This document shows, one piece after another, positions 1 to 64,000 of a stretch of DNA of 64,000 nt. A model generated the notes under the pieces. That model was not told where the DNA came from and made no database searches. It saw only the letters and a list, made by a program, of their open reading frames with translations. How positions within the stretch are numbered: the stretch's first letter is position 1; the number at the start of each line of letters is the position of its first letter. The translations under genes were made by a program, and so were the position numbers. The DNA is from Candidatus Electrothrix rattekaaiensis (GTDB lineage: Bacteria; Desulfobacterota; Desulfobulbia; Desulfobulbales; Desulfobulbaceae), in the NCBI GenBank assembly GCA_032595675.1, contig JAVQMD010000001.1, positions 1,520,640 through 1,584,639 of the forward strand. Reading direction: 5' to 3'.

Positions 1-2
1 GA

Positions 3-1016
3 ACGCAGGGGAAAAATATTCGTCATGCCATAATTATCGGTGCCGGTGATCTTGGATTGAAAATGGCCCAGCAGCTGGAGACAATCCCCTGGGCTGGTAT
101 TGAAATTACTGGTTTTTTTGACGATAAGCTCCAAGATAATTCTTTAAAAATTAACGACAAGCCACTGCTGGGCCGGATTGATGATGTCCAAGAATATCTT
201 ATTCACAATGATATTGACTATATTTATATAGCTCTCCCCATGCGGGCTGAACTGAAGATTTTTTGGCTTTTACGGGAATGCCGGGATCTTGGAGCCCAAA
301 TTTTTTTAGTACCTGATCTGTATATTTTCGGCTTGCATCATGCAGAAATTCAGTCAGTCGGAGACATGCTCGTTCTGAATTTTAATCCCGCTTCAGGATG
401 GAAAAGAACTTTTGATGTCATCTTTTCATTGTGCATCCTCTTATTGAGCAGTCCTCTTATGCTCATAGTTATGTTATTTATTAAACTCGACAGCAAGGGA
501 CCAATTTTTTATCGACATCGACGTATCACGGCTACGGGGAGAGAATTTGGATGTCTGAAATTCCGAACCATGATCGTTGATGCAGATAAAAAGTTGCATG
601 AAATTTTAGAAAAGGATCCGGCCCTTGCTGAAGAGTGGAGCAAAAATTTCAAGCTAAAACGTGATCCAAGGATTACGAGGGTAGGGCGCTTTCTTCGAAA
701 AACCAGCCTGGATGAGTTTCCTCAATTTTTCAATGTGCTGAAAGGAGAAATGAGTGTGGTCGGGGCACGTCCTATTGTAGGTCGAGAATTAAAGGAATAT
801 TACAAAGGGAACGGTGAACAGAGTGCTGGCCGTTATGTTTCAATGAAACCGGGGATTACTGGACCTTGGCAGGTAACCGATCGAAGTGATGTAGGGAATT
901 ACAAAGAAAGGGTGGAGCTTGATGATTGGTATGTGCTTAATTATTCGCTTGTATGCGATCTGAAAATCATTGTCAAGACGGTGCGCTGTATGTTCACTGG
1001 TAAAGGGGCATATTAG
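3..1016 (+). CDS. Sugar-phosphate transferase, undecaprenyl-phosphate type (partial, 5' end outside window)
   Basis: Polyprenyl-phosphate sugar-1-phosphate transferase of the WcaJ/WbaP type, which loads the first sugar of an exopolysaccharide repeat onto the lipid carrier at the inner membrane. The reading frame is open from base 3, giving IRHAIIIGAGDLGLKMAQ, the start of a CoA_binding_3-like Rossmann domain, so the true start and N-terminal membrane helices lie outside. A transmembrane stretch follows (FDVIFSLCILLLSSPLMLIVML). The bacterial sugar transferase domain then shows GPIFYRHRRI, CLKFRTM, TSLDEFPQFFNVLKGEMSVVGARP and KPGITGPWQV. The TTG at 57 is only an internal codon. It converges with the next gene, overlapping its 3' end by 4 bases. 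Sugar specificity cannot be read from sequence. Confidence 0.93.
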   Translation, partial: TQGKNIRHAIIIGAGDLGLKMAQQLETIPWAGIEITGFFDDKLQDNSLKINDKPLLGRIDDVQEYLIHNDIDYIYIALPMRAELKIFWLLRECRDLGAQIFLVPDLYIFGLHHAEIQSVGDMLVLNFNPASGWKRTFDVIFSLCILLLSSPLMLIVMLFIKLDSKGPIFYRHRRITATGREFGCLKFRTMIVDADKKLHEILEKDPALAEEWSKNFKLKRDPRITRVGRFLRKTSLDEFPQFFNVLKGEMSVVGARPIVGRELKEYYKGNGEQSAGRYVSMKPGITGPWQVTDRSDVGNYKERVELDDWYVLNYSLVCDLKIIVKTVRCMFTGKGAY

Positions 1017-2125
1017 GCTGGATCAGTCGGAGAAGCTACAATACAACGCACAATTTTATCGTCCCAGTCAAATTGTAAATGCTTATCTGCGAGTTTTTGC
1101 TCTGCGATGATTTGGTGCAGTTGACTTTTAGGATTATCAGTGATTGCCTCTAATTTTTCTTTCCATCCCTCCGCATCAGAAAGGGGAAGCAAAGAGGATT
1201 GCGGTAATATTTCCTTATGTTCTGGAATATCACTGGCAAGAACCGGAGTTTTTGTTGCTAGGGCTTCCAAGACTGCATTGGGAGCCCCTTCATGCAAGGA
1301 AGGCATGAGCAACAGGTCAATTCCGGGCCAGATTTGTTCCGACGGCACCCAACCTTTGAACAGAACTCGATCCGAGATATTTTCTTTTTTCACCAAATTT
1401 CTCAGGAAATTTTCGTCTGGACCAGTACCGTAAAGGTAAAGATAAATTTTTTCATCTCTCATTTTTCTCCATATATTAAGAAGAAAATACTGATTTTTCC
1501 GTTTTTCCAGTACTCCGACACACGCCATACGCAATGGAGCTTGTTTTTTTTCTGCTTCTTTCTTGAAGTGAGGAAAAAAAGGAATTTCATTGCGTAACAA
1601 ACCTGCTGATTTTGGTCTGAGTATTCTATGCCGACCTTTCACTGTATCTGTCAGATTCTGCGACACACCGTACATATTCGTCCCGACAACGCCTAATCCT
1701 TCCAAAATATATTCAATTTTAATCAGCAAATGACGTCTTTTTTTAATTTGATGATTTTTAATCGTATCTGCACGGAGGAAGAGGGCGAGAGGGATTTGTT
1801 TAACCAATCTGACAGGTTGTAATAAAAGGGAGTAGGTGTAGCCGAAGGCAAACAATTGATCAACTGAATTCCTGAAGCCAATAGAGAGAAGCAGGAGGGG
1901 AGAGAGCAGATGAAAGACTGCCCAAAAGACATATCCTGAAGTTTTTGTTTCAGGCCAAGGGAAACGATGAAAATGGCAATTCGGGTGTTCAATAGGGAAA
2001 GGAACGATGGCGAGGTAATGAACTGTATGCCCGCGATCAAGGAGCGCGTTGATTCCGCGAAAGAGACGTTTACAAAAACCGCCGGGCTTGGGTCGATAAT
2101 AGCAGGTTAAAATGCAGGAGGGCAT
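1013..2125 (-). CDS. Glycosyltransferase family 4 (GT-B)
   Basis: A 370-residue GT4-type glycosyltransferase, probably acting on the same cell-surface polysaccharide as the convergent sugar-phosphate transferase. The N-terminal half holds a weakly conserved acceptor-binding Rossmann fold. The C-terminal half carries the Glycos_transf_1 signature: MACVGVLEKRKNQYFLL, LYLYGTGPDENFLRNLV, VLFKGWVPSEQIW and the E-x7-E block HEGAPNAVLEALATKTPVLASDIPEHKE. No signal peptide is seen, although residues 65-100 are hydrophobic. The ATG at 2125 lacks a clear Shine-Dalgarno sequence. Donor and acceptor are unknown. Confidence 0.88.
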   Translation of the reverse strand: MPSCILTCYYRPKPGGFCKRLFRGINALLDRGHTVHYLAIVPFPIEHPNCHFHRFPWPETKTSGYVFWAVFHLLSPLLLLSIGFRNSVDQLFAFGYTYSLLLQPVRLVKQIPLALFLRADTIKNHQIKKRRHLLIKIEYILEGLGVVGTNMYGVSQNLTDTVKGRHRILRPKSAGLLRNEIPFFPHFKKEAEKKQAPLRMACVGVLEKRKNQYFLLNIWRKMRDEKIYLYLYGTGPDENFLRNLVKKENISDRVLFKGWVPSEQIWPGIDLLLMPSLHEGAPNAVLEALATKTPVLASDIPEHKEILPQSSLLPLSDAEGWKEKLEAITDNPKSQLHQIIAEQKLADKHLQFDWDDKIVRCIVASPTDPA

Positions 2126-2151
2126 AGGAGATATCAGGGGGAAATCGAACG

Positions 2152-2179
2152 CATTAAATTTTCATTGAGAAATTTAATG
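2152..2179. repeat. Perfect 10-bp inverted repeat (hairpin) between bpt and the GT4 gene
   Basis: CATTAAATTT at 2152-2161 is repeated inverted at 2170-2179 with an 8-base loop. It lies 27 bases upstream of the GT4 start on the minus strand. A second palindrome, CATAATATATATTATG, sits at 2197-2212. The region is very AT-rich. It may be an operator or a bpt 3' hairpin; neither orientation has a classic GC-rich stem plus T tract. Confidence 0.5.
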
Positions 2180-2285
2180 AAATACACATAATGTCGCATA
2201 ATATATATTATGTTAAATTTCTACAGGGTAAAACCATGTAAGCGTATAGATTTATTAAATTTTACGAAAAAAACACCAGTTTTTT

Positions 2286-3023
2286 CTATTTTGGCACGCT
2301 TTTCCACTCGTCATCAACAAGCAATTCATGAGGCTTAAACGCTGTCTTATACTGCATTCCTTTGACCTTATTAATCCAATAGCCCAGGTAAAGATGATTG
2401 ATTCCGTGACGCTGGCAGAACTCTATCAGGTAAAGAATATTAAGCGTACCCGGGCTTCGATTTCCCTGATCCGGATCAAAATAAAAATAGACCGCATTGA
2501 GCCAGTCATCGGAACAGTCAACAATTGCCACACCTAGCAATTGCTCAGCCACTCGATAGCGAATTTCAAAACATTTAGTCATTGAGGTAATAAAAAAACC
2601 ACTGTAGTAGCTTTCTGCATTGGCTCGTCCGTCTGGAAAACGATTTTGGAGAAAACGATCCAGCAAAGCAAGATTTTCAGCAGACATTGTCAATGGTGCC
2701 AATCCCACGCTGACATCACGATTTTTTGCCCATACCCGCTTCTGGTTTCGATTTTGAGAAAATGCTTCTGGATTTAAGCGAATGGGGATACATTCTTGAC
2801 AGCCTGAACAACGCATGGAATAGAGGCAATTTCCATTCCTTCGATACCCGTTCCTAAAGAAAAAATCCATAGTAGAATCAGGTAGCGATCCAAAAAACGC
2901 TTGATGATAGACTGCATGCTGAGGCATCCCGTAGGGGCATTCGGATGTTATATCAACGAAATACTGCTCTAACGAATCCCTGACACCATCTTCCTTCTGT
3001 TTATTTAACTCATCTACCGTCAT
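2286..3023 (-). CDS. bpt: Leucyl/arginyl-tRNA--protein transferase, Bpt/Ate1 family
   Basis: A 245-residue aminoacyl-tRNA-protein transferase that adds Leu (Bpt) or Arg (Ate) to N-termini bearing acidic or other destabilising residues, feeding the N-degron pathway in the cytoplasm. The N-terminal domain shows the family hallmarks SECPYGMPQHAVYHQAFFGSLPDSTMDFFFRNGYRRNGNCLYS and the Cys cluster MRCSGCQECIPIR. The C-terminal GNAT-like domain has YFYFDPDQGNRSPGTLNILYLIEFC and LYLGYWINKVKGMQYKTAFKPHELL. Length is normal for the family. The start at 3023 has only a weak upstream purine stretch. Bacterial Bpt usually prefers Leu; specificity is inferred. Confidence 0.93.
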   Translation of the reverse strand: MTVDELNKQKEDGVRDSLEQYFVDITSECPYGMPQHAVYHQAFFGSLPDSTMDFFFRNGYRRNGNCLYSMRCSGCQECIPIRLNPEAFSQNRNQKRVWAKNRDVSVGLAPLTMSAENLALLDRFLQNRFPDGRANAESYYSGFFITSMTKCFEIRYRVAEQLLGVAIVDCSDDWLNAVYFYFDPDQGNRSPGTLNILYLIEFCQRHGINHLYLGYWINKVKGMQYKTAFKPHELLVDDEWKSVPK

Positions 3024-3064
3024 TACTTCAGAATCCCTATCTTAATAGGCATAGTATGTTTTTC

Positions 3065-4414
3065 TTAGACCAACCCCTGATCAAGCATGGCATTCACCAC
3101 CTTGACAAAACCGGCAATATTGGCTCCAGCCAAATAATTTTTTGGTAGCCCGTATTCTTCAGCGGCATCTATACAGGTTGTGTGGATGGATTTCATAATC
3201 CTGCGCAGATGTTTATCAACCTCATCTTCAGGCCAGGCAAGCCGCATGGAATTCTGTGACATCTCCAGTCCAGAGACGGCTACACCACCAGCATTGGCCG
3301 CCTTTCCAGGTCCATAAAGAATTTTATTTTCTACAAACAAGTCAATAGCATCAGGTGTGCATGGCATATTGGCTCCTTCGCAGACAAGACCTACACCATT
3401 TTGCAGGAGATGTTGCGCATCCAGCTCGTTGATCTCATTCTGGGTTGCGCAAGGCATTGCGCAGTCTGCTTTGTGATTCCAGAGCGGATTATAATCAATA
3501 TCAGGATTGACCTCAGTGTAGACTGCTTGCGGATATTTTTCACAATATTCACGAAGACGCGCCCGCCGAATATTTTTCAACTGCATAACATGTTGGAGTT
3601 TTTCCGCATCAATGCCCTCTTCATCATAGATATATCCAGATGAGTCCGACAACGTAAGCACCCGACCACCCAGCTGAAGAATCTTTTCCGCAGTGTATTG
3701 GGCAACATTTCCAGACCCTGAAATTAAACAGTTTTTTCCTTCTAGGGATTCGCCACTCTCTGCCAGCATTTCCGCTGTAAAATAGACCAAACCATAGCCG
3801 GTGGCCTGCGGCCGGATCAGGCTACCACCCCAGCTCAGGCCTTTTCCAGTGATGACCCCGGTAAACTCGTTTCTAATTTTTTTATACATCCCAAAGAGAT
3901 ATCCGATTTCCCTAGCCCCTACCCCGATGTCGCCAGCAGGAACGTCGGTATTCGGGCCGATATGGCGGGATAACTCGGTCATAAATGCTTGACAAAAGCG
4001 CATAACCTCAGCATCAGAGCGTCCCTTGGGATCGAAATCTGCACCGCCCTTCCCTCCGCCCATCTGAAGCGTGGTTAGGCTGTTTTTAAAGACCTGCTCA
4101 AAGGCAAGGAATTTAATAATGGATAGGGTCACTGAAGGATGGAAACGCAACCCACCCTTATACGGACCGATAGCTGAATTCATTTCAACCCGAAAACCTC
4201 GATTTACCTGTACCCTGCCCTGATCATCCATCCAGGGTACACGAAATATAATGACCCGTTCCGGCTCGGTGATGCGTTCAATGATTGCTTGGCTACGATA
4301 CTCAGGATTGCGGTCCAGAACCGGTTTCACGGTTTCAAGCAGCTCGGAAACGGCCTGAAGGAATTCTTTCTGGTCAGGATCACGCTGAACAATATTGGCA
4401 GGGATATTTTCCAT
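3065..4414 (-). CDS. gdhA: NADP-type glutamate dehydrogenase
   Basis: A hexameric cytoplasmic glutamate dehydrogenase (449 residues, standard for the NADP-specific class) catalysing reversible reductive amination of 2-oxoglutarate. The sequence shows VNRGFRVEMNSAIGPYKGGLRFHPSV, the active-site lysine block QMGGGKGGADFDPKGRSDAEVMRFCQAFM, PAGDIGVGAREIGYLFGMYKKI and the nucleotide fold NCLISGSGNVAQYTAEKI. The C-terminal part reads GPGKAANAGGVAVSGLEMSQNS. The ATG at 4414 has no strong ribosome-binding site, and a hairpin lies just upstream. With the glutamate synthase operon at 47-56 kb, the genome has both routes of ammonium assimilation. Confidence 0.97.
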   Translation of the reverse strand: MENIPANIVQRDPDQKEFLQAVSELLETVKPVLDRNPEYRSQAIIERITEPERVIIFRVPWMDDQGRVQVNRGFRVEMNSAIGPYKGGLRFHPSVTLSIIKFLAFEQVFKNSLTTLQMGGGKGGADFDPKGRSDAEVMRFCQAFMTELSRHIGPNTDVPAGDIGVGAREIGYLFGMYKKIRNEFTGVITGKGLSWGGSLIRPQATGYGLVYFTAEMLAESGESLEGKNCLISGSGNVAQYTAEKILQLGGRVLTLSDSSGYIYDEEGIDAEKLQHVMQLKNIRRARLREYCEKYPQAVYTEVNPDIDYNPLWNHKADCAMPCATQNEINELDAQHLLQNGVGLVCEGANMPCTPDAIDLFVENKILYGPGKAANAGGVAVSGLEMSQNSMRLAWPEDEVDKHLRRIMKSIHTTCIDAAEEYGLPKNYLAGANIAGFVKVVNAMLDQGLV

Positions 4415-4435
4415 TGATTAACATGTTATTTTGTC

Positions 4436-4475
4436 ATAGAAAGCCATCCCCAGATGAGGGGCTTTCTATTTTTTT
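4436..4475 (+). terminator. Hairpin plus T tract pointing away from gdhA
   Basis: ATAGAAAGCC (4436-4445) pairs perfectly with GGCTTTCTAT (4460-4469), followed by a run of T on the plus strand. It is 22 bases upstream of the gdhA start, so it would stop plus-strand (antisense) transcription. On the minus strand it forms a 5'-leader hairpin. Confidence 0.6.
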
Positions 4476-4499
4476 ATTCTCTATATTACACGATAAAAA

Positions 4500-4533
4500 G
4501 TCAAACCGGTTCTGTCCAAGAAGACAGAACCGG
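4500..4533 (-). terminator. Rho-independent terminator of the lipoprotein gene
   Basis: A perfect 11-bp stem, CCGGTTCTGTC at 4506-4516 and GACAGAACCGG at 4523-4533, has a 6-base loop. Read on the minus strand it is followed by a T-rich tail, TTTGACTTTTT. It lies about 50 bases after the lipoprotein stop codon. Confidence 0.8.
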
Positions 4534-4584
4534 CACCTGAAAAACATACTTCTTTCACCCTTTAAAAACAAAGGGGTGTGAGGC

Positions 4585-6381
4585 TTACTCTGTCGCTATC
4601 ATATCCGCCTTTACTTCAATACCGCGATCTGTCACGTCCATGTTCATCTGAACACGCATCTTTGCGTTTTTCATCGCTTCAAATACCGCTTTGGTTTCGT
4701 TCTGTTGCGCCTCCGGGATATCCAGACCGATCAAGGCATCACCGATCAGTCCGTAATACTTGCCGTAATCAATATCCACCGCCATAAGACCTCGTGATGC
4801 ATCCAAGGTTTCCGAGCGCAGGCCCTGAGCCAGAGCTTGAGATTTTTCGCCAGCATACACAGTCAGGTGAGAGCCGTTAATTGCCGCCATAACCGGAAAG
4901 GAGAGCGGCAAGGGCAAGGGCAGCTGAACCGGTGTGCCGTCCGCAGGCAATTGCAGTTCAGCAAGCGGCGGAAAGAAGGCACTCATCATCTGTACGAGGT
5001 TTGTTGGGTTCTTGACAGCCAGACTTATCAGGGCGTCAATACTCTTGGGCATAGGTGTCCCACCAGCTTCCGTTGTCTCTTCTAACTCCAATGACATCAA
5101 AGAAAATGCTAGGCCCTGTACACCAGGTGCCATTCCTGTCATCAGAGCAAGAGCTGCCGGTTGCTGCGACTTTGTATTCTCCTGCATCTCTTGCAAAAAG
5201 GAGCAACTGTACTGCTTCTGCGTAATGGTTGTCCAACGCGCTGTAAGAAAGGGAGCGATTTTTTCTACGTTAAAACCTATGCCAGCTGCAATGGCCTGTT
5301 TTTCAACAGAATTACCCGCAGCATATTGGGGAACAACCCCGCGAATGGATTGCAGACCATCAAGGAACGCCTTGTCCTTATTTTCAATCACCATCAGGGA
5401 ATCAATACGCGAAGGGGCGGCATCCAGTTCCAAGGCCGTATATCCAAAAACGGTTTTGGGCCAATTATTGCCGATCTCTGTCATATCGTTACGGCATCCT
5501 TGGGTCTGCAATTCCTCTAATAACTCAGACAACTCGGCTGAGCCTTGCAATTGCGGGACAAGTTTTTGCATCATCCTGGCAATGCTGTTTCCTTCTTTCG
5601 TAGTCAGGCCGGTAATCAATTGCTGATGATCAATATAACCGACGAAAGTGGGATGCAGTTTATACTGTTTTTGTAATGCCTCAACTCGTCCGCTTTCAGC
5701 CAAGGTCTTTTCGGGCTTCTGTTGCCCCAGAGCAATGGCAAGGGTCTGTTCGCTGTCAACGCCAAGATCCAGCATAAACACAGCGTGCTTGCGTTCATTG
5801 TCCACTCCGATGATGAGATCAACCGAAGGCTCTTTTTCATTCAGCGCGTAGCGACGATAGGTCGCCTTACCTAAGGTTTGCGGGTTACTGCCAATCTTTG
5901 CTTTCGCCTCCAGTTCATCAATTTTCTTATTGAAGAGCTGGATATCTTTCAAGCTGACACGCAATAAAACCGGGGCCAGTCCAACAGTATAGGTAGTGAG
6001 AAAAGCCTTTTCCTCTACACCCCATTTTTCCAGTTCTGTCTCTGGAGAGAGCATCATTGCGTAATAATCAAGCCAAAGCTGGGCTGCCAGACGTCGACCG
6101 GGAATTTTTTCGTCCTGAACAATCGGCAACATGCTGGCTGGATCAAGTGCTTTCAGGACATTAAAGTTGTCAGTGCTCCATTGTAAAACTTTCTGCAAAG
6201 GGGCTGGCTCTAAACCGCCGGAGAAAAAAATGGTATCATCAGGAACAACATCAAGCATGGTCACCGGCTTGGGTGGCTCGGGTTTTGGTTTTAATTGAAC
6301 CTCCTTTTCCTTTTTGTCACAGGCAAACAACAGCAGGGACACCAGAAGGAAGATCAGCACATTTTTTTTTGTCGATTTCAT
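4585..6381 (-). CDS. Large lipoprotein of unknown function
   Basis: A 598-residue exported lipoprotein. The start is placed at the ATG at 6381 because it follows AAAGGA and begins a clean signal peptide, MKSTKKNVLIFLLVSLLLFACDKK, with a lipobox Cys at about residue 22. A longer in-frame reading upstream adds only non-signal sequence. After the lipidated Cys comes a Lys/Glu/Pro-rich linker (KKEKEVQLKPKPEPPKP) and then a long soluble domain with no motif I recognise. Paired phrases such as DVVPDDTIFFSGGLEPAP and VMAAINGSHLTVYAGEKSQALAQGL suggest a DUF3352-like extracellular fold, but this is a guess. It stands alone, with its own terminator. Confidence 0.8.
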   Translation of the reverse strand: MKSTKKNVLIFLLVSLLLFACDKKEKEVQLKPKPEPPKPVTMLDVVPDDTIFFSGGLEPAPLQKVLQWSTDNFNVLKALDPASMLPIVQDEKIPGRRLAAQLWLDYYAMMLSPETELEKWGVEEKAFLTTYTVGLAPVLLRVSLKDIQLFNKKIDELEAKAKIGSNPQTLGKATYRRYALNEKEPSVDLIIGVDNERKHAVFMLDLGVDSEQTLAIALGQQKPEKTLAESGRVEALQKQYKLHPTFVGYIDHQQLITGLTTKEGNSIARMMQKLVPQLQGSAELSELLEELQTQGCRNDMTEIGNNWPKTVFGYTALELDAAPSRIDSLMVIENKDKAFLDGLQSIRGVVPQYAAGNSVEKQAIAAGIGFNVEKIAPFLTARWTTITQKQYSCSFLQEMQENTKSQQPAALALMTGMAPGVQGLAFSLMSLELEETTEAGGTPMPKSIDALISLAVKNPTNLVQMMSAFFPPLAELQLPADGTPVQLPLPLPLSFPVMAAINGSHLTVYAGEKSQALAQGLRSETLDASRGLMAVDIDYGKYYGLIGDALIGLDIPEAQQNETKAVFEAMKNAKMRVQMNMDVTDRGIEVKADMIATE

Positions 6382-6577
6382 TGTGTTCCTTTCAGTTATA
6401 TTAGCAGAGCAAGCTATAAAAATATTTTCGGTAAGTATCATATTGTTTATAAGCAAAAATGTCACTATAAATCAAACCGGACACTTCAGCCGTTTTCAAC
6501 AATAGTTTTAAATACCGGAGAGTTATTTTTTTTGGACGTAACGCAAGAGGCAAAACGCATAAACATAAGAGTTGCTT

Positions 6578-7516
6578 TTACGCTACTTGACAACTCTGAG
6601 CCAAAAATCTCAACGTCCCGTTTGCGCTGTCCATAACCGCCTCCATGCCGACAGGCAAGGCCACATTGCCGTGCTGATGACCAATCGGCAGACCGCCCCA
6701 GATCGGATACGGAGCACCTTGGGTCAATTCTAATACGCGGTTCCAGACCTGTTCATTCAGGCGAATCATTTCCAGACGATCATGATGACCAGGATCAAAA
6801 ACACCGAGGACCAGTCCGGCAAGATTGTCCAGCAGACCGCAATAGGCAAGATGAGTGAGCATGCGGTCCAATTTATAAAGCGGCTCAGCAGTATCTTCAA
6901 GAAAAAGGATGCGACCGGAGACCTGTGGTTGCCAGGGCGTACCGACTAAATGGACGAGCGTGGTCAGGTTCCCGCCGACCACCCTACCCTGTCCTGTTCC
7001 TGAACGCAGGATTTCCAGATCCCTCGTCGGGGTAAGCGGATGGAACTCACCGCCAAGGGCTTCCTTGAAACGCTGGAAGGAAAACTGGTCAGTATTTTCC
7101 AAGGTGATGACCATCGGCCCGTGCAGAGTGACCAGACCCGTTGCTGCAAAAACTCCATTGAGCAGAACCGTCAGATCACTGAAGCCGATCAACCATTTCG
7201 GTTTGGAACGGAATAATTCAGGATTTATTTTTGCTATAATGCGCAGGCAGCCGTAGCCGCCCCTTGCCGAGATCAGGGCTTTGACTTCGTCGTCGTTCCA
7301 GAGCCGGTAGAACTCCTTGATACGCTGTTCATCATCTGCGGCAAGATATTCAGGGCCGCTGTTATCGGGGTGATAATGACGGACACGGAGGTTCAAGTCT
7401 CTCAGGATTTGGAGACCTTTCTCCAACCTTGCTTGATCACGTACCGGGCCAGCTGGATAAATTACGCCGACAGCATCTCCAGGGTTAAGGCGCGGAGGGA
7501 GGACGGGAAGGGGCAT
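6578..7516 (-). CDS. Muramoyltetrapeptide LD-carboxypeptidase (peptidase S66)
   Basis: A serine LD-carboxypeptidase of the LdcA/MccF family, which trims the terminal D-Ala from murein tetrapeptides during peptidoglycan recycling. Visible signatures are LNPGDAVGVIYPAGPV at the N-terminus, ISARGGYGCLRI, the nucleophile motif IGFSDLTVLLNG, the acidic block ILFLEDTAEPLYKLDRMLTHL and the histidine region GLPIGHQHGNVALPVG. This accounts for the Ser-Glu-His triad of the family. The start is set at the ATG at 7516. A TTG at 7540 would add eight residues and also has a plausible AAGG upstream. No signal peptide is visible, so it is probably cytoplasmic. Confidence 0.92.
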   Translation of the reverse strand: MPLPVLPPRLNPGDAVGVIYPAGPVRDQARLEKGLQILRDLNLRVRHYHPDNSGPEYLAADDEQRIKEFYRLWNDDEVKALISARGGYGCLRIIAKINPELFRSKPKWLIGFSDLTVLLNGVFAATGLVTLHGPMVITLENTDQFSFQRFKEALGGEFHPLTPTRDLEILRSGTGQGRVVGGNLTTLVHLVGTPWQPQVSGRILFLEDTAEPLYKLDRMLTHLAYCGLLDNLAGLVLGVFDPGHHDRLEMIRLNEQVWNRVLELTQGAPYPIWGGLPIGHQHGNVALPVGMEAVMDSANGTLRFLAQSCQVA

Positions 7517-7621
7517 AGTTTTCTCGATTTTTTTCAACAAACCTTGCAGGGGACCTGCTCATGCAGCAGGTTGACCGGACACGAGTTCGCGTCCGATCAT
7601 AAGAACGTTTTTCCGCTTCTG

Positions 7622-8110
7622 TTATTTCGCGACAGAAGAGACAGAAGCACCTTCTTTGGGCCCGTAAGCCGCGCTCAATGCCTGCAATCCTCCCTTGAGG
7701 ATGTAGACATTATCAAACCCGATATGACGCAAGGCTGTCCCTGCCACTGTAGCCCGCGCGCCCGATTTGCAGATAATCAGCACCATCTTATCCGTAGGGA
7801 TACGTTTTAGGTTTTCTTCTTTAAATAGCTCATTCACTGGAATAGCCATACTGCCGGGCATGGTCATACCCAACATTGCTACTTCCCCAGACGTCCGCAC
7901 GTCAATCGCCACATACTCTTTTCCAGCCTGAAGATTTTTGATAAAGCCGTCCGGCTTAATAAAATGCAACTCTTTACCCACCTTGACGCCCTCTGCCGGG
8001 GCAAATAGTTTTGCATAGCTTGCAGCCATTTTGGCATCATACGACCATGCCGCAGAAGCAACACTCATACATACTCCGATGGCAACAGCCATTATCCCTA
8101 CCTTCTTCAT
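7622..8110 (-). CDS. Periplasmic single-domain rhodanese
   Basis: A 162-residue exported rhodanese-like protein. MKKVGIMAVAIGVCMSVASAAWS is a Sec signal peptide. The rhodanese domain follows, with YVAIDVRTSGEVAMLGMTMPGSMAIPVNELF and the active-site loop LIICKSGARATVAGTALRHIGFDNVYILKGG, whose Cys is the sulfur acceptor. A good Shine-Dalgarno sequence (GGAGGG) precedes the ATG at 8110. Such proteins commonly carry persulfide sulfur in sulfur-metabolising anaerobes. The substrate is unknown. Confidence 0.9.
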   Translation of the reverse strand: MKKVGIMAVAIGVCMSVASAAWSYDAKMAASYAKLFAPAEGVKVGKELHFIKPDGFIKNLQAGKEYVAIDVRTSGEVAMLGMTMPGSMAIPVNELFKEENLKRIPTDKMVLIICKSGARATVAGTALRHIGFDNVYILKGGLQALSAAYGPKEGASVSSVAK

Positions 8111-8260
8111 TGGGTTATCCCTCCGATTGCTCCGACATAAAAAATTCCGAAAAACTGCGGAGCCTGCTGTTTTTCGGAAAACAAATTTATCGTTTCATTA
8201 CATGAATAAACGAATTTGACAAGTTTTTTTTGCATTTCCCGGATTCAACTGAAAGGGCAT

Positions 8261-9241
8261 CTACCTCTCAGGGGAAGAAACCTGCAACATCCTTTGTACA
8301 GCCTGGAGATCCTTCCAGGTGGCCTGCTTCATTTCCGGGTACTGCAAGAGTAAACGGGGATGAAAAGTAGGCATAACCTGAACTGTATCTCCTTGCGGAG
8401 AGCGATAGGAATGAAAACGCCCTCGCAGTCGCACTAACGGTGCCTTGGTCTTAAGCAGAGCCCGAGTCGCTGTATCGCCCATAGCACAGATGAAACTCGG
8501 TTGAATGATCTGGATCTCCTTTTCCAGGTGGGTAAAACAGGATTTTTCCGTTAAAGATCCCGGTTGCACAGGCCCTGAATGCGGACATTTTATCACATTA
8601 GTAACATAGACCGAGTTTTGATCAAGCCCAATGGCCTGCATCATTCGCCAAAGCATGGCATCCTCTTCCGTTCCCCAGATCTGTCCTTGCTCAGATGCCG
8701 CCCCGATAAAGCAATCCCCCGCCACCAGCAAATGGGGTGTTGGACTCCCCTGCCCCAAGATGACATTCGCTTCGCTCTCGCGGGTACAGCATCGACAACG
8801 GGTGATCTCCTGATTGAGCACCTTGAGCTGCTGTCGGACATCTTCAGCAGCGGGTTTTGTCGCATCTATCGTAGCGGTCGCAACGTTGCGCCTTTGTGCA
8901 GGCGGTCTGCGAGAAGGAGCTGTTTTTTTAGTTTGATACCCCTGTTGTCCCTGTTGATGAGCACTCCCGGCAGGCTGCGGCGGAGATTGCCGCCCCCTGC
9001 CCTGCTCTCTCTCATGTTCTCCAAAAGCAGGTACTGACGGTGGCCTCTGTACCCGCTTGAGGAACTGCCGCAATGCGGGTACAGCAGGATAGGCGGTCAA
9101 GCCAATCTCCTGATGAAAAGCGAGCAGGCTGCGAACCTGTCCGGTCAATACGGCCAGTGCTGTCGGATCAACTGCCGGATCAATTTTCCCTGCTGTTTTC
9201 CCGCTCGATGACGGGACCGGATCTTTTTTTTGGGCTGACAA
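8261..9241 (-). CDS. Uracil-DNA glycosylase, family 4-like, with atypical motif A
   Basis: A 326-residue protein. The C-terminal ~190 residues match the [4Fe-4S] uracil-DNA glycosylase families: the cluster pair RCRCC, the region LLVAGDCFIGAASEQGQIWGTEEDAMLWRMMQAIGL, VYVTNVIKCPHSG, a fourth Cys in LTEKSCFTHLEKEI, FICAMGDTATRALL and motif B MPTFHPRLLLQYPE. Motif A normally reads GEAPG; here it is GDCFIG, so catalysis may be altered. The N-terminal ~130 residues are low-complexity, rich in Pro, Gln and Ser. The start is a TTG at 9241 with GGAG six bases upstream. It diverges from the FmdB gene. Confidence 0.85.
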   Translation of the reverse strand: MSAQKKDPVPSSSGKTAGKIDPAVDPTALAVLTGQVRSLLAFHQEIGLTAYPAVPALRQFLKRVQRPPSVPAFGEHEREQGRGRQSPPQPAGSAHQQGQQGYQTKKTAPSRRPPAQRRNVATATIDATKPAAEDVRQQLKVLNQEITRCRCCTRESEANVILGQGSPTPHLLVAGDCFIGAASEQGQIWGTEEDAMLWRMMQAIGLDQNSVYVTNVIKCPHSGPVQPGSLTEKSCFTHLEKEIQIIQPSFICAMGDTATRALLKTKAPLVRLRGRFHSYRSPQGDTVQVMPTFHPRLLLQYPEMKQATWKDLQAVQRMLQVSSPER

Positions 9242-9385
9242 ACGTTGCTCCAGTGCTTATATCTTTCTTGCAGATTCAAAGGAATCAACTGCCGGCTGAC
9301 AGCCGGAAAACGGAAAATATACTGTCCTCAGTACACGCTTTATTTCATCAATACCAGGAATAATAGGAATACCAGGAGAAAAAAC

Positions 9386-9601
9386 ATGCCTATCTATGAA
9401 TATGAGTGCAAAAAATGCGCAAAGCATTTCGAGCTGCTTACCACCTCATCCCATGACGAAGAAGCCGTCAAGTGCCCGGAATGCCAAAGCCTTGAAGTGC
9501 AAAAGACAATCTCTTCAGGTACGTTCCGGATGAGTTCCGGCGGATCTTCCATCCCCTGCGGCTCGCCCTCGGGTTGTCCGTCCGGGTCCGGTTTTTCCTG
9601 A
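9386..9601 (+). CDS. FmdB-family zinc ribbon protein
   Basis: A 71-residue small zinc ribbon. MPIYEYECKKCAKHFELL is the classic FmdB/CxxC_CXXC_SSSS start, followed by a second pair in VKCPECQSLEVQKTISSG, and a Ser/Gly/Cys-rich tail (SIPCGSPSGCPSGSGFS). The start at 9386 is fixed by the AGGAGA ribosome-binding site at 9374 and by the family N-terminus; upstream in-frame codons are not part of the family. Function is unknown; the family is widespread and often called a putative regulatory protein. Confidence 0.93.
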   Translation: MPIYEYECKKCAKHFELLTTSSHDEEAVKCPECQSLEVQKTISSGTFRMSSGGSSIPCGSPSGCPSGSGFS

Positions 9602-9613
9602 GCATAAAAGCAA

Positions 9614-9645
9614 GAGAGCCCGTGCGGCTCTCCGTAATTTTTGAA
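9614..9645 (+). terminator. Terminator after the FmdB gene
   Basis: GAGAGCC (9614-9620) pairs with GGCTCTC (9626-9632) across a 5-base loop, followed by a T-rich stretch at 9638-9643. Confidence 0.75.
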
Positions 9646-9654
9646 TTATAGCAG

Positions 9655-9679
9655 GGGCACGGCATGTTGTGCCGTGCCC
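9655..9679. terminator. Perfect 10-bp hairpin between convergent genes
   Basis: GGGCACGGCA at 9655-9664 and TGCCGTGCCC at 9670-9679 enclose TGTTG. It sits 3 bases past the sensor-kinase stop codon on the minus strand and lacks a T tract. It probably insulates the two convergent transcripts. Confidence 0.6.
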
Positions 9680-9682
9680 TTA

Positions 9683-12600
9683 CTACCTATCGTTCTGAGG
9701 AACAAGATACTCGCGCAACCTCTTTTCTTCCTGCTCAAGCAGGCTGAATAACGAACGAACAGTATCAAGATCTCCTTCCCTGGCAGCGGACTCCATACGA
9801 TATGCCGCCTCTCGAACCCGCTCTGCCGAGGCGTTGGCGCACATGCCCTTAATTTTATGCGCACCGCTCAGAATACCTTCCAAATCTTCTTTATCCAGTG
9901 CTTTATCCATTACTGATTTCAACTCTTTGATATCTTGAGCTAAGAAAACGGGGAGCTGGTGCATAAACTCGTCAATTCCCTCATCATATCCGCCCATGCG
10001 CTCCACCAGATCGGCCCGATCAAAAATCGGAAGATGATCCAGGGAGATATCAGGTAAACTTTCCTGTTTTCCGTCTTCCTCTTTCGGTATTTTTTGCTGC
10101 GCTTCCTCTGCCGGACATTCTTTTGTTTTCATCGGGATGTTCGTTTGTTCCCGACTGAGCTGCTGCTGAAGCACACTGAACAGATGCTCCCGATTAACCG
10201 GTTTGGGAATATAATCATTCATTCCGGCGGCAAAGCATTTATCCCGGTCTTCTTTGGTGGCATCGGCTGTCATGGCAATAATCGGCACATCAGGCCGCAG
10301 GACACCGGAGTCGGGATTGCGGATATATCGCGTTGCTTCAAAACCGTCCATCTCCGGCATCTGAATGTCCATCAGGACGAGATCATACGCTTTTTTTCGC
10401 AGCATCTCAAGGGCCTGCACCCCGTTCTCCGCCACATCCGCAACCAGATCAATTTTTTTGAGAATGGACAGGGCCACATACTGATTGACCTTATTATCTT
10501 CCACCAGCAGCAGATCGGGCGCCGCAGGCAGAAAATTATGAAAACCTGTTTGTTCTTTTGTGGTTATAAAGGCATCTCTGGATGCTTTTCGGACCGATAC
10601 TGTACACCGGAAGGTACTGCCCCGCCCCTGTTCGCTTGTCACCCCGACCTCGCCGTCCATGAGTTTGCTTAATCGTCTGCAGATTGCCAGTCCGAGACCG
10701 GTACCTCCGTACTTTCGGGAAGTCGAGGCATCGGCCTGAGAAAAAGAGTGAAAAAGCCGATCCATTCTTTCCGCAGGAATACCTATGCCGGTATCATGTA
10801 CACTCATTTTGAGCTGAAGACGCTCGTCATCCTCCTCCTGTGCGGCAATTCGCACTGTCACGCCCCCGCGCTCGGTAAATTTGACGGCGTTGTTGAGAAA
10901 ATTAAGCAGAATCTGCTGAAGACGCACCGGATCACCCATGAGAAAGGGGTGGATATCCGGGGAGATTTCCAGATGAAGATACAAGCCCTTGTCTTCGGCC
11001 CTGAGACGCATGGGCCTGATAACCGTTTCCATCAGATCCCTGAGATCAAAGACAGTCCGCTCCAGCTCCAGCTTACCGGCTTCAATCTTGGAAAAATCAA
11101 GAATATCGTTGATTAAAGAGAGGAGCAGCTCGGAAGAATTCATGGAAATTTCCGCGTATTTTCTCTGCTGCCGATTCAACCGGGTTTCCAGCAACAGACG
11201 GGTCAGGTTGATAATCGCGTTCATAGGCGTTCGGATTTCATGACTCATGGTGGCAAGAAATTCCGACTTGGCCTTTGCCGCTGATTCCGCCGCATCTCTG
11301 GCTCGGCGCAACTCTATTTCTCTCTTCCGATCCGCCGTCACATCGCGGATGGACTCAATGGCGGCAACAATTTTCCCATGGGTGTCCCTGAGCACCGAGG
11401 CGTTGCCGTGCAGACAGACAGCTCTTCCGTGCATGCTGACACTCGAGTTTTCCGCCGTTATCCTGTCACCCTCTCTGCGCACTTGATCATACGGGGCTTC
11501 AAGCTCCGACACAGATCGTCCCGCCATATTAATCAGGATCGGCCTGGGTTTCCCGTAAAAAGGCACGGCATAAGCATAATCTCCCTTGCCCAGCATGTCT
11601 TCCGCCGCAACACCGGTCAGCTCCTCCATCGCCTTATTCCAGGCCAGGACAATGCCTTTTCGGTCGATAATCAGCACTGCTTCCGGGAAGAATTCAATAA
11701 TATCGGAAAGAAGGTGTTCCTTTTCCCGTAATGCCTCTTCAGTCCTGCGTCGCAACCTCACCTCTTTGATCATGCTCCAAGTCCAGCAGCCGAACAGAAG
11801 AAAAATAATACCCGCTGCCGCCACTACCGTGAACAGCAGATCATAATCAACGCGATGAGTATACTGTACAGAAATCCAGCGATGATAGACGGCATCGCGT
11901 TCCGGTTTGGAAAGGGCGCTCAGTCCCTTTTCTAAAATATTTCGCAGAATCGGCTCGTTTTCGGGAACAGCCAGGCGCAGATTATAGGTATAAGGCGTTT
12001 CTCCGGCTACGCGAACTTGCGTGAGGCCGGTTTCGCCGATATAATAGCTTGTCGGCAGGAGGGCGCCGACAAAAGCGAAGGCTTCGCCCTTCGCCACTAT
12101 ATGCAGGCCCTGCGTAATTGTTTCCGCCGAAACAAGATCAAGCTGCGGATGATCCCGCAGCAGCCATTCCTGGACTGCATATCCTTCCGCCACAACCACT
12201 TTTTTTCCGTTCAGAGACTCCAGATCGCCCAGATAAGCCACATTGGCGGCGGAAAAAATTGCCACCGGAAGCGAGAGATACGAGGAGGTAAAAAGAAAAT
12301 CCTTTTGCCGTTCAGGGGTCTCGGCCAGGGCGGGCAGCAGCAGGGCCCGCTTGTCCCTGACAAACTGTTGCGCCTGTTGCCAGGAATCAGCAGGGATCGG
12401 CTTGAAGCGAACACGCAGCACCTTTTCCAAAGAGTGCAGATAGTCACCGGAAATTCCTTGGGGATGACCTTTGTCATCGGCAAATTCAACCGGTGCCCAG
12501 GCAGGATCAAAGGTAAAAGGAATCGTCGGATGCGCGGCCAGCCACTGCTCTTCCTCGGGTGTGAAAACAGGTCGGGCGATATCTGAGGAACCGCTTCCTA

Positions 12601-13483
12601 ACCATTTTTCCCAAATCTCCTGTTTTTCCTCTTCGCTGAGGGAGAGATACGCTTTATCCAGAATAGATTGAAGAAAAGGCAGATCTCGACGGACAAGATA
12701 GGAGTGGCCCTGAAGTTTCTCAAGTTTTTTGAACTGTACATAATCTTTTACCTCAAGATTATTCAGATAATAATTCCGCAGCATATACCGACCGCTGTGT
12801 AACTCCTGAATCGCCGCATCAGCTTGGCCGCGAACAACGAGCTGAAGCATATTTATCGCATCTTCGGCCATCACAAAAGAGGCTCCGAGAATTTGCTCCC
12901 GCATAATTTTTTGCAGAGCATATCCCGTATAGGAAGCCAAGCGCTTTCCTTGTAATGATGCCAAATCATGGACAGCGTCATTATCAACACGGGCGAAAAT
13001 CGCCATATTCAAGGGCATGGTTTCTGCAGAAAACGTGAAAAGTCGAGACCGTTCCTCCGTGCGGGCCATGCCCATTGCCGCTTCAAGATTCCCCTGCTCA
13101 ACCTGCTTCAGCACCTTGGACAGCTGATCAAACCACACAAACTCCGGGGTCAGCCCGACCCGTTCACTGAGAGTACGGAGCAGATCCGGCATATAACCGA
13201 CGGGCGGCCCTTGATGATTCTGAATAATATAGGGAGGAAGAAAAAATGCACCGACTCGAAAGACAGGATGTTGTTCAATCCAGTCCAGCTCTTCTGCTGT
13301 CAAACCGATAAGATCCGGCTTGACAGCTTGTGTAGCGGTCTGTTCAACAAACTCTCTCGCCGTTGCAGAACCTGTCCTGATAAAAAAAATATTGATGAAC
13401 GACAGGAACAACAATACCGAAACCGAAACAAAAAAATCTCTATTTCTTTTTCGCCTCTGGATCAAGATAATATACTTCCTCAT
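9683..13483 (-). CDS. Hybrid sensor histidine kinase, BvgS/EvgS type (two SBP_bac_3, PAS, HisKA, HATPase, REC, Hpt)
   Basis: A 1266-residue inner-membrane phosphorelay sensor. An N-terminal anchor/signal at about residues 17-36 precedes two periplasmic solute-binding domains of the SBP_bac_3 type (about 70-295 and 305-540). A transmembrane helix follows (LLFTVVAAAGIIFLLFGCW, about 553-572), then a PAS domain (about 590-715). The kinase core has ATMSHEIRTPMNAI with phospho-acceptor His748, and an ATPase domain with LLNFLNNAVKF, DTGIGIP and GGTGLGLAICRRL. A receiver domain carries Asp1039 in VLMDIQMPEMDG, and the Hpt domain has His1209 in AHKIKGMCANA. No response regulator gene is adjacent. The two tandem binding domains suggest sensing of amino acids or similar small ligands. 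Its 5' end overlaps the ftsB-like gene by 44 bases. Confidence 0.95.
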   Translation of the reverse strand: MRKYIILIQRRKRNRDFFVSVSVLLFLSFINIFFIRTGSATAREFVEQTATQAVKPDLIGLTAEELDWIEQHPVFRVGAFFLPPYIIQNHQGPPVGYMPDLLRTLSERVGLTPEFVWFDQLSKVLKQVEQGNLEAAMGMARTEERSRLFTFSAETMPLNMAIFARVDNDAVHDLASLQGKRLASYTGYALQKIMREQILGASFVMAEDAINMLQLVVRGQADAAIQELHSGRYMLRNYYLNNLEVKDYVQFKKLEKLQGHSYLVRRDLPFLQSILDKAYLSLSEEEKQEIWEKWLGSGSSDIARPVFTPEEEQWLAAHPTIPFTFDPAWAPVEFADDKGHPQGISGDYLHSLEKVLRVRFKPIPADSWQQAQQFVRDKRALLLPALAETPERQKDFLFTSSYLSLPVAIFSAANVAYLGDLESLNGKKVVVAEGYAVQEWLLRDHPQLDLVSAETITQGLHIVAKGEAFAFVGALLPTSYYIGETGLTQVRVAGETPYTYNLRLAVPENEPILRNILEKGLSALSKPERDAVYHRWISVQYTHRVDYDLLFTVVAAAGIIFLLFGCWTWSMIKEVRLRRRTEEALREKEHLLSDIIEFFPEAVLIIDRKGIVLAWNKAMEELTGVAAEDMLGKGDYAYAVPFYGKPRPILINMAGRSVSELEAPYDQVRREGDRITAENSSVSMHGRAVCLHGNASVLRDTHGKIVAAIESIRDVTADRKREIELRRARDAAESAAKAKSEFLATMSHEIRTPMNAIINLTRLLLETRLNRQQRKYAEISMNSSELLLSLINDILDFSKIEAGKLELERTVFDLRDLMETVIRPMRLRAEDKGLYLHLEISPDIHPFLMGDPVRLQQILLNFLNNAVKFTERGGVTVRIAAQEEDDERLQLKMSVHDTGIGIPAERMDRLFHSFSQADASTSRKYGGTGLGLAICRRLSKLMDGEVGVTSEQGRGSTFRCTVSVRKASRDAFITTKEQTGFHNFLPAAPDLLLVEDNKVNQYVALSILKKIDLVADVAENGVQALEMLRKKAYDLVLMDIQMPEMDGFEATRYIRNPDSGVLRPDVPIIAMTADATKEDRDKCFAAGMNDYIPKPVNREHLFSVLQQQLSREQTNIPMKTKECPAEEAQQKIPKEEDGKQESLPDISLDHLPIFDRADLVERMGGYDEGIDEFMHQLPVFLAQDIKELKSVMDKALDKEDLEGILSGAHKIKGMCANASAERVREAAYRMESAAREGDLDTVRSLFSLLEQEEKRLREYLVPQNDR

Positions 13484-13790
13484 TCTTTTTGAGCATTCCG
13501 TACTTTTCCCGTGCCACTTTTTCTAAATAAGCCTTGTCGTGTAAAAGCAGATCTATTTCTTTTTCCAACGCTGCTTTTTCCTGCAACAGCCTTTTGTTCT
13601 CTTCTACTAGGCTGTTTGACTTTTTCTCCATCTTGTAATATGAATACAAGCTGCAACGAGGAGCAAATAAGAGGAAAAATCCCCCTGACAAAAGAACGGT
13701 CAGCAGAACGCGCCGAAATACCATTCTTTCTTTCAGACTGAGTCCTTTATTCTGTCGTCGTTTCGGCCTATTTGTTCTTTTTCTCTGCAA
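13440..13790 (-). CDS. FtsB/DivIC-like septum formation initiator
   Basis: A short bitopic membrane protein with a basic N-terminus (QRKRTNRPKRRQNKG), one transmembrane helix (VLLTVLLSGGFFLLFAP) and a periplasmic coiled coil (KKSNSLVEENKRLLQEKAALEKEIDLLLHDKAYLEKVAREKYGMLKKNEEVYYL). The phrase VAREKYGMLKKNEEVYYL is the conserved end of the DivIC/FtsB family, which helps recruit the division complex with FtsL and FtsQ. The start is uncertain: TTG at 13790 gives 116 residues, while ATG at 13724 gives 94 and is closer to usual FtsB length. It runs 44 bases into the downstream sensor-kinase gene. In many Desulfobacterota the gene follows eno, which here is elsewhere. Confidence 0.88.
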   Translation of the reverse strand: MQRKRTNRPKRRQNKGLSLKERMVFRRVLLTVLLSGGFFLLFAPRCSLYSYYKMEKKSNSLVEENKRLLQEKAALEKEIDLLLHDKAYLEKVAREKYGMLKKNEEVYYLDPEAKKK

Positions 13791-13907
13791 TGTTTTTTTG
13801 CGATTTTTTTGAAAAATAACCCCTCCCCAAGAACGGGCGGAGTGTGAAATAAAAATTGCTTTGCTGTTACGTCGCAGGCAGCGGAGTATCAGCCCCGGAG
13901 CTTCGCA

Positions 13908-14309
13908 ATGAAAAAATGTCTCATCAGCAGCTGTCTGGTCGGTTTATGCACCCGCTATGACGGACAAAGTAAGCCGAACGAACGCTGTTTAAAATACCTT
14001 AACGATTTTATATACATTCCTGTCTGTCCAGAACAGCTCGGCGGTCTTTCCACCCCGCGCATGCCAGCTGATTTAAACGGCGGAGACGGCATGGATGTCC
14101 TGACCGGTTTTGCCTCTGTTATCACACGGGATGGCATAGATGTCACGAAAGAATTCCTTGCCGGTGCCGAGGGTGTGATGAAAATTGCTCGGGATCAAAA
14201 TATTCGCCTTGCCCTACTCAAAGCTCGAAGCCCTTCCTGCGGGGTAAAAAAACTCGGGGTGACAGCAGCACTCTTAGAGACCAACGGCATCAAGTTGGTT
14301 GAGTTTTAA
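13908..14309 (+). CDS. DUF523 protein
   Basis: A 133-residue DUF523 family protein: MKKCLISSCLVGLCTRYDGQSKPNE, YIPVCPEQLGGLSTPRMPADL, ALLKARSPSCGVKKLGV. The family has conserved cysteines in exactly these three places, so a metal or cluster site is possible, but no function is established. The ATG at 13908 follows CGGAG at about 8 bases. It stands alone between divergent and convergent neighbours. Confidence 0.9.
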   Translation: MKKCLISSCLVGLCTRYDGQSKPNERCLKYLNDFIYIPVCPEQLGGLSTPRMPADLNGGDGMDVLTGFASVITRDGIDVTKEFLAGAEGVMKIARDQNIRLALLKARSPSCGVKKLGVTAALLETNGIKLVEF

Positions 14310-14354
14310 TTGGGTACTATAAAACCATCCCCTCCAGCGATGATTTTTTATTTT

Positions 14355-15086
14355 TCATGTTTTTTTTGCGTCTTTCAACACAGCACGCCGTTCATCAATA
14401 CGTAAAAAACGAATCACCAAAATACCGATCTCATAGAGCAAATACAGCGGCCCTCCCATCAAAGCCATATTCACTACATCTGGAGTTGGTGTAAGCAAGG
14501 CTGCCAGGATCGCAATGCCGAGCACGGCGAAACGACGATTTTTTTCAAAAATCTGGCGAGAAAACAACCCCACCTGCGCCGAGAAAACCATAAAAACTGG
14601 CAGCTCAAAAACAACTCCGAAAGCCAGGATAAAAACAGTCACAAAATTAACAAAACGCCCGATAGAGATAACCGCCTTCATACTTTCGGATTGAAAGCTG
14701 AGCAGAAATTCAACCCCATAGGGCAGCGTGACAAAATAACAGAACAAGGTGCCGCTGTAAAAAAGGAAGCAGGTGGCAAAAACAAACCAAAATAACTTCT
14801 TGTCCGTCACGGCAAAGGGTTTGCCCATCGCTTTCCAAAGCACATACATAAGCAGGGGCATAAGGGCGTACACCGCCCCAAAAAAAGCCACCTTGACATG
14901 GGCAAGAAAGGGGCCAGCTACGGAAAAAAAGTAGAGCTTTTCCCGCAAATGCTCCTGAAAGACCGTGATCAAGCCGGTGGAAAGGAAAAAAATCGCAATG
15001 GTCACCAGAATAAGGCTGATGCCGAGCAAGCGAATAGATTTTCGCAGTTCTGATAAAAAGATAACGAGATTATTGTACTGTTGCAC
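14355..15086 (-). CDS. tatC: Twin-arginine translocase subunit TatC
   Basis: A 243-residue polytopic membrane protein. The family region LAHVKVAFFGAVYALMPLLMYVLWKAMGKPF and six predicted helices match TatC, the receptor for twin-arginine signal peptides. The C-terminal helices show LAFGVVFELPVFMVFSAQVGL and ILAALLTPTPDVVNMALMGGPLYLLYEIGIL. The initiation codon is GTG at 15086. No tatA or tatB gene is adjacent, so they must lie elsewhere. It diverges from serS. Confidence 0.9.
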   Translation of the reverse strand: MQQYNNLVIFLSELRKSIRLLGISLILVTIAIFFLSTGLITVFQEHLREKLYFFSVAGPFLAHVKVAFFGAVYALMPLLMYVLWKAMGKPFAVTDKKLFWFVFATCFLFYSGTLFCYFVTLPYGVEFLLSFQSESMKAVISIGRFVNFVTVFILAFGVVFELPVFMVFSAQVGLFSRQIFEKNRRFAVLGIAILAALLTPTPDVVNMALMGGPLYLLYEIGILVIRFLRIDERRAVLKDAKKT

Positions 15087-15386
15087 AAGGACGTTTCAGT
15101 TGGATTTTCCATTAAAGGACGAACGCGCCGAGTACCCTCAGAAGTACAAAACACCTGCGGCCTGACAACGTATAAACGAAATTCCGATTCTCCAACAGCG
15201 GAGAGTTTTCAAGTTCAATATGTATCAAACCTTCCTGGTAAAAGCAATTATCATTTGAATACCACTGATTGAATATCCGTTGCCGAATGTTTCCGGTCAT
15301 GCTAAAAAATTAGCCTGACGCAAAGAAAGCTCAATATTCAAAATGAGCACATCAAACCTTATTGATTTTATTGCCGAGTACACATC
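15087..15386. other. Intergenic region between divergent tatC and serS
   Basis: About 300 bases. A minus-strand frame of 62 codons (15112-15300) shows no recognisable domain or ribosome-binding site. I see no clear -35/-10 pair or tRNA-like fold. It must contain the promoters of both genes. Confidence 0.4.
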
Positions 15387-16658
15387 ATGCTTGAATTACG
15401 TTTTATCCGAGAAAACATAGACCTTGTCCGCGAAAAATGCCTTCATCGCGGAATGAAGACGAACCTGATTGAGAATTTTACAGCAATTGATGCCAAACGA
15501 TTGACCCTGCTGGGTGAAGTTGAGCAGTTGAAAAATCGGCGCAACACGGTTTCTAAAGAAATCGCTCCGCTCAAGCAGGCTGGTGAGCACGAACAGGCTG
15601 AGCCGCTGATCGCAGAAATGCGCGAGGTCTCTGAACGAATCAAGGAGATGGATAAGGAGCTGGCCTTGATTCAGGAAGAGCTTGAACAGGTTGTTATGGC
15701 GATTCCCAACCTCTGCGATGACTCTGTGCCCAAGGGAACTGATGACAGCGATAATGTGGAGATCCGAACCTGGGGAGAAATCCCGCAGTTTTCTTTTGCC
15801 CCGAAACCTCACTGGGAAGTTGGTGAGGATCAGGGAATCCTGGACTTTGAGACAGCAGCCAAACTGTCAGGGGCTCGTTTTGCCCTGCTTAAGGGCTTTG
15901 CCTCCAAGCTCTCCAGGGCCCTGACCAATTTCTTTCTTGATCTGCACACCCAAAAACACGGTTATACAGAGATGCTTCCGCCCTTTATGGTCAACTCCAA
16001 ATCTATGACCGGTACAGGCCAGCTCCCCAAGTTTAAAGAAGATCTGTTCAAGATAGAAGATTGGGATCTCTGGCTGATCCCCACAGCAGAGGTGCCGCTG
16101 ACCAATATTCACAGTGATGAAACCTTGGCAGAGGCGGATTTGCCGATCAAATATACCGCCTATACGCCTTGCTTTCGTTCCGAGGCTGGTTCCTACGGTA
16201 AGGACACCCGAGGTCTGATCCGCCAGCATCAGTTCGACAAGGTTGAACTGGTCAAATTCACCACCCCTGAAACCTCTGCTGACGAACTGGACTCTCTCTT
16301 GGCTGATGCCGAAGAGGTTTTACAGTTACTGGAACTGCCCTACCGGGTCGTCAGCCTGTGTTCTGGCGACTTGGGTTTTTCCTCTACCAAGACCTATGAC
16401 ATAGAGGTTTGGTTACCAGGTCAAAATACCTATCGGGAGATCTCATCCTGTTCTAATTTTCTCGATTTTCAAGCCCGCCGTGCAGGCATTCGTTATCGCC
16501 CTGAGGGTCAGAAAAAAAGCCGTCTGGTTCACACCTTGAACGGATCTGGACTCGCTGTGGGCCGGACCCTGTTGGCTGTGCTTGAGAATTACCAGCAGGA
16601 AGACGGGACCGTGCGGATTCCTAAGGTGCTGGAGCCTTATTTTACAGATCGGTTTTAG
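15387..16658 (+). CDS. serS: Seryl-tRNA synthetase
   Basis: A 423-residue class II synthetase that charges tRNA-Ser. The N-terminal antiparallel coiled-coil arm that contacts the tRNA variable loop is visible ([23 protein letters not shown] through [17 protein letters not shown]). The catalytic core shows [39 protein letters not shown], motif 2 [32 protein letters not shown], and motif 3 [19 protein letters not shown]. The start at 15387 gives the family N-terminus [17 protein letters not shown]. Confidence 0.97.
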
Positions 16659-16919
16659 GCTAATTTGGGTGAAGCAGAAAATTTGAGGTAGGGGGGATGC
16701 CCGTGTGCCTCCTTTAACTATTCTATGACCTTACGACCTTACATAAGGGCGACCGGTACTCTCTCCTTGAACCGAAGATTTCGTGACGTAGATCGCCCGT
16801 GTTTTCCAAGTTAAGCGTGCAGGAATTTTTATAATGAATAACGAACGTATACTCGACATTGATGTCGCCACAGAGGCAGAGGTTGTTCATAAATTTTAAC
16901 AGATTAAAACCTATTAAAA

Positions 16920-17163
16920 ATGACAGGTAAAAACAAAAGATTATTATTGCTAGCAATATGCATCAATTTGTTTTTTGGAAATTTCATTGTATTCAGAGTC
17001 ATTTTACAACCCAACCTTTCTGCTCACACTAATGGGTTTAATTCTAAGCGTTTTATTCGCTACTATGGGATGTATTTTTTGGGGGCCTTTTGCCTTGATT
17101 AATTACCTCATTTTTAGCAAACTTGTACCTCCCGCCAAACGATCCGACACGGAACTTTTATAA
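16920..17163 (+). pseudogene. Possible small membrane protein, frame-interrupted; within a 560-bp gene-poor stretch
   Basis: Between serS and the truncated epimerase there is no complete recognisable gene. One frame from ATG 16920 encodes a hydrophobic N-terminus (KRLLLLAICINLFFGNFIVF). A second frame, open to 17163, encodes LLTLMGLILSVLFATMGCIFWGPFALINYLIF, followed by a polar tail. Joined by one frameshift near 17010, they would make an ~80-residue protein with two or three helices. At 16747-16797 an imperfect inverted pair (GGGCGA...TCGCCC) resembles a decayed palindromic repeat. Evidence for expression is absent. Confidence 0.3.
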
Positions 17164-17830
17164 CTGCCCTTATTTATTTTTAAAACCGAAACCGTATGTA
17201 TCCAGTACGAATAAGCAGCAACGTCAAGCACTGAAACCGTCCATAGATTCCTCGCTTGAGTATTTCAGCGGAAAGGCCCGACTGGAGCAGGCCCTGATGG
17301 ACAGCGGAATCCCCTATTCCATCCTCAGGCCAGGAGTCTTGTTTGGAAAAGAGGATATACTGATTAATAATATTGCCTGGGCAGTGCGCCATGTCCCGCT
17401 CGCCATTATTTTCGGCGATGGAGAATATAAACTCCAACCTATCCATGTGGATGATCTGGCCGACCTTGCTGTCCAGCAGGGAAAGAAAACCGAGAATGCC
17501 GTTGTCAATGCCATAGGACCTGAAATCTTTACCTATCGCGAGCTGCTTGAGAGCGTTGCCGAGATTATCGGGAAACGCCGCCAGATCATCCCAGTTCCAC
17601 CGACCGTCGGCTGGCTCACCGGCTGGGTTGCCGGAAAATTCCTTAACGATGTCCTGATCACTCGCGATGAAATAGAGGGTCTCATGACCAATTTACTCTA
17701 TGTTGATACGCCTCCGACTGGCAAAACCAAGTTAACCGACTGGGCCAAGGAACACGCTGAGAGCCTAGGTTTGAAATACTCGAATGAGCTTACCAGAAGA
17801 TTAAACAGAGAGGTCGGGTATAGTTTATGA
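17123..17830 (+). pseudogene. 5'-truncated NAD(P)-dependent epimerase/NDUFA9-like protein
   Basis: From about base 17240 the frame reads like the middle and C-terminal parts of an atypical SDR (NmrA/complex-I-NDUFA9-like): SLEYFSGKARLEQALMDSGIPYSILRPGVLFG, GEYKLQPIHVDDLADLAVQQG, NAIGPEIFTYRELLESVAEIIGKRRQIIPVPP. The N-terminal Rossmann motif (GxxGxxG) and about the first 100 residues are missing. The 40 codons before the similarity (MYLPPNDPTRNFYNCPYLF...) are unrelated. This is a gene remnant or a domain-truncated product. It borders the rearranged 17-22 kb zone. Confidence 0.75.
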
Positions 17831-17897
17831 TATTGACAATCTATCGGTCAAATCAAGTTGAGGAGCATCACTTCTTCATGATACTCCTCTCCAGAAT

Positions 17898-18089
17898 TTA
17901 CTCTTTGCTAATACACTCTGCAGGACATGAAGCAATCGCCTCTTCAACGCAGTCCTCTCCTGCATCTGCATCTGCATTAACAGATGCCTTCCCTTCAGCA
18001 CCATCAAATGAAAAAACTGAGGGGCACATTTCAACACAGGTTTCACAGCCAATGCATTCATCCTGATCAAGAACTACTTCTTCTGACAT
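17898..18089 (-). CDS. Single-cluster [4Fe-4S] ferredoxin
   Basis: A 63-residue ferredoxin. CIGCETCVEMCP gives three cysteines plus the fourth before Pro, and a distal CVEEAIASCPAECI supplies the remaining conserved CP. Spacing fits Desulfovibrio-type ferredoxin I with one [4Fe-4S] cluster and an acidic surface (DADAGED). The start at 18089 (MSEEVVLDQDECIGC) fits the family better than a codon three positions upstream. It is a low-potential electron carrier and a plausible partner of the 2-oxoacid:ferredoxin oxidoreductase in this window. Confidence 0.92.
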   Translation of the reverse strand: MSEEVVLDQDECIGCETCVEMCPSVFSFDGAEGKASVNADADAGEDCVEEAIASCPAECISKE

Positions 18090-18202
18090 AACAATCACCT
18101 CATTTTTTATTATTTACTCACTATTTCAAACACGTTTTGCTTCTACTTCTTGTTCAGTCAAGCAGGTGTGCTCTAACAGATTGATAATTACTTTTGTATT
18201 CA

Positions 18203-18418
18203 TCATACATCTGAACAATCACATGCTAACTGGCTCCCTGCTGGCAAACAATCACCTCTCCAGCAACAATCCATCTGCTCGCAGGAAACATTGTCTGATT
18301 GAAAACAGGGAAAATTCCCCTCCTCAATCTGGATCGTGTGGATCAGGTCAATTTGGTTCATTTTTCCAGCATCAATATCCATCTCTGAAGCTTTTTTCTT
18401 AACGTCCTTGATGTTCAT
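18203..18418 (-). CDS. Small SAP-like/Rho-N-like protein with Cys-rich tail
   Basis: A 71-residue protein. MNIKDVKKKASEMDIDAGKMNQIDLIHTIQIEEGN is a SAP/Rho N-terminal-like helix-extended-helix, followed by a conserved cysteine part, PCFQSDNVSCEQMDCCWRGDCL. The same layout (SAP-like helix pair, then PCF...C.Q..CxWRxDC) is familiar from small proteins of Desulfobacterota and Geobacter. AGGAG lies 8 bases before the ATG. It is the last gene of the coiled-coil/DUF1566/SAP cassette and follows DUF1566 by three bases. Its first ten codons recur at 21483-21510. Confidence 0.75.
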   Translation of the reverse strand: MNIKDVKKKASEMDIDAGKMNQIDLIHTIQIEEGNFPCFQSDNVSCEQMDCCWRGDCLPAGSQLACDCSDV

Positions 18419-18474
18419 AATTCACACTCCTTTTGGATTTGTACTATTTCCTCTTACGGGCCAAAGGTAAAATT
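18404..18474. repeat. Duplicated segment, copy A (SAP start plus DUF1566 end)
   Basis: About 70 bases covering the first codons of the SAP-like gene, its leader and the end of the DUF1566 gene recur at 21483-21576 with a few substitutions and short indels. In copy B the DUF1566 frame is broken. Confidence 0.85.
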
Positions 18475-19387
18475 CTGACAGTGGCTTATAGCCAACACCA
18501 ACTGCACCATCTACCATATAGAGTACCCACGCATAACTCTTATCATACATGCTTGTACTTGAAGACCAATAAAACTCCTGAACATCGTTGAATAAATGAT
18601 CACTAGGCAAAGCGGGTGAATGTTGGCTCATGTCTGTCAGGCTCTCCAGTTCAAGAATATTCGGGACTCGCCAATCATTATAGCCATATGCCGTTTCGTT
18701 GTTCATCGCAGCAATGAAACTCAAAGCAGAACTCCAATCCATCGTGTTTTTGGGGACATTTGCATTTCGCAACCATATCAAACCGGTATCGTTGTCACAG
18801 ACAGTCTGTTCATTTTCAGTAAAACGTTCCCTGGAAAACTTTAAACCGGCCTGTATTTCACCATCTTGACCGGTATTATGACAATCAATTATGCTCCCGC
18901 TTTCATCAAAACAGTTCTTTTGCCCTGTACAAAATAACCTGCTTTTATTATCGCCTTCTCCTGTCCGAACCGGCCAAACCATATACGAATCATATTTCAT
19001 CCCTTTAAATACCCTGGCTCCACCCAAATGAATGTACCATGCTTGATCAGGCAATCTTGCACACGTTGAAGAAGTCCAGTAATAGCCCGTAAACACATTC
19101 GTAAACGGATGGCCGGTCGGAAGACTTGGGTTTATGGTATCATGACTCATTAAACTGAACAGCTCTTTGCGGTTAGGGAGCCTCCAGTTGCGATAACCAT
19201 AGAGTTCTGCTCTGTTGATCTCTTGTATGCGAGCCAATGCTTCGCCCCAGGTTGCTGGAAACTCAAACAAAGAGGCATCTTGTGTCCACATCAGACCTGT
19301 CTGTCGATCAATAACAGTTTCATTTGCCAGTGCCGCCAGTGCAAAGCGATGCATAATTCTGTCGTCAGGCTGATTTCTTTTCGTCAT
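18422..19387 (-). CDS. DUF1566 protein with two Lcl-type domains
   Basis: A 321-residue protein containing two DUF1566 repeats. The first has VIDRQTGLMWTQDAS, WGEALARIQEINRAELYGYRNWRLPNRKELFSLM and YYWTSSTCARLPDQAWYIHLGGARVFKGMKYDSYMVWPVR. The second has CDNDTGLIWLRNANVPKNTMDWSSALSFIAAMN, YGYNDWRVPNILELESL, FYWSSSTSMYDKSYAWVLYMVDGAV and FYLWPVR. The start is set at the ATG at 19387 after AGGGG; longer readings run into the upstream gene. DUF1566 resembles the C-type-lectin/FGE fold of surface or adhesin proteins. No signal peptide is visible, so location is unclear. Confidence 0.85.
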   Translation of the reverse strand: MTKRNQPDDRIMHRFALAALANETVIDRQTGLMWTQDASLFEFPATWGEALARIQEINRAELYGYRNWRLPNRKELFSLMSHDTINPSLPTGHPFTNVFTGYYWTSSTCARLPDQAWYIHLGGARVFKGMKYDSYMVWPVRTGEGDNKSRLFCTGQKNCFDESGSIIDCHNTGQDGEIQAGLKFSRERFTENEQTVCDNDTGLIWLRNANVPKNTMDWSSALSFIAAMNNETAYGYNDWRVPNILELESLTDMSQHSPALPSDHLFNDVQEFYWSSSTSMYDKSYAWVLYMVDGAVGVGYKPLSEFYLWPVRGNSTNPKGV

Positions 19388-19418
19388 ACCGACCCCTTTT
19401 TTTGGGGTGGTGGTTTCT

Positions 19419-19883
19419 CTATTCTTTGGATCCCTTGGATTTGAATTCTTTTTCGCTCTTTTCCCAGGCATCCTCAAGGGCCTTATATGCATCGGAGAAG
19501 CCTTTTTTCATGTGGTCCCATGCATCGGCTGAACTGGTTTTCATGCTGCCGTACCATTCAGCAACCTGATTCCGTTGCTTGCGAAGATCTCTGAGGTTTT
19601 CACGAGATTTTTTGCGTGCGGCTTTACTCATTTTATCCCAGTTTTTATCAATGCTTGTCTCCAGCGCATCAATACGTTTATCGAGTTTCGTCAGACCCTC
19701 TTTTGTTTTTTCAAGTGCCTCCTCTTTTTTATCGGCAGTATATGAACCGATGGTTTTGAGCAAATCCTGAGTTTCCTTCTGCACTTCTTCTATTGAAGTG
19801 TGGCTGTCTTCCGTTTGTGCATAGCAAAGTGGAGCAACACCGAGTATACCGATCAATATTAACGCACAAGTTTTTGATTTCAT
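19419..19883 (-). CDS. Exported coiled-coil protein
   Basis: A 154-residue secreted or periplasmic protein. MKSKTCALILIGILGVAPLCYAQ is a Sec signal peptide (start 19883, directly after AGGAGG). The rest is almost entirely charged coiled coil (EEVQKETQDLLKTIGSYTADKKEEALEKTKEGLTKLDKRIDALETSIDKNWDKMSKAARKKSRENLRDLRKQRNQVAEW), ending in a repeat-like segment, SADAWDHMKKGFSDAYKALEDAWEKSEKEF. That tail echoes the GDAWEELKTGIDDAWNSLADAV end of the sll1863-type protein at 21.8 kb, suggesting distant kinship. Function is unknown; a stress or envelope role is a guess. Confidence 0.78.
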   Translation of the reverse strand: MKSKTCALILIGILGVAPLCYAQTEDSHTSIEEVQKETQDLLKTIGSYTADKKEEALEKTKEGLTKLDKRIDALETSIDKNWDKMSKAARKKSRENLRDLRKQRNQVAEWYGSMKTSSADAWDHMKKGFSDAYKALEDAWEKSEKEFKSKGSKE

Positions 19884-19894
19884 TTGCAGCCTCC

Positions 19895-19952
19895 TTTGTT
19901 GATTGTAAGTTGAGATCACGTATGATGTTTACTTCATTTTCGAAGCAGCTGA
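19895..19952. repeat. Duplicated segment, copy A (tail of sll1863-type gene plus leader)
   Basis: This stretch matches 21605-21669 almost base for base, apart from a 6-base indel. Read on the minus strand it contains the last codons (AASKMK, stop) of an sll1863-type gene whose body is absent here, then the leader of the exported coiled-coil gene. Confidence 0.85.
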
Positions 19953-20036
19953 ACTCCTATGCTGTTCAGCAGGAATACAATTTCTGCTGGAAAACTAAGG
20001 GAAAGTGAAGGATATCGACGACCTTCATTTTTTGGT

Positions 20037-21311
20037 TCACCAATAATACATGGCCATGGTTCCCAGTTCCTGTTCAATCTCCAGCAGACGGTTGTACTTG
20101 GCAATGCGCTCACTACGGCTGGCCGAACCGCTCTTAAGATGCCCACCATCCATTGCCACAGAGAAGTCGGCCAGAAAGGTGTCCTCAGTTTCCCCTGAAC
20201 GATGGGAAAGAAAATAACGCCAACCCGCTTCCCGGCACATGCGGATGGCTTCAATAGTCTCGGTCACTGTACCAATCTGATTGAGCTTAATCAAGACCGA
20301 GTTGGCTGATCCTTCCTTGATCCCCCTGGCAATGTACTCTGTATTGGTGACAAAGATATCATCGCCCACCACCTCTATTTTGTCTCCATACTGGGCCGTG
20401 AATTGCTGAAAGCCCTCCCAGTCATGCTCTGCCAGAGGATCCTCCCAGGAGATGATAGGATATTTATCAATCCAAGATCCTGCCAGCTTGATGAGTTGGC
20501 CCCGATCCATCTTACCAGCCCCGGAACGGTTCAGGTCATACTCGCCGTTCTCCTCCAGGGCAAAGGAAGAAGCTGCACTGTCCAGGGCCAGCGAGATATC
20601 CTCTCCAGGCTTGTAACCAGCCTGCTCAATTGCCTGAATAATGGTTTCAATAGCATCCTCATCACTGGAGAAGTTCGGGGCAAAACCGCCTTCATCACCA
20701 ATGCCTGTGGATAAACCACGCTGGTTTAAAATGCTCTTCAGTACATGAAAAGTCTCAGCAACCGCACGCAGACCCTCACGAAAGCTGGAGGGCCCAACGG
20801 GGACAGCCATGAATTCCTGAAAATCCACACTATTATCGGCATGGGCACCACCGTTGACAATATTCATGCAGGGAACCGGCAAACGACGTGCTCCAACTCC
20901 GCCAAGATAACGATATAAAGGAAGATGCGATGCCTTTGCTGCTGCTTTAGCCACGGCCATAGAAACACCAAGGATAGCGTTGGCACCCAGCTTTGATTTA
21001 TTCTTGGTCCCATCTATGGCAATCATTTGCTGATCAATCAAGGCCTGATCAAAGGGGTCCATACCGAGCAAGGCCGGTGCGATGAGCTGGTGAACATTGG
21101 CCACTGCCTGACATACGCCTTTGCCAAAATATCGTTTCTGATCCTGATCACGCAGTTCAACAGCCTCGTTTTCTCCGGTGCTGGCACCAGACGGTACAGA
21201 GGCTGATGCCCTGATTCCATTACTCAGTTCAATAAACACCCGCACAGTGGGAAAACCGCGAGAGTCAAGAATTTCCATTGCCTGGATTGTGGAAAAAGTC
21301 GGTCGAGTCAT
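20037..21311 (-). CDS. eno: Enolase
   Basis: A 424-residue enolase (phosphopyruvate hydratase) interconverting 2-phosphoglycerate and phosphoenolpyruvate. Visible are IQAMEILDSRGFPTVRVFIELSNG, SGASTGENEAVELRD, NIVNGGAHADNSVDFQEFMAVPVG, the metal ligands in ISLALDSAASSF, YPIISWEDPLAEHDWEGF and VVGDDIFVTN, the catalytic lysine region SVLIKLNQIGTVTETIEAI, and LSHRSGETEDTFLADFSVA. Full length with normal start (MTRPTFSTIQ) and AGGAGG-like leader. It lies between the two damaged copies of the coiled-coil/DUF1566/SAP cassette. Confidence 0.97.
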   Translation of the reverse strand: MTRPTFSTIQAMEILDSRGFPTVRVFIELSNGIRASASVPSGASTGENEAVELRDQDQKRYFGKGVCQAVANVHQLIAPALLGMDPFDQALIDQQMIAIDGTKNKSKLGANAILGVSMAVAKAAAKASHLPLYRYLGGVGARRLPVPCMNIVNGGAHADNSVDFQEFMAVPVGPSSFREGLRAVAETFHVLKSILNQRGLSTGIGDEGGFAPNFSSDEDAIETIIQAIEQAGYKPGEDISLALDSAASSFALEENGEYDLNRSGAGKMDRGQLIKLAGSWIDKYPIISWEDPLAEHDWEGFQQFTAQYGDKIEVVGDDIFVTNTEYIARGIKEGSANSVLIKLNQIGTVTETIEAIRMCREAGWRYFLSHRSGETEDTFLADFSVAMDGGHLKSGSASRSERIAKYNRLLEIEQELGTMAMYYW

Positions 21312-21482
21312 CCTATCCTCCTTATTGTTAGTGCCTTACTCCTGAACTCCTATCATAAAAAAAGAAAGCGAAGAAGTTGTTTTTTCAAAATAACAAGCAG
21401 TTGCGTTTGGCATGGTACTTAGAGTTCAAGGATTGGGTTGCAGGCTGAAAGCCCGCTTTGGAAATAATGGGTACCAACTTAA

Positions 21483-21576
21483 GCCTTCTTTTTAACGTCC
21501 TTGATGTTCATACTTCACACTCCTTTCCTTGTGGATTTGTATATTTTCCTCTTATGGGTCAAAGGTAAATTAACAC
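21483..21576. repeat. Duplicated segment, copy B (decayed SAP/DUF1566 remnant)
   Basis: Degenerate copy of 18404-18474: ten codons of the SAP-like gene (MNIKDVKKKA), its leader with an inserted few bases, and the end of DUF1566 now carrying an in-frame stop. It fills most of the 334-base gap between eno and the sll1863-type gene (21312-21645). Confidence 0.82.
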
Positions 21577-21604
21577 ACAGGTTATTTATTTCATTTGTAT
21601 TATC

Positions 21605-21669
21605 ATTTGTTGATTGTAAGTTGAGATCAAGATCACGTATGATGTTTACTTCATTTTCGAAGCAGCTGA
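21605..21669. repeat. Duplicated segment, copy B (sll1863-type gene end plus leader)
   Basis: Counterpart of 19895-19952. Here it is the genuine 3' end of the intact sll1863-type gene, followed by the start of a lost coiled-coil gene. It joins directly to the DUF1566 remnant, showing an internal deletion. Confidence 0.85.
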
Positions 21670-21933
21670 CTTCACTGCATCAGCGAGAGAGTTCCACGCA
21701 TCATCAATACCTGTTTTAAGCTCCTCCCAAGCATCGCCACTTTCGTTCTTAAGTTCGGAAAGTTTATGAGCGGCAGCTTTTCTTATAGACAGCAGTTCCT
21801 CAACTTGTTTGTGATAGTTAAGTTGTGCATCGGCTTCTGCACTGTCGGCTTTTGCCTTGAGTTTGTCAATCTCCGCACTCCATTCGTCTAATTGTGCCTG
21901 CAATTTTTGTTCATATGCTTCTTTCATGCTCAT
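21646..21933 (-). CDS. sll1863-type stress-related coiled-coil protein
   Basis: A 95-residue soluble coiled-coil protein: MKEAYEQKLQAQLDEWSAEIDKLKAKADSAEADAQLNYHKQVEELLSIRKAAAHKLSELKNESGDAWEELKTGIDDAWNSLADAVKSAASKMK. The heptads with LDEWSAEIDKLKAKAD and GDAWEELKxGxxxAWxxLxxAxxxAxSK match the 'sll1863 family stress response protein' group seen in many proteobacteria and cyanobacteria. AGGAG precedes the ATG at 21933. Its biochemical role is not known. Confidence 0.85.
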   Translation of the reverse strand: MSMKEAYEQKLQAQLDEWSAEIDKLKAKADSAEADAQLNYHKQVEELLSIRKAAAHKLSELKNESGDAWEELKTGIDDAWNSLADAVKSAASKMK

Positions 21934-22114
21934 AATGATTTCTCCTTCTGGATAAGGTTGATGGTTTCTTGTCTATGAAGTTTAATTTTTACAGCAAATT
22001 ATCTCTTTCGCCTCCTTTCTTTTGTTTTATTGTCTCGCAGGTGGCGGTTCAGCCCGCCGATATTCAACCCAGTAACTATCAGTTTATAATAATTTTTATT
22101 TAACAATAAATTAG

Positions 22115-23479
22115 TTAACTATCTTTTTTTCTGCGAATGAGAAGGACGGCATAAGCAAACCATGTCACTAGAATTCCACCCGTGATAAACAGTGTGTTCA
22201 ATAATCCAAATTTTACCACCATCGGTAGGGCCATTGCGGTGACTAACCCTCCACCCATAATTGGTTCATAGAATGGTTGTTTTTCAGAATAGGTTTGCCG
22301 AGCGTTAGTTTCCTGGTGAGGATCAGCAATCCGAATCAACATCAGACCTGATGCGGTAGTGCCCGTTCCACCGCCTAAATCGCTTAAAGCATATGGGATC
22401 CAAGCTTTGGGAAACAAACGAGGACCCAGCAAAAAGAACATAGACAAATTCCAACAGAATCCACCCAAGGCTAGTAAGAAGATGGTGATCCAGTACTCTT
22501 TTACAACTTGTAGCGAGAGTGCAGCCAGCGCACTAACAATCACTATGTCGAGCCCAAAAGCAGAGATTTCATTAAATAGGGATCGACTGAAGAATGAAGT
22601 CCAGTTAAATTTTTGAAGGAGAAGTTGGATAAAGAGGCCAGAGATAAGCACCACAGAAAAGAGCGGAATAAATTGACTGAAAAGTTGATCTGTTTCAGGT
22701 CGTAGATTGCCTTCCACAAACATTAATAAATCCAAAAATAGTCGGGCAACAAGAATAGTGATCGCAATCAAAGCGAAATGCATGGTTAATCTGCCCGTTA
22801 ATGCACTGAACGTTTTGTTCTTTTTGCCAGCTAGCTCCTTCTCGTTGTTTTTACTTTGAAAATAATTAGTTACTTTCTTTCTTTGTTTGTTCGTTTGCAG
22901 TAGTACCCTAGCAAGTAAAGGGTAGATGACAGTTGCTAAGATAACGCCAATTGTTGCGATGCTATAGGCAATTGTTTTTCCATCAGCGAAATCTAATGCC
23001 TGGTAGTTGGCCGTGAGCCCTGCTGCAGTCCCGTGTCCTCCCTGAAATCCTATAGCTATAGATGGGGCAACGAGTGGATCAACGGATAAGAAGGGAGATA
23101 GAATAAAAAGTGTGATAGCAATTCCAACCACGTATTGTCCCCAAGCAATAACATGACCCATCACAACGTGAGGGCGTGCATGATTCCATACTTTCGAGAG
23201 TTGATCAATCGGCTTCCCCAATAGTAAGCAGGCGAAAACAATATTAATAAAGAGTGCAGGAAATGCAGCCAAGTGGCTATAGATCTGCTGGGTGCTTGTT
23301 TCAATGTTCAAGTATGCGCCAAGCCTGAAACCACTTGGTCCTGCGATCAAACCGGCCAATCCTCCCAATACCGCACCGGGAAAGCGTATTTTTTTTAGCA
23401 AGGGTGTACGGGTTCCAGCTATTTCACCAAGAGCGACAAGTAAAATAGCCATTCCCAATGCGGTCAAAATATGTATCAT
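22115..23479 (-). CDS. Sodium:glutamate symporter (GltS family)
   Basis: A 454-residue polytopic inner-membrane transporter. The family hallmarks are the hairpin SIAIGFQGGHGTAAGLTANYQ in the first half, the inverted counterpart YALSDLGGGTGTTASGLMLIRIADP in the second half, and about 10-12 hydrophobic segments. A polar central loop (LLQTNKQRKKVTNYFQSKNNEKELAGKKNK) separates the halves. Transport of glutamate or a related carboxylate with Na+ is inferred from the family. No co-transcribed enzyme gene is adjacent. Confidence 0.88.
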   Translation of the reverse strand: MIHILTALGMAILLVALGEIAGTRTPLLKKIRFPGAVLGGLAGLIAGPSGFRLGAYLNIETSTQQIYSHLAAFPALFINIVFACLLLGKPIDQLSKVWNHARPHVVMGHVIAWGQYVVGIAITLFILSPFLSVDPLVAPSIAIGFQGGHGTAAGLTANYQALDFADGKTIAYSIATIGVILATVIYPLLARVLLQTNKQRKKVTNYFQSKNNEKELAGKKNKTFSALTGRLTMHFALIAITILVARLFLDLLMFVEGNLRPETDQLFSQFIPLFSVVLISGLFIQLLLQKFNWTSFFSRSLFNEISAFGLDIVIVSALAALSLQVVKEYWITIFLLALGGFCWNLSMFFLLGPRLFPKAWIPYALSDLGGGTGTTASGLMLIRIADPHQETNARQTYSEKQPFYEPIMGGGLVTAMALPMVVKFGLLNTLFITGGILVTWFAYAVLLIRRKKDS

Positions 23480-23574
23480 GTTGTTTAAGCTTTATTTAAT
23501 CGACATCAACAAGCATTCCTTACCAGGAAAACTTTCATCTCACTGTTTTGACAAGATGCTCCATCTGTCTCGCT

Positions 23575-24825
23575 TTAAAAGAAAGGCACGATTAACCCGC
23601 CAAACAGCCAAGTCACCGCGATAACGACCAATACGGAGAGAACTCTATCGATAAGCGACGCAGCGTGCTGTTTGTGACCATGATGATGGTGGTGACTGTG
23701 ATGCTCACCATGAGCATCATGCGCATGCTGGGCTTTGTACCACAACCAAACTAAAACGATGTTGCCCAAAAGGGAAATAACATTGAGGACCAACTGATAA
23801 TTCAGCTTAAAGTATTCACGATTACCAGGAGCTGTCACCGCTGTGAAGTCAGGTAGCAATCCCAAAAATGCAAGCGTGTAATGCATTGCCAAAGCTGCAA
23901 ACACGATAGCCACCAGCATCAAGGCAAGCAGGTACAGAGCCATTTTCCAGCCATAATAGTTTGCATTGATCCGCAGTACTGGCAGCACAACAAGATCAGA
24001 AAAAATAAATGCCATCACACCTGCAAAGGTTACACCTTGACCGAACAGGACCGCTGCAAGTGGAATATTTCCCATTGACCCGATAAAGGTGAAAAATGCG
24101 GCTATCGGACCAACCAGCGTCTGGGCGAGAACTGCAAGAAAACCAGGATTGGCAGTATTTTCACCACCAGAACCAATAAACAGGGTCTGAAAAAAGCTGT
24201 CAGGTACCATCGCTGAAATAATACCCGCTACTGTGAAACCAATCAGCACGTCACGCCAAACCATTTGCCATTCCATGACATAGGTCTGCCCGATTTTTCG
24301 CCAACTCTGCATGCTGACGAGTTTTTCCTTCCAGTCAATTTCCGCACCATGCTGGTCTTCGTCTTGGTCACTCTGATTGCGGGCCTGAGCCTCCAGGCGT
24401 CGTGGGCGAGTTATTCGAATAAGAAGCCAAGTAATCAAAATCAGTAGAATGCCACCGACATACTCGCCAACCACAAATTGCCAGCCAAGAAAAATGGCAA
24501 TAACCATCCCGAGTTCAATAACGAGATTAGTGGATGCCAACAGAAAGGCCAGAGAAGGCGCAAGACCAGCTCCTTTGTTGAAAATAGCGCGAGTGGCAGA
24601 CAGTGCAGAAAAACTACAGGAACTTGATATAAAACCAAAAAAAGTTCCAAGCAGCATACTGCGCGGCCCGTCCTTTCCCATGGCCTTTTGCATGCGGGCA
24701 CGGGTTACAAGAACCTGTATCAAGCTGCTGATAAAGTAGCCAAGAATAAAGGCCCACAAGGCCATCCAGAAAAAACCCAGACTCGTCCTTGCCGCCTCAC
24801 TCCAAAGTTGTAGGAAATTTTGCAA
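23575..24825 (-). CDS. Permease, ArsP/YraQ (UPF0718) family
   Basis: A polytopic permease of about 416 residues. The region FFGFISSSCSFSALSATRAIFNKGAGLAPSLAFLLASTNLVIELGMVI carries the family's Cys-containing SSxCSF motif, and a second matching block is FIGSMGNIPLAAVLFGQGVTFAGVMAFIFSDLVVLPVLRIN. Relatives include the organoarsenical exporter ArsP; the substrate here is unknown. A His-rich cytoplasmic loop near the C-terminus (HAHDAHGEHHSHHHHHGHKQHAA) could bind metal. TTG at 24825 sits 7 bases after AAGGAG and is preferred over TTG 24831, which is too close. Confidence 0.87.
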   Translation of the reverse strand: MQNFLQLWSEAARTSLGFFWMALWAFILGYFISSLIQVLVTRARMQKAMGKDGPRSMLLGTFFGFISSSCSFSALSATRAIFNKGAGLAPSLAFLLASTNLVIELGMVIAIFLGWQFVVGEYVGGILLILITWLLIRITRPRRLEAQARNQSDQDEDQHGAEIDWKEKLVSMQSWRKIGQTYVMEWQMVWRDVLIGFTVAGIISAMVPDSFFQTLFIGSGGENTANPGFLAVLAQTLVGPIAAFFTFIGSMGNIPLAAVLFGQGVTFAGVMAFIFSDLVVLPVLRINANYYGWKMALYLLALMLVAIVFAALAMHYTLAFLGLLPDFTAVTAPGNREYFKLNYQLVLNVISLLGNIVLVWLWYKAQHAHDAHGEHHSHHHHHGHKQHAASLIDRVLSVLVVIAVTWLFGGLIVPFF

Positions 24826-24904
24826 AACCAATCTCCTTAGTCAGTTATTTTTCCATGAGAAAAAATACAATACACCCTTTGTACCCAACTAAAAACACTC
24901 AGTA

Positions 24905-25768
24905 TTACTCTGTCTTTTCCGCAGCTATTTTTTCTAACGCCTCCTTGTTCAATGTACGTTGAAACAGGGGGGATTTATCTTTCTGATAAAGAGGGAAACT
25001 TTCCTCAAAAACAGGTTTATTCTTCTGTTCGTAAAAAATGCCGAGCGGGAGCTTATCCTGCTCTATAGCCCGGGAAAATGCAGCGGATCGATCAGAGGTG
25101 TCATGCTGCTCATCAAGATAATACGTATGCTCCTTAAACCATTTCGCTGTATTCACTTTGTTAAAGGAGACACAGATCTGAAAAACATCCACAAGAGCAA
25201 ATCCTTTATGCTGTACAGCCTTTTTAATGATTTCCTTTGTTTTATCCTGATCTAATGCATTTGCCCTTGCCACAAAAGAGGCATCCAGCGCAATTGCCGC
25301 AGCTAATGGATTAAAAGGTTCAAGAAAAACACCGTTTATCTGAACCGGAGTTTTCATTCCTTTTGACGTAGTCGGAGAAGCCTGACCTTTTGTCAGTCCA
25401 TAAATCATATTATTGTGAACAACAGCCGTGATATCAGGGTTCCGGCGTATTGCGTGGAGAAAATGATTCCCTCCCTCTCCGTACATGTCACCGTCTCCGC
25501 TTTCAACAATGACTGTCAGTTCCGGGTTAGCAGCCTTCATGGCTGTTGCAGGCGGTAATGCCCTGCCGTGGAGTCCGTTAAAATAATTTGCCTGAATATA
25601 TTGGGGTGATTTGGCTGCCTGACCGATTCCGGAAACCATAACCGTGTTGACCGGATCAAGCTCCAGTTCCTCAAGCATCTCAAGCATTATCTTACGGATG
25701 GGGAAATTCCCGCACCCTGGGCACCAGGCAATATCCTTCACATGGGGATCAAATATATTCTCGCTCAT
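24905..25768 (-). CDS. 2-oxoacid:ferredoxin oxidoreductase, beta subunit
   Basis: A 287-residue thiamine-diphosphate-binding subunit. [15 protein letters not shown] gives cluster-ligand cysteines, GIGQAAKSP and [45 protein letters not shown] form the TPP-Mg site, and [19 protein letters not shown] closes it. It works with the alpha/gamma subunit just upstream, reducing ferredoxin while converting a 2-oxoacid plus CoA to acyl-CoA and CO2. 2-Oxoglutarate (KorB-like) is most likely from the fold and subunit layout, but pyruvate or branched oxoacids are possible. AGGAGAG precedes the ATG. No separate delta ferredoxin subunit is encoded here. Confidence 0.92.
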
Positions 25769-25777
25769 AACTCTCTC

Positions 25778-27475
25778 CTATTGTATGGATTGAATCTCGC
25801 GTGCTATTTCTTCCTGCGAAAAAGGCAGCCCGGTAAACTTCAGTATATTATGCGCAACAGGGACTCCGGCGTACCCCTTGAGCAGGGTTGCAAACTGCGC
25901 TGAGGCATTATTCTCTACAACTGCAATTCGCTTATACCGGCTCAAAATATCTTCTATGTTTTCTGGAAGCGGCCAAACTTGGGAAAAATGCATACCGGCC
26001 GGGGGCGATTCAAGGAGTTGAAACGCATGTTTTACTGCATTTCCTGTTGAGCCCCAACTGACCACGAGCAGCTCATTATCTTTATTACCGAAACAGTCAG
26101 GCTCTATGACTTCTTTACGCACCAAATTGAATTTGCGGAAAAATCGTTTTTCCACCATAGCCTTCCTGGTCTCGTTCAGATTTTCTGTTATCAGGCCTTC
26201 TTCATCGTGTTCATCGCTGTCCACCTTTACAAGCCCTTTACCGAATCCCGGTATTCCCCGTGGTGAGACACCGCTTTCCGTAATGGCATAACGCTTATAA
26301 TCTTGTGCGGTTTCGGTAAAATGGTTTTCGGAAACGATCTTGTTCAAATCCCAAACAGGTGTATTGCACAATGAATCAACAAAATACTGGTCGGTCAGAA
26401 TAAAAACCGGAACCTGAAACCTATCAGCCAGATCAAAAGCCCGGTTGGTCAGATAAAAGGCCTCTTCAACTGTTCCGGGAGCATAAATAATTCGGGGAAA
26501 ATCACCATGCCCGCTGTAGAGAACAAGATGAAGATCACCCTGTTCGGTACGGGTAGGAAGCCCTGTGCCGGGACCGGGTCGCTGCGCTACATGGACGACA
26601 AAAGGAATTTCCGTGATGCCGCTTAAACTGATTCCTTCCGACATAAGGGCCAACCCGCCGCCCGAAGTTGTGACAAAAGCTCGGGCACCGGCATACCAAG
26701 CACCGAGTGCCATATTCACGACTGTAATTTCATCTTCAACCTGCTCAATAATACAGTCTGTCTGCTCAGACCAGCCAGCCAGTTTAACCAACACTCCGGT
26801 TGCGGGCGACATCGGGTACGACGCAACATAACGTACGTTTGCCGAAACCGCTCCCATGGCCACAGCTTCTGTTCCGCTGATCAGCATCTCATCCTGAACA
26901 GATGCGTCTTTTTCTATATCGACCTCCAGGTGTTCCTGTATTTTGGCCGATTCCTTAATCCCTTCTTTTGCAGCCTGGATATTTTCCTGGATAATCTTTT
27001 CATCTTTTCCCTTAAAATGCTTTGTAAAAGTCTTTTCAATGGTACTGTCGCTGACGTCTAAAATTCCGGCAATAACCCCGACGGCAACAGAACTTGAATA
27101 GATCTTATTGCCACAACGCTTCGCGATCTCAGAAAACGGAATATCCACCATGTCATCAAACTGAACAACTTCCTGTTCTCCTATTATTACAGTGTGCTCA
27201 GTTATCTTATCCTGGAGATGAAGGGTTGTGTCCTGTATAAGCGGAAGAAAAAGATCAGCTTTTTCCATCGGGGCATTCACTCTCTCAGATGAAACCCGGA
27301 GACAGGTAGAGTTAATACCTCCCCGAATCCTTGACATAAATTCCTTTGTTGAAAAGACGTGATACCCTTCTCTTTTCAAGAGCTTTGTCAGGATCATTTC
27401 TATTGATTGTATCCCCTGACCAGCTGCTCCGGAGAAAACAATTGACACCTCATCCACAAGTTGTTTTCTGTTCAT
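25778..27475 (-). CDS. 2-oxoacid:ferredoxin oxidoreductase, fused gamma-alpha subunit
   Basis: A 565-residue protein. An N-terminal gamma domain (VSIVFSGAAGQGIQSIEMILTKLLKREGYHVFSTKEFMSRIRGGINSTCLRVS) is fused to the alpha pyrimidine-binding domain (ISGTEAVAMGAVSANVRYVASYPMSPATGVLVKLA, IEQVEDEITVVNMALGAWYAGARAFVTTSGGGLALMSEGI). The C-terminal part has LLVVSWGSTGNAVKHAFQLL. The ATG at 27475 follows AGGAGG by 4 bases; a frame 19 codons longer lacks such a site. It ends 9 bases before the beta subunit start, so the two are an operon. It lies just downstream of the CDF transporter gene. Confidence 0.93.
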   Translation of the reverse strand: MNRKQLVDEVSIVFSGAAGQGIQSIEMILTKLLKREGYHVFSTKEFMSRIRGGINSTCLRVSSERVNAPMEKADLFLPLIQDTTLHLQDKITEHTVIIGEQEVVQFDDMVDIPFSEIAKRCGNKIYSSSVAVGVIAGILDVSDSTIEKTFTKHFKGKDEKIIQENIQAAKEGIKESAKIQEHLEVDIEKDASVQDEMLISGTEAVAMGAVSANVRYVASYPMSPATGVLVKLAGWSEQTDCIIEQVEDEITVVNMALGAWYAGARAFVTTSGGGLALMSEGISLSGITEIPFVVHVAQRPGPGTGLPTRTEQGDLHLVLYSGHGDFPRIIYAPGTVEEAFYLTNRAFDLADRFQVPVFILTDQYFVDSLCNTPVWDLNKIVSENHFTETAQDYKRYAITESGVSPRGIPGFGKGLVKVDSDEHDEEGLITENLNETRKAMVEKRFFRKFNLVRKEVIEPDCFGNKDNELLVVSWGSTGNAVKHAFQLLESPPAGMHFSQVWPLPENIEDILSRYKRIAVVENNASAQFATLLKGYAGVPVAHNILKFTGLPFSQEEIAREIQSIQ

Positions 27476-27532
27476 CGTTCCTCCTGTTGCATTGGATTCA
27501 TCTTCTTGATTGAAATTGGGATCAGCACCCAT

Positions 27533-28447
27533 TTACCTTGTCAATCCTTTTTTGCATATATCGTTGTTTAACATACAGGATTCCGTGTCCTTTTTTTCGA
27601 TTTGTATCGTTGAATGCTCAATACCGAAATGGTCATGCAGTTTCTGTTGAACCCTTGAAAGATAGTTATTGCCTAAGGCCTCCTCTGTTGTTACTAAATG
27701 CACGGATAAAGCGACTTCCGTCGTGCTCATAGCCCAAATATGCAGATCATGAATCTGGTATACATGCTCAAGGCCGTTCAGATAGTTTTCTACCTTTTCT
27801 ATATCAATATCCTTGGGAACCGAATCAAGAGCAAGATTTAAAGAATCACGCAACAGAGACCACGTCCCAACCAGGATGACGGCTACGATAAAAATGCTGA
27901 TTAACGGATCAATCAGTTGCCACCCCGTCAGCATGACAAAGACCCCAGCTATAACGACACCAAGTGAAACTCCGGTATCGGCAGCCATGTGCAAATAGGC
28001 ACCCTTGATGTTTAAATCTTCTTTCTGGCCGGAAACAAAGAGCCATGCGGTGATCGCATTTACGACGACACCAATTGCGGCAACCACGATTATCGTTATT
28101 GCTTCAACAGGTCCGGGATCGAATATTCGTCCAACAGCTTCCCAGGCAATGCCTCCAAGTGCAAAAAGCAGAACTATGGCATTGGTTAAGGATGCCATGA
28201 TGGTAGCTTTTCGAAAACCGTATGTCCTTTTTCCCGTTGCTGGTTTTGTCGCAAGCCAACTCGCCCCCCAGGCAAGCGACAGACTGAGCACATCGCTCAG
28301 ATTATGTCCAGCGTCTGCGATCAGTGCCAATGATCCAGCCGCAACACCGTAGCCCGCCTCAATGGCAACGAAGATGAGATTCAACAAGATGCCAACCGCA
28401 AAGGCGCGGTTGTAATTACCTGTATGATGGCTGTGATCGTGAGACAT
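27533..28447 (-). CDS. Cation diffusion facilitator transporter (CzcD/ZitB-like)
   Basis: A 304-residue metal/proton antiporter. The N-terminus is His-rich (MSHDHSHHTGNYN). Six membrane helices include the paired metal-site motifs HNLSDVLSLSLAW in helix 2 and HMAADTGVSLGVVIAG in helix 5. The cytoplasmic C-terminal domain has VENYLNGLEHVYQIHDLHIWAMSTTEVALSVHL, typical for dimer and metal sensing. The start at 28447 follows AAGGAT and gives the typical His-rich beginning; upstream in-frame codons do not fit. Zinc efflux is the likely function. Confidence 0.93.
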   Translation of the reverse strand: MSHDHSHHTGNYNRAFAVGILLNLIFVAIEAGYGVAAGSLALIADAGHNLSDVLSLSLAWGASWLATKPATGKRTYGFRKATIMASLTNAIVLLFALGGIAWEAVGRIFDPGPVEAITIIVVAAIGVVVNAITAWLFVSGQKEDLNIKGAYLHMAADTGVSLGVVIAGVFVMLTGWQLIDPLISIFIVAVILVGTWSLLRDSLNLALDSVPKDIDIEKVENYLNGLEHVYQIHDLHIWAMSTTEVALSVHLVTTEEALGNNYLSRVQQKLHDHFGIEHSTIQIEKKDTESCMLNNDICKKGLTR

Positions 28448-28979
28448 ACCGATCCTTATTTGCAGGGCTGATCTCCAGATCTTCGGACTGCGACTCCAGG
28501 GACTCACCCGCACTTTCATATAAATCGTTTGATCGGAGAAGATAAGGGAAACATCATCTTCCTGTACTGTCCGTTATCAATTATTTTATCTGCATCACCT
28601 CTGTTACTAATTGTTTTTTATGTATTTTCTTTGACATTGCGTATTGAAAAGGAGTCGAGTTAAAAAGACACGCTATCAGCGTAAGATGTTAAATCAATGG
28701 GATAATCATCCACCGATTGTATCGGTAGTGTTTATGGGATCCAGTTCTATCGAAGCAAAAGATCGGGCCGCAATGCCCGTCCAGCATCCTGAGAGTTCTG
28801 TTTACAGAGAAATTATTCGTTTAAAATCAACGTTAGGAAACAATTGGCTTTTTGTCAAGAAAAATATTTGTCCGAACCGGGGAGCTTATTTTTTCTCTTG
28901 CGGATACTGACCTGTCCTATATGATTCCTGTTATAATATCAGGGGAAAAATTTACTTTTAACAAACAGGAGCCACCGGG
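28448..28979. other. 530-bp intergenic region between divergent CDF and PLD-VTT genes
   Basis: A plus-strand frame from TTG 28644 to 28910 (88 codons) has no recognisable domain. Its only strong purine stretch (AAAAGGAG) is inside the frame, so I do not call it a gene. TTGACA at 28631 could be a -35 element for plus-strand transcription. No tRNA or riboswitch-like fold was recognised. Confidence 0.4.
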
Positions 28980-31187
28980 ATGCGGCCTTCATCAGCGGAA
29001 TCGCCGACAGCAGAAAAAAACAAGAACAGCAGCAAAAACAGCTCTATTTTGGTTCCGGGAACAAACTGTTGGCAGCTTGACCGAGCGGAAAAACTTGCCT
29101 TTCTTATAGACGCAGCCGCATATTTTGATGCGTTTCGTGAGGCGGCCTGTCAGGCCCAACAGCATATTTATATCTGCGGCTGGGACATTGACAGCAGGGT
29201 GCAGCTGGCGCGGAACCGGGAAGTTTCTCCAGATTCTCTCCAATTAGGTACTTTCCTGCACGAGCTGGCTCAAGAAAAAAAAGATTTACAGATTTATATC
29301 CTTATATGGGATTTTGTCCGCTTCATGGGCATTGATCGGGAATGGTTTTCTCAGTTTAAAATCAGCCGGAAAAGCCACAGAAATGTGCATTTCCATATGG
29401 ACCGGCTTCATCCCGTGGGCGCGTCTGTCCATCACAAGCTCGTTGTGGTGGATGATACAGTGGCCTGTTGCGGCGGACTTGACCTGACAAAGGCTCGCTG
29501 GGATACACCCGCCCATGCGCCGGATGACCAACGCCGTAGAACGCCGGACGGCCACCAGTACCGTCCTCATCACGATGTTCAGGCTCTGGTTGCAGGTCTC
29601 CCGGCCCAGCAGCTCGGTAGCTATTTCCGAGAACGCTGGCAGCGAGTAACAGGGGAGCGGCTTCCCGGCCCGGCCTCGCAGGATGACAGCGAAAAAAAAT
29701 CTTCGTGGCCTGCATCGGTCCAGCCGGACATACGCTGCTGCCGTACAGCTATTACCCGCACCCAGCCTCAACATGAAAAACTGCTAGGCGTGTACGAGGC
29801 GGAGCAGCTCTATCTTGACAGTATCAGGAGCGCGGAAAAATCAATCTACATAGAAAATCAGTATCTGACAGCGTCAAAGGTGATTGAGGCACTGATTCAA
29901 AGGCTGCGGGAGCCTGACGGCCCTGAAATTATTCTTGTGCTGCCCTATGCCACAGACGGCTGGCTCTCTAAAGGCACTATGGATACTCTCCGCGACAAGG
30001 CGATCAAGGCTCTCCGTGAGGCGGATATCCATAACCGTCTCGGTGTATTTTACGCGCATCAGCAGGGGCTTGAGGGAGATGAAACCATCAAGATTCACTC
30101 CAAGCTGATGATCGTGGACAAGCGTTTTATCCGGGTCGGTTCGTCCAATCTCAATAACCGCTCTATGGGATTTGATACGGAATGCGACCTGGCTGTTGAA
30201 CTTGATGACACTGATGATACTGATGATGACACAGCCTCTGCCGCAGATCAGAGCGTGAATGCGGCGGAACAGCTTTGCACAACCCTGCTTGCCGAACATC
30301 TGGGAACAAGTCCTGTTGCTGTCCGACAGGCTGTGCAGCAGAGCGGTTCCATGCTCCGGGCAATAACTGCACTTCAGGGCGGACCGAGAACGCTCAGAAA
30401 ACTTGATCCTGATGTAACGGCTTCTGTTGACTTTATTGCCGAAGAACAGCAGCTTTTTGATCCGGAACGACCTGTTGAGCCGAAACGTTTTCTCAGACCG
30501 TGGATACCCAGGGGCCGTCTGACCGGACAGCAGCTCCGTTTGTTGCAGGCAGCAGGTGCCGTGTTGCTGCTCGGCGGGCTGGCAGCAATATGGTATCAAA
30601 GTCCGACCGGGAGAATGCTCAGCCCTGATCGATTACAAGAGGTTGCAGACCTGCTGGTCAGAAGTGATTACGGCTGGCTCTATGTTGCTGCTGCCTACCT
30701 GTTCGGCGGACTGGTCATGGTTCCCATCACCCTGCTGATCAGTCTGACTATCCTCGTGTTCGGGGCCTATAAAGGTTTTGCCTTTGCCCTGTTCGGTTCA
30801 GTGCTCAGCGGTGCCGTCACCTACGGACTCGGCCAGATCCTCGGCAGACAGACAGTCAGGGCTCTTGCAGGAGACACCATCAACAAGCTGAGTCAAAAAC
30901 TCGGTCGACGCGGTATTCTTTCCACCTTTCTTGTCCGTCTGGTGCCGGTTGCTCCGTATACGGTAGTGAATATCGTTGCTGGCGCATCCCATATCCGTTT
31001 TACCGATTTTCTGCTCGGAACGCTGCTCGGAATGGTGCCCGGTATCCTGGCAATTGCCGGTATTGTTGACAGGGGCTATGCCTTGTTTCGCAAGCCCGAT
31101 CTGTTCAGCCTCGCAACAAGCCTTGCCGTACTTGCCCTTATTCTGGGTGCTTGGTTCCTGATCCGAAAAAAACTGCGCAGCGACTGA
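28980..31187 (+). CDS. Phospholipase D-like protein fused to a VTT/DedA-like membrane domain
   Basis: A 735-residue two-part protein. Residues ~20-420 form a PLD superfamily enzyme with two HKD motifs: VHHKLVVVDDTVACCGGLDLT and IHSKLMIVDKRFIRVGSSNLNNRSMGFDTEC. After a linker, residues ~520-735 are membrane-embedded, with LLQAAGAVLLLGGLAAIWY and the VTT (TMEM64/TVP38, SNARE-associated) core ALFGSVLSGAVTYGLGQILGRQ, KLGRRGILSTFLVRLVPVAPYTVVNIVAGASHIRFTDFLLGTLLGMVPG. It may make or remodel phospholipid such as cardiolipin and flip it through the VTT part. AGGAG sits before the ATG. It is followed by the EEP gene 41 bases later. Confidence 0.92.
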   Translation: MRPSSAESPTAEKNKNSSKNSSILVPGTNCWQLDRAEKLAFLIDAAAYFDAFREAACQAQQHIYICGWDIDSRVQLARNREVSPDSLQLGTFLHELAQEKKDLQIYILIWDFVRFMGIDREWFSQFKISRKSHRNVHFHMDRLHPVGASVHHKLVVVDDTVACCGGLDLTKARWDTPAHAPDDQRRRTPDGHQYRPHHDVQALVAGLPAQQLGSYFRERWQRVTGERLPGPASQDDSEKKSSWPASVQPDIRCCRTAITRTQPQHEKLLGVYEAEQLYLDSIRSAEKSIYIENQYLTASKVIEALIQRLREPDGPEIILVLPYATDGWLSKGTMDTLRDKAIKALREADIHNRLGVFYAHQQGLEGDETIKIHSKLMIVDKRFIRVGSSNLNNRSMGFDTECDLAVELDDTDDTDDDTASAADQSVNAAEQLCTTLLAEHLGTSPVAVRQAVQQSGSMLRAITALQGGPRTLRKLDPDVTASVDFIAEEQQLFDPERPVEPKRFLRPWIPRGRLTGQQLRLLQAAGAVLLLGGLAAIWYQSPTGRMLSPDRLQEVADLLVRSDYGWLYVAAAYLFGGLVMVPITLLISLTILVFGAYKGFAFALFGSVLSGAVTYGLGQILGRQTVRALAGDTINKLSQKLGRRGILSTFLVRLVPVAPYTVVNIVAGASHIRFTDFLLGTLLGMVPGILAIAGIVDRGYALFRKPDLFSLATSLAVLALILGAWFLIRKKLRSD

Positions 31188-31228
31188 GCAGATAACCGAC
31201 AACGTTATACGGGAACAGAAAAGGAGTC

Positions 31229-31909
31229 ATGTCTCTCAAACTGGCAACTTATAATATACACCGCTGCATCGGGACAGACGGCATCAGAGATCCGCAACGG
31301 ATTCATCATGTCCTGCAGGAGATACAGGCGGATATTATCGCCCTGCAGGAAGTGGAATATGCAAAAACTGTAGATGAACTCGGCTTTACCGGGAGCGGGC
31401 AACCCTTACATGCCGTCGTCGGCCCGACCGTTGTTTCAGAGAGTTCCCAATACGGCAACGTCCTGTTAAGCCGATACCCAGTCCTGCGCACCCGGAGCAT
31501 CAATATCAGTTATCCCGGAAGAGAAAAACGCGGTGCGCTGGATGTGGACATCTGCTGTCAGGACAGGACCGTCCGCATCATAGCAACGCACCTCGGACTC
31601 AATCCGGCGGAACGGCACAGCCAGACCAAACAGTTACTTCAGCTCCTGGAGAACCGACCTGAACCGATCCCTACAATACTTATGGGAGATATCAATGAAT
31701 GGTTTATCTGGTGCAGACCACTGCGCCAAATACATAAATATTTTGGCCGCAGCCCCTCGCCTGCAACCTATCCGGGCAGATTCCCTCTGCTTGCCCTGGA
31801 TCGAATATGGTGTCATCCACCTGCCCTGATCAGCACAAGAATACGGCACAACACCCCCCTCTCCCGGATAGCCTCTGATCACCTGCCGCTGACAGCGATT
31901 CTGTTGTGA
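31229..31909 (+). CDS. Endonuclease/exonuclease/phosphatase-family hydrolase
   Basis: A 226-residue EEP-fold metal-dependent phosphoesterase. Motifs: KLATYNIHRCIG, ADIIALQEVEYA (metal Glu), RIIATHLGLNPAERHSQTKQL, TILMGDINEW and IASDHLPLTAIL (catalytic His). AAAAGGAG precedes the ATG. It is co-transcribed with the PLD-VTT gene. The same pairing is common in Proteobacteria and suggests a phospholipid head-group or lipid-phosphate substrate rather than DNA. Confidence 0.9.
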   Translation: MSLKLATYNIHRCIGTDGIRDPQRIHHVLQEIQADIIALQEVEYAKTVDELGFTGSGQPLHAVVGPTVVSESSQYGNVLLSRYPVLRTRSINISYPGREKRGALDVDICCQDRTVRIIATHLGLNPAERHSQTKQLLQLLENRPEPIPTILMGDINEWFIWCRPLRQIHKYFGRSPSPATYPGRFPLLALDRIWCHPPALISTRIRHNTPLSRIASDHLPLTAILL

Positions 31910-32172
31910 GAAGATACCAGCAGGGAAAAATGAAGAAAAATAACTCCTGCCCGTCTTTTTTAGACATTTCCTGAACGTCCCCTGCCAGTATTCCTTGAAC
32001 CCTTTTCCTGGCTGTTATATACTGCCGCTTTTAAATGAAAGTATTGACAGCTCCTTGGAGTCGTCCGATCAACTTTCATGTTTTGTTGTCCCTCCCCACA
32101 GGGAGGAATAGGTGTCACCTTGAACATTATCAGCAATTCCCCTCATTTTATTCACATATTTTTATCGAAACT

Positions 32173-34866
32173 ATGACAGAAAATAACACCCCGGAACAGA
32201 CTTCGGGCAAATACGACCTTCCCAAGGCCTATGCCTTTGAAGAAGTAGAACAACGCTGGTACGAATACTGGTTGGAACATAAAACCTTTAGTGCCAAGAT
32301 GGAGGAAGGTAAGGATGCATTTTCCATCGTTATTCCTCCACCCAATGTTACTGGTGTGCTCCATATCGGCCATGCCTTGAACAACACCCTCCAGGATCTG
32401 CTCACCCGCTATCACCGCATGAAGGGCGATAATACCCTTTGGGTGCCGGGCACGGATCACGCCGGTATTGCCACCCAAAACGTAGTGGAACGACAACTGG
32501 CCACGGAAGATAAAACCCGTCATGACCTAGGTAGGGACAAGTTCATTGAACGGGTCTGGCAATGGAAAACCGATAAAGGCGGCACCATTATCAATCAGCT
32601 CAAACGGATGGGCGCGTCCTGCGATTGGGACAGGGAACGCTTCACTATGGACGAAGGATTGTCCAAGGCCGTGCGCGAGGTTTTTGTCCGCCTGTATGAC
32701 GAAGGCCTGATCTATAAGGGCGACTACATTGTCAACTGGTGCCCACGCTGTCTTACCGCGCTCTCTGACGACGAGGTCGAGCATGACCCCACCAAAGGCA
32801 AGCTCTATCATTTGCGCTATCCCTATGCGGACGGTTCTAGCGAAGTGATCGTAGCTACCACCCGCCCAGAGACCATGCTGGGTGATACAGCGGTGGCCGT
32901 CCATCCCGAAGATGAAAGATATAAGGGATTAGAAAAAATCGGCATCAATCTGCCCTTGTCGGATCGGGTGATTCCGGTGGTGCTGGATCATCATGTGCAA
33001 CGGGAATTCGGGACCGGTGCCCTCAAGGTAACCCCATCCCATGACCGTGACGACTACGAAATCGGGCTACGTCATGATCTGGAACGAATTAAGATCATGG
33101 ACGACCACGGCATCATGAATGAGCATGCTGGCAAGTATGCTGGTATGGATCGCTTTGCCTGCCGTGAGCAGATTGTCAAGGATCTCGAAGAGATGGGTTT
33201 TCTGGACAAAATCGAAGAGTACGACCATGCAGTGGGCAAGTGCTATCGCTGCGCCACCGTGGTCGAGCCCACCACCTCCAAACAATGGTTTGTCTCGGTG
33301 CGCCCCTTGGCGGACAAGGCTGTGGCTGCGGTCCGGGAGGAACGAATCAAGCTCTACCCGGATACCTGGTACAATACCTTCTATGCCTGGATGGATAATA
33401 TCCGCGACTGGTGTATTTCCCGCCAAATTTGGTGGGGCCATCGGATTCCGGCCTGGACCTGCAAGGAATGCGGAAAACTGATAGTGGCCCTGGAGACTCC
33501 TGATGCCTGTCTTATCTGCGGCAGCACGGATCTTGAGCAGGAAACCGATGTGCTCGACACCTGGTTTTCCTCAGCCCTTTGGCCTTTTTCCACATTAGGC
33601 TGGCCTGAGCAGACCAAGGAGCTGGAGACCTTTTATCCAACCTCAGTGCTGATCACCAGTTTTGACATCCTCTTTTTCTGGGTCGCTCGGATGATGATGA
33701 TGGGCCTCCATTTCATGGATGAGGTACCGTTCCGCGATGTTTATCTGCACGCCTTGGTGCGCGATAAGCACGGCAAAAAAATGTCCAAATCCACGGGTAA
33801 CGTGATTGACCCGCTGGTCACTATGGGTCAGTACGGCACAGACGCCTTTCGCTTTACCCTGACTGCCTTTGCAGCCCAGGGCCGCGAGATCAAAATGGAT
33901 GAGGAGCGCATTGACGGCTACCGTCGTTTTATCAATAAGCTCTGGAACGCAGCCCGTTTTGCCCAGATGCACATCAAGGACAGCGATCCGAGCATCGTGG
34001 CCGCCGCAGAAAAGCCTGCTGATCTCGCCCTGCCCCACCGCTGGATTCTCAGTCGTACTAACGCCACTATTCGCGACGTGCGCAAGGCCTTGGACGGCTA
34101 TGATTTCAATCTGATCGCCTCAGCCATCTACCAGTTTACTTGGCATGAGTTCTGCGACTGGTATGTGGAGTGGATCAAGGCAGACCTGTTTTCTGATGAT
34201 GTAACAAAACGCGAGCAGGCCAGAGGCGTGCTCCTCTGTGTATTGGAAAACATCCTCAAGATGCTCCATCCTATCTGCCCCTTTGTTACCGAAGAAATCT
34301 GGAGCCAGCTGCCCGGCGAACGCGGCACCATCATGCTGGAAGCCTTTCCTGAGACCAACCCGGCTTGGCCAGATACTGAGGCGGATCAATCCATGCAGCT
34401 ACTGATGGATGTGATCTCTGCTACCCGTACCATCCGGAGCGAGGCTGATGTTCATCCGAGTGCTAAAGTGCATACCTCAATCATCTGCGCCGATGCGGCC
34501 AAGCGTGATCTGCTCAATGACTTTAACGATTCGCTCTGCTCCATGACCCGTTCTGAATCGCTCTCCATCATGGAAGCAGGCACTGTGCCGGACGATGCTG
34601 GCCATGTGCTCACTGAAAACGGGGTCGAGGTTTTTGTTCCGCTCAAGGATCTGATTGACGTGGAAGCGGAATTGGACAAGCTGGCCCGTGAGCGCAAGAA
34701 GATTGAGCAGGAACTCAAGCGGGTGCAGGGTAAGCTGGGGAATGCAAAATTCCTGAGCAATGCTCCTGATGCGGTGGTTGAGAAGGAAAAGGGCAAACAG
34801 GCGGAGCTGGAGACTCGCTTGACTAAGAATGAGGAATCAAGGGAGAGGTTGGGGAAATTGGGTTAA
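32173..34866 (+). CDS. valS: Valyl-tRNA synthetase
   Basis: An 897-residue class I synthetase that charges tRNA-Val and edits Thr. Signatures: PNVTGVLHIGHALNNTLQDLL (HIGH), the editing domain VIVATTRPETMLGDTAVAVHPED, KHGKKMSKSTGNVIDP (KMSKS), CYRCATVVEPTTSKQWFV, and a C-terminal coiled-coil arm (DVEAELDKLARERKKIEQELKRVQGKLGN). The start is set at the ATG at 32173 (MTENNTPEQTSGKYDLPKAYAFEEVEQRWYEYW) because the preceding 46 in-frame codons do not match the family. No strong ribosome-binding site is seen. The 260-base leader (31910-32172) has a 6-bp GC hairpin near 32092 and nothing else I recognise. Confidence 0.96.
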   Translation: MTENNTPEQTSGKYDLPKAYAFEEVEQRWYEYWLEHKTFSAKMEEGKDAFSIVIPPPNVTGVLHIGHALNNTLQDLLTRYHRMKGDNTLWVPGTDHAGIATQNVVERQLATEDKTRHDLGRDKFIERVWQWKTDKGGTIINQLKRMGASCDWDRERFTMDEGLSKAVREVFVRLYDEGLIYKGDYIVNWCPRCLTALSDDEVEHDPTKGKLYHLRYPYADGSSEVIVATTRPETMLGDTAVAVHPEDERYKGLEKIGINLPLSDRVIPVVLDHHVQREFGTGALKVTPSHDRDDYEIGLRHDLERIKIMDDHGIMNEHAGKYAGMDRFACREQIVKDLEEMGFLDKIEEYDHAVGKCYRCATVVEPTTSKQWFVSVRPLADKAVAAVREERIKLYPDTWYNTFYAWMDNIRDWCISRQIWWGHRIPAWTCKECGKLIVALETPDACLICGSTDLEQETDVLDTWFSSALWPFSTLGWPEQTKELETFYPTSVLITSFDILFFWVARMMMMGLHFMDEVPFRDVYLHALVRDKHGKKMSKSTGNVIDPLVTMGQYGTDAFRFTLTAFAAQGREIKMDEERIDGYRRFINKLWNAARFAQMHIKDSDPSIVAAAEKPADLALPHRWILSRTNATIRDVRKALDGYDFNLIASAIYQFTWHEFCDWYVEWIKADLFSDDVTKREQARGVLLCVLENILKMLHPICPFVTEEIWSQLPGERGTIMLEAFPETNPAWPDTEADQSMQLLMDVISATRTIRSEADVHPSAKVHTSIICADAAKRDLLNDFNDSLCSMTRSESLSIMEAGTVPDDAGHVLTENGVEVFVPLKDLIDVEAELDKLARERKKIEQELKRVQGKLGNAKFLSNAPDAVVEKEKGKQAELETRLTKNEESRERLGKLG

Positions 34867-34949
34867 ATAGCCCGTGCTTAAAACGTCCCACCTGACTCAC
34901 TAGCAGCGGGGGCTTGTTTTTTGTATCCATGCACCACAGAGGTTAAACG

Positions 34950-36053
34950 ATGATTGAACAGTTTGAGATTAAAAATTTCAGAGGCTTTTCTGAATATAAA
35001 ATTGACGATGTTGGGCAGGTAAATCTGCTGGTCGGCACGAATAACTGCGGGAAGACATCAATTCTCGAAGCGATTCGCCTGCTCAAATCAGAAGGAAACT
35101 TGTATGATCTTCTTTCCGTATTACTTAGAAGAGGTGAAAGAATCCAAAAAGATACCGAGGAAAACCGTAGAATTTATGGAGATTTATGCAGACTTTTTTA
35201 CGGTTTCGAGTTGAATCCAACCTCTTATTTTTCTATTACAGGACATATTAATAATCAAGACGAAGTAATATCCGTTTCTGTTCACGATATTCCGATCCAA
35301 CCTGAACTCTTCGAGAAGGAACCCGACTTTTCAGCAGGTTACCATCTTAATGTCCGTTGGAATGAAACGAAAGATCAAGATTTTCCGCTCAGTTTAGATG
35401 GTGGATTATCTTATGATTATATAAGAAGAAGGAGCAATATAAAACCGAGTACAGTAAAGGAAAGCAAACTTGAATTTGTACCAACCTCTTCTTTGTCCAC
35501 ACAAGAAATAGTTGCTTTATTTGAGGAGATAGTCCTAACGCCTGATGAAGACCTCGTGCTTGATGCCTTAAGAATTATTGAGCCTGATATTACTCGTCTC
35601 GCCTCACTTGGTGGAAACACTCGATATTATCCCCTTCGGCCAGGAAACTATGATCGTGGCGGACTCTTTGTTAAAACCAGCAAATGGGAAGAACGAGTCC
35701 CTATCGGCAGTTTTGGCGATGGCATCTGGCGATTACTCGGTCTCATTCTCTCTCTTGTTGCCGCAAAAAACGGCACCCTGCTCATTGACGAAATAGACAC
35801 CGGCCTGCACCACACTGTCATGTCAAAGATGTGGAAACTTATCTGTATCACTGCAAGAAAACTCAACGTCCAGGTCTTTGCAACCACCCACAGCAGCGAC
35901 TGCTGGAAAACGCTGGCAGATAATGCCGTTGAAGACGAGTTTGCCGACATGCCTATTCGTATCCATCGGATTGATAAAAACAAAAAGAAACCCGAAACCT
36001 TCACGAACAGAGAGATGCACCTTGCCGTAGATCGAGAAATAGAGGTGCGCTGA
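34950..36053 (+). CDS. AAA family ATPase (OLD/AAA_21-like)
   Basis: A 367-residue SMC/ABC-like ATPase. MIEQFEIKNFRGFSEYKI is the typical start, followed by Walker A LLVGTNNCGKTSILEAIRLL. The signature region is GSFGDGIWRLLGLILSLVAAKNGTLLIDEIDTGLHH with Walker B (TLLIDEID), then VQVFATTHSSDCWKTL (switch His). The Toprim domain of a classic OLD nuclease is absent from this polypeptide. Instead a separate DUF3226 protein starts one base after the stop. Such split ATPase-plus-Toprim pairs occur in phage defence (PARIS, OLD-like). Defence here is inference; no phage or transposon genes flank it. Confidence 0.88.
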   Translation: MIEQFEIKNFRGFSEYKIDDVGQVNLLVGTNNCGKTSILEAIRLLKSEGNLYDLLSVLLRRGERIQKDTEENRRIYGDLCRLFYGFELNPTSYFSITGHINNQDEVISVSVHDIPIQPELFEKEPDFSAGYHLNVRWNETKDQDFPLSLDGGLSYDYIRRRSNIKPSTVKESKLEFVPTSSLSTQEIVALFEEIVLTPDEDLVLDALRIIEPDITRLASLGGNTRYYPLRPGNYDRGGLFVKTSKWEERVPIGSFGDGIWRLLGLILSLVAAKNGTLLIDEIDTGLHHTVMSKMWKLICITARKLNVQVFATTHSSDCWKTLADNAVEDEFADMPIRIHRIDKNKKKPETFTNREMHLAVDREIEVR

Positions 36054-36054
36054 C

Positions 36055-36768
36055 ATGGCCCGTCAATACGAGAAGATTCTCCTCGTTGAGGGTGCAGAAG
36101 ATCAACGAGTCATTCCTGAACTTGTCGAAGCAAACGGCATACAGTGGGGCGAAGAGAAAAAAGACTGGATAGTTGAAATCAAATCTATGGATGGTGTCGA
36201 GAATCTCCTGAATAAAGAGGAGATCAATGTCCAGCTAAAGGCATCTGGCTTAAAAATTATGGGTATTATCGTTGACGCCGATGACAAGCCTGCCCATCGT
36301 TGGCAAAGCATCCGTAATTGCCTGCTTGAACGATACCCGGATATCCCCGAAGAATTGCCTGCAACCGGCTTAATCCATCACGGTGAAATCAAAATCGGAG
36401 TATGGATGATGCCTGATAATCAAAAACGAGGCATGCTGGAGACCTTTCTTGAATTTCTTCTCCCGGATAATAGCGAGGCGTTATGGGAACTGGCCGGGAA
36501 AACCTGCGAACAAGCCGCTGTAAATGGAGCAAGGTTTAAAGAAGCTCACACTGACAAAGCCAAAATCCATACTTGGCTGGCTTGGCAGAATCCGCCGGGA
36601 CGACAAATGCATGATGCGGTCAAGCAGCGTATTTTCTCGCCGACTTCGCCGCAGGCAGCCGTTTTTAAGCAGTGGTTTCAGGATTTGTTCGAGGTCACAG
36701 TAACCCTGAAGAAGGACGGAGAGACGGCCAAGCGCAGAATGAGAGAGCCGAAGCGATGTTCGTTGTAA
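36055..36768 (+). CDS. DUF3226 (Toprim-like) partner protein with altered C-terminus
   Basis: A 237-residue DUF3226 protein. KILLVEGAEDQRVIPELVEANGI and LKIMGIIVDADDKPAHRWQSIRNCL carry the Toprim-like Glu and DxD residues, and IKIGVWMMPDNQKRGMLETFLEFLL is also characteristic of the family. It is translationally coupled to the ATPase (stop at 36053, ATG at 36055). The last ~65 codons (from 36502) recur at 38099-38300. There the natural end appears to be ...WFQELFEVTR, stop. Here it is replaced after FEVT by a basic tail, VTLKKDGETAKRRMREPKRCSL, so the gene's 3' end was rewritten by the rearrangement that brought in the decarboxylase. Confidence 0.85.
   Translation: MARQYEKILLVEGAEDQRVIPELVEANGIQWGEEKKDWIVEIKSMDGVENLLNKEEINVQLKASGLKIMGIIVDADDKPAHRWQSIRNCLLERYPDIPEELPATGLIHHGEIKIGVWMMPDNQKRGMLETFLEFLLPDNSEALWELAGKTCEQAAVNGARFKEAHTDKAKIHTWLAWQNPPGRQMHDAVKQRIFSPTSPQAAVFKQWFQDLFEVTVTLKKDGETAKRRMREPKRCSL
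36502..36697 (+). repeat. Direct repeat, copy 1 (3' part of the DUF3226 gene)
   Basis: About 196 bases, roughly nine in ten identical by eye to 38099-38299, in the same orientation. Homology starts at ACCTGCGAAC in both copies and ends near GAGGT(C/T)AC. The PLP decarboxylase gene lies exactly between the copies. Confidence 0.9.
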
Positions 36769-36769
36769 A

Positions 36770-38137
36770 ATGCCTCACAATCAAAAATTAGAAAAGTACA
36801 TGCACTGGGAAAAATTTGCCGATTCGGCAGCTATGAACCTGTATCTGGAAGAAAAACTGGTTCTGAACAACCGCTACAGCACGGATAGCATTATGGGCGT
36901 ACCTGCTTCGGTGCTGGACCGGGAAATTTTTCCGTACAGCATTGCCCCGGACTCTATCTACTGGAAGCTGCTGCGTGAAAATCCCAATCATATCGGTTGC
37001 CACACTCTTTCAGGCAGCGAGCCGTTTTTTCGCGGCACCCAGGAGATTGAAAAGGAGCTGCTGCAAATCTGCGCTAAGGAGATCCTTGGTGCTGAAGCGG
37101 ACGACTATGACGGCTATGTTTCCAGCGGCGGCACGGAGTCGAATATTCAAGCTCTATGGATATTCAGAAACCGCTACATCCTTGAGAACTGCGTGCAGGA
37201 GGCAGATCAGGCTGACCCTGACGCGCTCCAGCACTGTTTTCTGCGCCACATTCAAGACATTGATGTGATCTGCTCCGAAGATACGCATTACTCTGTCCAC
37301 AAGGCGGCAAATATTCTTAATCTCCACCAGACAGACATTCCGGTTGACGAGCGCACCCGGCAAATCAGGCTGGATATCCTGTCTGATCATATTGACCAGG
37401 AGCAGGCTGGCGGTAAGAAATTCTTTATTATTGTCCTGAATATGGGCACCACCATGTTCGGCTCCGTAGATGAGGTCGCACCGATAACGGATGTGCTGGA
37501 TGCAAAACAAGTTGATTATGTGATTCATATTGATGCCGCATTCGGCGGTTTTATCTACCCCTTCACCTGTCTGGAAAACAAACTCTCCTTTCGCAACAGG
37601 AAAATCAGTTCCTTCACCTTGGATGCGCACAAGATGCTGCAGGCACCCTACGGCACCGGTATCTTTCTTATCAGACGGCAAGCGGACGGCAGAAGTCTGC
37701 TGGACTATGTGACCACGGTTAAGGCAGGCTATGTCAAAGGCTTTGACAGCACCCTCTGCGGCAGCCGCTCCGGGGCGAATGCTGTTTCCATCTGGATGAT
37801 CTTAAAAATGTACGGTGCGGACGGAGGTACAGCCTTTTGTCAGGATTTACTCCGCCGAACCGAGCTGATCTGCTCCGCCTTGGAGAGCCTGGGCGTGGAG
37901 TATTTCCGCAATCCATTTATGAATATTGTTGCTTTGAGGGCTTCTGAAAAAATCAGACCGGTTGCGGAGAGACATCATTTAGTTCCTGACAGCCACGACG
38001 GCGCAGCGTGCTGGTACAAAATCGTGGTGATGGATCATGTCAGCGAAGAAATGATTGATGCCTTTCTTCAGGATATGAAAAAGACTCTGGTCGGACAGAC
38101 CTGCGAACAAGCCGCTGCAAAAGGGGGCAAGGTTTAA
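36770..38137 (+). CDS. Pyridoxal-phosphate-dependent decarboxylase, group II
   Basis: A 455-residue group II (glutamate/tyrosine/aspartate-type) amino acid decarboxylase. YDGYVSSGGTESNIQALWIFRNRY binds the PLP phosphate, VICSEDTHYSVHKAANIL holds the ring-stacking His, YVIHIDAAFGGFIYPF the Asp for the pyridine N, and FTLDAHKMLQAPYGTGIFLIRR the Schiff-base Lys. Substrate is not predictable. The start is one base after the DUF3226 stop. The final 13 residues (QTCEQAAAKGGKV) come from the repeated DUF3226 segment rather than from the decarboxylase family, so the C-terminus is a fusion scar. Confidence 0.9.
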   Translation: MPHNQKLEKYMHWEKFADSAAMNLYLEEKLVLNNRYSTDSIMGVPASVLDREIFPYSIAPDSIYWKLLRENPNHIGCHTLSGSEPFFRGTQEIEKELLQICAKEILGAEADDYDGYVSSGGTESNIQALWIFRNRYILENCVQEADQADPDALQHCFLRHIQDIDVICSEDTHYSVHKAANILNLHQTDIPVDERTRQIRLDILSDHIDQEQAGGKKFFIIVLNMGTTMFGSVDEVAPITDVLDAKQVDYVIHIDAAFGGFIYPFTCLENKLSFRNRKISSFTLDAHKMLQAPYGTGIFLIRRQADGRSLLDYVTTVKAGYVKGFDSTLCGSRSGANAVSIWMILKMYGADGGTAFCQDLLRRTELICSALESLGVEYFRNPFMNIVALRASEKIRPVAERHHLVPDSHDGAACWYKIVVMDHVSEEMIDAFLQDMKKTLVGQTCEQAAAKGGKV

Positions 38138-38305
38138 AAAAGCTCACACTGATAAAGCCAAAAGATCCATACTTGGCTGGCTTGGCAGAATCCTCCGGGC
38201 AGACAAATGCATGATGCGGTCAAGCAGCGTATTTTCTCGCCAACTTCGCCACAGGCGGCTCCCTTCATGCAATGGTTCCAGGAACTGTTTGAGGTTACCC
38301 GCTGA
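38099..38305 (+). pseudogene. Orphan 3' fragment of a DUF3226 gene (direct repeat, copy 2)
   Basis: About 200 bases matching the end of the DUF3226 gene, with small insertions (for example two extra bases near 38164) that break the frame. It ends in ...FMQWFQELFEVTR, stop at 38303-38305, probably the ancestral terminus. The first bases are used by the decarboxylase reading frame. No start signal, so it is not a gene by itself. Confidence 0.85.
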
Positions 38306-38333
38306 GCAAAACAGGTCACCCAAATAGACGTTG

Positions 38334-39089
38334 TTACTGAATACCAAAAACTTTTTTCAATAGTGCTGTCGTCTGTTTTGCGGAATCTTTACGAATACTC
38401 GCCTCTTCTTTTGCTACGTAGAAAAATATTCCTTCCAGCCCTTTTTGAAGTACATGTTCTGTTAAATTTGTTTTAACATCAGGTACAAATGGCAACGTGT
38501 TATATTGACGGGTAATCTGGTCATACGCTTGAATTGCCCCTACCTGTGACAGCGTATTTTCAACTAGAGGTTGCATTTCTTTTTTTAAAGGCGGGGACAT
38601 TTTGCTCTGGAAATACTTTGTCGCAGAATTTTCAGGCCCTTCATAAATTTTCATTATGTCTTGAAAAGTCATGTCGGTTATTGCTTGCAAGAAAAGTTGT
38701 TTGGCTTTTTGAGTCGCAGACTCTGCTGCTCGGTTCAACTTTACTTCAAGTTCGTCAGATAGTTGAGACATTCCAACCTGAGATAACATCGTTTTTATTG
38801 CATTGAGTTCTACCGGTAAAGGTATATGGATAGCTGGGTCGGCATTGAAACCATCCGTGGCACCCAGTTTGCTCACTACATTTTCAGTCCCAATACGAAG
38901 TGCTTGTTTAAATGCCTCTCCGATCTCATCATCGCTCGATTTTTTTAATACTTTCCCCTCAGTTCCCTGACTCAAGTTGTTTAAAATAGTAACCCCGTCA
39001 TTCAACCAAGAGCCTTCTGCATATGCTGGATTTGGTAACCATGAAGATATAACCCCTACTGCACCCATGATAATTAAAGCGTTTTTCAT
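38334..39089 (-). CDS. DUF4197 periplasmic protein
   Basis: A 251-residue exported protein. MKNALIIMGAVGVISSWLPNPAYAEG is a signal peptide. The mature part is DUF4197: SSDDEIGEAFKQALRIGTENVVSKLGATDGFNADPAIHIPLPVELNAIKTMLSQVGM, FLQAITDMTFQDIMKIYEGPENSATKYFQSKMSPPL, YVAKEEASIRKDSAKQTTALLKKVFG. Function is unknown. It converges with the DUF3226 remnant and has no co-transcribed partner. Confidence 0.9.
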   Translation of the reverse strand: MKNALIIMGAVGVISSWLPNPAYAEGSWLNDGVTILNNLSQGTEGKVLKKSSDDEIGEAFKQALRIGTENVVSKLGATDGFNADPAIHIPLPVELNAIKTMLSQVGMSQLSDELEVKLNRAAESATQKAKQLFLQAITDMTFQDIMKIYEGPENSATKYFQSKMSPPLKKEMQPLVENTLSQVGAIQAYDQITRQYNTLPFVPDVKTNLTEHVLQKGLEGIFFYVAKEEASIRKDSAKQTTALLKKVFGIQ

Positions 39090-39204
39090 ATGAGAGTCCT
39101 TATGATGTTACTTTTTTCATAATTATGTTAATAATACGGCGAGTTGACATACTGTTAACCGTAAATTTTTATAAAAAACTTATTCAGATATTGAGGCAGT
39201 CGGA

Positions 39205-39747
39205 TTATCCGGTGATATACATTCGCAGTGCCCCTGCGAGACGGAATTGCCGGAACGTCTGCATCATAGCGTATTTCACAAAGGTAAACTGCCTCCCGTA
39301 GGTCTCCATACTGATCTTGCCTTCCATTGAGAGTAATACAGCATCATAAGAAACTCGAATCCTTGCATGATTCACAGTGAGAGAATCCCACATACCGTAC
39401 TCATCAAGCTGGAAGACTTCTTCTGGTTTGCCTTGTGCCCACTGAAGCCATTCCGCAGGCGGCATGTCAGCCAGTTTCTTGAGAGCACCCTCATAGTAGG
39501 CAGGGTTGGAATAGAGTAGCGGGTAGAAGGTTTTCAAAAAGCGAAGGAGTTCCGCATGAAAGACCTCCTCATTCAGGAAAAATTGATAGTAACCATCTTC
39601 TTCAGTCGCGGTATAGATCTCTGGAACATAATGCAGATCGTGCTGCATGCGTTCCTGGAGCTGTTCAAGAGTCAGGTCGGCTTTATCGGCTTCGGATTTT
39701 TTGATCCCGATTTCTGTAGCAAGCCCTATTGCTAAAAATTGTCCCAT
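39205..39747 (-). CDS. Conserved-looking protein of unknown function
   Basis: A 180-residue soluble protein I do not recognise. It begins MGQFLAIGLATEIGIKKSEADKADLTLEQLQERMQHDLHYVPEIY and ends MMQTFRQFRLAGALRMYITG. It has good codon use, no signal peptide, a Trp/Tyr/Phe-rich middle (YYQFFLNEEVFHAELLRFLKTFYPLLYS) and an AGGAGC-type leader (AAAAAAAGGAGCAACAC) before the ATG. The composition resembles a small helical cytoplasmic protein. It stands alone. Confidence 0.7.
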   Translation of the reverse strand: MGQFLAIGLATEIGIKKSEADKADLTLEQLQERMQHDLHYVPEIYTATEEDGYYQFFLNEEVFHAELLRFLKTFYPLLYSNPAYYEGALKKLADMPPAEWLQWAQGKPEEVFQLDEYGMWDSLTVNHARIRVSYDAVLLSMEGKISMETYGRQFTFVKYAMMQTFRQFRLAGALRMYITG

Positions 39748-39894
39748 TGTGTTGCTCCTTTTTTTGGAGATTGCGCCTCGGTGCTGGATGCATCATGCAG
39801 GTTAAGCGGAGAGACAGCTCATTGCTCAAATTGTCTGATTTCGTTGCACTCAATCCGACCTACGATACTGAGGGCATTCATTTACTAGCGATTT

Positions 39895-40254
39895 CTATCC
39901 GCCTGATAATTTAACTGTATATCCCAGTCGTAAGAGTTCTTGCTGAAGAATATCTCGATGATCACCTTGTATCTCAATAGTACCTAATTTTACAGTACCG
40001 CCGGTGCCACATTTTTGTTTGAGTTGCTTAGCTAGTTTTTTAAGATCTTTATCATCAAGGGGTACTCCAGTTATAATGCATACCCCTGATCCTTTACGGC
40101 CTTTGGTTTCTCGACCTATTCGCACAATACTGTCATTGGGAGGTCTCAGGTATTCCTTACCACAAATACATTCTTTGATGGAATTGCCACATTTTGGACA
40201 AGTCCTCCCGCGCTCTGTGGAATATACAATACCCTTATTTTGTTTTGATTTCAT
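39895..40254 (-). CDS. SUI1/YciH-type translation initiation factor homologue
   Basis: A 119-residue SUI1-domain protein. A short zinc-ribbon-like N-terminus (CPKCGNSIKECICG) precedes the SUI1 core: IRIGRETKGRKGSGVCIITGVPLDDKDLKKLAKQLKQKCGTGGTVKLGTIEIQGDHRDILQQELLRLGYTVKLSGG. Bacterial YciH resembles eIF1 and modulates start-site selection. Length and motif order match the bacterial family. The ATG at 40254 has no strong Shine-Dalgarno sequence. Confidence 0.93.
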   Translation of the reverse strand: MKSKQNKGIVYSTERGRTCPKCGNSIKECICGKEYLRPPNDSIVRIGRETKGRKGSGVCIITGVPLDDKDLKKLAKQLKQKCGTGGTVKLGTIEIQGDHRDILQQELLRLGYTVKLSGG

Positions 40255-40300
40255 AAATTGACTTCAGGTCTTCTGATTCGCAAGACGAAGAATCAGGTAG

Positions 40301-40963
40301 TTACTCATCGAAATGATCAAAATTTTCTCGGGGGGAGCGAACGGTTACATTCTGCTTGATATATGGACTTAACTTACCAAACAAATAAAAGTACTTGTCG
40401 AAGTGGCTATCTTTTTCATAGCGAATTATCGACGGAGCAACTGTGTTGTAATCCCCGGTTCCGAAGTGGAAATCCAAGCTCAAACAAAAACCGTCACCCG
40501 GCTTTGAAAGCTCAATCTTGAATGATGCCTCCCAATCTTCCGGATCACAACTCCCAATCATTTTTGCAGCGGGAAGATTGTCGAGCCATGGACGCAACAA
40601 AGGCCCATCCTCACCAGCCCTTATATACGTGACATGTACTTGGCTGTCATTCACTGGTTCAATGATCAGTATATTCCCTTCGCTGTCTTTCCACCGCCCA
40701 CAGTAGTTATAAATAAATGGTTTCATTTCTTCATCTTCTTCTTGTTCCATATATTCCCACATTCCATTTTGATGAAGCCAAATTGGGTCAGCGTTATTTC
40801 TAATAAATTCGTCTGGATCAACCCCATCTATTGTTTCTGGACGCTTTACCCTAACCTGCTTGCCATTCATGAAGACCCACATGTATTTCTTCTGCCTTTC
40901 TTCCTTTGCCTTCTTCTTTGCGCGTTTTTGGGCAGGCGTGAGTTTCTTTTTTGTTTTTACCAT
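40301..40963 (-). CDS. Protein of unknown function with basic N-terminus
   Basis: About 220 residues if started at the ATG at 40963. A longer frame reaches 41161 but overlaps the upstream gene and reads as low-quality sequence. The N-terminus is very basic (MVKTKKKLTPAQKRAKKKAKEERQKKY), followed by VFMNGKQVRVKRPETIDGVDPDEFIRNNADPIWLHQNGMWEYM, then a beta-rich domain (FIYNYCGRWKDSEGNILIIEPVNDSQVHVTYIRAGEDGPLLRPW) resembling a lipocalin-like strand pattern. No family is recognised. Start uncertain: no ribosome-binding site is seen at 40963. Confidence 0.6.
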   Translation of the reverse strand: MVKTKKKLTPAQKRAKKKAKEERQKKYMWVFMNGKQVRVKRPETIDGVDPDEFIRNNADPIWLHQNGMWEYMEQEEDEEMKPFIYNYCGRWKDSEGNILIIEPVNDSQVHVTYIRAGEDGPLLRPWLDNLPAAKMIGSCDPEDWEASFKIELSKPGDGFCLSLDFHFGTGDYNTVAPSIIRYEKDSHFDKYFYLFGKLSPYIKQNVTVRSPRENFDHFDE

Positions 40964-41090
40964 TGCTGGGTACTTCTTGCGGTCGGCTGTCGTTTTTTGT
41001 TCGGTTATTTTTGCTGTTTTGTTTATTGGAGCGAGGGATTTTATCGTGGTCCGTTCCTGATTTCCTACTGATTTCCTAATTTCTTCAAAA

Positions 41091-41851
41091 TCATACAATC
41101 CTCTTTCCTTCAGATAACAATGTAATGATTTGTTTAATAATTTCTGTGTCCCATGTCGCATTAATTCTTAGCGTAAATCCATATCGTGATTTTGGCTTTT
41201 CTGATATAGCAATTTCGTTAGGATTATATGATTGATAACGCAATGGAATATCAATTGATGTTCCAATTATTATGAACCCATCTTTTTTTGCCTTTATTAA
41301 ATTTACTTTTTTATTGCCCTTTTCCACTGTACCGTCTTTATATATGCGTACAGAGGTAGGAAGATAAAGATGTCCTGAAGTAAATTTATAATCAATATAC
41401 TTCTTTGTTTTTAATTCATTTAAATAATATTCAACTCTACTATCAAACGACAACTTATACAAAACTGGGTATGCCTTTTCAGCTTCGGCAAAGTCCTTTT
41501 TGTTGAACATGCCTTTTTTTATACCAAACTTGATGATGTTGTGATCTTTCGTTTTTATTTGAATAGTAATATGGGTAATAGTGACAAAATTAATTGTTTG
41601 ATTGTCGAATTTATACATTAAGCTGATTATATCACTATAATTATATTTTTCCCCTTGTGCGAAAAATACTTTTCGTTAAGAAATAATTGTTTGGTTTTAA
41701 CAGAAAAAGGAGCAATTATTTCTTGATTCTGTGAAGAGTTTTGTTGATGAGGGTTGGTTTCATAATGTTTCTTATTTTCAAGCCACTCGCCGCAATGCTT
41801 GCACTTAATAGCCTCGGCTTTGATTTCTTCAGCACAATAAGGGCATTTCAT
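41091..41851 (-). pseudogene. Zinc-ribbon protein gene split by a frameshift
   Basis: The first frame (41851-41627) encodes a zinc ribbon, MKCPYCAEEIKAEAIKCKHCGEWLENKKHYE, then a linker and VKTKQLFLNEKYFSHKG, and stops after IIIVI. The next frame, open upstream of 41618, continues the same beta-rich domain: EKYNYSDIISLMYKFDNQTINFVTITHITIQIKTKDHNIIKFGIKKG, running to 41091. A one-base shift at the GGGGAAAAA run near 41645-41655 would join them into about 250 residues. The product may be dead, a programmed frameshift, or a sequencing error. Function is unknown. Confidence 0.75.
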
Positions 41852-41898
41852 TTTTATACCATTATTTATAAGTAAATGGGGTCAGTAAAGGGAAACAA

Positions 41899-41977
41899 GG
41901 GACAGACCCCGATTATTTTTTTTTGGGGGGGGAGTAAGGCATGAATTGCTTTTGTGCTATACCTCGGGTCTGCCCCC
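41899..41977. repeat. REP-like palindromic element 1
   Basis: Imperfect inverted repeat: GGGACAGACCCCGA at 41899-41912 and TCGGGTCTGCCCC at 41964-41976, separated by a loop with long T and G runs. The GGGACAGA motif is shared with the elements at 44201 and 45047. Confidence 0.65.
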
Positions 41978-41983
41978 TATTCA

Positions 41984-43240
41984 TTATACCTTCTGCTGTA
42001 CCGGTTTGAGACACAGAGCCATCAGTGCCGCTGCGACAAGAAGAGCAGCTGAACAGTAATACGCAAAGGTAAAGGTCTGCGTCTTATCATATACTTGCCC
42101 GGCAAGCAGTGACAGCGTAAAGCCACCCAGGCCCCAGGCTGTGAAGACCAGTCCATAATTTACACCAAAGTTCCGAATGCCATAGTAATCCTTGGTGATC
42201 GATGGAAACAGAGCAAGGTTAGCACCGTAGTTTGCCCCGACCAAGGCTGAAAGAATTCCAAGAACAAGGCTTGACCCGAGAATATTACCAGCTCCGGCCT
42301 GTGACAGGAGGAGGATTATCACCGCTTGCAGGACGAAACAGCTGAAGAGCGTCGTTTTCCGACCAATCTTATCAGAGAGTATGCCAGCGACTATCCTTCC
42401 ACCACCATTGCCAACAGCCAGAATGGCAACAAGAACAAAGCCCAAGCTTACGCCGGATTGAATCTCTGCTATTTTTGCGAGCTTAGAAATAATCATCAAC
42501 CCAGCCCCTGCTCCGCAGGCATACATGAACCAGAGAGCATAAAATTGCCATGTTTTAAGCATTTCCTTGGGGTGATACTCCATCTTGGCAGCACTCTTAT
42601 TAGCTGGCAGAGGTGGGGTTCCAGCAGGTATATAACCCATTGGGGGAGGCTGAAGAAACTGGGCCAGCCCTACAACAATAAGAAGAAAGCCGACACCCAA
42701 AATCATCAGAGTTGTAGAGAGGCTGTAGGCTTGAATTAATGTTTTAACCAGTGGGGCCACATAAACACTTGCCAGTCCAAATCCAGAAACGACAATGCCA
42801 GCGATCAGGCCAGTTCGAGCCGCAGGAAACCACTTGACGGCAGGTGGTGTAGCCGAGGCATAACCAAAGCCAATACCGGCTCCAGCCAGGATTCCAAAGC
42901 CGAAGATAAAACCAAGGGTGGTTGTTGTCTGGCTGGCTGTCAGCAAGCCAATGCCCACCAATAATCCACCAATACTCGCTACTGTTCGCGGACCGATTCG
43001 ATCCTGCATACTTCCCGCTGGCACCATAACCAGTGAGAAGACCAGACAGGCGACTGAGTAAGGGAGAGATTTGGCTGCCTCTGACCACCCCCATACGTCT
43101 GGAATTCCTTTGCTCACCACGCTCCATGTGTACAGAACACCGAGAGCGAGATTGATGCCAAGACCGGCAAAGACAACTATCCAGCCTTTGTTTTTTACGG
43201 TAATTGACGATGAGGATACCTTGGATATTTTTTCAGACAT
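41984..43240 (-). CDS. MFS transporter, oxalate/formate antiporter (OFA) subfamily
   Basis: A 418-residue, 12-helix major facilitator. NKGWIVVFAGLGINLALGVLYTWSVVSKGIP is the OFA-type first helix. RIGPRTVASIGGLLVGIGLL is the family loop after helix 2, AGAGIGFGYASATPPAVKWFP the helix 4-5 region, and GGGRIVAGILSDKIGRKTT the internal repeat of the MFS signature. Its substrate could be a small carboxylate such as oxalate, formate or a monocarboxylate. The start at 43240 follows GAGGAAA. The cytidylate-kinase-like gene lies upstream in the same direction. Confidence 0.9.
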   Translation of the reverse strand: MSEKISKVSSSSITVKNKGWIVVFAGLGINLALGVLYTWSVVSKGIPDVWGWSEAAKSLPYSVACLVFSLVMVPAGSMQDRIGPRTVASIGGLLVGIGLLTASQTTTTLGFIFGFGILAGAGIGFGYASATPPAVKWFPAARTGLIAGIVVSGFGLASVYVAPLVKTLIQAYSLSTTLMILGVGFLLIVVGLAQFLQPPPMGYIPAGTPPLPANKSAAKMEYHPKEMLKTWQFYALWFMYACGAGAGLMIISKLAKIAEIQSGVSLGFVLVAILAVGNGGGRIVAGILSDKIGRKTTLFSCFVLQAVIILLLSQAGAGNILGSSLVLGILSALVGANYGANLALFPSITKDYYGIRNFGVNYGLVFTAWGLGGFTLSLLAGQVYDKTQTFTFAYYCSAALLVAAALMALCLKPVQQKV

Positions 43241-43358
43241 TTAATTTTTTTCCTCGCAGAAGCATTATGCTGCTCATAATCAGAGCTGGACCCTTATTTT
43301 GCCAACAGGTGATCCAGCCTGGACCTCAGGCCAGTGATGTGTTGTATCCATGCACTCT

Positions 43359-44174
43359 TTACCAGTACCAATTCGTTCCAACGCCAATTTCACACTGGAC
43401 ACTGCTTACCCCTTCTACGCCTCCTGCTATTTGAGGAATCAACTCCAATGCTTTAACTGAATTGGCAGTACCATCAATGGTAACCTCTCCGTCATTGGCT
43501 TGTACCTGGATAGCAGCACAGTTGGTCGCAGGATTATTGGCCAATGTCGCCCAAACTCTACAACTCAGCCTGAAGTCCTCAAAAATTTTCTGGTTTTCAG
43601 GGGAAGGCATAAACTCCTTTTGTTCCGCCATGCCAGCAATAGCTGTACAGGCAGTCTCTGTACTGACTTTATCCAAATTCAAAATCAAATCATAGAGACC
43701 GGGGTCCTTCCAGTCAACATTGAAGAGCAGCTTGGTCCACCGGCTTCGATCCTTGCTGACCCGCTGGATATGAGCAATTGCTTTATCTTTGCTTTGCGGT
43801 TCTCTTTTCATAAGAGCTTCTATGCGGTACTCCATGTTAGCAATTATCCTGACCCGAAGTACCTGGGGAAGATGTGAGAGAAGCAGATGGCCATTGACCC
43901 CATGGTAAACAAGATTTCCATCTTTCGCATGTGCCAGGATAGCAGCCGTTATACACTTTACGTACGCTAGGCGCTTGCCGGGAACCTGCTGCCAGAATGG
44001 TGGAGCACCATTCATTGTTTTATTTATAGTTACTTCTGGAATGCCGTAGTCCCTGTCTATTTCGTGGAGCACTTCTTCCCGGCTGAGAACAGGGTAGTCA
44101 AGGTTCTTAGCAAGTTGGGAGGCAACGTCTCTACCTCCTGCATAGGTACCTCGACTAATAGTAATAATTGCCAT
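43359..44174 (-). CDS. Cytidylate kinase-like domain fused to a BON domain
   Basis: A 271-residue protein. The N-terminal ~190 residues match the cytidylate-kinase-like family (ITISRGTYAGGRDVASQLAKNLDYPVLSREEVLHEI, LVYHGVNGHLLLSHLPQVLRVRIIANMEYRIE, DLILNLDKVSTETA); the P-loop is degenerate (RGTYAGGRD). The C-terminal ~65 residues form a BON-like fold (IQVQANDGEVTIDGTANSVKALELIPQIAGGVEGVSSVQCEIGVG). AGGAG precedes the ATG. A role as a regulator or sensor of the adjacent OFA transporter is inference from the neighbourhood. Confidence 0.87.
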   Translation of the reverse strand: MAIITISRGTYAGGRDVASQLAKNLDYPVLSREEVLHEIDRDYGIPEVTINKTMNGAPPFWQQVPGKRLAYVKCITAAILAHAKDGNLVYHGVNGHLLLSHLPQVLRVRIIANMEYRIEALMKREPQSKDKAIAHIQRVSKDRSRWTKLLFNVDWKDPGLYDLILNLDKVSTETACTAIAGMAEQKEFMPSPENQKIFEDFRLSCRVWATLANNPATNCAAIQVQANDGEVTIDGTANSVKALELIPQIAGGVEGVSSVQCEIGVGTNWYW

Positions 44175-44200
44175 ATACGTTCTCCTTTTTTTGATTTAAA

Positions 44201-44286
44201 CGAAAAGGGGACAGATTTATTTTTTTCTCAAAAACAGTTTTCTCGCCAAATGATAATGGGAAAAAAATAAATCGGTCCCCTTTTCG
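44201..44286. repeat. REP-like palindromic element 2 (86 bp, near-perfect)
   Basis: 26-base arms at 44201-44226 and 44261-44286 are inverted repeats with a single mismatch. The core reads AAAAGGGGACAGATTTAT. It lies 27 bases upstream of the cytidylate-kinase-like start and 10 bases beyond the Uma2 stop, so it would form a large hairpin in the transcript between them. No transposase gene of the REP-associated (Y1) type is in the window. Confidence 0.85.
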
Positions 44287-44295
44287 AATTATTTT

Positions 44296-44847
44296 TCAGG
44301 AAAATAGAACTTTTGCGTATAAATCTCCAACTGCTATTTTCAAATCAATAGAAATAAAATGAAGTTCATCATTCTCTTTCAAGATTTCCATCTCCCACTT
44401 TTTTTCTCTTCGCCTGTATATCCAAACTTCAATTTCTTTCTGACTCACCAGAATATATTCTTGTAAACTTGGAATTCTGAGATAATTTTGTAGTTTATCC
44501 CCTCTGTCAAAATGTTTCGTTGATTCTGATAAAACTTCAACAATAAGTATTGGTTTTTCTTTAACCAATTCGTCATTATCGTCCGGGTCGCATTTGACAA
44601 AAACATCGGGATAATAACAATCAAACCCTGCTGATAATTTCATATCACTTGAATAAACATCACATGAAGATTCAAGTAAATGATTTGCAATATTTCTGAA
44701 TATGTTACCCGTTATTTTCACATGATTTTCTTTAGCACCGGCCATTGCATAGATTTCACCGTTAACTAACTCATGCTTTGTATCTGCTTTTTCTTCTAAT
44801 AACAGATATTCATCTTTTGTAAATACCTTCCTTTGCGGTAATCCCAT
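44296..44847 (-). CDS. Uma2 family (DUF820) PD-(D/E)XK nuclease-like protein
   Basis: A 183-residue Uma2 protein: MGLPQRKVFTKDEYLLLEEKADTKHELVNGEIYAMAGAKENHVKITGNIFRNI, CDVYSSDMKLSAGFDCYYPDVFVKCDP, KPILIVEVLSESTKHFDRGDKLQNYLRIPSLQEYILVSQKEIEVWIYRR. The D...(I/V)EV...D/K pattern is the degenerate nuclease core. Uma2 proteins are abundant in cyanobacteria and gliding or filamentous bacteria; their role is unsettled, though a mobile-nuclease origin has been suggested. AAGGGAAG precedes the ATG. Confidence 0.93.
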   Translation of the reverse strand: MGLPQRKVFTKDEYLLLEEKADTKHELVNGEIYAMAGAKENHVKITGNIFRNIANHLLESSCDVYSSDMKLSAGFDCYYPDVFVKCDPDDNDELVKEKPILIVEVLSESTKHFDRGDKLQNYLRIPSLQEYILVSQKEIEVWIYRRREKKWEMEILKENDELHFISIDLKIAVGDLYAKVLFS

Positions 44848-45046
44848 TATCTTCCCTTCTCAGTATTCCGTTTTCACAGCCTTTCCAGCCCGCAGTCCAT
44901 TATAACACAGAAGGCACACGCCTCCTCAAGATCCATGAAAATGCCCAAAGGCACATTTGCCAGCAGCACTCCAAAGAACACAATAAGGAATGGTACCGAC
45001 CAACGATTGGAACTGGGGTCATCGCTTTCTGCTTGCTAAGGATTAA

Positions 45047-45066
45047 TCAGGGTCTGTCCCCTATTA
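45047..45066. repeat. REP-like element 3 (half-site)
   Basis: CAGGGTCTGTCCCCTATT carries one arm of the motif seen at 41899 and 44201, in the 241-base gap between Uma2 and prfC. A weak partner arm (CTGGGGTC) is at 45013. Nothing else is recognised in that gap. Confidence 0.5.
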
Positions 45067-45088
45067 TCCCGAGCAAAGGCTGAGCAAA

Positions 45089-46678
45089 TCAATTATGCTC
45101 GCGAGTGGTATGAAAGACAATCTCCGGGAATAGCTCCGCTGTATGATTGAGCCGCCATTGCCCATCGGCCATAAAAGCCAGATGCCCTTCCGCATCATGG
45201 GCCAGATTACCCTGATTCTTGGCCTCAAAGGCCTTGAGCTTTTTCGGATCATCACAGGTCACCCAGCGGGCAAGGCTGTATTGCACGGTTTCGTAAATCG
45301 CATCCACGTTGTACTCAGCCTTGAGCCGGGCCATAGTGACCTCGAACTGAAGCACACCTACCGCCCCGAGAATATAATCACTGCCCATGACCGGGCGGAA
45401 CATCTGCACAGCCCCTTCTTCCGCCATCTGCATCAACCCCTTATGGAGCTGTTTGGTTTTGAGCGGATTTTTCAAAAGCACCCGCCGGAAATGCTCAGGC
45501 GCAAAGTTAGGAATACCGGTGAATTTGAGAAGCTCCTTATCAGAGAAGGTATCGCCGATCTTAATGGTGCCGTGGTTATGGATGCCGATAATATCTCCAG
45601 GATAGGCCTCATCCACACTGGCCCTGTTCTGGGCCATAAAGACCGTGGCCTTGCTCAGATTGACTTCCTTACCCAGGCGATGATGCCTGACCCGCATCCC
45701 ACGAGTGAACTTGCCAGAGCAGATACGAAAAAAGGCAATCCGGTCACGATGGGCCGGGTCCATATTGGCTTGGATCTTAAAGGTAAAGCCGCTGAATGCC
45801 TCCTCATCAGGAGCTACCTCACGGGAGAGAGCAGCGCGGGGGCCGGGAGACGGGGAAAGCTCGACAAAATTATCCAGCAGTTCTTTGACCCCGAAATTAT
45901 TAATGGCACTGCCAAAGAACACCGGTGTCTGCCCTGCCTTGAGATACTCCTCATGCTCAAAGGGATTGGCGGCTCCGTGCAACAACTCGATATCCTCCCG
46001 CAGCTGGTCAGCATCAGGACCACCTAATAACTCATCCAAGCGGGGATCATCCAGCCCCTTGACGGTGATACGATCCTCGGGCCGGGTTTCCTGGCTCGGG
46101 GTGAAGAGATTCAGCTCATTGCGATGGAGATCGTATACGCCCTTGAAGCGTTTCCCCATGCCGATGGGCCAGGACAGGGGGGCACATTCGATCTGAAGCT
46201 TCTCCTCAATATCAGCAAGGATATCCAAGGGATCCATGCCGTCCCGGTCCAGCTTATTGATAAAGGTGATGATAGGGGTATTGCGCATCCGGCAGACCTC
46301 CATCAACTTGGTGGTCTGGGTCTCTACGCCCTTGGCCGAATCAATCACCATCAGGGCCGAGTCCACAGCGGTCAGTACCCGATAGGTGTCTTCGGAAAAA
46401 TCCTGATGGCCCGGTGTGTCCAGCAGGTTGATCTCGAAATCCCGGTAATTGAACTTCATCACCGAGGTGGTCACGGAAATGCCGCGTTCCTGCTCAATGG
46501 ACATCCAGTCACTGGTAGCATGGTTGGCGGTTTTACGGGATTTGACTGCGCCCGCCATTTTGATAGCCCCGCCAAAGAGAAGGAGTTTTTCGGTCAGGGT
46601 GGTTTTGCCTGCATCTGGATGGCTGATAATGCCAAAGGTGCGCCGTTTTTCTATTTCTCTTTTCAGCTTGCTGCTCAC
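45089..46678 (-). CDS. prfC: Peptide chain release factor 3
   Basis: A translational GTPase that removes RF1/RF2 from the ribosome after termination. [28 protein letters not shown] (G1), [13 protein letters not shown] (G2), [36 protein letters not shown] (G3), [13 protein letters not shown] (G4). The C-terminal region has [24 protein letters not shown]. The start is taken as GTG at 46678, with AAAGG 7 bases upstream, giving 529 residues, the same length as E. coli RF3. An ATG at 46750 would add 24 non-conserved residues. Confidence 0.95.
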
Positions 46679-46932
46679 AAAGGTACCTTTATCGGCTTGA
46701 CCGATGGTTAGAATTATGTGTACATTTTTTCCAAAAGCGTTTTTTCTCACCTCTCGTGAAGGACAACAGGCGAAAAACTTCGCTCCGCTTTCTTTGGCAG
46801 CAAAATACTGCCTTTTGCTCTTTTATGCAAGAAGCGTCAACAGCAGGAAGAAGTTCTTTTTTTTCTTTTCTTATGCATTATCAAATTGCTATGAATTTGC
46901 AACGATGAAAAAATCCGGCATCATGTATAAAA

Positions 46933-47427
46933 ATGTATAGAAGTACGCTCTCTACCCCGATCGGCCTGATCCGACTCATTGCTGATGATCATGCCTTGTA
47001 CCAAATTTCGTTTCCTGGCGGGAAGATAAATCCGCCTAATGTCGTTTCGGCACTGAATGATCATCCACTGCTTTGCCGGGCCAAAGTCCATCTTGATGAG
47101 TATTTTCAAGGTATAAGGAAAAACTTTGATCTACCTCTGAACCCACAGGGCACCACCTTTCAGCAGGAGGTCTGGGCCTGTATCCAGGAAATCCCCTATG
47201 GCAAAACTAAAACCTACAGCGAAATTGCTGCTGCGCTCGGTAACGTGAACAAGGCCAGGGCGGTGGGCGGGGCGGCCAATAAAAATCCCCTGCCCATCGT
47301 GATTCCCTGCCATCGGGTGATAGGAAATTCTGGCAGGCTGACCGGTTTTGCGGGTGGGTTGGAAGTCAAAAAATATCTGCTGGAATTAGAACAAAAAGAA
47401 CAAAAAAAGGGATCAGACATCTGCTAG
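46933..47427 (+). CDS. ogt: Methylated-DNA--protein-cysteine methyltransferase
   Basis: A 164-residue O6-alkylguanine-DNA alkyltransferase. The N-terminal ribonuclease-like domain (MYRSTLSTPIGLIRLIADDHALYQISFP) precedes the C-terminal DNA-binding and active-site region: FQQEVWACIQEIPYGKTKTYSEIAAALG, ARAVGGAANKNPLPIVIPCHRVIGNSGRLTGFAGGLEVKKYLLELE. The Cys in PCHRV accepts the alkyl group. Without an Ada regulatory domain it is the constitutive Ogt/MGMT type. Confidence 0.95.
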   Translation: MYRSTLSTPIGLIRLIADDHALYQISFPGGKINPPNVVSALNDHPLLCRAKVHLDEYFQGIRKNFDLPLNPQGTTFQQEVWACIQEIPYGKTKTYSEIAAALGNVNKARAVGGAANKNPLPIVIPCHRVIGNSGRLTGFAGGLEVKKYLLELEQKEQKKGSDIC

Positions 47428-47450
47428 TGCAGACATCCGAACCCTTTTAT
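47405..47450 (+). terminator. Terminator overlapping the ogt stop codon
   Basis: Nested stems, AAAAGGG (47405-47411) with CCCTTTT (47442-47448) and TCTGC (47420-47424) with GCAGA (47429-47433), are followed by TTATT. The inner loop contains the ogt TAG. Confidence 0.6.
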
Positions 47451-47476
47451 TGAGCGGTTTTGAAGAGATTCAGCTT

Positions 47477-49834
47477 TTAAAACGGTCGCATGGTCCAAAT
47501 CCCGCAGGGACAGGTGTCAGCGCAGAACCCGCAGGCGATGCACTTGCTGTCATCAGACACATACTCAAAGCTGACTCCCTCCGGCTCGGCAGCCACAGCC
47601 TCTCGTCGGGAGATTGCATGGGTCGGACAAATGGTCTCGCAGAGATGGCAGTCGCGACAGGAACCGCAACTCAGGCAACGGGCCGCCTGCTGGCTTTCTG
47701 TATCGCCCTTTTCTTCAGCCGGATCATAATGAGCAATAGTCAGAGCCTCGTACTGGATCAATTTTTGGGCAAAGGGTTTCCACTCTTTTTCGCTGAGGAC
47801 AGAGGCAAGGTATTCCGCTGTCCGCTTGGCCGCACCCAAGGCATTGGTGGCCAGACCGGGCCGCTCAACATCGCCTATAGCAAGAATTCTTTCATCACTG
47901 GTGCGACCGGCGTCATCGGTCTTGATCCAGGAACCGCCTGCAATATTCACTACCTCGACGCTCTCAGGCAGAAAGGGCAGATTGGGCACATCACCGATGG
48001 AGATAATCACGGTCTGCGCCGGAATCAGCTCATCCTTATCCGTGAACAGTCCCTCTTCCGTCACTTCCTTGGTCATGACCGGCCATTTGAAGGTCGCGCC
48101 CAGGGCCTCAGCTGCATCGCGCTCTTTGCCGAAAGCCAAAGGCTTCTGGATATCCACCAGGGTCACTTCTTCAGCACCGAGACGATAACATTCCGCTGCC
48201 ACGTCACAGCCTACATTACCGGCACCAATAATCACCACCTGTTTGCCAGTTTCCAGAGGCGAATCACTCTTGGCCGCCTTCAGGTAATCTAGTGCTGGGA
48301 TAACCCGCTCATGACCGGTAAAGGGGATGGTCTTGGGCTGGTGAGTACCAACGGCAACGATAACATAATCGTATTCTGCCTTCAGCTCTTCCAACTTCTC
48401 CTTGGTCATTTCAGTGCCAAAACTGACAGTGATCAGCTCGTTCTTGAGAAAACGCTCCACCTCCATCTGCCAAACCGCCTTGGTCAGGCGTTCCCAAGGA
48501 ATGGTCTGGGCCAGCTTACCGCCCAGTTCCTCGCTCCGCTCAAAGATATGGGCCTCAATTCCGGCTAGTGCTAAATGCCAAGCCGCACCCATACCTGCCG
48601 GTCCGCCACCGATGATCGCTACCTTATGACCAGTTGCAGGCTTGCACTTGGGCGGATCAACATTATGCACCGCCTGACCCAGTACGGCAGCATCAATGGA
48701 ATAATCCACCTTCTTACGGGAGCAGTTCTGGATACAGAGGTTCGGACAGATGGTACCGCAGACTGAAGCCGGTAAAGGCGTATAGCGGAGCAGCATCTCA
48801 TAGGCTTCATCATTTCTGCCCTCACGGATCATACGCAGCCGATCAATGGTCGGAATATGCATGGGGCAATAATAGGTACAAGGCGCGGCAGAATCACGGT
48901 TCACCCAGTAGGGACTGCGTCGCCGCAGATCACCGCTTTCCACTACCCCGATGACCGAGCGGTCAAGGCCCGGAGCCAAATCGCGGAGAGGATCACCGCC
49001 ACCGAAACCGTTGTTCCAGATGCGGGCCGCAAACTCGGACATGGGCATGGGGCCGGAGAACATCAAAGCCCGCTCCTGAGCAGTTACTGCAGTAAGCAGA
49101 TTCCACTCATCCCGGTTGCTCAAGGTCTCCAGGAGTTCCGGGCGACCGATAGCCTCCAGATAACCCGGTAAGCGGTCCAAGAGCCACTGCCATTCCTCAT
49201 CGGATGGCTTGGTCAATTTTGCATTATTACGTGAATAGCTATCATCGGTCTTGCCGCGAAAATAGACTTGGCCGCCGACCATACCTACGCAGGGACGATA
49301 GCCTAAGACATTGTCCGGGTTCTTGGTCTCATGACCGCAGACAACCGCAATGCCGCCACAGTTGAACTCGGCAAAGGTGTCGCCCACAGAACCCAAGACC
49401 CACATCTCCGGCTTCTCGTATTCCGGATTCCACTTGGTCATGGTCAGACCGCGAGCACCGATGGAACCGCCGATCATTACCCGACCACCGGCCATAGCGT
49501 TGCAGATACCATTGGTAGCATCGCCTTTGACAACGATGTCCGCACCGATGTTCAGGTAGCCCACATCGTCCGAGGCCGAGCCTTCACAGATGATGGTGGA
49601 ACCGGGCATGCCCATACAGCCTACGCGCTGTCCTGCCGGGCCGGTGATACGGATGGTCAGAGGACGCTCCACATTACCCAGTCGCAGCCCGATATTATGT
49701 TGACCAAAGGACTCCAGACGCAATTCGTCGGCATCAGCCGCCGCACCGCGCACCTCTTCTTCAAAGATCTTGGACGTCAGGCGCAGGCCCTTTGCGTCTT
49801 TGCCGCTTACTGTTATTATTTTTCGCTCACTCAT
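47477..49834 (-). CDS. Glutamate synthase GXGXG domain fused to FAD-dependent oxidoreductase and ferredoxin domains
   Basis: A 785-residue third piece of a split glutamate synthase. Residues ~1-240 are the GXGXG beta-helix (GCMGMPGSTIICEG, GADIVVKGDATNGICNAMAGGRVMIGGSIGARGL). A Cys-rich GltD-like region follows (CTYYCPMHIPTIDRLRMI, VCGTICPNLCIQNCSRK), then an FAD/NAD(P) reductase (KVAIIGGGPAGMGAAWHLA, QVVIIGAGNVGCDVAAECYRLG, ERILAIGDVERPG). Two [4Fe-4S] motifs close the protein (CLSCGSCRDCHLCETICP and CIACGFCADTCPCG). It passes electrons to the FMN subunit encoded 3.2 kb upstream. The start is 10 bases after the Fic stop. Confidence 0.93.
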   Translation of the reverse strand: MSERKIITVSGKDAKGLRLTSKIFEEEVRGAAADADELRLESFGQHNIGLRLGNVERPLTIRITGPAGQRVGCMGMPGSTIICEGSASDDVGYLNIGADIVVKGDATNGICNAMAGGRVMIGGSIGARGLTMTKWNPEYEKPEMWVLGSVGDTFAEFNCGGIAVVCGHETKNPDNVLGYRPCVGMVGGQVYFRGKTDDSYSRNNAKLTKPSDEEWQWLLDRLPGYLEAIGRPELLETLSNRDEWNLLTAVTAQERALMFSGPMPMSEFAARIWNNGFGGGDPLRDLAPGLDRSVIGVVESGDLRRRSPYWVNRDSAAPCTYYCPMHIPTIDRLRMIREGRNDEAYEMLLRYTPLPASVCGTICPNLCIQNCSRKKVDYSIDAAVLGQAVHNVDPPKCKPATGHKVAIIGGGPAGMGAAWHLALAGIEAHIFERSEELGGKLAQTIPWERLTKAVWQMEVERFLKNELITVSFGTEMTKEKLEELKAEYDYVIVAVGTHQPKTIPFTGHERVIPALDYLKAAKSDSPLETGKQVVIIGAGNVGCDVAAECYRLGAEEVTLVDIQKPLAFGKERDAAEALGATFKWPVMTKEVTEEGLFTDKDELIPAQTVIISIGDVPNLPFLPESVEVVNIAGGSWIKTDDAGRTSDERILAIGDVERPGLATNALGAAKRTAEYLASVLSEKEWKPFAQKLIQYEALTIAHYDPAEEKGDTESQQAARCLSCGSCRDCHLCETICPTHAISRREAVAAEPEGVSFEYVSDDSKCIACGFCADTCPCGIWTMRPF

Positions 49835-49844
49835 AGGTATAAAA

Positions 49845-50567
49845 TCAGTGATTATGGGCAGCCTGCCCGTGTATCTGGTTTTCTTTCATTATATTGATAA
49901 TTTTTTCATCCAAGCAGGAACGAAGAAAATTGTTCATCGCGTCCTGTTTCCCGGTTGTGTACAAATCAAGCATCAGCCGGTTGAATTCCAATTGTCGCTT
50001 TGCCGGAAGGTTAATAGCCGGAAAGCCGTTTTGCAGCAGAAAGCCGTTCATCATAAAGCGACCCATCCGTTTATTGACATCATAGAAGAACTGGCAACGG
50101 GCCATAGTCAAAAAATAATGGATGGCCTGATCATAGACATCTACTATTTTCTCAGCATCTTCAATCATCTTGGCAATCAGTTCCGGCAGCTTGCTTGCTG
50201 ATGGCGGCATATATTCTGTTCCGGCTATCATCACTCCGCCGGAGCGAAATCGACCCCATTCCAAGGCATCTTCTTTAGCCGCGATTCCATGTAGCTTGCA
50301 AGCAATCTCGGCAGTAACAGCAAACCGGTCGTTTTTCACCAAGGCAAAGACTTCCTGCCAAGCATTGGACTGATTAAGAACAATCTGCTGATCACTGAGC
50401 TTATGGCCGCCAACGGTTATGCCGTCCAGCAGGGTCTGTACTTCGGGCAAGGTATAGTTGATTCCCTCAAGATTGACTGCATCGCAGACCAATTCGGACA
50501 ATTGCCGTTTGGCCAGCATCAATGCCTTGGCCTTGTTGGGCGGCATGTTCCAGCGGGAATCTCTCAT
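49845..50567 (-). CDS. Fic-family protein with degenerate catalytic motif
   Basis: A 240-residue Fic-fold protein. The N-terminal helix region, VCDAVNLEGINYTLPEVQTLLDG, resembles the inhibitory (S/T)xxxEG motif. The core is WGRFRSGGVMIAGTEYMPPSASKLPELIAKMI, then the Fic loop CQFFYDVNKRMGRFMMNGFLL. The consensus HPFxxGNGR is changed: the catalytic His is Gln and the Gly before Asn is Val. Fic proteins of this subgroup often carry QFFYDGNKR, so non-AMPylating or altered chemistry is likely. It is the last inserted gene before the GXGXG/FAD subunit and has no separate antitoxin. Confidence 0.88.
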   Translation of the reverse strand: MRDSRWNMPPNKAKALMLAKRQLSELVCDAVNLEGINYTLPEVQTLLDGITVGGHKLSDQQIVLNQSNAWQEVFALVKNDRFAVTAEIACKLHGIAAKEDALEWGRFRSGGVMIAGTEYMPPSASKLPELIAKMIEDAEKIVDVYDQAIHYFLTMARCQFFYDVNKRMGRFMMNGFLLQNGFPAINLPAKRQLEFNRLMLDLYTTGKQDAMNNFLRSCLDEKIINIMKENQIHGQAAHNH

Positions 50568-50570
50568 ATT

Positions 50571-50894
50571 TTAGACGATTATACGTATTCCTTCCCGACG
50601 GGCAACTTCAATAATTGTACTCTCGTCATCTTGTTCCCAGCGATTCATTCCAACCGGAATCGGCTCTATCCGATTATCTGTTCGAGCTGCTGTTTTCCAT
50701 AAGAGTTTTATATCATCACGACTATATGATTTATCGTATAATTTTGATACTACCAATAAATCAATGTCACTCCATTTATGAATGTCTCCTCGGGCATGGG
50801 AGCCGAAAATAACGCCGAATCGAACCGGGATGCCAAGCCGTAAAAGTTCTCGTAAATACTTTTTCACTGACTGTTTAATTGATTCTTCAGGCAT
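50571..50894 (-). CDS. MNT-type nucleotidyltransferase (antitoxin-like)
   Basis: A 107-residue minimal nucleotidyltransferase. The signature GVIFGSHARGDIHKWSDIDLLVVS is complete (GSxARG...SDIDLLV), with a third carboxylate likely in RIEPIPVG. MNT proteins are the antitoxins of HEPN/MNT pairs and can adenylylate the HEPN toxin. It lies directly downstream of the HEPN gene; with the HEPN frame restored the two would overlap by about 31 bases. A gap of 3 bases separates it from Fic. Confidence 0.9.
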   Translation of the reverse strand: MPEESIKQSVKKYLRELLRLGIPVRFGVIFGSHARGDIHKWSDIDLLVVSKLYDKSYSRDDIKLLWKTAARTDNRIEPIPVGMNRWEQDDESTIIEVARREGIRIIV

Positions 50895-50912
50895 TTCAGC
50901 ACGTTTTCGGTC

Positions 50913-51254
50913 TTATTTACAAGCGTTCCCGCCTCTTGCAGTGAGGGAAGACCCCCCCCAGAGTTCAGGATAACGGCCTTCAATATTACATGGATTCATT
51001 TCTGATAAAAGATCTAACTGCTCTGTATCAAAAACGACACCGGACAGTTCAGCAAGCCGTACAAGGTTATGAATTCTCGGAGCGATATCTCCAGTATGAC
51101 GACAAACATGGGCTTTGAGAATCTTTTCTATAGTCAGATGCAGGAAGAAGAGGCCATGACGAATTTTATTCGATTTAATGAGTTGGCCTGCCACCTCAAA
51201 ATCTTCCTCCGCTCCTGTGCGCCAGTGAGAAATATGCTTTTCGATATCTACCAT
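50913..51254 (-). CDS. HEPN-domain protein, C-terminus frameshifted at an 8-G run
   Basis: HEPN-fold toxin-like protein, start ATG 51254. EKHISHWRTGAEEDFEVAGQLIKSNKIRHGLFFLHLTIEKILKAHVCRHTGDIAPRIHNLVRLAELSG is typical HEPN. After RYPELWGG the frame runs through eight consecutive G (50950s region) into a short aberrant tail, SSLTARGGNACK. With seven G the frame would continue LPSLQEAGTLVNKTENVLKCLKNQLNSQ, the normal helical HEPN end, stopping at 50864 inside the MNT gene. Either a disabled or phase-variable toxin, or a base-calling error. Confidence 0.82.
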   Translation of the reverse strand: MVDIEKHISHWRTGAEEDFEVAGQLIKSNKIRHGLFFLHLTIEKILKAHVCRHTGDIAPRIHNLVRLAELSGVVFDTEQLDLLSEMNPCNIEGRYPELWGGSSLTARGGNACK

Positions 51255-51256
51255 AA

Positions 51257-51898
51257 TCAACGAAGATTATCCTGGATAATCCGGTCAATCAAAAGCTGTG
51301 TATGGCGCAAAATGCCGACAATCTGCATGATATCATCTTTTGTCGCATCATAAGCCAGACTTTCTGCGTATACCTTCTCTTCCAATACAACAAAATACCA
51401 ATGTCTGCCGATGATATAGGCTCCGTAAATCGGATGGGGTCGGCTATTCAATGCCTGCGCGGCGACCATCTCCGCCAGCAGCTGTCCAAGCGGATCATTG
51501 GACGTATCCAGTTGCTTCTTATACTCGTGGAGAAAAAAGACCGGTTCTTTCGGGAACTGGGTTCCTGATGCCACCAAAAAATCAACAACACCCCAAATTC
51601 TTTTATCTTCAGCATAGTTGACCGACAATTCACGCTCCAGAAAAGGTCGATACGAAGGCTGATAAAATTCTACAAAATCCAGTAAAAATGCTATGAAGTA
51701 AATTTTTAATTCTTCTTCATTCCAATCGTGGGCATGGGTGCGTAGTTTTTCCGCCAGCCGCCCTAACCGGGCAGCCTCGTCATCGGATACTGCTTGGATA
51801 TCGGTCAGCCATGTCTGAAGAGTCGAGCTATCCCTTACAGATGAAAGTCCAAATTCTTCCTCAACATCCTGTTTTGTCCATTGGGAGAAAGATTTCAT
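51257..51898 (-). CDS. PD-(D/E)XK-like protein of unknown function
   Basis: A 213-residue protein. The N-terminal half is helical (LGRLAEKLRTHAHDWNEEELKIYFIAFLLDFVEFYQPSYRPFLERELSVNYA). The middle has a nuclease-like core: VVDFLVASG, FFLHEYKKQ, DPLGQLLAEMVAAQAL, then YGAYIIGRHWYFVVLEEKVYAES. D...ExK plus a downstream Gln fits the PD-(D/E)XK fold. No exact family is recognised. It ends just before the HEPN start (TGA overlapping the HEPN leader), so it is co-translated with it. A role in mobile-element or defence biology is inference from fold and neighbours. Confidence 0.7.
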   Translation of the reverse strand: MKSFSQWTKQDVEEEFGLSSVRDSSTLQTWLTDIQAVSDDEAARLGRLAEKLRTHAHDWNEEELKIYFIAFLLDFVEFYQPSYRPFLERELSVNYAEDKRIWGVVDFLVASGTQFPKEPVFFLHEYKKQLDTSNDPLGQLLAEMVAAQALNSRPHPIYGAYIIGRHWYFVVLEEKVYAESLAYDATKDDIMQIVGILRHTQLLIDRIIQDNLR

Positions 51899-51999
51899 AA
51901 TATATTCTCATGCCAAGTAAGGTTTGGCTAACGCTTTCCGAGTCGGGAAAATACTTTCGGACATCGGGGGCAGCAACACTGCTGCCAGTCAGAAACGGC

Positions 52000-52227
52000 T
52001 CAACAAAATGCAGCCACAGGAACCGGGCGTTCCTCTGCGAAACTCTTTCTATGCAATTTTATCCGTTCAATTTCATGAAGCGTATTTGCCGTCAGATAAC
52101 TTTCTTTACATTGAGAACAATGAACAGTTGGAATATTCTCAATGAGAAGCAGCTTTTCCTGCTTGCCATAACTCCGCGTTACATAACGAATCTTCGCACT
52201 GTCTTTTCCGCAGATATCACAGTTCAT
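52000..52227 (-). CDS. YgiT-type zinc finger protein
   Basis: A 75-residue YgiT-type zinc finger (MqsA N-terminal-like): MNCDICGKDSAKIRYVTRSYGKQEKLLLIENIPTVHCSQCKESYLTANTLHEIERIKLHRKSFAEERPVPVAAF. The two CxxC pairs (CDIC, CSQC) bind zinc. The start at 52227 follows AAAAG and comes 4 bases after the stop of the upstream small gene. YgiT proteins usually pair with a DUF4258 or MqsR toxin; neither is present here, so it may now serve with the PIN/antitoxin pair or be an orphan. Confidence 0.87.
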   Translation of the reverse strand: MNCDICGKDSAKIRYVTRSYGKQEKLLLIENIPTVHCSQCKESYLTANTLHEIERIKLHRKSFAEERPVPVAAFC

Positions 52228-52231
52228 CTTT

Positions 52232-52459
52232 TCACATTTTTTCTTTCCAAGAAAGAACTTCAGAATGCATTTTATCAATACAAGTGTCCCCCCAATATTC
52301 AGCAATATCTTTCACACTGTCTCCTTTTCCGCGCTCAAGGAGGACGGTAAATTCCATGGCTTTCTGAAGGCCGAGTTGTTCTACTAAGATAGACCAGCCT
52401 TGTTGAAGCAATTTTATTGCATCTGTCGGCCCTGCCGGATGAACAAGCGTTTCTTTCAT
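52232..52459 (-). CDS. Small antitoxin-like protein
   Basis: A 75-residue acidic protein: MKETLVHPAGPTDAIKLLQQGWSILVEQLGLQKAMEFTVLLERGKGDSVKDIAEYWGDTCIDKMHSEVLSWKEKM. I do not recognise a named family. The size, the 4-base ATGA overlap with the PIN gene and the position suggest it is the PIN partner's antitoxin. Gene order would then be toxin first, which is less common for VapBC. Confidence 0.65.
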   Translation of the reverse strand: MKETLVHPAGPTDAIKLLQQGWSILVEQLGLQKAMEFTVLLERGKGDSVKDIAEYWGDTCIDKMHSEVLSWKEKM

Positions 52460-52953
52460 AAAAAATCTCCCTGCTGTAATCGTTCTGCAAACCGTTGCGG
52501 ATTCATGACGGAAAAATACTCCAGGCGATATGGTTTGCCGAGCCGCCTATAACAACGGGCATGTTTTATTGCTGTGACTGTATTATCGCATGACAGACAA
52601 TACTGCGCACCTCCTAAAATTGCCGATGCCACATGAAGCGCATCGCGGGATTTTGTATGACATTGCCGTTGAATCTGTTTTCCAAGTTCAAGGGCCTCAT
52701 CAGACTGTTCCGTATGCCGTGTACAAAGAGAGAGGTACTGCAACACTTTTGCCCGCTTTTCTTCGTCAAAAATATTATATATTTCAAACAGAAGGATATC
52801 CGAGCTTAACAGCAGAATCTTTTCATTTCTGACTGCTTCAATAATCACGAGAAGTGAATCTGTTTCTTTGCGAATTCGTGATTGTGTCTGATCATCAAAT
52901 GGTCGTGCGTAGGAATTGGTGTCAAAATAAATCAACACGGGCTTCTCTGACAC
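52456..52953 (-). CDS. PIN-domain RNase (toxin-like)
   Basis: A 165-residue PIN protein. Acidic residues of the active site appear in LIYFDTNSYARPFDD, LLSSDILLFEIYNIF, KSRDALHVASAILGGAQYCLSCDNTVTAIKHA. The initiation codon is GTG at 52953 with AAGGAG 7 bases upstream. It is the first of seven co-oriented genes lying between two glutamate synthase genes. VapC-type toxins cleave tRNA or rRNA; the target here is unknown. Confidence 0.88.
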   Translation of the reverse strand: MSEKPVLIYFDTNSYARPFDDQTQSRIRKETDSLLVIIEAVRNEKILLLSSDILLFEIYNIFDEEKRAKVLQYLSLCTRHTEQSDEALELGKQIQRQCHTKSRDALHVASAILGGAQYCLSCDNTVTAIKHARCYRRLGKPYRLEYFSVMNPQRFAERLQQGDFL

Positions 52954-53000
52954 AATATGCTCCTTTATACTTTTCTCTTTTGCAAATCAATAAACTTGCG

Positions 53001-53039
53001 GTCTACACCGCCGTCATGAATAAACACGGCAGTGTAGAC
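53001..53039. terminator. Strong hairpin between the FMN glutamate synthase gene and the PIN gene
   Basis: GTCTACAC (53001-53008) and GTGTAGAC (53032-53039) extend inward through a near-complete CGCCGT/ACGGC match, giving about 13 paired bases. There is no T tract on the minus strand, so it may attenuate, protect the mRNA 3' end, or mark an insertion junction. Confidence 0.6.
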
Positions 53040-53049
53040 AAATCCAACC

Positions 53050-54690
53050 TCAGCAGGCGTACTTAATCCCCAACCGCTTAGCCGCATCAGCATCATCAAT
53101 GCCAAGGGCATCAGACATACCGATAGGCAAACTCTGAGAACGACCAAGCGGAGCCATGATCTTCTTCATCTCTGTTCTGATGGAAGAGAAGGTATCAGCG
53201 ACCCTCTGGGCCACATCATCAGGATCCAAGCGACGGAACAATTTCTCGTTCTGGCTGGTAATACCCTTGGGACAAATACCCACGTTGCAGACATTACAGC
53301 GGCCCATCTCATTGCCGAGACAGCCAGCAGCAGACTGCATGATGTACTTACCAATATGCACACCGGAAGCTCCCAGCATAATCAAGGCCATACCGTTCTG
53401 GGTCACATTACCGTTCTTACCCACACCACCGGCAGCAAAGAGCGGAATTTCGTTCTGGCGGCCTTGGGCAACCAGTTCCTGATAACACTCGCGCAGGTTG
53501 GAGGCAATGGGATAGCCGGTGGCATCCATAGACACGTTGTAAGCAGCACCGGTTCCGCCATCAATACCGTCAATCAGCAGAGCACCGGCATACGGATTAC
53601 GGACCAGATTATTGAGCACAGACTTAGCCGAAGTGGACCCCGAAATCTTGGGATACACCGGTACCCGGAAATTAAAGGCCATAGACAGGGTCTGGATCAT
53701 CTTCATGACACTCTCCTCAATGGAGTAGAGCGTCTGATGGACTGGCGGAGAAGGCAGATCAACGCCTTCCGGTACCCCCCGCAAACGGGCAATCAGCTTG
53801 GAGACCTTGAACCACATCAGCAGTCCACCGTCACCGGGCTTGGCCCCCTGGCCGTACTTAATCTCAATAGCTGCCGGATCACATTGCATATCTGGAATAG
53901 CGCGGATGATCTCATCCCAACCAAAATAACCAGACGCAATCTGGAGAATGATGTACTTGAGAAAGGGGCTTTTCAGAACCCACGGCGGACAACCGCCTTC
54001 ACCGGTGGCCATGACCACGGGAATCCCCAGCACCTCATTACAATAGGCAACACCCTGGAGCAGGCCCAACCACATATTGGGCGACAACGCACCAAAGGAC
54101 ATGGATCCGATCACAAAGGGGAAAATCTCCCGGGTCGGTGGAATCCATTCGCCAGCAGCTTTACGACGAAGAAATTCTTCTGGTGGCAGCACCCGACCCA
54201 AGATGGTGTTGGTGCTGAACTCATGCCGGCCCGCATCCAGCGCAGGGTCAGTGAGCATGGAAATCCTGCCAAAAGAAATGCGGTCCAGAATGGTCTTGCC
54301 CGGAGCATTACGACGACCGCCTCGCTTCCAGGAATCCCCTTTCTGGTCCATATGAAAACGGGAACGATGCTCATTAGGATTGGGCACCGGAGCGATGGCC
54401 TCATTGGGACAAACCGAGGAACACATGCCGCAACCGATGCACATCTTGTCCACTTCGGTATTCTGACGAATGCCGACAAAATGACGATAATCATTGCCGC
54501 GTTTTTTCTTGAGGATATCCAGCTTGGGCACCCGCTGCCTGCGGTAGGTCAGGTAAATAGCCTGCTTAGGGCAGACAGCCGTGCATTTTCCGCAGAGGGT
54601 GCAACGATCCTCACGGTGCTTGATGATCCAAGGCAGATCGTTGGCGGTCAGGCTGCTTGGCTGAGTGTAAACTGATCGAACTGAGACCAT
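53050..54690 (-). CDS. Glutamate synthase FMN (GltS-like) subunit with N-terminal ferredoxin domains
   Basis: A 546-residue glutamate synthase central subunit. Two [4Fe-4S] motifs come first (CTLCGKCTAVCPKQAIYL, CIGCGMCSSVCPNEAIAP). The FMN-barrel synthase domain shows FVIGSMSFGALSPNMWLGLLQG, VVMATGEGGCPPWVLKSP, IEIKYGQGAKPGDGGLLMW, PVYPKISGSTSAKSVLNNLVRNPYAGALLIDGIDGGTGAAYNVSMDATGYPI and FAAGGVGKNGNVTQNGMALIMLGASGVHIG, plus a late Cys cluster (CLGNEMGRCNVCNVGICPKGI). It transfers the amide nitrogen to 2-oxoglutarate. It overlaps the upstream amidotransferase gene by 43 bases. Its natural partner, the GXGXG/FAD subunit, is displaced by 3.2 kb. Confidence 0.95.
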   Translation of the reverse strand: MVSVRSVYTQPSSLTANDLPWIIKHREDRCTLCGKCTAVCPKQAIYLTYRRQRVPKLDILKKKRGNDYRHFVGIRQNTEVDKMCIGCGMCSSVCPNEAIAPVPNPNEHRSRFHMDQKGDSWKRGGRRNAPGKTILDRISFGRISMLTDPALDAGRHEFSTNTILGRVLPPEEFLRRKAAGEWIPPTREIFPFVIGSMSFGALSPNMWLGLLQGVAYCNEVLGIPVVMATGEGGCPPWVLKSPFLKYIILQIASGYFGWDEIIRAIPDMQCDPAAIEIKYGQGAKPGDGGLLMWFKVSKLIARLRGVPEGVDLPSPPVHQTLYSIEESVMKMIQTLSMAFNFRVPVYPKISGSTSAKSVLNNLVRNPYAGALLIDGIDGGTGAAYNVSMDATGYPIASNLRECYQELVAQGRQNEIPLFAAGGVGKNGNVTQNGMALIMLGASGVHIGKYIMQSAAGCLGNEMGRCNVCNVGICPKGITSQNEKLFRRLDPDDVAQRVADTFSSIRTEMKKIMAPLGRSQSLPIGMSDALGIDDADAAKRLGIKYAC

Positions 54691-55784
54691 ATCTGAAGTT
54701 CCTTTCTTTCGGGTGGAATAATTACTGTGTGTTCACGCATGGGCTGAAAATCGAGGGAGGGGTCACGATCTGGAACCAAGGCCTCCACACCGCACATTTC
54801 CGAAGCAATAGCCCAGGCACCGGGACGACCGCCAACCGTGGCGGGCCGCAGTTTTTTCGCATCCATAGCCAGCATACAGGTCTCATCAGGCAGGGTGCCG
54901 ATGACTGCATTAGGGCCATCAATGATCAGACGACGACAGGCTGTACGCAGGCCCTTGAGGAAATCTCCTTGGGGGTGAGCATTCAATTCTTCTGTCTTTA
55001 GCGGGGTAATAACATGCTTATAGGCTGCCAAAGGCAGGTTGAGCCTTTTGGTGACATAATGGAGAATATGGGCAAAGACCTCGGAGTCAGATTGATAGCC
55101 CATGTAGCCGGGGATATTCTTGCCTTCCAGCCATTCCTTGATCGGGATAAAGGCGGTATTTTCGCCATTGGTCATGGTGGCGATGCCCTGAATAAAGAAG
55201 GGATGGCAGGCGTAGAGATTAATACCATAGTTGGTATTCTGGCGGCCCTGGGCCATAACCACTCTGGCCTTGATCCGATCATCGTTCAGGCCGAGAGCAT
55301 CCCCGACCTGGAGGGGCCAGCCTACTTCCTTGATGGTCACAACATCAGACCAAAAAGAAAAGATGGTCAGATCATTATCGTGCTCTTCCCCGTTCTTGCG
55401 GAGAAAAAGCCGGGTCTGCATCAGCCGCTCTTCCAGTTCCTGCTCGGTCAGGCCTTCCGGCTTCTTATACACCCGAACAATGTACTGATAACGATCCTTG
55501 GCTTCAACAAGATCCGCTTTCACCTTAAAACGATGATCATAGTCCTGCTCAAAGCCCCGCTCCTCCATCAGCCGCTGGAGGCGTTTAAACGCGGCCTCTG
55601 TATGGGCAATACCGGACAGGATAATCTGGTCTTCTCTTTTATATTTATAATCCTCAAAACTGACACCGCGTAGCAGCAGGCCGAGACCGCTGCCGTCATA
55701 TCCCTCTTGCATGGCTTCCATGCCGGTCAGCACCTCGTACGGTGAAAAGGGGATATCTGCGGTTTTCAGGGCTAATCGACACAT
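54648..55784 (-). CDS. Glutamate synthase amidotransferase (class II) subunit
   Basis: A 378-residue class II glutamine amidotransferase. MCRLALKTADIPFSPYEVLTGMEAMQEGYDGSGLGLLLRG gives Cys2 as the N-terminal nucleophile after Met removal. YGINLYACHPFFIQGIATMTNGENTAFIPIKEWLEG and GYQSDSEVFAHILHYVTKRL match the glutamine-binding region of GltB amidotransferase domains. It supplies ammonia to the FMN subunit. First gene of the operon, preceded by a sigma70-like promoter and a palindrome. Confidence 0.93.
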   Translation of the reverse strand: MCRLALKTADIPFSPYEVLTGMEAMQEGYDGSGLGLLLRGVSFEDYKYKREDQIILSGIAHTEAAFKRLQRLMEERGFEQDYDHRFKVKADLVEAKDRYQYIVRVYKKPEGLTEQELEERLMQTRLFLRKNGEEHDNDLTIFSFWSDVVTIKEVGWPLQVGDALGLNDDRIKARVVMAQGRQNTNYGINLYACHPFFIQGIATMTNGENTAFIPIKEWLEGKNIPGYMGYQSDSEVFAHILHYVTKRLNLPLAAYKHVITPLKTEELNAHPQGDFLKGLRTACRRLIIDGPNAVIGTLPDETCMLAMDAKKLRPATVGGRPGAWAIASEMCGVEALVPDRDPSLDFQPMREHTVIIPPERKELQIWSQFDQFTLSQAA

Positions 55785-55848
55785 ATAATGACTCCCGGAA
55801 ATTCTATAATGCTCATTTCTTTCTAATAGGAAATTGTACCGAATCTTT

Positions 55849-55874
55849 TGGTAAAATTTTCATCAATTTTACCA
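55849..55874. promoter_or_regulatory. 10-bp-arm palindrome downstream of the glutamate synthase promoter
   Basis: TGGTAAAATT (55849-55858) and AATTTTACCA (55865-55874), separated by 6 bases, lie between the predicted transcription start (~55887) and the amidotransferase start at 55784. The position fits a repressor operator for nitrogen control. Confidence 0.6.
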
Positions 55875-55893
55875 TCGGCGCAAAAAATACTTG

Positions 55894-55922
55894 ACAATAC
55901 AAAAAAAGACGCGCTCTGTCAA
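55894..55922 (-). promoter_or_regulatory. Sigma70-type promoter of the glutamate synthase operon
   Basis: On the minus strand TTGACA (55922-55917), a 17-base spacer, then TATTGT (55899-55894). The -35 is consensus. Confidence 0.6.
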
Positions 55923-55992
55923 ATAGAAAGAAAGCCTCCGCTCTCCCTCTTACTTGACAGCATGTTATCCCCCTTTCACTCGCCTCATTAAT

Positions 55993-56021
55993 TTGCTCTT
56001 TTTGGATCCCTGCCGTACAAT
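55993..56021 (+). promoter_or_regulatory. Predicted promoter of caspase-STAND gene 1
   Basis: TTGCTC, 17 bases, TACAAT. The same -10 with a 17-base spacer stands before the second paralog (61470-61498). This and the glutamate synthase promoter account for most of the 303-base divergent gap 55785-56087. Confidence 0.5.
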
Positions 56022-56087
56022 AATTTCATGTAATTAGTTACAACCTCTTACTATCCAGGATAACCAGGCAACAAAACAGGTGGCATC

Positions 56088-59000
56088 ATGGCGGGCGCAA
56101 AAGAACAGCAAGATCTTGGTTTGAAGAGAAAAAACGATTCTTCGGACAAGTCTACTCCCCCGGAATTTCAACGAAGCCTCGCTGTAGTTATCGGGATAGA
56201 CAGGTACAGCAACGGCATCCCTCCCCTGAGCACGGCGGTCAACGATGCCCAAGGACTGGCCGACATACTGAAAGGAGAAGAGCACGGCTACGAGGTTATA
56301 TTGCTCACCGATGAAGAGGCCACATTATCACGCCTTGAGAAGCTGTTTTGCAAGGAACTTCCAGAAAAACTCGGTAAAGATGACCGACTGTTAGTCTATT
56401 TTGCCGGACACGGAATTGCAAGCCCCAGAGATGACGGTGATCCGGCTGGATTCCTGATTCCTCAGAACGCCACGTTGGAAGAAAAGACCTTCTGGCCCAT
56501 GACCGATCTGCATGAGGCTCTGGAAAAGCTGGAATGCCGACACATGCTGGCAATCCTGGACTGCTGCTTTGCCGGGGCCTTCCGATGGTCCAGCAAGCGT
56601 GACTTTCAGCCACTGCCGTCTGTTATTCACAAAGAACGCTATGAACGATTCATCCGCAGCCGGGCCTGGCAGGCAATCACTTCCGCCGCCTACAACCAGA
56701 AGGCCCTGGATATTCTTTCAGGCAAGGTATTGAGCGAGCAAAGGGGGGCGCAACAGCAGGAACAGAAACCGCACTCGCCCTTTGCCCTGTCCCTGTTTGA
56801 AGCTCTGCACGGAGCGGCGGATTTGCAAAAAGACGGCGTTGTCACGGCCACAGAGCTTTACCTTTATTTGCGGAATCAGGTCGAAGTGAGTGCTGAACAG
56901 CAAGCCGATCATCAACAAACCCCCGGACTCTGGCCGCTCAACCGGCATGAGTACGGTGAATTCATTTTTTTGTTGCGGCCAGAGGATAAACTCAACCTGC
57001 CGCCCGCTCCTGATCTGACCGAAGAAAACAATCCCTATAAAGGGCTGTCTCCGTATGAAAAAAATGACAGCGAGCTGTTCTTCGGGCGCACGGCCCTAGT
57101 TAAAAAACTGAAACGGCGCGTAGCAAAGCTGCCGTTCACCGTGGTGTTAGGGGCTTCCGGCACCGGTAAATCCAGTCTGGTCAAGGCGGGTCTGCTGCCT
57201 GCGTTGGAGCATAATGCAAATAATGAGAAACGATCAGAGGAAGTGAAGACCACCTCCCAACCTTCATCCTGGTTCATTCTGGAAAGAGTGACGGAGAAGG
57301 ACGGAAAGACGAAAAAAGAGGTCATGCGGCCCGGTGCAAATCCGCTGAACACATTGCGCAGATTGCTCATCAATGATCTGCCCGGTGTGCGACCGGAACG
57401 AAAGGGAGGAGCCACGCCAGCCGGAATGATCGGGCAATGGCGCAAAAAAAATCCAGGACAAAAACTGCTGCTGGTTATTGACCAATTTGAAGAACTCATC
57501 ACCCTGTGCCGTGAGGAGCAAGCGCGGGAAGACTTCATCCATGAACTGAGGCAGGCTCTGGAAGAGCATAGCGAGGTGCTGCGCATTGTGCTCACCCTGC
57601 GTTCTGATTTTGAAGCCCAGATTTCCCAGAATTATCTCAAGGACTGCTGGCGGCAGAACTACCGCTTTGTTGTACCGCCCATGACGCAGAACGAGCTGCG
57701 GGAGGTCATTGAGCAGCCCGCCTCGGTCATGGTGCTCTATTTCGAACCCCGCGAACTGGTTGACCGCCTGATCAACGAGGTTATCCAGACTCCCGGTGCC
57801 CTGCCCCTGCTTTCCTTCACCCTCAGTGAACTGTATCTTTGCTATGTTAAGCGTCAGGACGGTAACCGTGCTTTAACACAAAAGGATTATGAGGAAATCG
57901 GCGGAGTTATCGGCTCGCTGCGTCGTCGCATTGATCATGAATATGAAAAACTTGATGCAGATGAGCAGGCGACTATGAAACGCATTCTGCTGCGCATGAT
58001 CGCCTTTGAGGGCGGCGAACTGACCCGCAGACGGGTACCCAAGCAGGAGCTTAAATATCCTGATGCGGTGGAAAATGACCGTGTGGACAAGGTTGTCGAT
58101 ATACTCTCTCGGAAACGTCTTATTGTTGAAGGAAGCAGCGAGAATACCGGGGGCGGAACCGAATCCTATATTGAACCGGCCCATGATGCCCTGATTGTTG
58201 CCTGGGATAAGCTGCTCAAGTGGCGGGCCGACGAGGAAGAGGCCATGCTGCTCCAGAGGCAGCTGACACGGGCGGCGATGGATTGGGAGGGCAGTTCGGG
58301 TAAAAAAGAGAAAAAGGGGCTGCTTTGGGATAACAATCCAAGGCTGGTGAGAGCGCAGGAAATTCTTCAGGAAAAGCGTTTCTGCAGTTTGCGGGCTGAG
58401 AAAAAACAGGGGCTGTTTGTATGGTTGAAGAAGTTCTGGCAGGTACTGTGTCCTTCGTTCGAGGATATTGAGCAGACTGTCTGGCTGAATCGGGTTGAGA
58501 CTGCTTTTGTGAGGCGGAGTGTTGAGAGGAAGCGGAATTGGACGCGAGGGGTTACGGTTTTCGTGTTAGGTATTTTTATCTCCTTGTTGATAGGTTACGA
58601 TTACCAGAAAGGACTAAAAGAAGAAACTGAAACTGCTCTTGCTGAATCAAACTATAACCTTGCCAAGGCGTTTGAAGAAAAGGCAATGACTGCACGGAGG
58701 GCAGCAAATGAACAAGGCGATGTAGAATACAAAAAAACTATTCTGTTTACTTCGGCAGCGTTAGATATTTTAACGTCAGAACAACAATATAAACTTATTG
58801 TAAAGTCAAATATTATAGACACTTTTGCATACGAAATATTCAATTCATCTTTACCAGAGTTATGGCACTTTTCTTCTATCAATAATCAATTTTTTTCAAA
58901 AGTAGAATTTAGCTATGACGGCAGACTACTTGCCTCTGTTTCTAGCACGTCCAATTCTAAAAATAATTCTACTTCTAATGATTACGCAGTTCAGATATGG

Positions 59001-59783
59001 AACGCAGAAACTGGCAAACGACTCCATAATATATGGACTGAAGAGATTGGATATATTGAATTCAGTGGAGACAGCAAAAAGCTTGCTTGTATTTCTCTGA
59101 ATGATACAGTGAGAATTTTTTCTACCAATACAGGTAAGCAAATTAATAAATTTCAAGTAAACAGTAAATTTATTAACATTATTAGTTATGATGATAATAA
59201 ACTTATCTTTGGTTCTCGTACAGGAAGTATTCAAATTTTGAATGCCAATAATGGTAGAATAATGTCCGAGAGTCATAGCAAAATGATTGCGGATACGTGC
59301 TCAGACTCAATGACTTCAAATTTTGGATCTCTTTTAAATTTAAAATGTAGTCCACAATTCCATCACCTTGCTTCCTTCGATGGCAATCTCGTTTTAATTT
59401 GTGACAAAAATAATGCTGAAGAGCTCGAAGGACATGAGGAGTATGTCACAAATATTGCCTTCAGTCCTGATGGAATGAGGCTGGCTTCCTCCTCTCAAGA
59501 CTATACAATTCGAATATGGGATACTGGAACTAATAGCACCTTAAAGATATTAAAAAATCATAAAGATACTGTTAATTATATTATATTTGATCAGGCCAGT
59601 AAGCTACTGGCTTCTACTTCTGATGATCATACGGTTCGGATTTGGAATACTGAAACAGGTAACCAGCTAAAAGTAATCAATGGAGATGCTGCCAGAGTCA
59701 GCTTTAGTCGTGACAATAAAAAGCTCGCTACTGTTAAGGATACAGTGCGAATTTTGGATACTGATATAACAATGGTTCGGTAA
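56088..59783 (+). CDS. Caspase-like peptidase / nSTAND NTPase / transmembrane / WD40 protein (paralog 1)
   Basis: A 1231-residue multidomain protein. Residues ~28-290 are a caspase p20-type peptidase (RSLAVVIGIDRYSNGIPPLSTAVNDA) with catalytic His108 in YFAGHGIA and Cys160 in LDCCFAGAF. Residues ~320-760 are an nSTAND NTPase that starts NPYKGLSPYEKNDSELFFGR, with Walker A GASGTGKSS (Lys361) and Walker B QKLLLVIDQFEELIT, then LRSDFEAQISQ. A single transmembrane helix (TVFVLGIFISLLIGY, about 822-840) and a short coiled coil follow. Seven WD40-like blades end the protein, the clearest being GHEEYVTNIAFSPDGMRLASSSQDYTIRIWD. The likely logic is sensing by WD40, NTP-driven assembly and protease activation. 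The WD40 part is far more AT-rich than the rest. Confidence 0.95.
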   Translation: MAGAKEQQDLGLKRKNDSSDKSTPPEFQRSLAVVIGIDRYSNGIPPLSTAVNDAQGLADILKGEEHGYEVILLTDEEATLSRLEKLFCKELPEKLGKDDRLLVYFAGHGIASPRDDGDPAGFLIPQNATLEEKTFWPMTDLHEALEKLECRHMLAILDCCFAGAFRWSSKRDFQPLPSVIHKERYERFIRSRAWQAITSAAYNQKALDILSGKVLSEQRGAQQQEQKPHSPFALSLFEALHGAADLQKDGVVTATELYLYLRNQVEVSAEQQADHQQTPGLWPLNRHEYGEFIFLLRPEDKLNLPPAPDLTEENNPYKGLSPYEKNDSELFFGRTALVKKLKRRVAKLPFTVVLGASGTGKSSLVKAGLLPALEHNANNEKRSEEVKTTSQPSSWFILERVTEKDGKTKKEVMRPGANPLNTLRRLLINDLPGVRPERKGGATPAGMIGQWRKKNPGQKLLLVIDQFEELITLCREEQAREDFIHELRQALEEHSEVLRIVLTLRSDFEAQISQNYLKDCWRQNYRFVVPPMTQNELREVIEQPASVMVLYFEPRELVDRLINEVIQTPGALPLLSFTLSELYLCYVKRQDGNRALTQKDYEEIGGVIGSLRRRIDHEYEKLDADEQATMKRILLRMIAFEGGELTRRRVPKQELKYPDAVENDRVDKVVDILSRKRLIVEGSSENTGGGTESYIEPAHDALIVAWDKLLKWRADEEEAMLLQRQLTRAAMDWEGSSGKKEKKGLLWDNNPRLVRAQEILQEKRFCSLRAEKKQGLFVWLKKFWQVLCPSFEDIEQTVWLNRVETAFVRRSVERKRNWTRGVTVFVLGIFISLLIGYDYQKGLKEETETALAESNYNLAKAFEEKAMTARRAANEQGDVEYKKTILFTSAALDILTSEQQYKLIVKSNIIDTFAYEIFNSSLPELWHFSSINNQFFSKVEFSYDGRLLASVSSTSNSKNNSTSNDYAVQIWNAETGKRLHNIWTEEIGYIEFSGDSKKLACISLNDTVRIFSTNTGKQINKFQVNSKFINIISYDDNKLIFGSRTGSIQILNANNGRIMSESHSKMIADTCSDSMTSNFGSLLNLKCSPQFHHLASFDGNLVLICDKNNAEELEGHEEYVTNIAFSPDGMRLASSSQDYTIRIWDTGTNSTLKILKNHKDTVNYIIFDQASKLLASTSDDHTVRIWNTETGNQLKVINGDAARVSFSRDNKKLATVKDTVRILDTDITMVR

Positions 59784-59906
59784 TTTTTTTCCGCTGTGAA
59801 ACAAGCGATGTTCAGAGCAGCCTGATTTTGAGAAAAAAACTTTGAATAATTCTTAACAATTTATTATTAGTAGTGTTTTTTCTCTGCTGTTTGAAAACTT
59901 TATTGT

Positions 59907-61138
59907 CAACTTTCACCGAGCATACAGAGCGATGGAGCAAAAAATCAGAAGTATTTTAAGCGGTACAGAGGGCCTCAAGGCCGTCAGGAGAAACGCCCTG
60001 ATCCATATTTTCACCCTCTTTGTCGCTTTACCAAGCCGTGTCAATTTTCTCGCCATGGCCCGCCACGGTCATTTTTCTGAAAGAACATATCGAAATCATT
60101 TCGAGAAAAAATTTGATTTTTTCGATTTCAACAAACAACTTGTGAAGCAGTTCTGTTCTCCTCATCGAATTATCGCAGGAGACTGCTCTTTCATCCCCAA
60201 AGCCGGTAAAAGTACTCCTCATCTTGGCAAATTCTGGAGCGGATGTGCTTCCAAGGCACTACCGGGGCTTGAAATTAGCTCTCTGGCGGTTATTGATGTT
60301 GACACGAACAGGGCTTTTCATCTCGAATGCGAACAGACTCCAGGGACTCTTCCTGACAACGAAAGTCGAATTGATTTCTATGTCGATCAAGTGGTCAGGC
60401 ATGCCAAAGATCTCAAAGAACTCGCCGATTACTTTGTCTACGACGGAGCTGCCGCAAAGAAAAAGTTTGCCGACGGCATCGTTGAACACACCGGATTGCA
60501 TCTCGTTAGTAAACTTCGCCGAGATGCGAACTTGCGTTATTTATACACTGGCCCGAGGAGGCCGGGGCCAGGCAAGCCGAAGCAATATGATGGCAAAATC
60601 CAGTGGAAGAATCTTGAACTCAACCGCTTTGACATTTGCTATGAAGATGATGAAATTATTATACATACAGCTATCGTTAATAGTGTGTCGCTGAAGCGTA
60701 ACATCCGTATTGCTTATATCAGCAGAAAAGGCTCCGATAGTTATGCCGTTCTTTTTTCAACCGATATAAACCTAGACGGATTGCTGATTTATAAATATTA
60801 CAAGGCCCGCTTTCAGATAGAATTTCTCTTTCGGGACGCGAAGCAATATACCGGGCTCACACACTGTCAGGCGCGAAGTGAAAATAAGCTGTATTTTCAC
60901 TTCAACTGCTCATTGACCTCCGTATCACTTGCAAAAGCCGACTTCTTCGACAAAGTTGAAAATCAGGGGGCACCTTTTTCGATGAGAAATATAACCGATT
61001 ATTATTCCACCAAATTATTTCTTGATCGGATTTTGTCCAAGTTAGATATTGAGCTGAGTTCAGAAAAATTCAGCTTCGATTATGAAGAATTGCTGAATAC
61101 CGCAGGTGCGCTTGCATAATCGCGAGTGAAATTTACCG
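59907..61138. mobile_element. IS4-type insertion sequence (ends approximate)
   Basis: A transposase gene between two paralogs. Possible imperfect terminal inverted repeats, AACTTTCACCGAG on the left (59908-59920) and AAATTTCACTCG on the right (reverse complement of 61122-61133), share AA.TTTCAC. No target duplication could be confirmed. Confidence 0.55.
59932..61119 (+). CDS. IS4-superfamily transposase
   Basis: A 395-residue DDE transposase. IIAGDCSFIPKAGKSTPHLGKFW holds the first Asp and ADYFVYDGAAAKKKFADGI the second. YYKARFQIEFLFRDAKQYTGLTHCQAR matches the IS4 'YREK' signature (Y-x2-R-x3-E-x6-K). Full length and uninterrupted, so possibly active. The ATG at 59932 has no strong ribosome-binding site. 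The N-terminal helix-turn-helix-like part is NFLAMARHGHFSERTYRNHFEKKFDF. The nearest named subgroup cannot be told by eye. Confidence 0.9.
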   Translation: MEQKIRSILSGTEGLKAVRRNALIHIFTLFVALPSRVNFLAMARHGHFSERTYRNHFEKKFDFFDFNKQLVKQFCSPHRIIAGDCSFIPKAGKSTPHLGKFWSGCASKALPGLEISSLAVIDVDTNRAFHLECEQTPGTLPDNESRIDFYVDQVVRHAKDLKELADYFVYDGAAAKKKFADGIVEHTGLHLVSKLRRDANLRYLYTGPRRPGPGKPKQYDGKIQWKNLELNRFDICYEDDEIIIHTAIVNSVSLKRNIRIAYISRKGSDSYAVLFSTDINLDGLLIYKYYKARFQIEFLFRDAKQYTGLTHCQARSENKLYFHFNCSLTSVSLAKADFFDKVENQGAPFSMRNITDYYSTKLFLDRILSKLDIELSSEKFSFDYEELLNTAGALA

Positions 61139-61405
61139 AACCATTGTATAAACAAGCAACACAATATAAAAATCAACACTCTTTTTCTCCACGATCATAA
61201 GCCAACCCCTCTCTACCACACCTTCATCAAAGCCGTAAAATTCCTTTGGCAACTGGACGTACAGGGCCTTGAAATCGTCGAAACAGACCGCCGCACCCCG
61301 GCAGACATAGAAAAATACGGCACCCTGCTCGTACCCCCGTCCCCCGGCCAAAACAAATTCGACCAAGTGTTAGAATGGACGAAGAAACAACAAAAAAAGA
61401 AATAG
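61130..61405 (+). pseudogene. Orphan 3' gene fragment downstream of the IS
   Basis: A frame open from 61130 to the TAG at 61403 has no start codon. It reads like a real protein end: LFLHDHKPTPLYHTFIKAVKFLWQLDVQGLEIVETDRRTPADIEKYGTLLVPPSPGQNKFDQVLEWTKKQQKKK. Composition and codon use match neighbouring genes. I do not recognise the family. It is probably the remainder of a gene cut by the IS or by the recombination that placed the two caspase paralogs together. Confidence 0.6.
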
Positions 61406-61469
61406 CAAATAATTCCGGGAATGGCTCGAACATCCTCCGCCCTCTCCTGAAAACACCTTCCCCGGCAAT

Positions 61470-61498
61470 TTGTATTTCCCCTTGCCATAACGTACAAT
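61470..61498 (+). promoter_or_regulatory. Predicted promoter of caspase-STAND gene 2
   Basis: TTGTAT, 17 bases, TACAAT, 68 bases before the ATG. The -10 and spacing equal those of paralog 1, and both genes share GCATCATGGCGG around the start codon. Confidence 0.5.
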
Positions 61499-61565
61499 AT
61501 CCCCATCTAACAACGAACAACCCTCATCATCCCACACAAGTCGATAAAAAGAGGAGTACCGCATC

Positions 61566-64000
61566 ATGGCGGATAAAAACGAGCGAGGTTTGATCAAAGG
61601 CAAAGATGCCGGTAAAAAATCCTCCTCTTCCGAGTTTCGGCGCAGTCTCGCAATAATTATCGGCATAGACCGATACAACAACAACATCCCCCGACTGAGC
61701 ACAGCTGTTAATGACGCCCGTGCGTTGGCAAAAATACTGAAACATGACCACAAGTATGAGGTCATATTGCTGATCGATGAGGAAGCTGATAAGCCGGGAA
61801 TGGAAGCTGTGTTTCTCGACAAAAGAGTCAGCAGCCTCAATGACAATGACCGTCTACTGTTCTATTTTGCCGGGCACGGGATCGCGCTGGACGGAGAACA
61901 CGACCCGAAAGGCTACCTAATTCCCCAGGACGCCGAGCCGGAAGAAACCAGCTTCTGGCCCATGACCGATCTGTACAATGCTCTGGATGTGCTAAAGTGC
62001 CGCCATATGCTGGCAATCCTGGACTGCTGCTTTGCCGGGGCTTTCCGCTGGTCCGGCACCCGCGATTTTCAACCGTTGCCAAAGGTTCTTTACCGGGAAC
62101 GTTACGAACGTTATATCCGCGATCCGGCCTGGCAGGTGATCACTTCAGCGGCCCATAACCAAAAGGCTCTGGATACCCTTTCCGGCTATGTGGTGGGACA
62201 ACATGGTATTGTCCAAAAGGAGGAACAGCAGCATTCCCCCTTTGCCCGGACCCTGTTCGAGGCCCTGCACGGTGCCGCCGATTCCATACCCAAAGGAGGG
62301 GACGGTGTTATCACCGCTATGGAGTTGGCTGTTTACCTGCAATACCATGTCGGGGCGAACACCGAGCAGCTGGCGGATCATCAGCAGACCGCGCAACTCT
62401 GGCCCCTCAAAAAACACGAACAGGGGGAGTTCATCTTTCTGGTGCCGGGCCAGAATGAGGAACTCGACCTGCCGGACGCCCCTGATCTGACCGAAGATAA
62501 TAATCCCTATAAGGGCTTGAAGTCCTATGAACAGGATGATAGCGAACTCTTTTTCGGGCGCACCGAGCTAATCGAAGAGCTACAACAGCAGGTTGAGGAT
62601 CGACCGTTTACTGTGGTGCTGGGGGCCTCCGGTACGGGCAAGTCCAGTCTGGTCAAAGCCGGACTGCTGCCTGCGCTGGAAAAGAAGGCGAAAGCGGAAA
62701 AAAACGATACCTCTCAACCGTCTTCCTGGTTCATTCCAAAGGAGATAATGCGTCCCGGAGCCGACCCGCTGCCGACATTGCATTCTCTGCTGATCAGGGA
62801 ACTGCCCGGTGTCAGTGCAGTACGAGAAAAAGAGATCTCGCTCACCTGGCTTGTCGGGAAATGGGCCGGGAAAAATCCGGGGCAGAAACTGCTGCTGGTC
62901 ATTGATCAGTTTGAAGAACTCATCACCCTGTGCCGCCAGGAAGAAAAGCGGAATGCCTTTATTCGGGAACTGAAACAGGCTCTGAAGAAGCACCAGGAAG
63001 TGCTGCGCATTGTCCTCACCCTGCGTTCCGATTTTGAATCCCAGATTTCCCAGCTCGACTTCTGGGAGGGCGATTGGGAAAAGGCACATCGATTCATAGT
63101 GCGTCCCATGACCCAAAATGAATTGCGGGAGGTCATTGAAGAGCCTGCTTCGGCCAAAGTGCTCTATTTTGAACCCCGCACCTTAATTGATACCTTGATC
63201 AACGAGGTGCTTCAGACTCCGGGCGCCCTGCCCCTGCTGTCCTTCACCCTGTACGAACTCTATCTCAGCTACGCCAAAAATCCTGACGGAAGCCGTGCCT
63301 TGACCGAGAAGAATTACAAAAAAATCGGCGGAGTCATCGGCTCCCTGCGCCGCCGTATTAATGAGGAATACGAAAAGTTCAAAGATTCTCCCAAATATCA
63401 AGAGACCATGCGACGGATCCTCCTGCGTATGGTTGCGTTCGAGGGCGGCGAGCTAACCCGAAGGCAGGTGCCGATATGGGAATTTGACTATCCTGATGCG
63501 AAAGAAAATGAGCGGGTGGAAGAGATCCGTAAAACACTTCTTGAGGCCAGACTCCTTGTTGGAAATGATAACGAAGACAGCGACGATAAAGCTGAACCCT
63601 ATGTGGAAGCAGCCCATGACGAACTGATTGTCGCCTGGGAAAAATTGTTCGAGTGGCGGGACAAAGAGGGTGAAAAGATGCTGCTGCACAGGCAGCTGAC
63701 GCGGGCGGCGGCGGATTGGAGGCGTGGTGAGAATGAAAAAGAGCGGAAAGCATTGCTTTGGGATAACAGTCCGAGGTTGTTGCGGGTGCAGGAGTTTCTT
63801 GAGCAGGAAAGTTTCGACGACACGGAGGGCAGCTCAAAGGTTGAGACGAAGCAGCGGAGTTTCCGTTTATTGAGGCAATTCTGCAGAAATTTGTGCCCTT
63901 CATTTGCACCTCTTGATCAGCATGTCTGGTTGAACCAATTTGAGACGGATTTTGTTCGACGGAGTATTGAGAGAAAGCGGAATTGGACACGGGGTGTTAC
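61566..64000 (+). CDS. Caspase-like peptidase / nSTAND NTPase protein (paralog 2, 3' end outside window)
   Basis: 811 codons and 2 bases to the window edge without a stop. Start MADKNERGLIKGKDAGKKSSSSEFRRSLAIIIGIDRYNNNIPRLSTAVNDA after AGAGGAG. Caspase residues are His104 (FYFAGHGIAL) and Cys155 (LDCCFAGAFRW). The nSTAND part has NPYKGLKSYEQDDSELFFGR, Walker A GASGTGKSS with Lys359, and Walker B QKLLLVIDQFEELITLC. The last visible residues, VRRSIERKRNWTRGV, align with those just before the membrane helix of paralog 1, so a helix and C-terminal sensor should follow outside. Clearly a paralog of the upstream gene by motif-for-motif match. Confidence 0.93.
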   Translation, partial: MADKNERGLIKGKDAGKKSSSSEFRRSLAIIIGIDRYNNNIPRLSTAVNDARALAKILKHDHKYEVILLIDEEADKPGMEAVFLDKRVSSLNDNDRLLFYFAGHGIALDGEHDPKGYLIPQDAEPEETSFWPMTDLYNALDVLKCRHMLAILDCCFAGAFRWSGTRDFQPLPKVLYRERYERYIRDPAWQVITSAAHNQKALDTLSGYVVGQHGIVQKEEQQHSPFARTLFEALHGAADSIPKGGDGVITAMELAVYLQYHVGANTEQLADHQQTAQLWPLKKHEQGEFIFLVPGQNEELDLPDAPDLTEDNNPYKGLKSYEQDDSELFFGRTELIEELQQQVEDRPFTVVLGASGTGKSSLVKAGLLPALEKKAKAEKNDTSQPSSWFIPKEIMRPGADPLPTLHSLLIRELPGVSAVREKEISLTWLVGKWAGKNPGQKLLLVIDQFEELITLCRQEEKRNAFIRELKQALKKHQEVLRIVLTLRSDFESQISQLDFWEGDWEKAHRFIVRPMTQNELREVIEEPASAKVLYFEPRTLIDTLINEVLQTPGALPLLSFTLYELYLSYAKNPDGSRALTEKNYKKIGGVIGSLRRRINEEYEKFKDSPKYQETMRRILLRMVAFEGGELTRRQVPIWEFDYPDAKENERVEEIRKTLLEARLLVGNDNEDSDDKAEPYVEAAHDELIVAWEKLFEWRDKEGEKMLLHRQLTRAAADWRRGENEKERKALLWDNSPRLLRVQEFLEQESFDDTEGSSKVETKQRSFRLLRQFCRNLCPSFAPLDQHVWLNQFETDFVRRSIERKRNWTRGV

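Follow-up and report, generated by a model that had tools for sequence, protein, structure and literature searches.

The gene of a PLP decarboxylase in Candidatus Electrothrix rattekaaiensis lies between two diverged copies of the 3' end of its upstream neighbour, a DUF3226 gene. We consider it reasonably probable that it arrived by one-sided homology: a donor gene end with its cargo entered by recombination, the far join was illegitimate, and the native gene end was displaced downstream. The window, i.e., the whole stretch of DNA that was analysed, comprises 64,000 nucleotides. The same anatomy is seen at other gene ends of the genus (Table 1; G000 is the genome of the window, the other G numbers denote genomes compared with it).

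Table 1. Features around the decarboxylase gene in the window, and further gene ends with cargo in the genus
Feature	Position	Strand	Content or cargo	Basis or remark
valS	32035..34866	+	valyl-tRNA synthetase, upstream neighbour	Pfam
ATPase gene	34950..36053	+	AAA_15/AAA_21 ATPase, PADLOC PDC-M38A (AbiLi/AriA-like), gene 1 of the putative defence pair	Pfam, PADLOC
DUF3226 gene	36055..36768	+	PADLOC PDC-M38B; its 3' part is P, then an unusual tail	Pfam, PADLOC
Proximal repeat copy P	36490..36698	+	3' end of DUF3226, presumed donor allele	
P tail	36699..36768	+	VTLKKDGETAKRRMREPKRCSL, then stop	DNA collinear with G006 DUF3226 tail and displaced valS end
Decarboxylase gene	36770..38137	+	group II PLP decarboxylase (Pyridoxal_deC), cargo	Pfam
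Distal repeat copy D	38087..38298	+	presumed displaced native 3' end of DUF3226, DUF3226 coding lost	
Native DUF3226 stop codon	38303..38305	+	TGA, presumably left behind by displacement	G003 end CCGCTGAATAAAACAAATCAC matches
DUF4197 gene	38334..39089	-	native downstream neighbour	Pfam; 84% in G006
G000 thiH end			PIN-domain gene	
G000 flavoprotein (HI0933-like) end			UPF0175 + DUF3368	
G000 lysS end			HEPN + nucleotidyltransferase	
G000 sulP end			AAA ATPase + DUF4276-like	DUF4276-like: just below Pfam cut-off
G003 metG end			ABC three-component system (CTD7, MC3, DUF3732)	L059, insert about 4.2 kb
G006 valS end			gene X + ATPase-DUF3226 pair	
G006 lysS end			HicB-like antitoxin	
G006 WD40 gene end			MazE-like + PIN	
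G006 Rpn-like gene end			PIN + DUF2281-like	
G006 flavoprotein end			trypsin-like protease	
G004 and G007 lysS end			DUF6398	

The ATPase and DUF3226 genes are adjacent. They match their PADLOC models at 5.1e-82 (PDC-M38A) and 1.4e-69 (PDC-M38B) and make up a candidate defence system. In relatives the DUF3226 protein is uninterrupted and ends at LFEV/LFEI or a few residues away. The initial annotation had read the locus as a defence gene whose 3' end took up another gene; this is supported, and the gene taken up is foreign. The pair is found behind valS in G000, G006, G003 and, in another genus, G010; behind metG in G004, G007 and G001; and, in G016 and G046, behind a gene named DNA topoisomerase III-like from inspection of its sequence, not from a search. 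Seven genomes of the family carry the pair directly after an aminoacyl-tRNA synthetase gene, be it valS or metG (L034, L037, L038, L042 and positions 32035-36768 of the window). In the siblings G006 and G003 the 3' end of valS is itself the site of an insertion. A DUF4197 gene also lies downstream of DUF3226 in G006, where there is no decarboxylase and a valS remnant lies in between. The DUF3226 gene of G006 (L035 7131-7790) is probably a pseudogene, as it contains an in-frame TGA and TAA.

The decarboxylase matches Pfam Pyridoxal_deC at 1.3e-27 and has a full-length fold with the PLP lysine motif DAHKM. Its nearest NCBIfam model is MfnA/histidine decarboxylase, with scores below the equivalog cut-offs. 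Full-length relatives at 43-50% occur in Bacteroidetes, Myxococcales and others. No close homologue was found in the 7 siblings, and a distant one in G007 alone. Among 80 relatives there was no decarboxylase beside DUF3226, and the order DUF3226, then this decarboxylase, was met in no sampled genome. The 16 C-terminal residues of the enzyme (LVGQTCEQAAAKGGKV) are read from D, residue 440 beginning at 38087; the initial annotation had counted 13. Since the homologues end at about the start of this repeat, the decarboxylase's own stop is, judged by this comparison, lost at the junction with D.

The repeats themselves are confirmed. As had been noticed from the letters alone, they surround the decarboxylase in the same orientation; they are 86% identical over 212 columns of a pairwise alignment, D differing from P also by two small insertions (+1 and +2 nt). 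The match has an E value of 4e-64 in the self-comparison, which excludes chance, and the genome holds these two copies and no third one. D continues into ACCCGCTGA, reading on through CCGCTGA, and the DNA beyond matches the DUF3226 end of the sibling G003 (score 31; 0/1000 shuffles). Together with the protein ends of the relatives, this supports the earlier assignment of the ancestral stop to the distal copy. P, on its part, runs into a basic tail of 23 residues that ends at 36768. This tail had been called foreign, and the DUF3226 family model, which covers the protein up to residue 213, does not include it; its DNA, however, has a homologue in G006. There, about 86 nt run collinear with the DNA behind DUF3226, the displaced valS end included; the score is 42, shuffles average 22.3 (sd 4.3), and 2/2000 of them reach it. 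A homologous tail elsewhere had been named beforehand as evidence against an insertion. G006 provides this in part, but what it points to is the type of the donor, and the insertion stands. Derivation of the tail from the window's own valS end was also considered and gave no signal, 180/1000 shuffles reaching the score.

The two copies differ in their affinities. The coding part of D is closer to G003 (74.5%) than to G006 (70.0%), and that of P is closer to G006 (71.4%) than to G003 (70.1%), the latter difference being slight. To each other they are 86% identical, as against at most 76.5% to other alleles. Their substitutions fall on third codon positions in 18 of 27 instances, and so do 6 of the 8 changes assigned to the branch of D, which no longer codes. 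Because the end of D matches the G003 type and the tail of P is collinear with G006, P and D are probably two alleles side by side, neither a duplicated target nor a collapsed tandem. By comparison with homologues, D carries the native DUF3226 end of one allele, the G003-type one.

We infer from this anatomy an uptake of DNA, a role of RecA, an illegitimate join and a related donor. The decarboxylase would have arrived from a close relative on a fragment comprising the 3' end of a DUF3226 allele, the DNA following it and the decarboxylase gene. Homologous recombination would have joined the left part of this fragment to the resident DUF3226 gene within its 3' part, and the resident gene would thereby have gained the donor's 3' end (P) and, with the donor's post-DUF3226 DNA, the basic tail. 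The right end, within the last decarboxylase codons, would have been joined at 38087 without extensive homology, so that a remnant without coding function, made up of the resident 3' end (D) and its stop, persists downstream. The join may have been a classical homology-facilitated illegitimate recombination (HFIR) of linear DNA, or the fragment may have been end-joined into a circle that entered by a single crossover; the data fit both forms alike. It speaks against this reading that P and D are mutually closest in several cases, so that the donor must be sought in a close, unsampled lineage, and that DUF3226 with this decarboxylase behind it was met in no sampled genome.

Displaced gene ends were looked for in 864 kb of the own genome and in siblings, and the anatomy was found again at the 3' ends of valS, metG, lysS, thiH, sulP and a flavoprotein gene. 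(The valS genes were named by Pfam; thiH, lysS, sulP, metG, Rpn, WD40 and the HI0933-like flavoprotein by inspection.) The majority of the cargos are toxin-antitoxin or defence modules, and in the cargos examined no recombinase was recognised. That many gene ends of the genus bear this footprint argues for a recurrent route of entry, mainly of such modules. In G006 (L035), the last 38 nt of valS at 4902-4939 recur at 7813-7850, beyond gene X, the ATPase and DUF3226, and the valS protein now ends in KLQ instead of KLG. The distal valS copy of G003 is weaker and gapped and served as support only.

The metG gene of G003 is instructive. A displaced metG end of 91 nt lies beyond the ABC three-component defence system, and the protein ends in VGSRVS, whereas every sibling ends in PGSRVA. 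D is closer than P to 7/7 orthologues (79-87% vs 73-82%), 5/7 of P's own changes are at third positions, and identity to G006 drops from about 92% to about 82% across the final 400 nt of metG. Uninterrupted sites, where the DNA downstream of D stands directly behind the gene end, are found for thiH in G007 (269/285), sulP in G003 (247/259), lysS in G004 (210/259) and G007 (211/259), and metG in G006 (188/220). The sulP gene has a more complicated record. In G004 the same ATPase cargo comes immediately after sulP, without a distal copy in the stretch examined, which resembles the arrangement expected of a donor. In G000 the sulP copies are 95.5% identical, compared with 94% to the nearest other allele; their final 97 nt are identical and their left 36 nt differ, a patchiness that suggests later gene conversion or a different history. 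The ancestry of the flavoprotein ends in G000 is ambiguous, the native end not being clearly that of D, and the ancestral thiH end is ambiguous across the genus. The sulP pattern and these two ambiguities, too, count against the preferred reading.

The lysS end is a hot spot (L231, L232, L234, L235): G000, G006 and G004/G007 carry differing cargos there, and a displaced lysS end accompanies every one of them. Nested insertions are seen in G000, a DUF6398-like gene, as in G004/G007, lying behind the newer HEPN/nucleotidyltransferase insertion. The left junctions at lysS vary (32-44, 102 and 121 nt), which argues against a fixed attachment site.

For a count, open reading frames of at least 150 aa were scanned for partial repeats, either of their end on the downstream side or of their start on the upstream side; tandem repeats, CRISPR and paralogues were then removed from the many raw hits by eye. 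About 7 gene-end cases remained in G000 and 4 in G006, none in the controls G058 and G062. This amounts to 11/846 versus 0/550 (p 0.004), the 11 including the case of the window, which is outside the scan's 40-nt limit and without which the contrast is slightly weaker. Gene-start cases numbered about 4; the bias towards gene ends (p 0.06) is suggestive only, and it could have arisen because insertions at gene starts are selected against. Inverted copies of gene ends were seen in none of the genus genomes. Over 13 cases, which are partly dependent in that lysS of G004 and G007 represents one ancestral insertion, third codon positions hold 84 of the 130 sites at which P and D differ (p 3e-13 against 1/3), which means that their divergence took place mostly in working genes. 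From the end of the repeat to the stop codon of P it is 0-7 nt in 10 of the 13 cases (13, 30 and 70 in the others), which is what one expects of a homology that does not extend past the coding sequence.

Two other repeats of G000 were encountered on the way. Direct repeats of 101 bp and 95% identity (C1 734737-734835 / 735662-735762, scan-local, L076) enclose an intergenic two-gene cassette that is not at a gene end. A recent exact tandem duplication (C1 281327-282555, scan-local; L053-L103 stretch, L098-L099 area) affects a ketoacyl-synthase-like/acyl carrier gene region.

Upon insertion, the gene end of the recipient itself could also have been duplicated, as with restriction-modification genes of Helicobacter, the copies diverging later. 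The topology, the kind of cargo (defence, toxin-antitoxin) and a repeat length of tens to hundreds of bp agree with this, as far as the account in PMC1643837 goes, and so does the mutual proximity of P and D in several cases. We nevertheless hold it to be unlikely. It leaves unexplained why third positions prevail among the differences although D is non-coding, why the ends of P and D match different sibling alleles, and why the repeats end at the stop codon and not at random points; at metG, moreover, the native-like copy is D, and P is the outlier. The long duplication of one sequence that the initial annotation had offered thus finds no support.

A site-specific element in the style of e14 in icd, served by a tyrosine recombinase or another integrase acting in trans or since lost, would carry a substitute 3' end in its attachment site and leave an identical final anatomy, the substitute end on the left and the displaced native end on the right. 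It appears improbable. The targets (valS, metG, lysS, thiH, sulP, DUF3226) are unrelated in sequence, and the left junction differs between the insertions at lysS. Site-specific integration as the first choice was rejected, since no recombinase was recognised and the boundaries are variable. A shade less probable still is the collapsed tandem that had been proposed as the other option, i.e., two ATPase-DUF3226 pairs around the decarboxylase, most of the second having been deleted. Diverged alleles in direct order and the same type of junction would indeed result, but no sibling contains a tandem pair, and the many loci of the same anatomy, single-copy essential genes among them, remain unexplained together with their empty sites in siblings. 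An assembly artefact, for which nothing but the existence of a repeat can be adduced, is hardly credible with copies that differ by 14% within a 2.69-Mb contig and with similar structures in independently assembled genomes.

Entry by one-sided homology, our preferred reading, bears on a long-standing question, namely how toxin-antitoxin and defence modules of small size can move while lacking a recombinase of their own. The footprints are readable here: a substitute end, a cargo, a displaced native end and empty sites in siblings. The target gene is kept working, which makes conserved gene ends safe landing sites, and displaced gene ends can be counted and dated. The insertion also accounts for the truncated C-terminus of the decarboxylase and the odd tail of DUF3226, which would otherwise be misread in annotation as features of the proteins. 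It is conceivable, if still speculative, that the toxin-antitoxin and defence modules of the genus spread chiefly in this recombinase-free way, with conserved genes offering their 3' ends as landing pads for one-sided homology, and with trains of displaced ends as a record of acquisitions.

How does this compare with known systems? Prophage e14 in icd and other elements that replace 3' ends supply a substitute end and displace the native one downstream. Here there is no recognised integrase in the element, the cargo comprises one to four genes, the targets are many and unrelated, and the left boundary is variable; the differing lysS boundaries do not reveal a common crossover core. In the minimal mobile elements of Neisseria, cargo is swapped between conserved genes via flanking homology. 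There, unlike here, homology is on both sides and no gene end is displaced. In rhs/cdi genes the arriving 3' end, which encodes a new C-terminus, takes the place of the former one, and the latter persists as an orphan farther downstream. What arrives as cargo in that case is the toxin tip, whereas in the present insertions the target keeps its product and the genome gains unrelated genes.

The closest precedents are insertion with long target duplication and homology-facilitated illegitimate recombination. The former (Nobusato et al. 2000, via PMC1643837 and PMC3154945), as far as these accounts describe it, likewise places defence-type genes between long direct repeats of the target without a recombinase. 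Direct target repeats flank the cargo here too, and thiH, sulP, lysS and metG have empty sites. The difference, again within the scope of these accounts, is that gene 3' ends are affected, that the repeats run up to the stop codon, and that the copies look allelic, not derived from one recipient sequence; the classical model, as outlined in PMC1643837, covers the topology, not the allele evidence. HFIR is defined by homology on one side and no or short homology (3-10 bp) on the other (PMC3240628). In our case one side shows homologous recombination with a divergent allele, the donor strain of which was not found, and the far junction lies inside the last codons of the decarboxylase, both parents being unsampled. 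HFIR needs RecA and DNA uptake; the competence genes dprA and comEC are present here, though both are widespread. In the same work, end-joined DNA with a single crossover produced a partial duplication of the end of lacZ, the topology of which is the one described here. Those were laboratory events with markers (PMC3240628); the insertions in this genus are natural, recurrent, located at gene 3' ends and enriched in toxin-antitoxin and defence genes.
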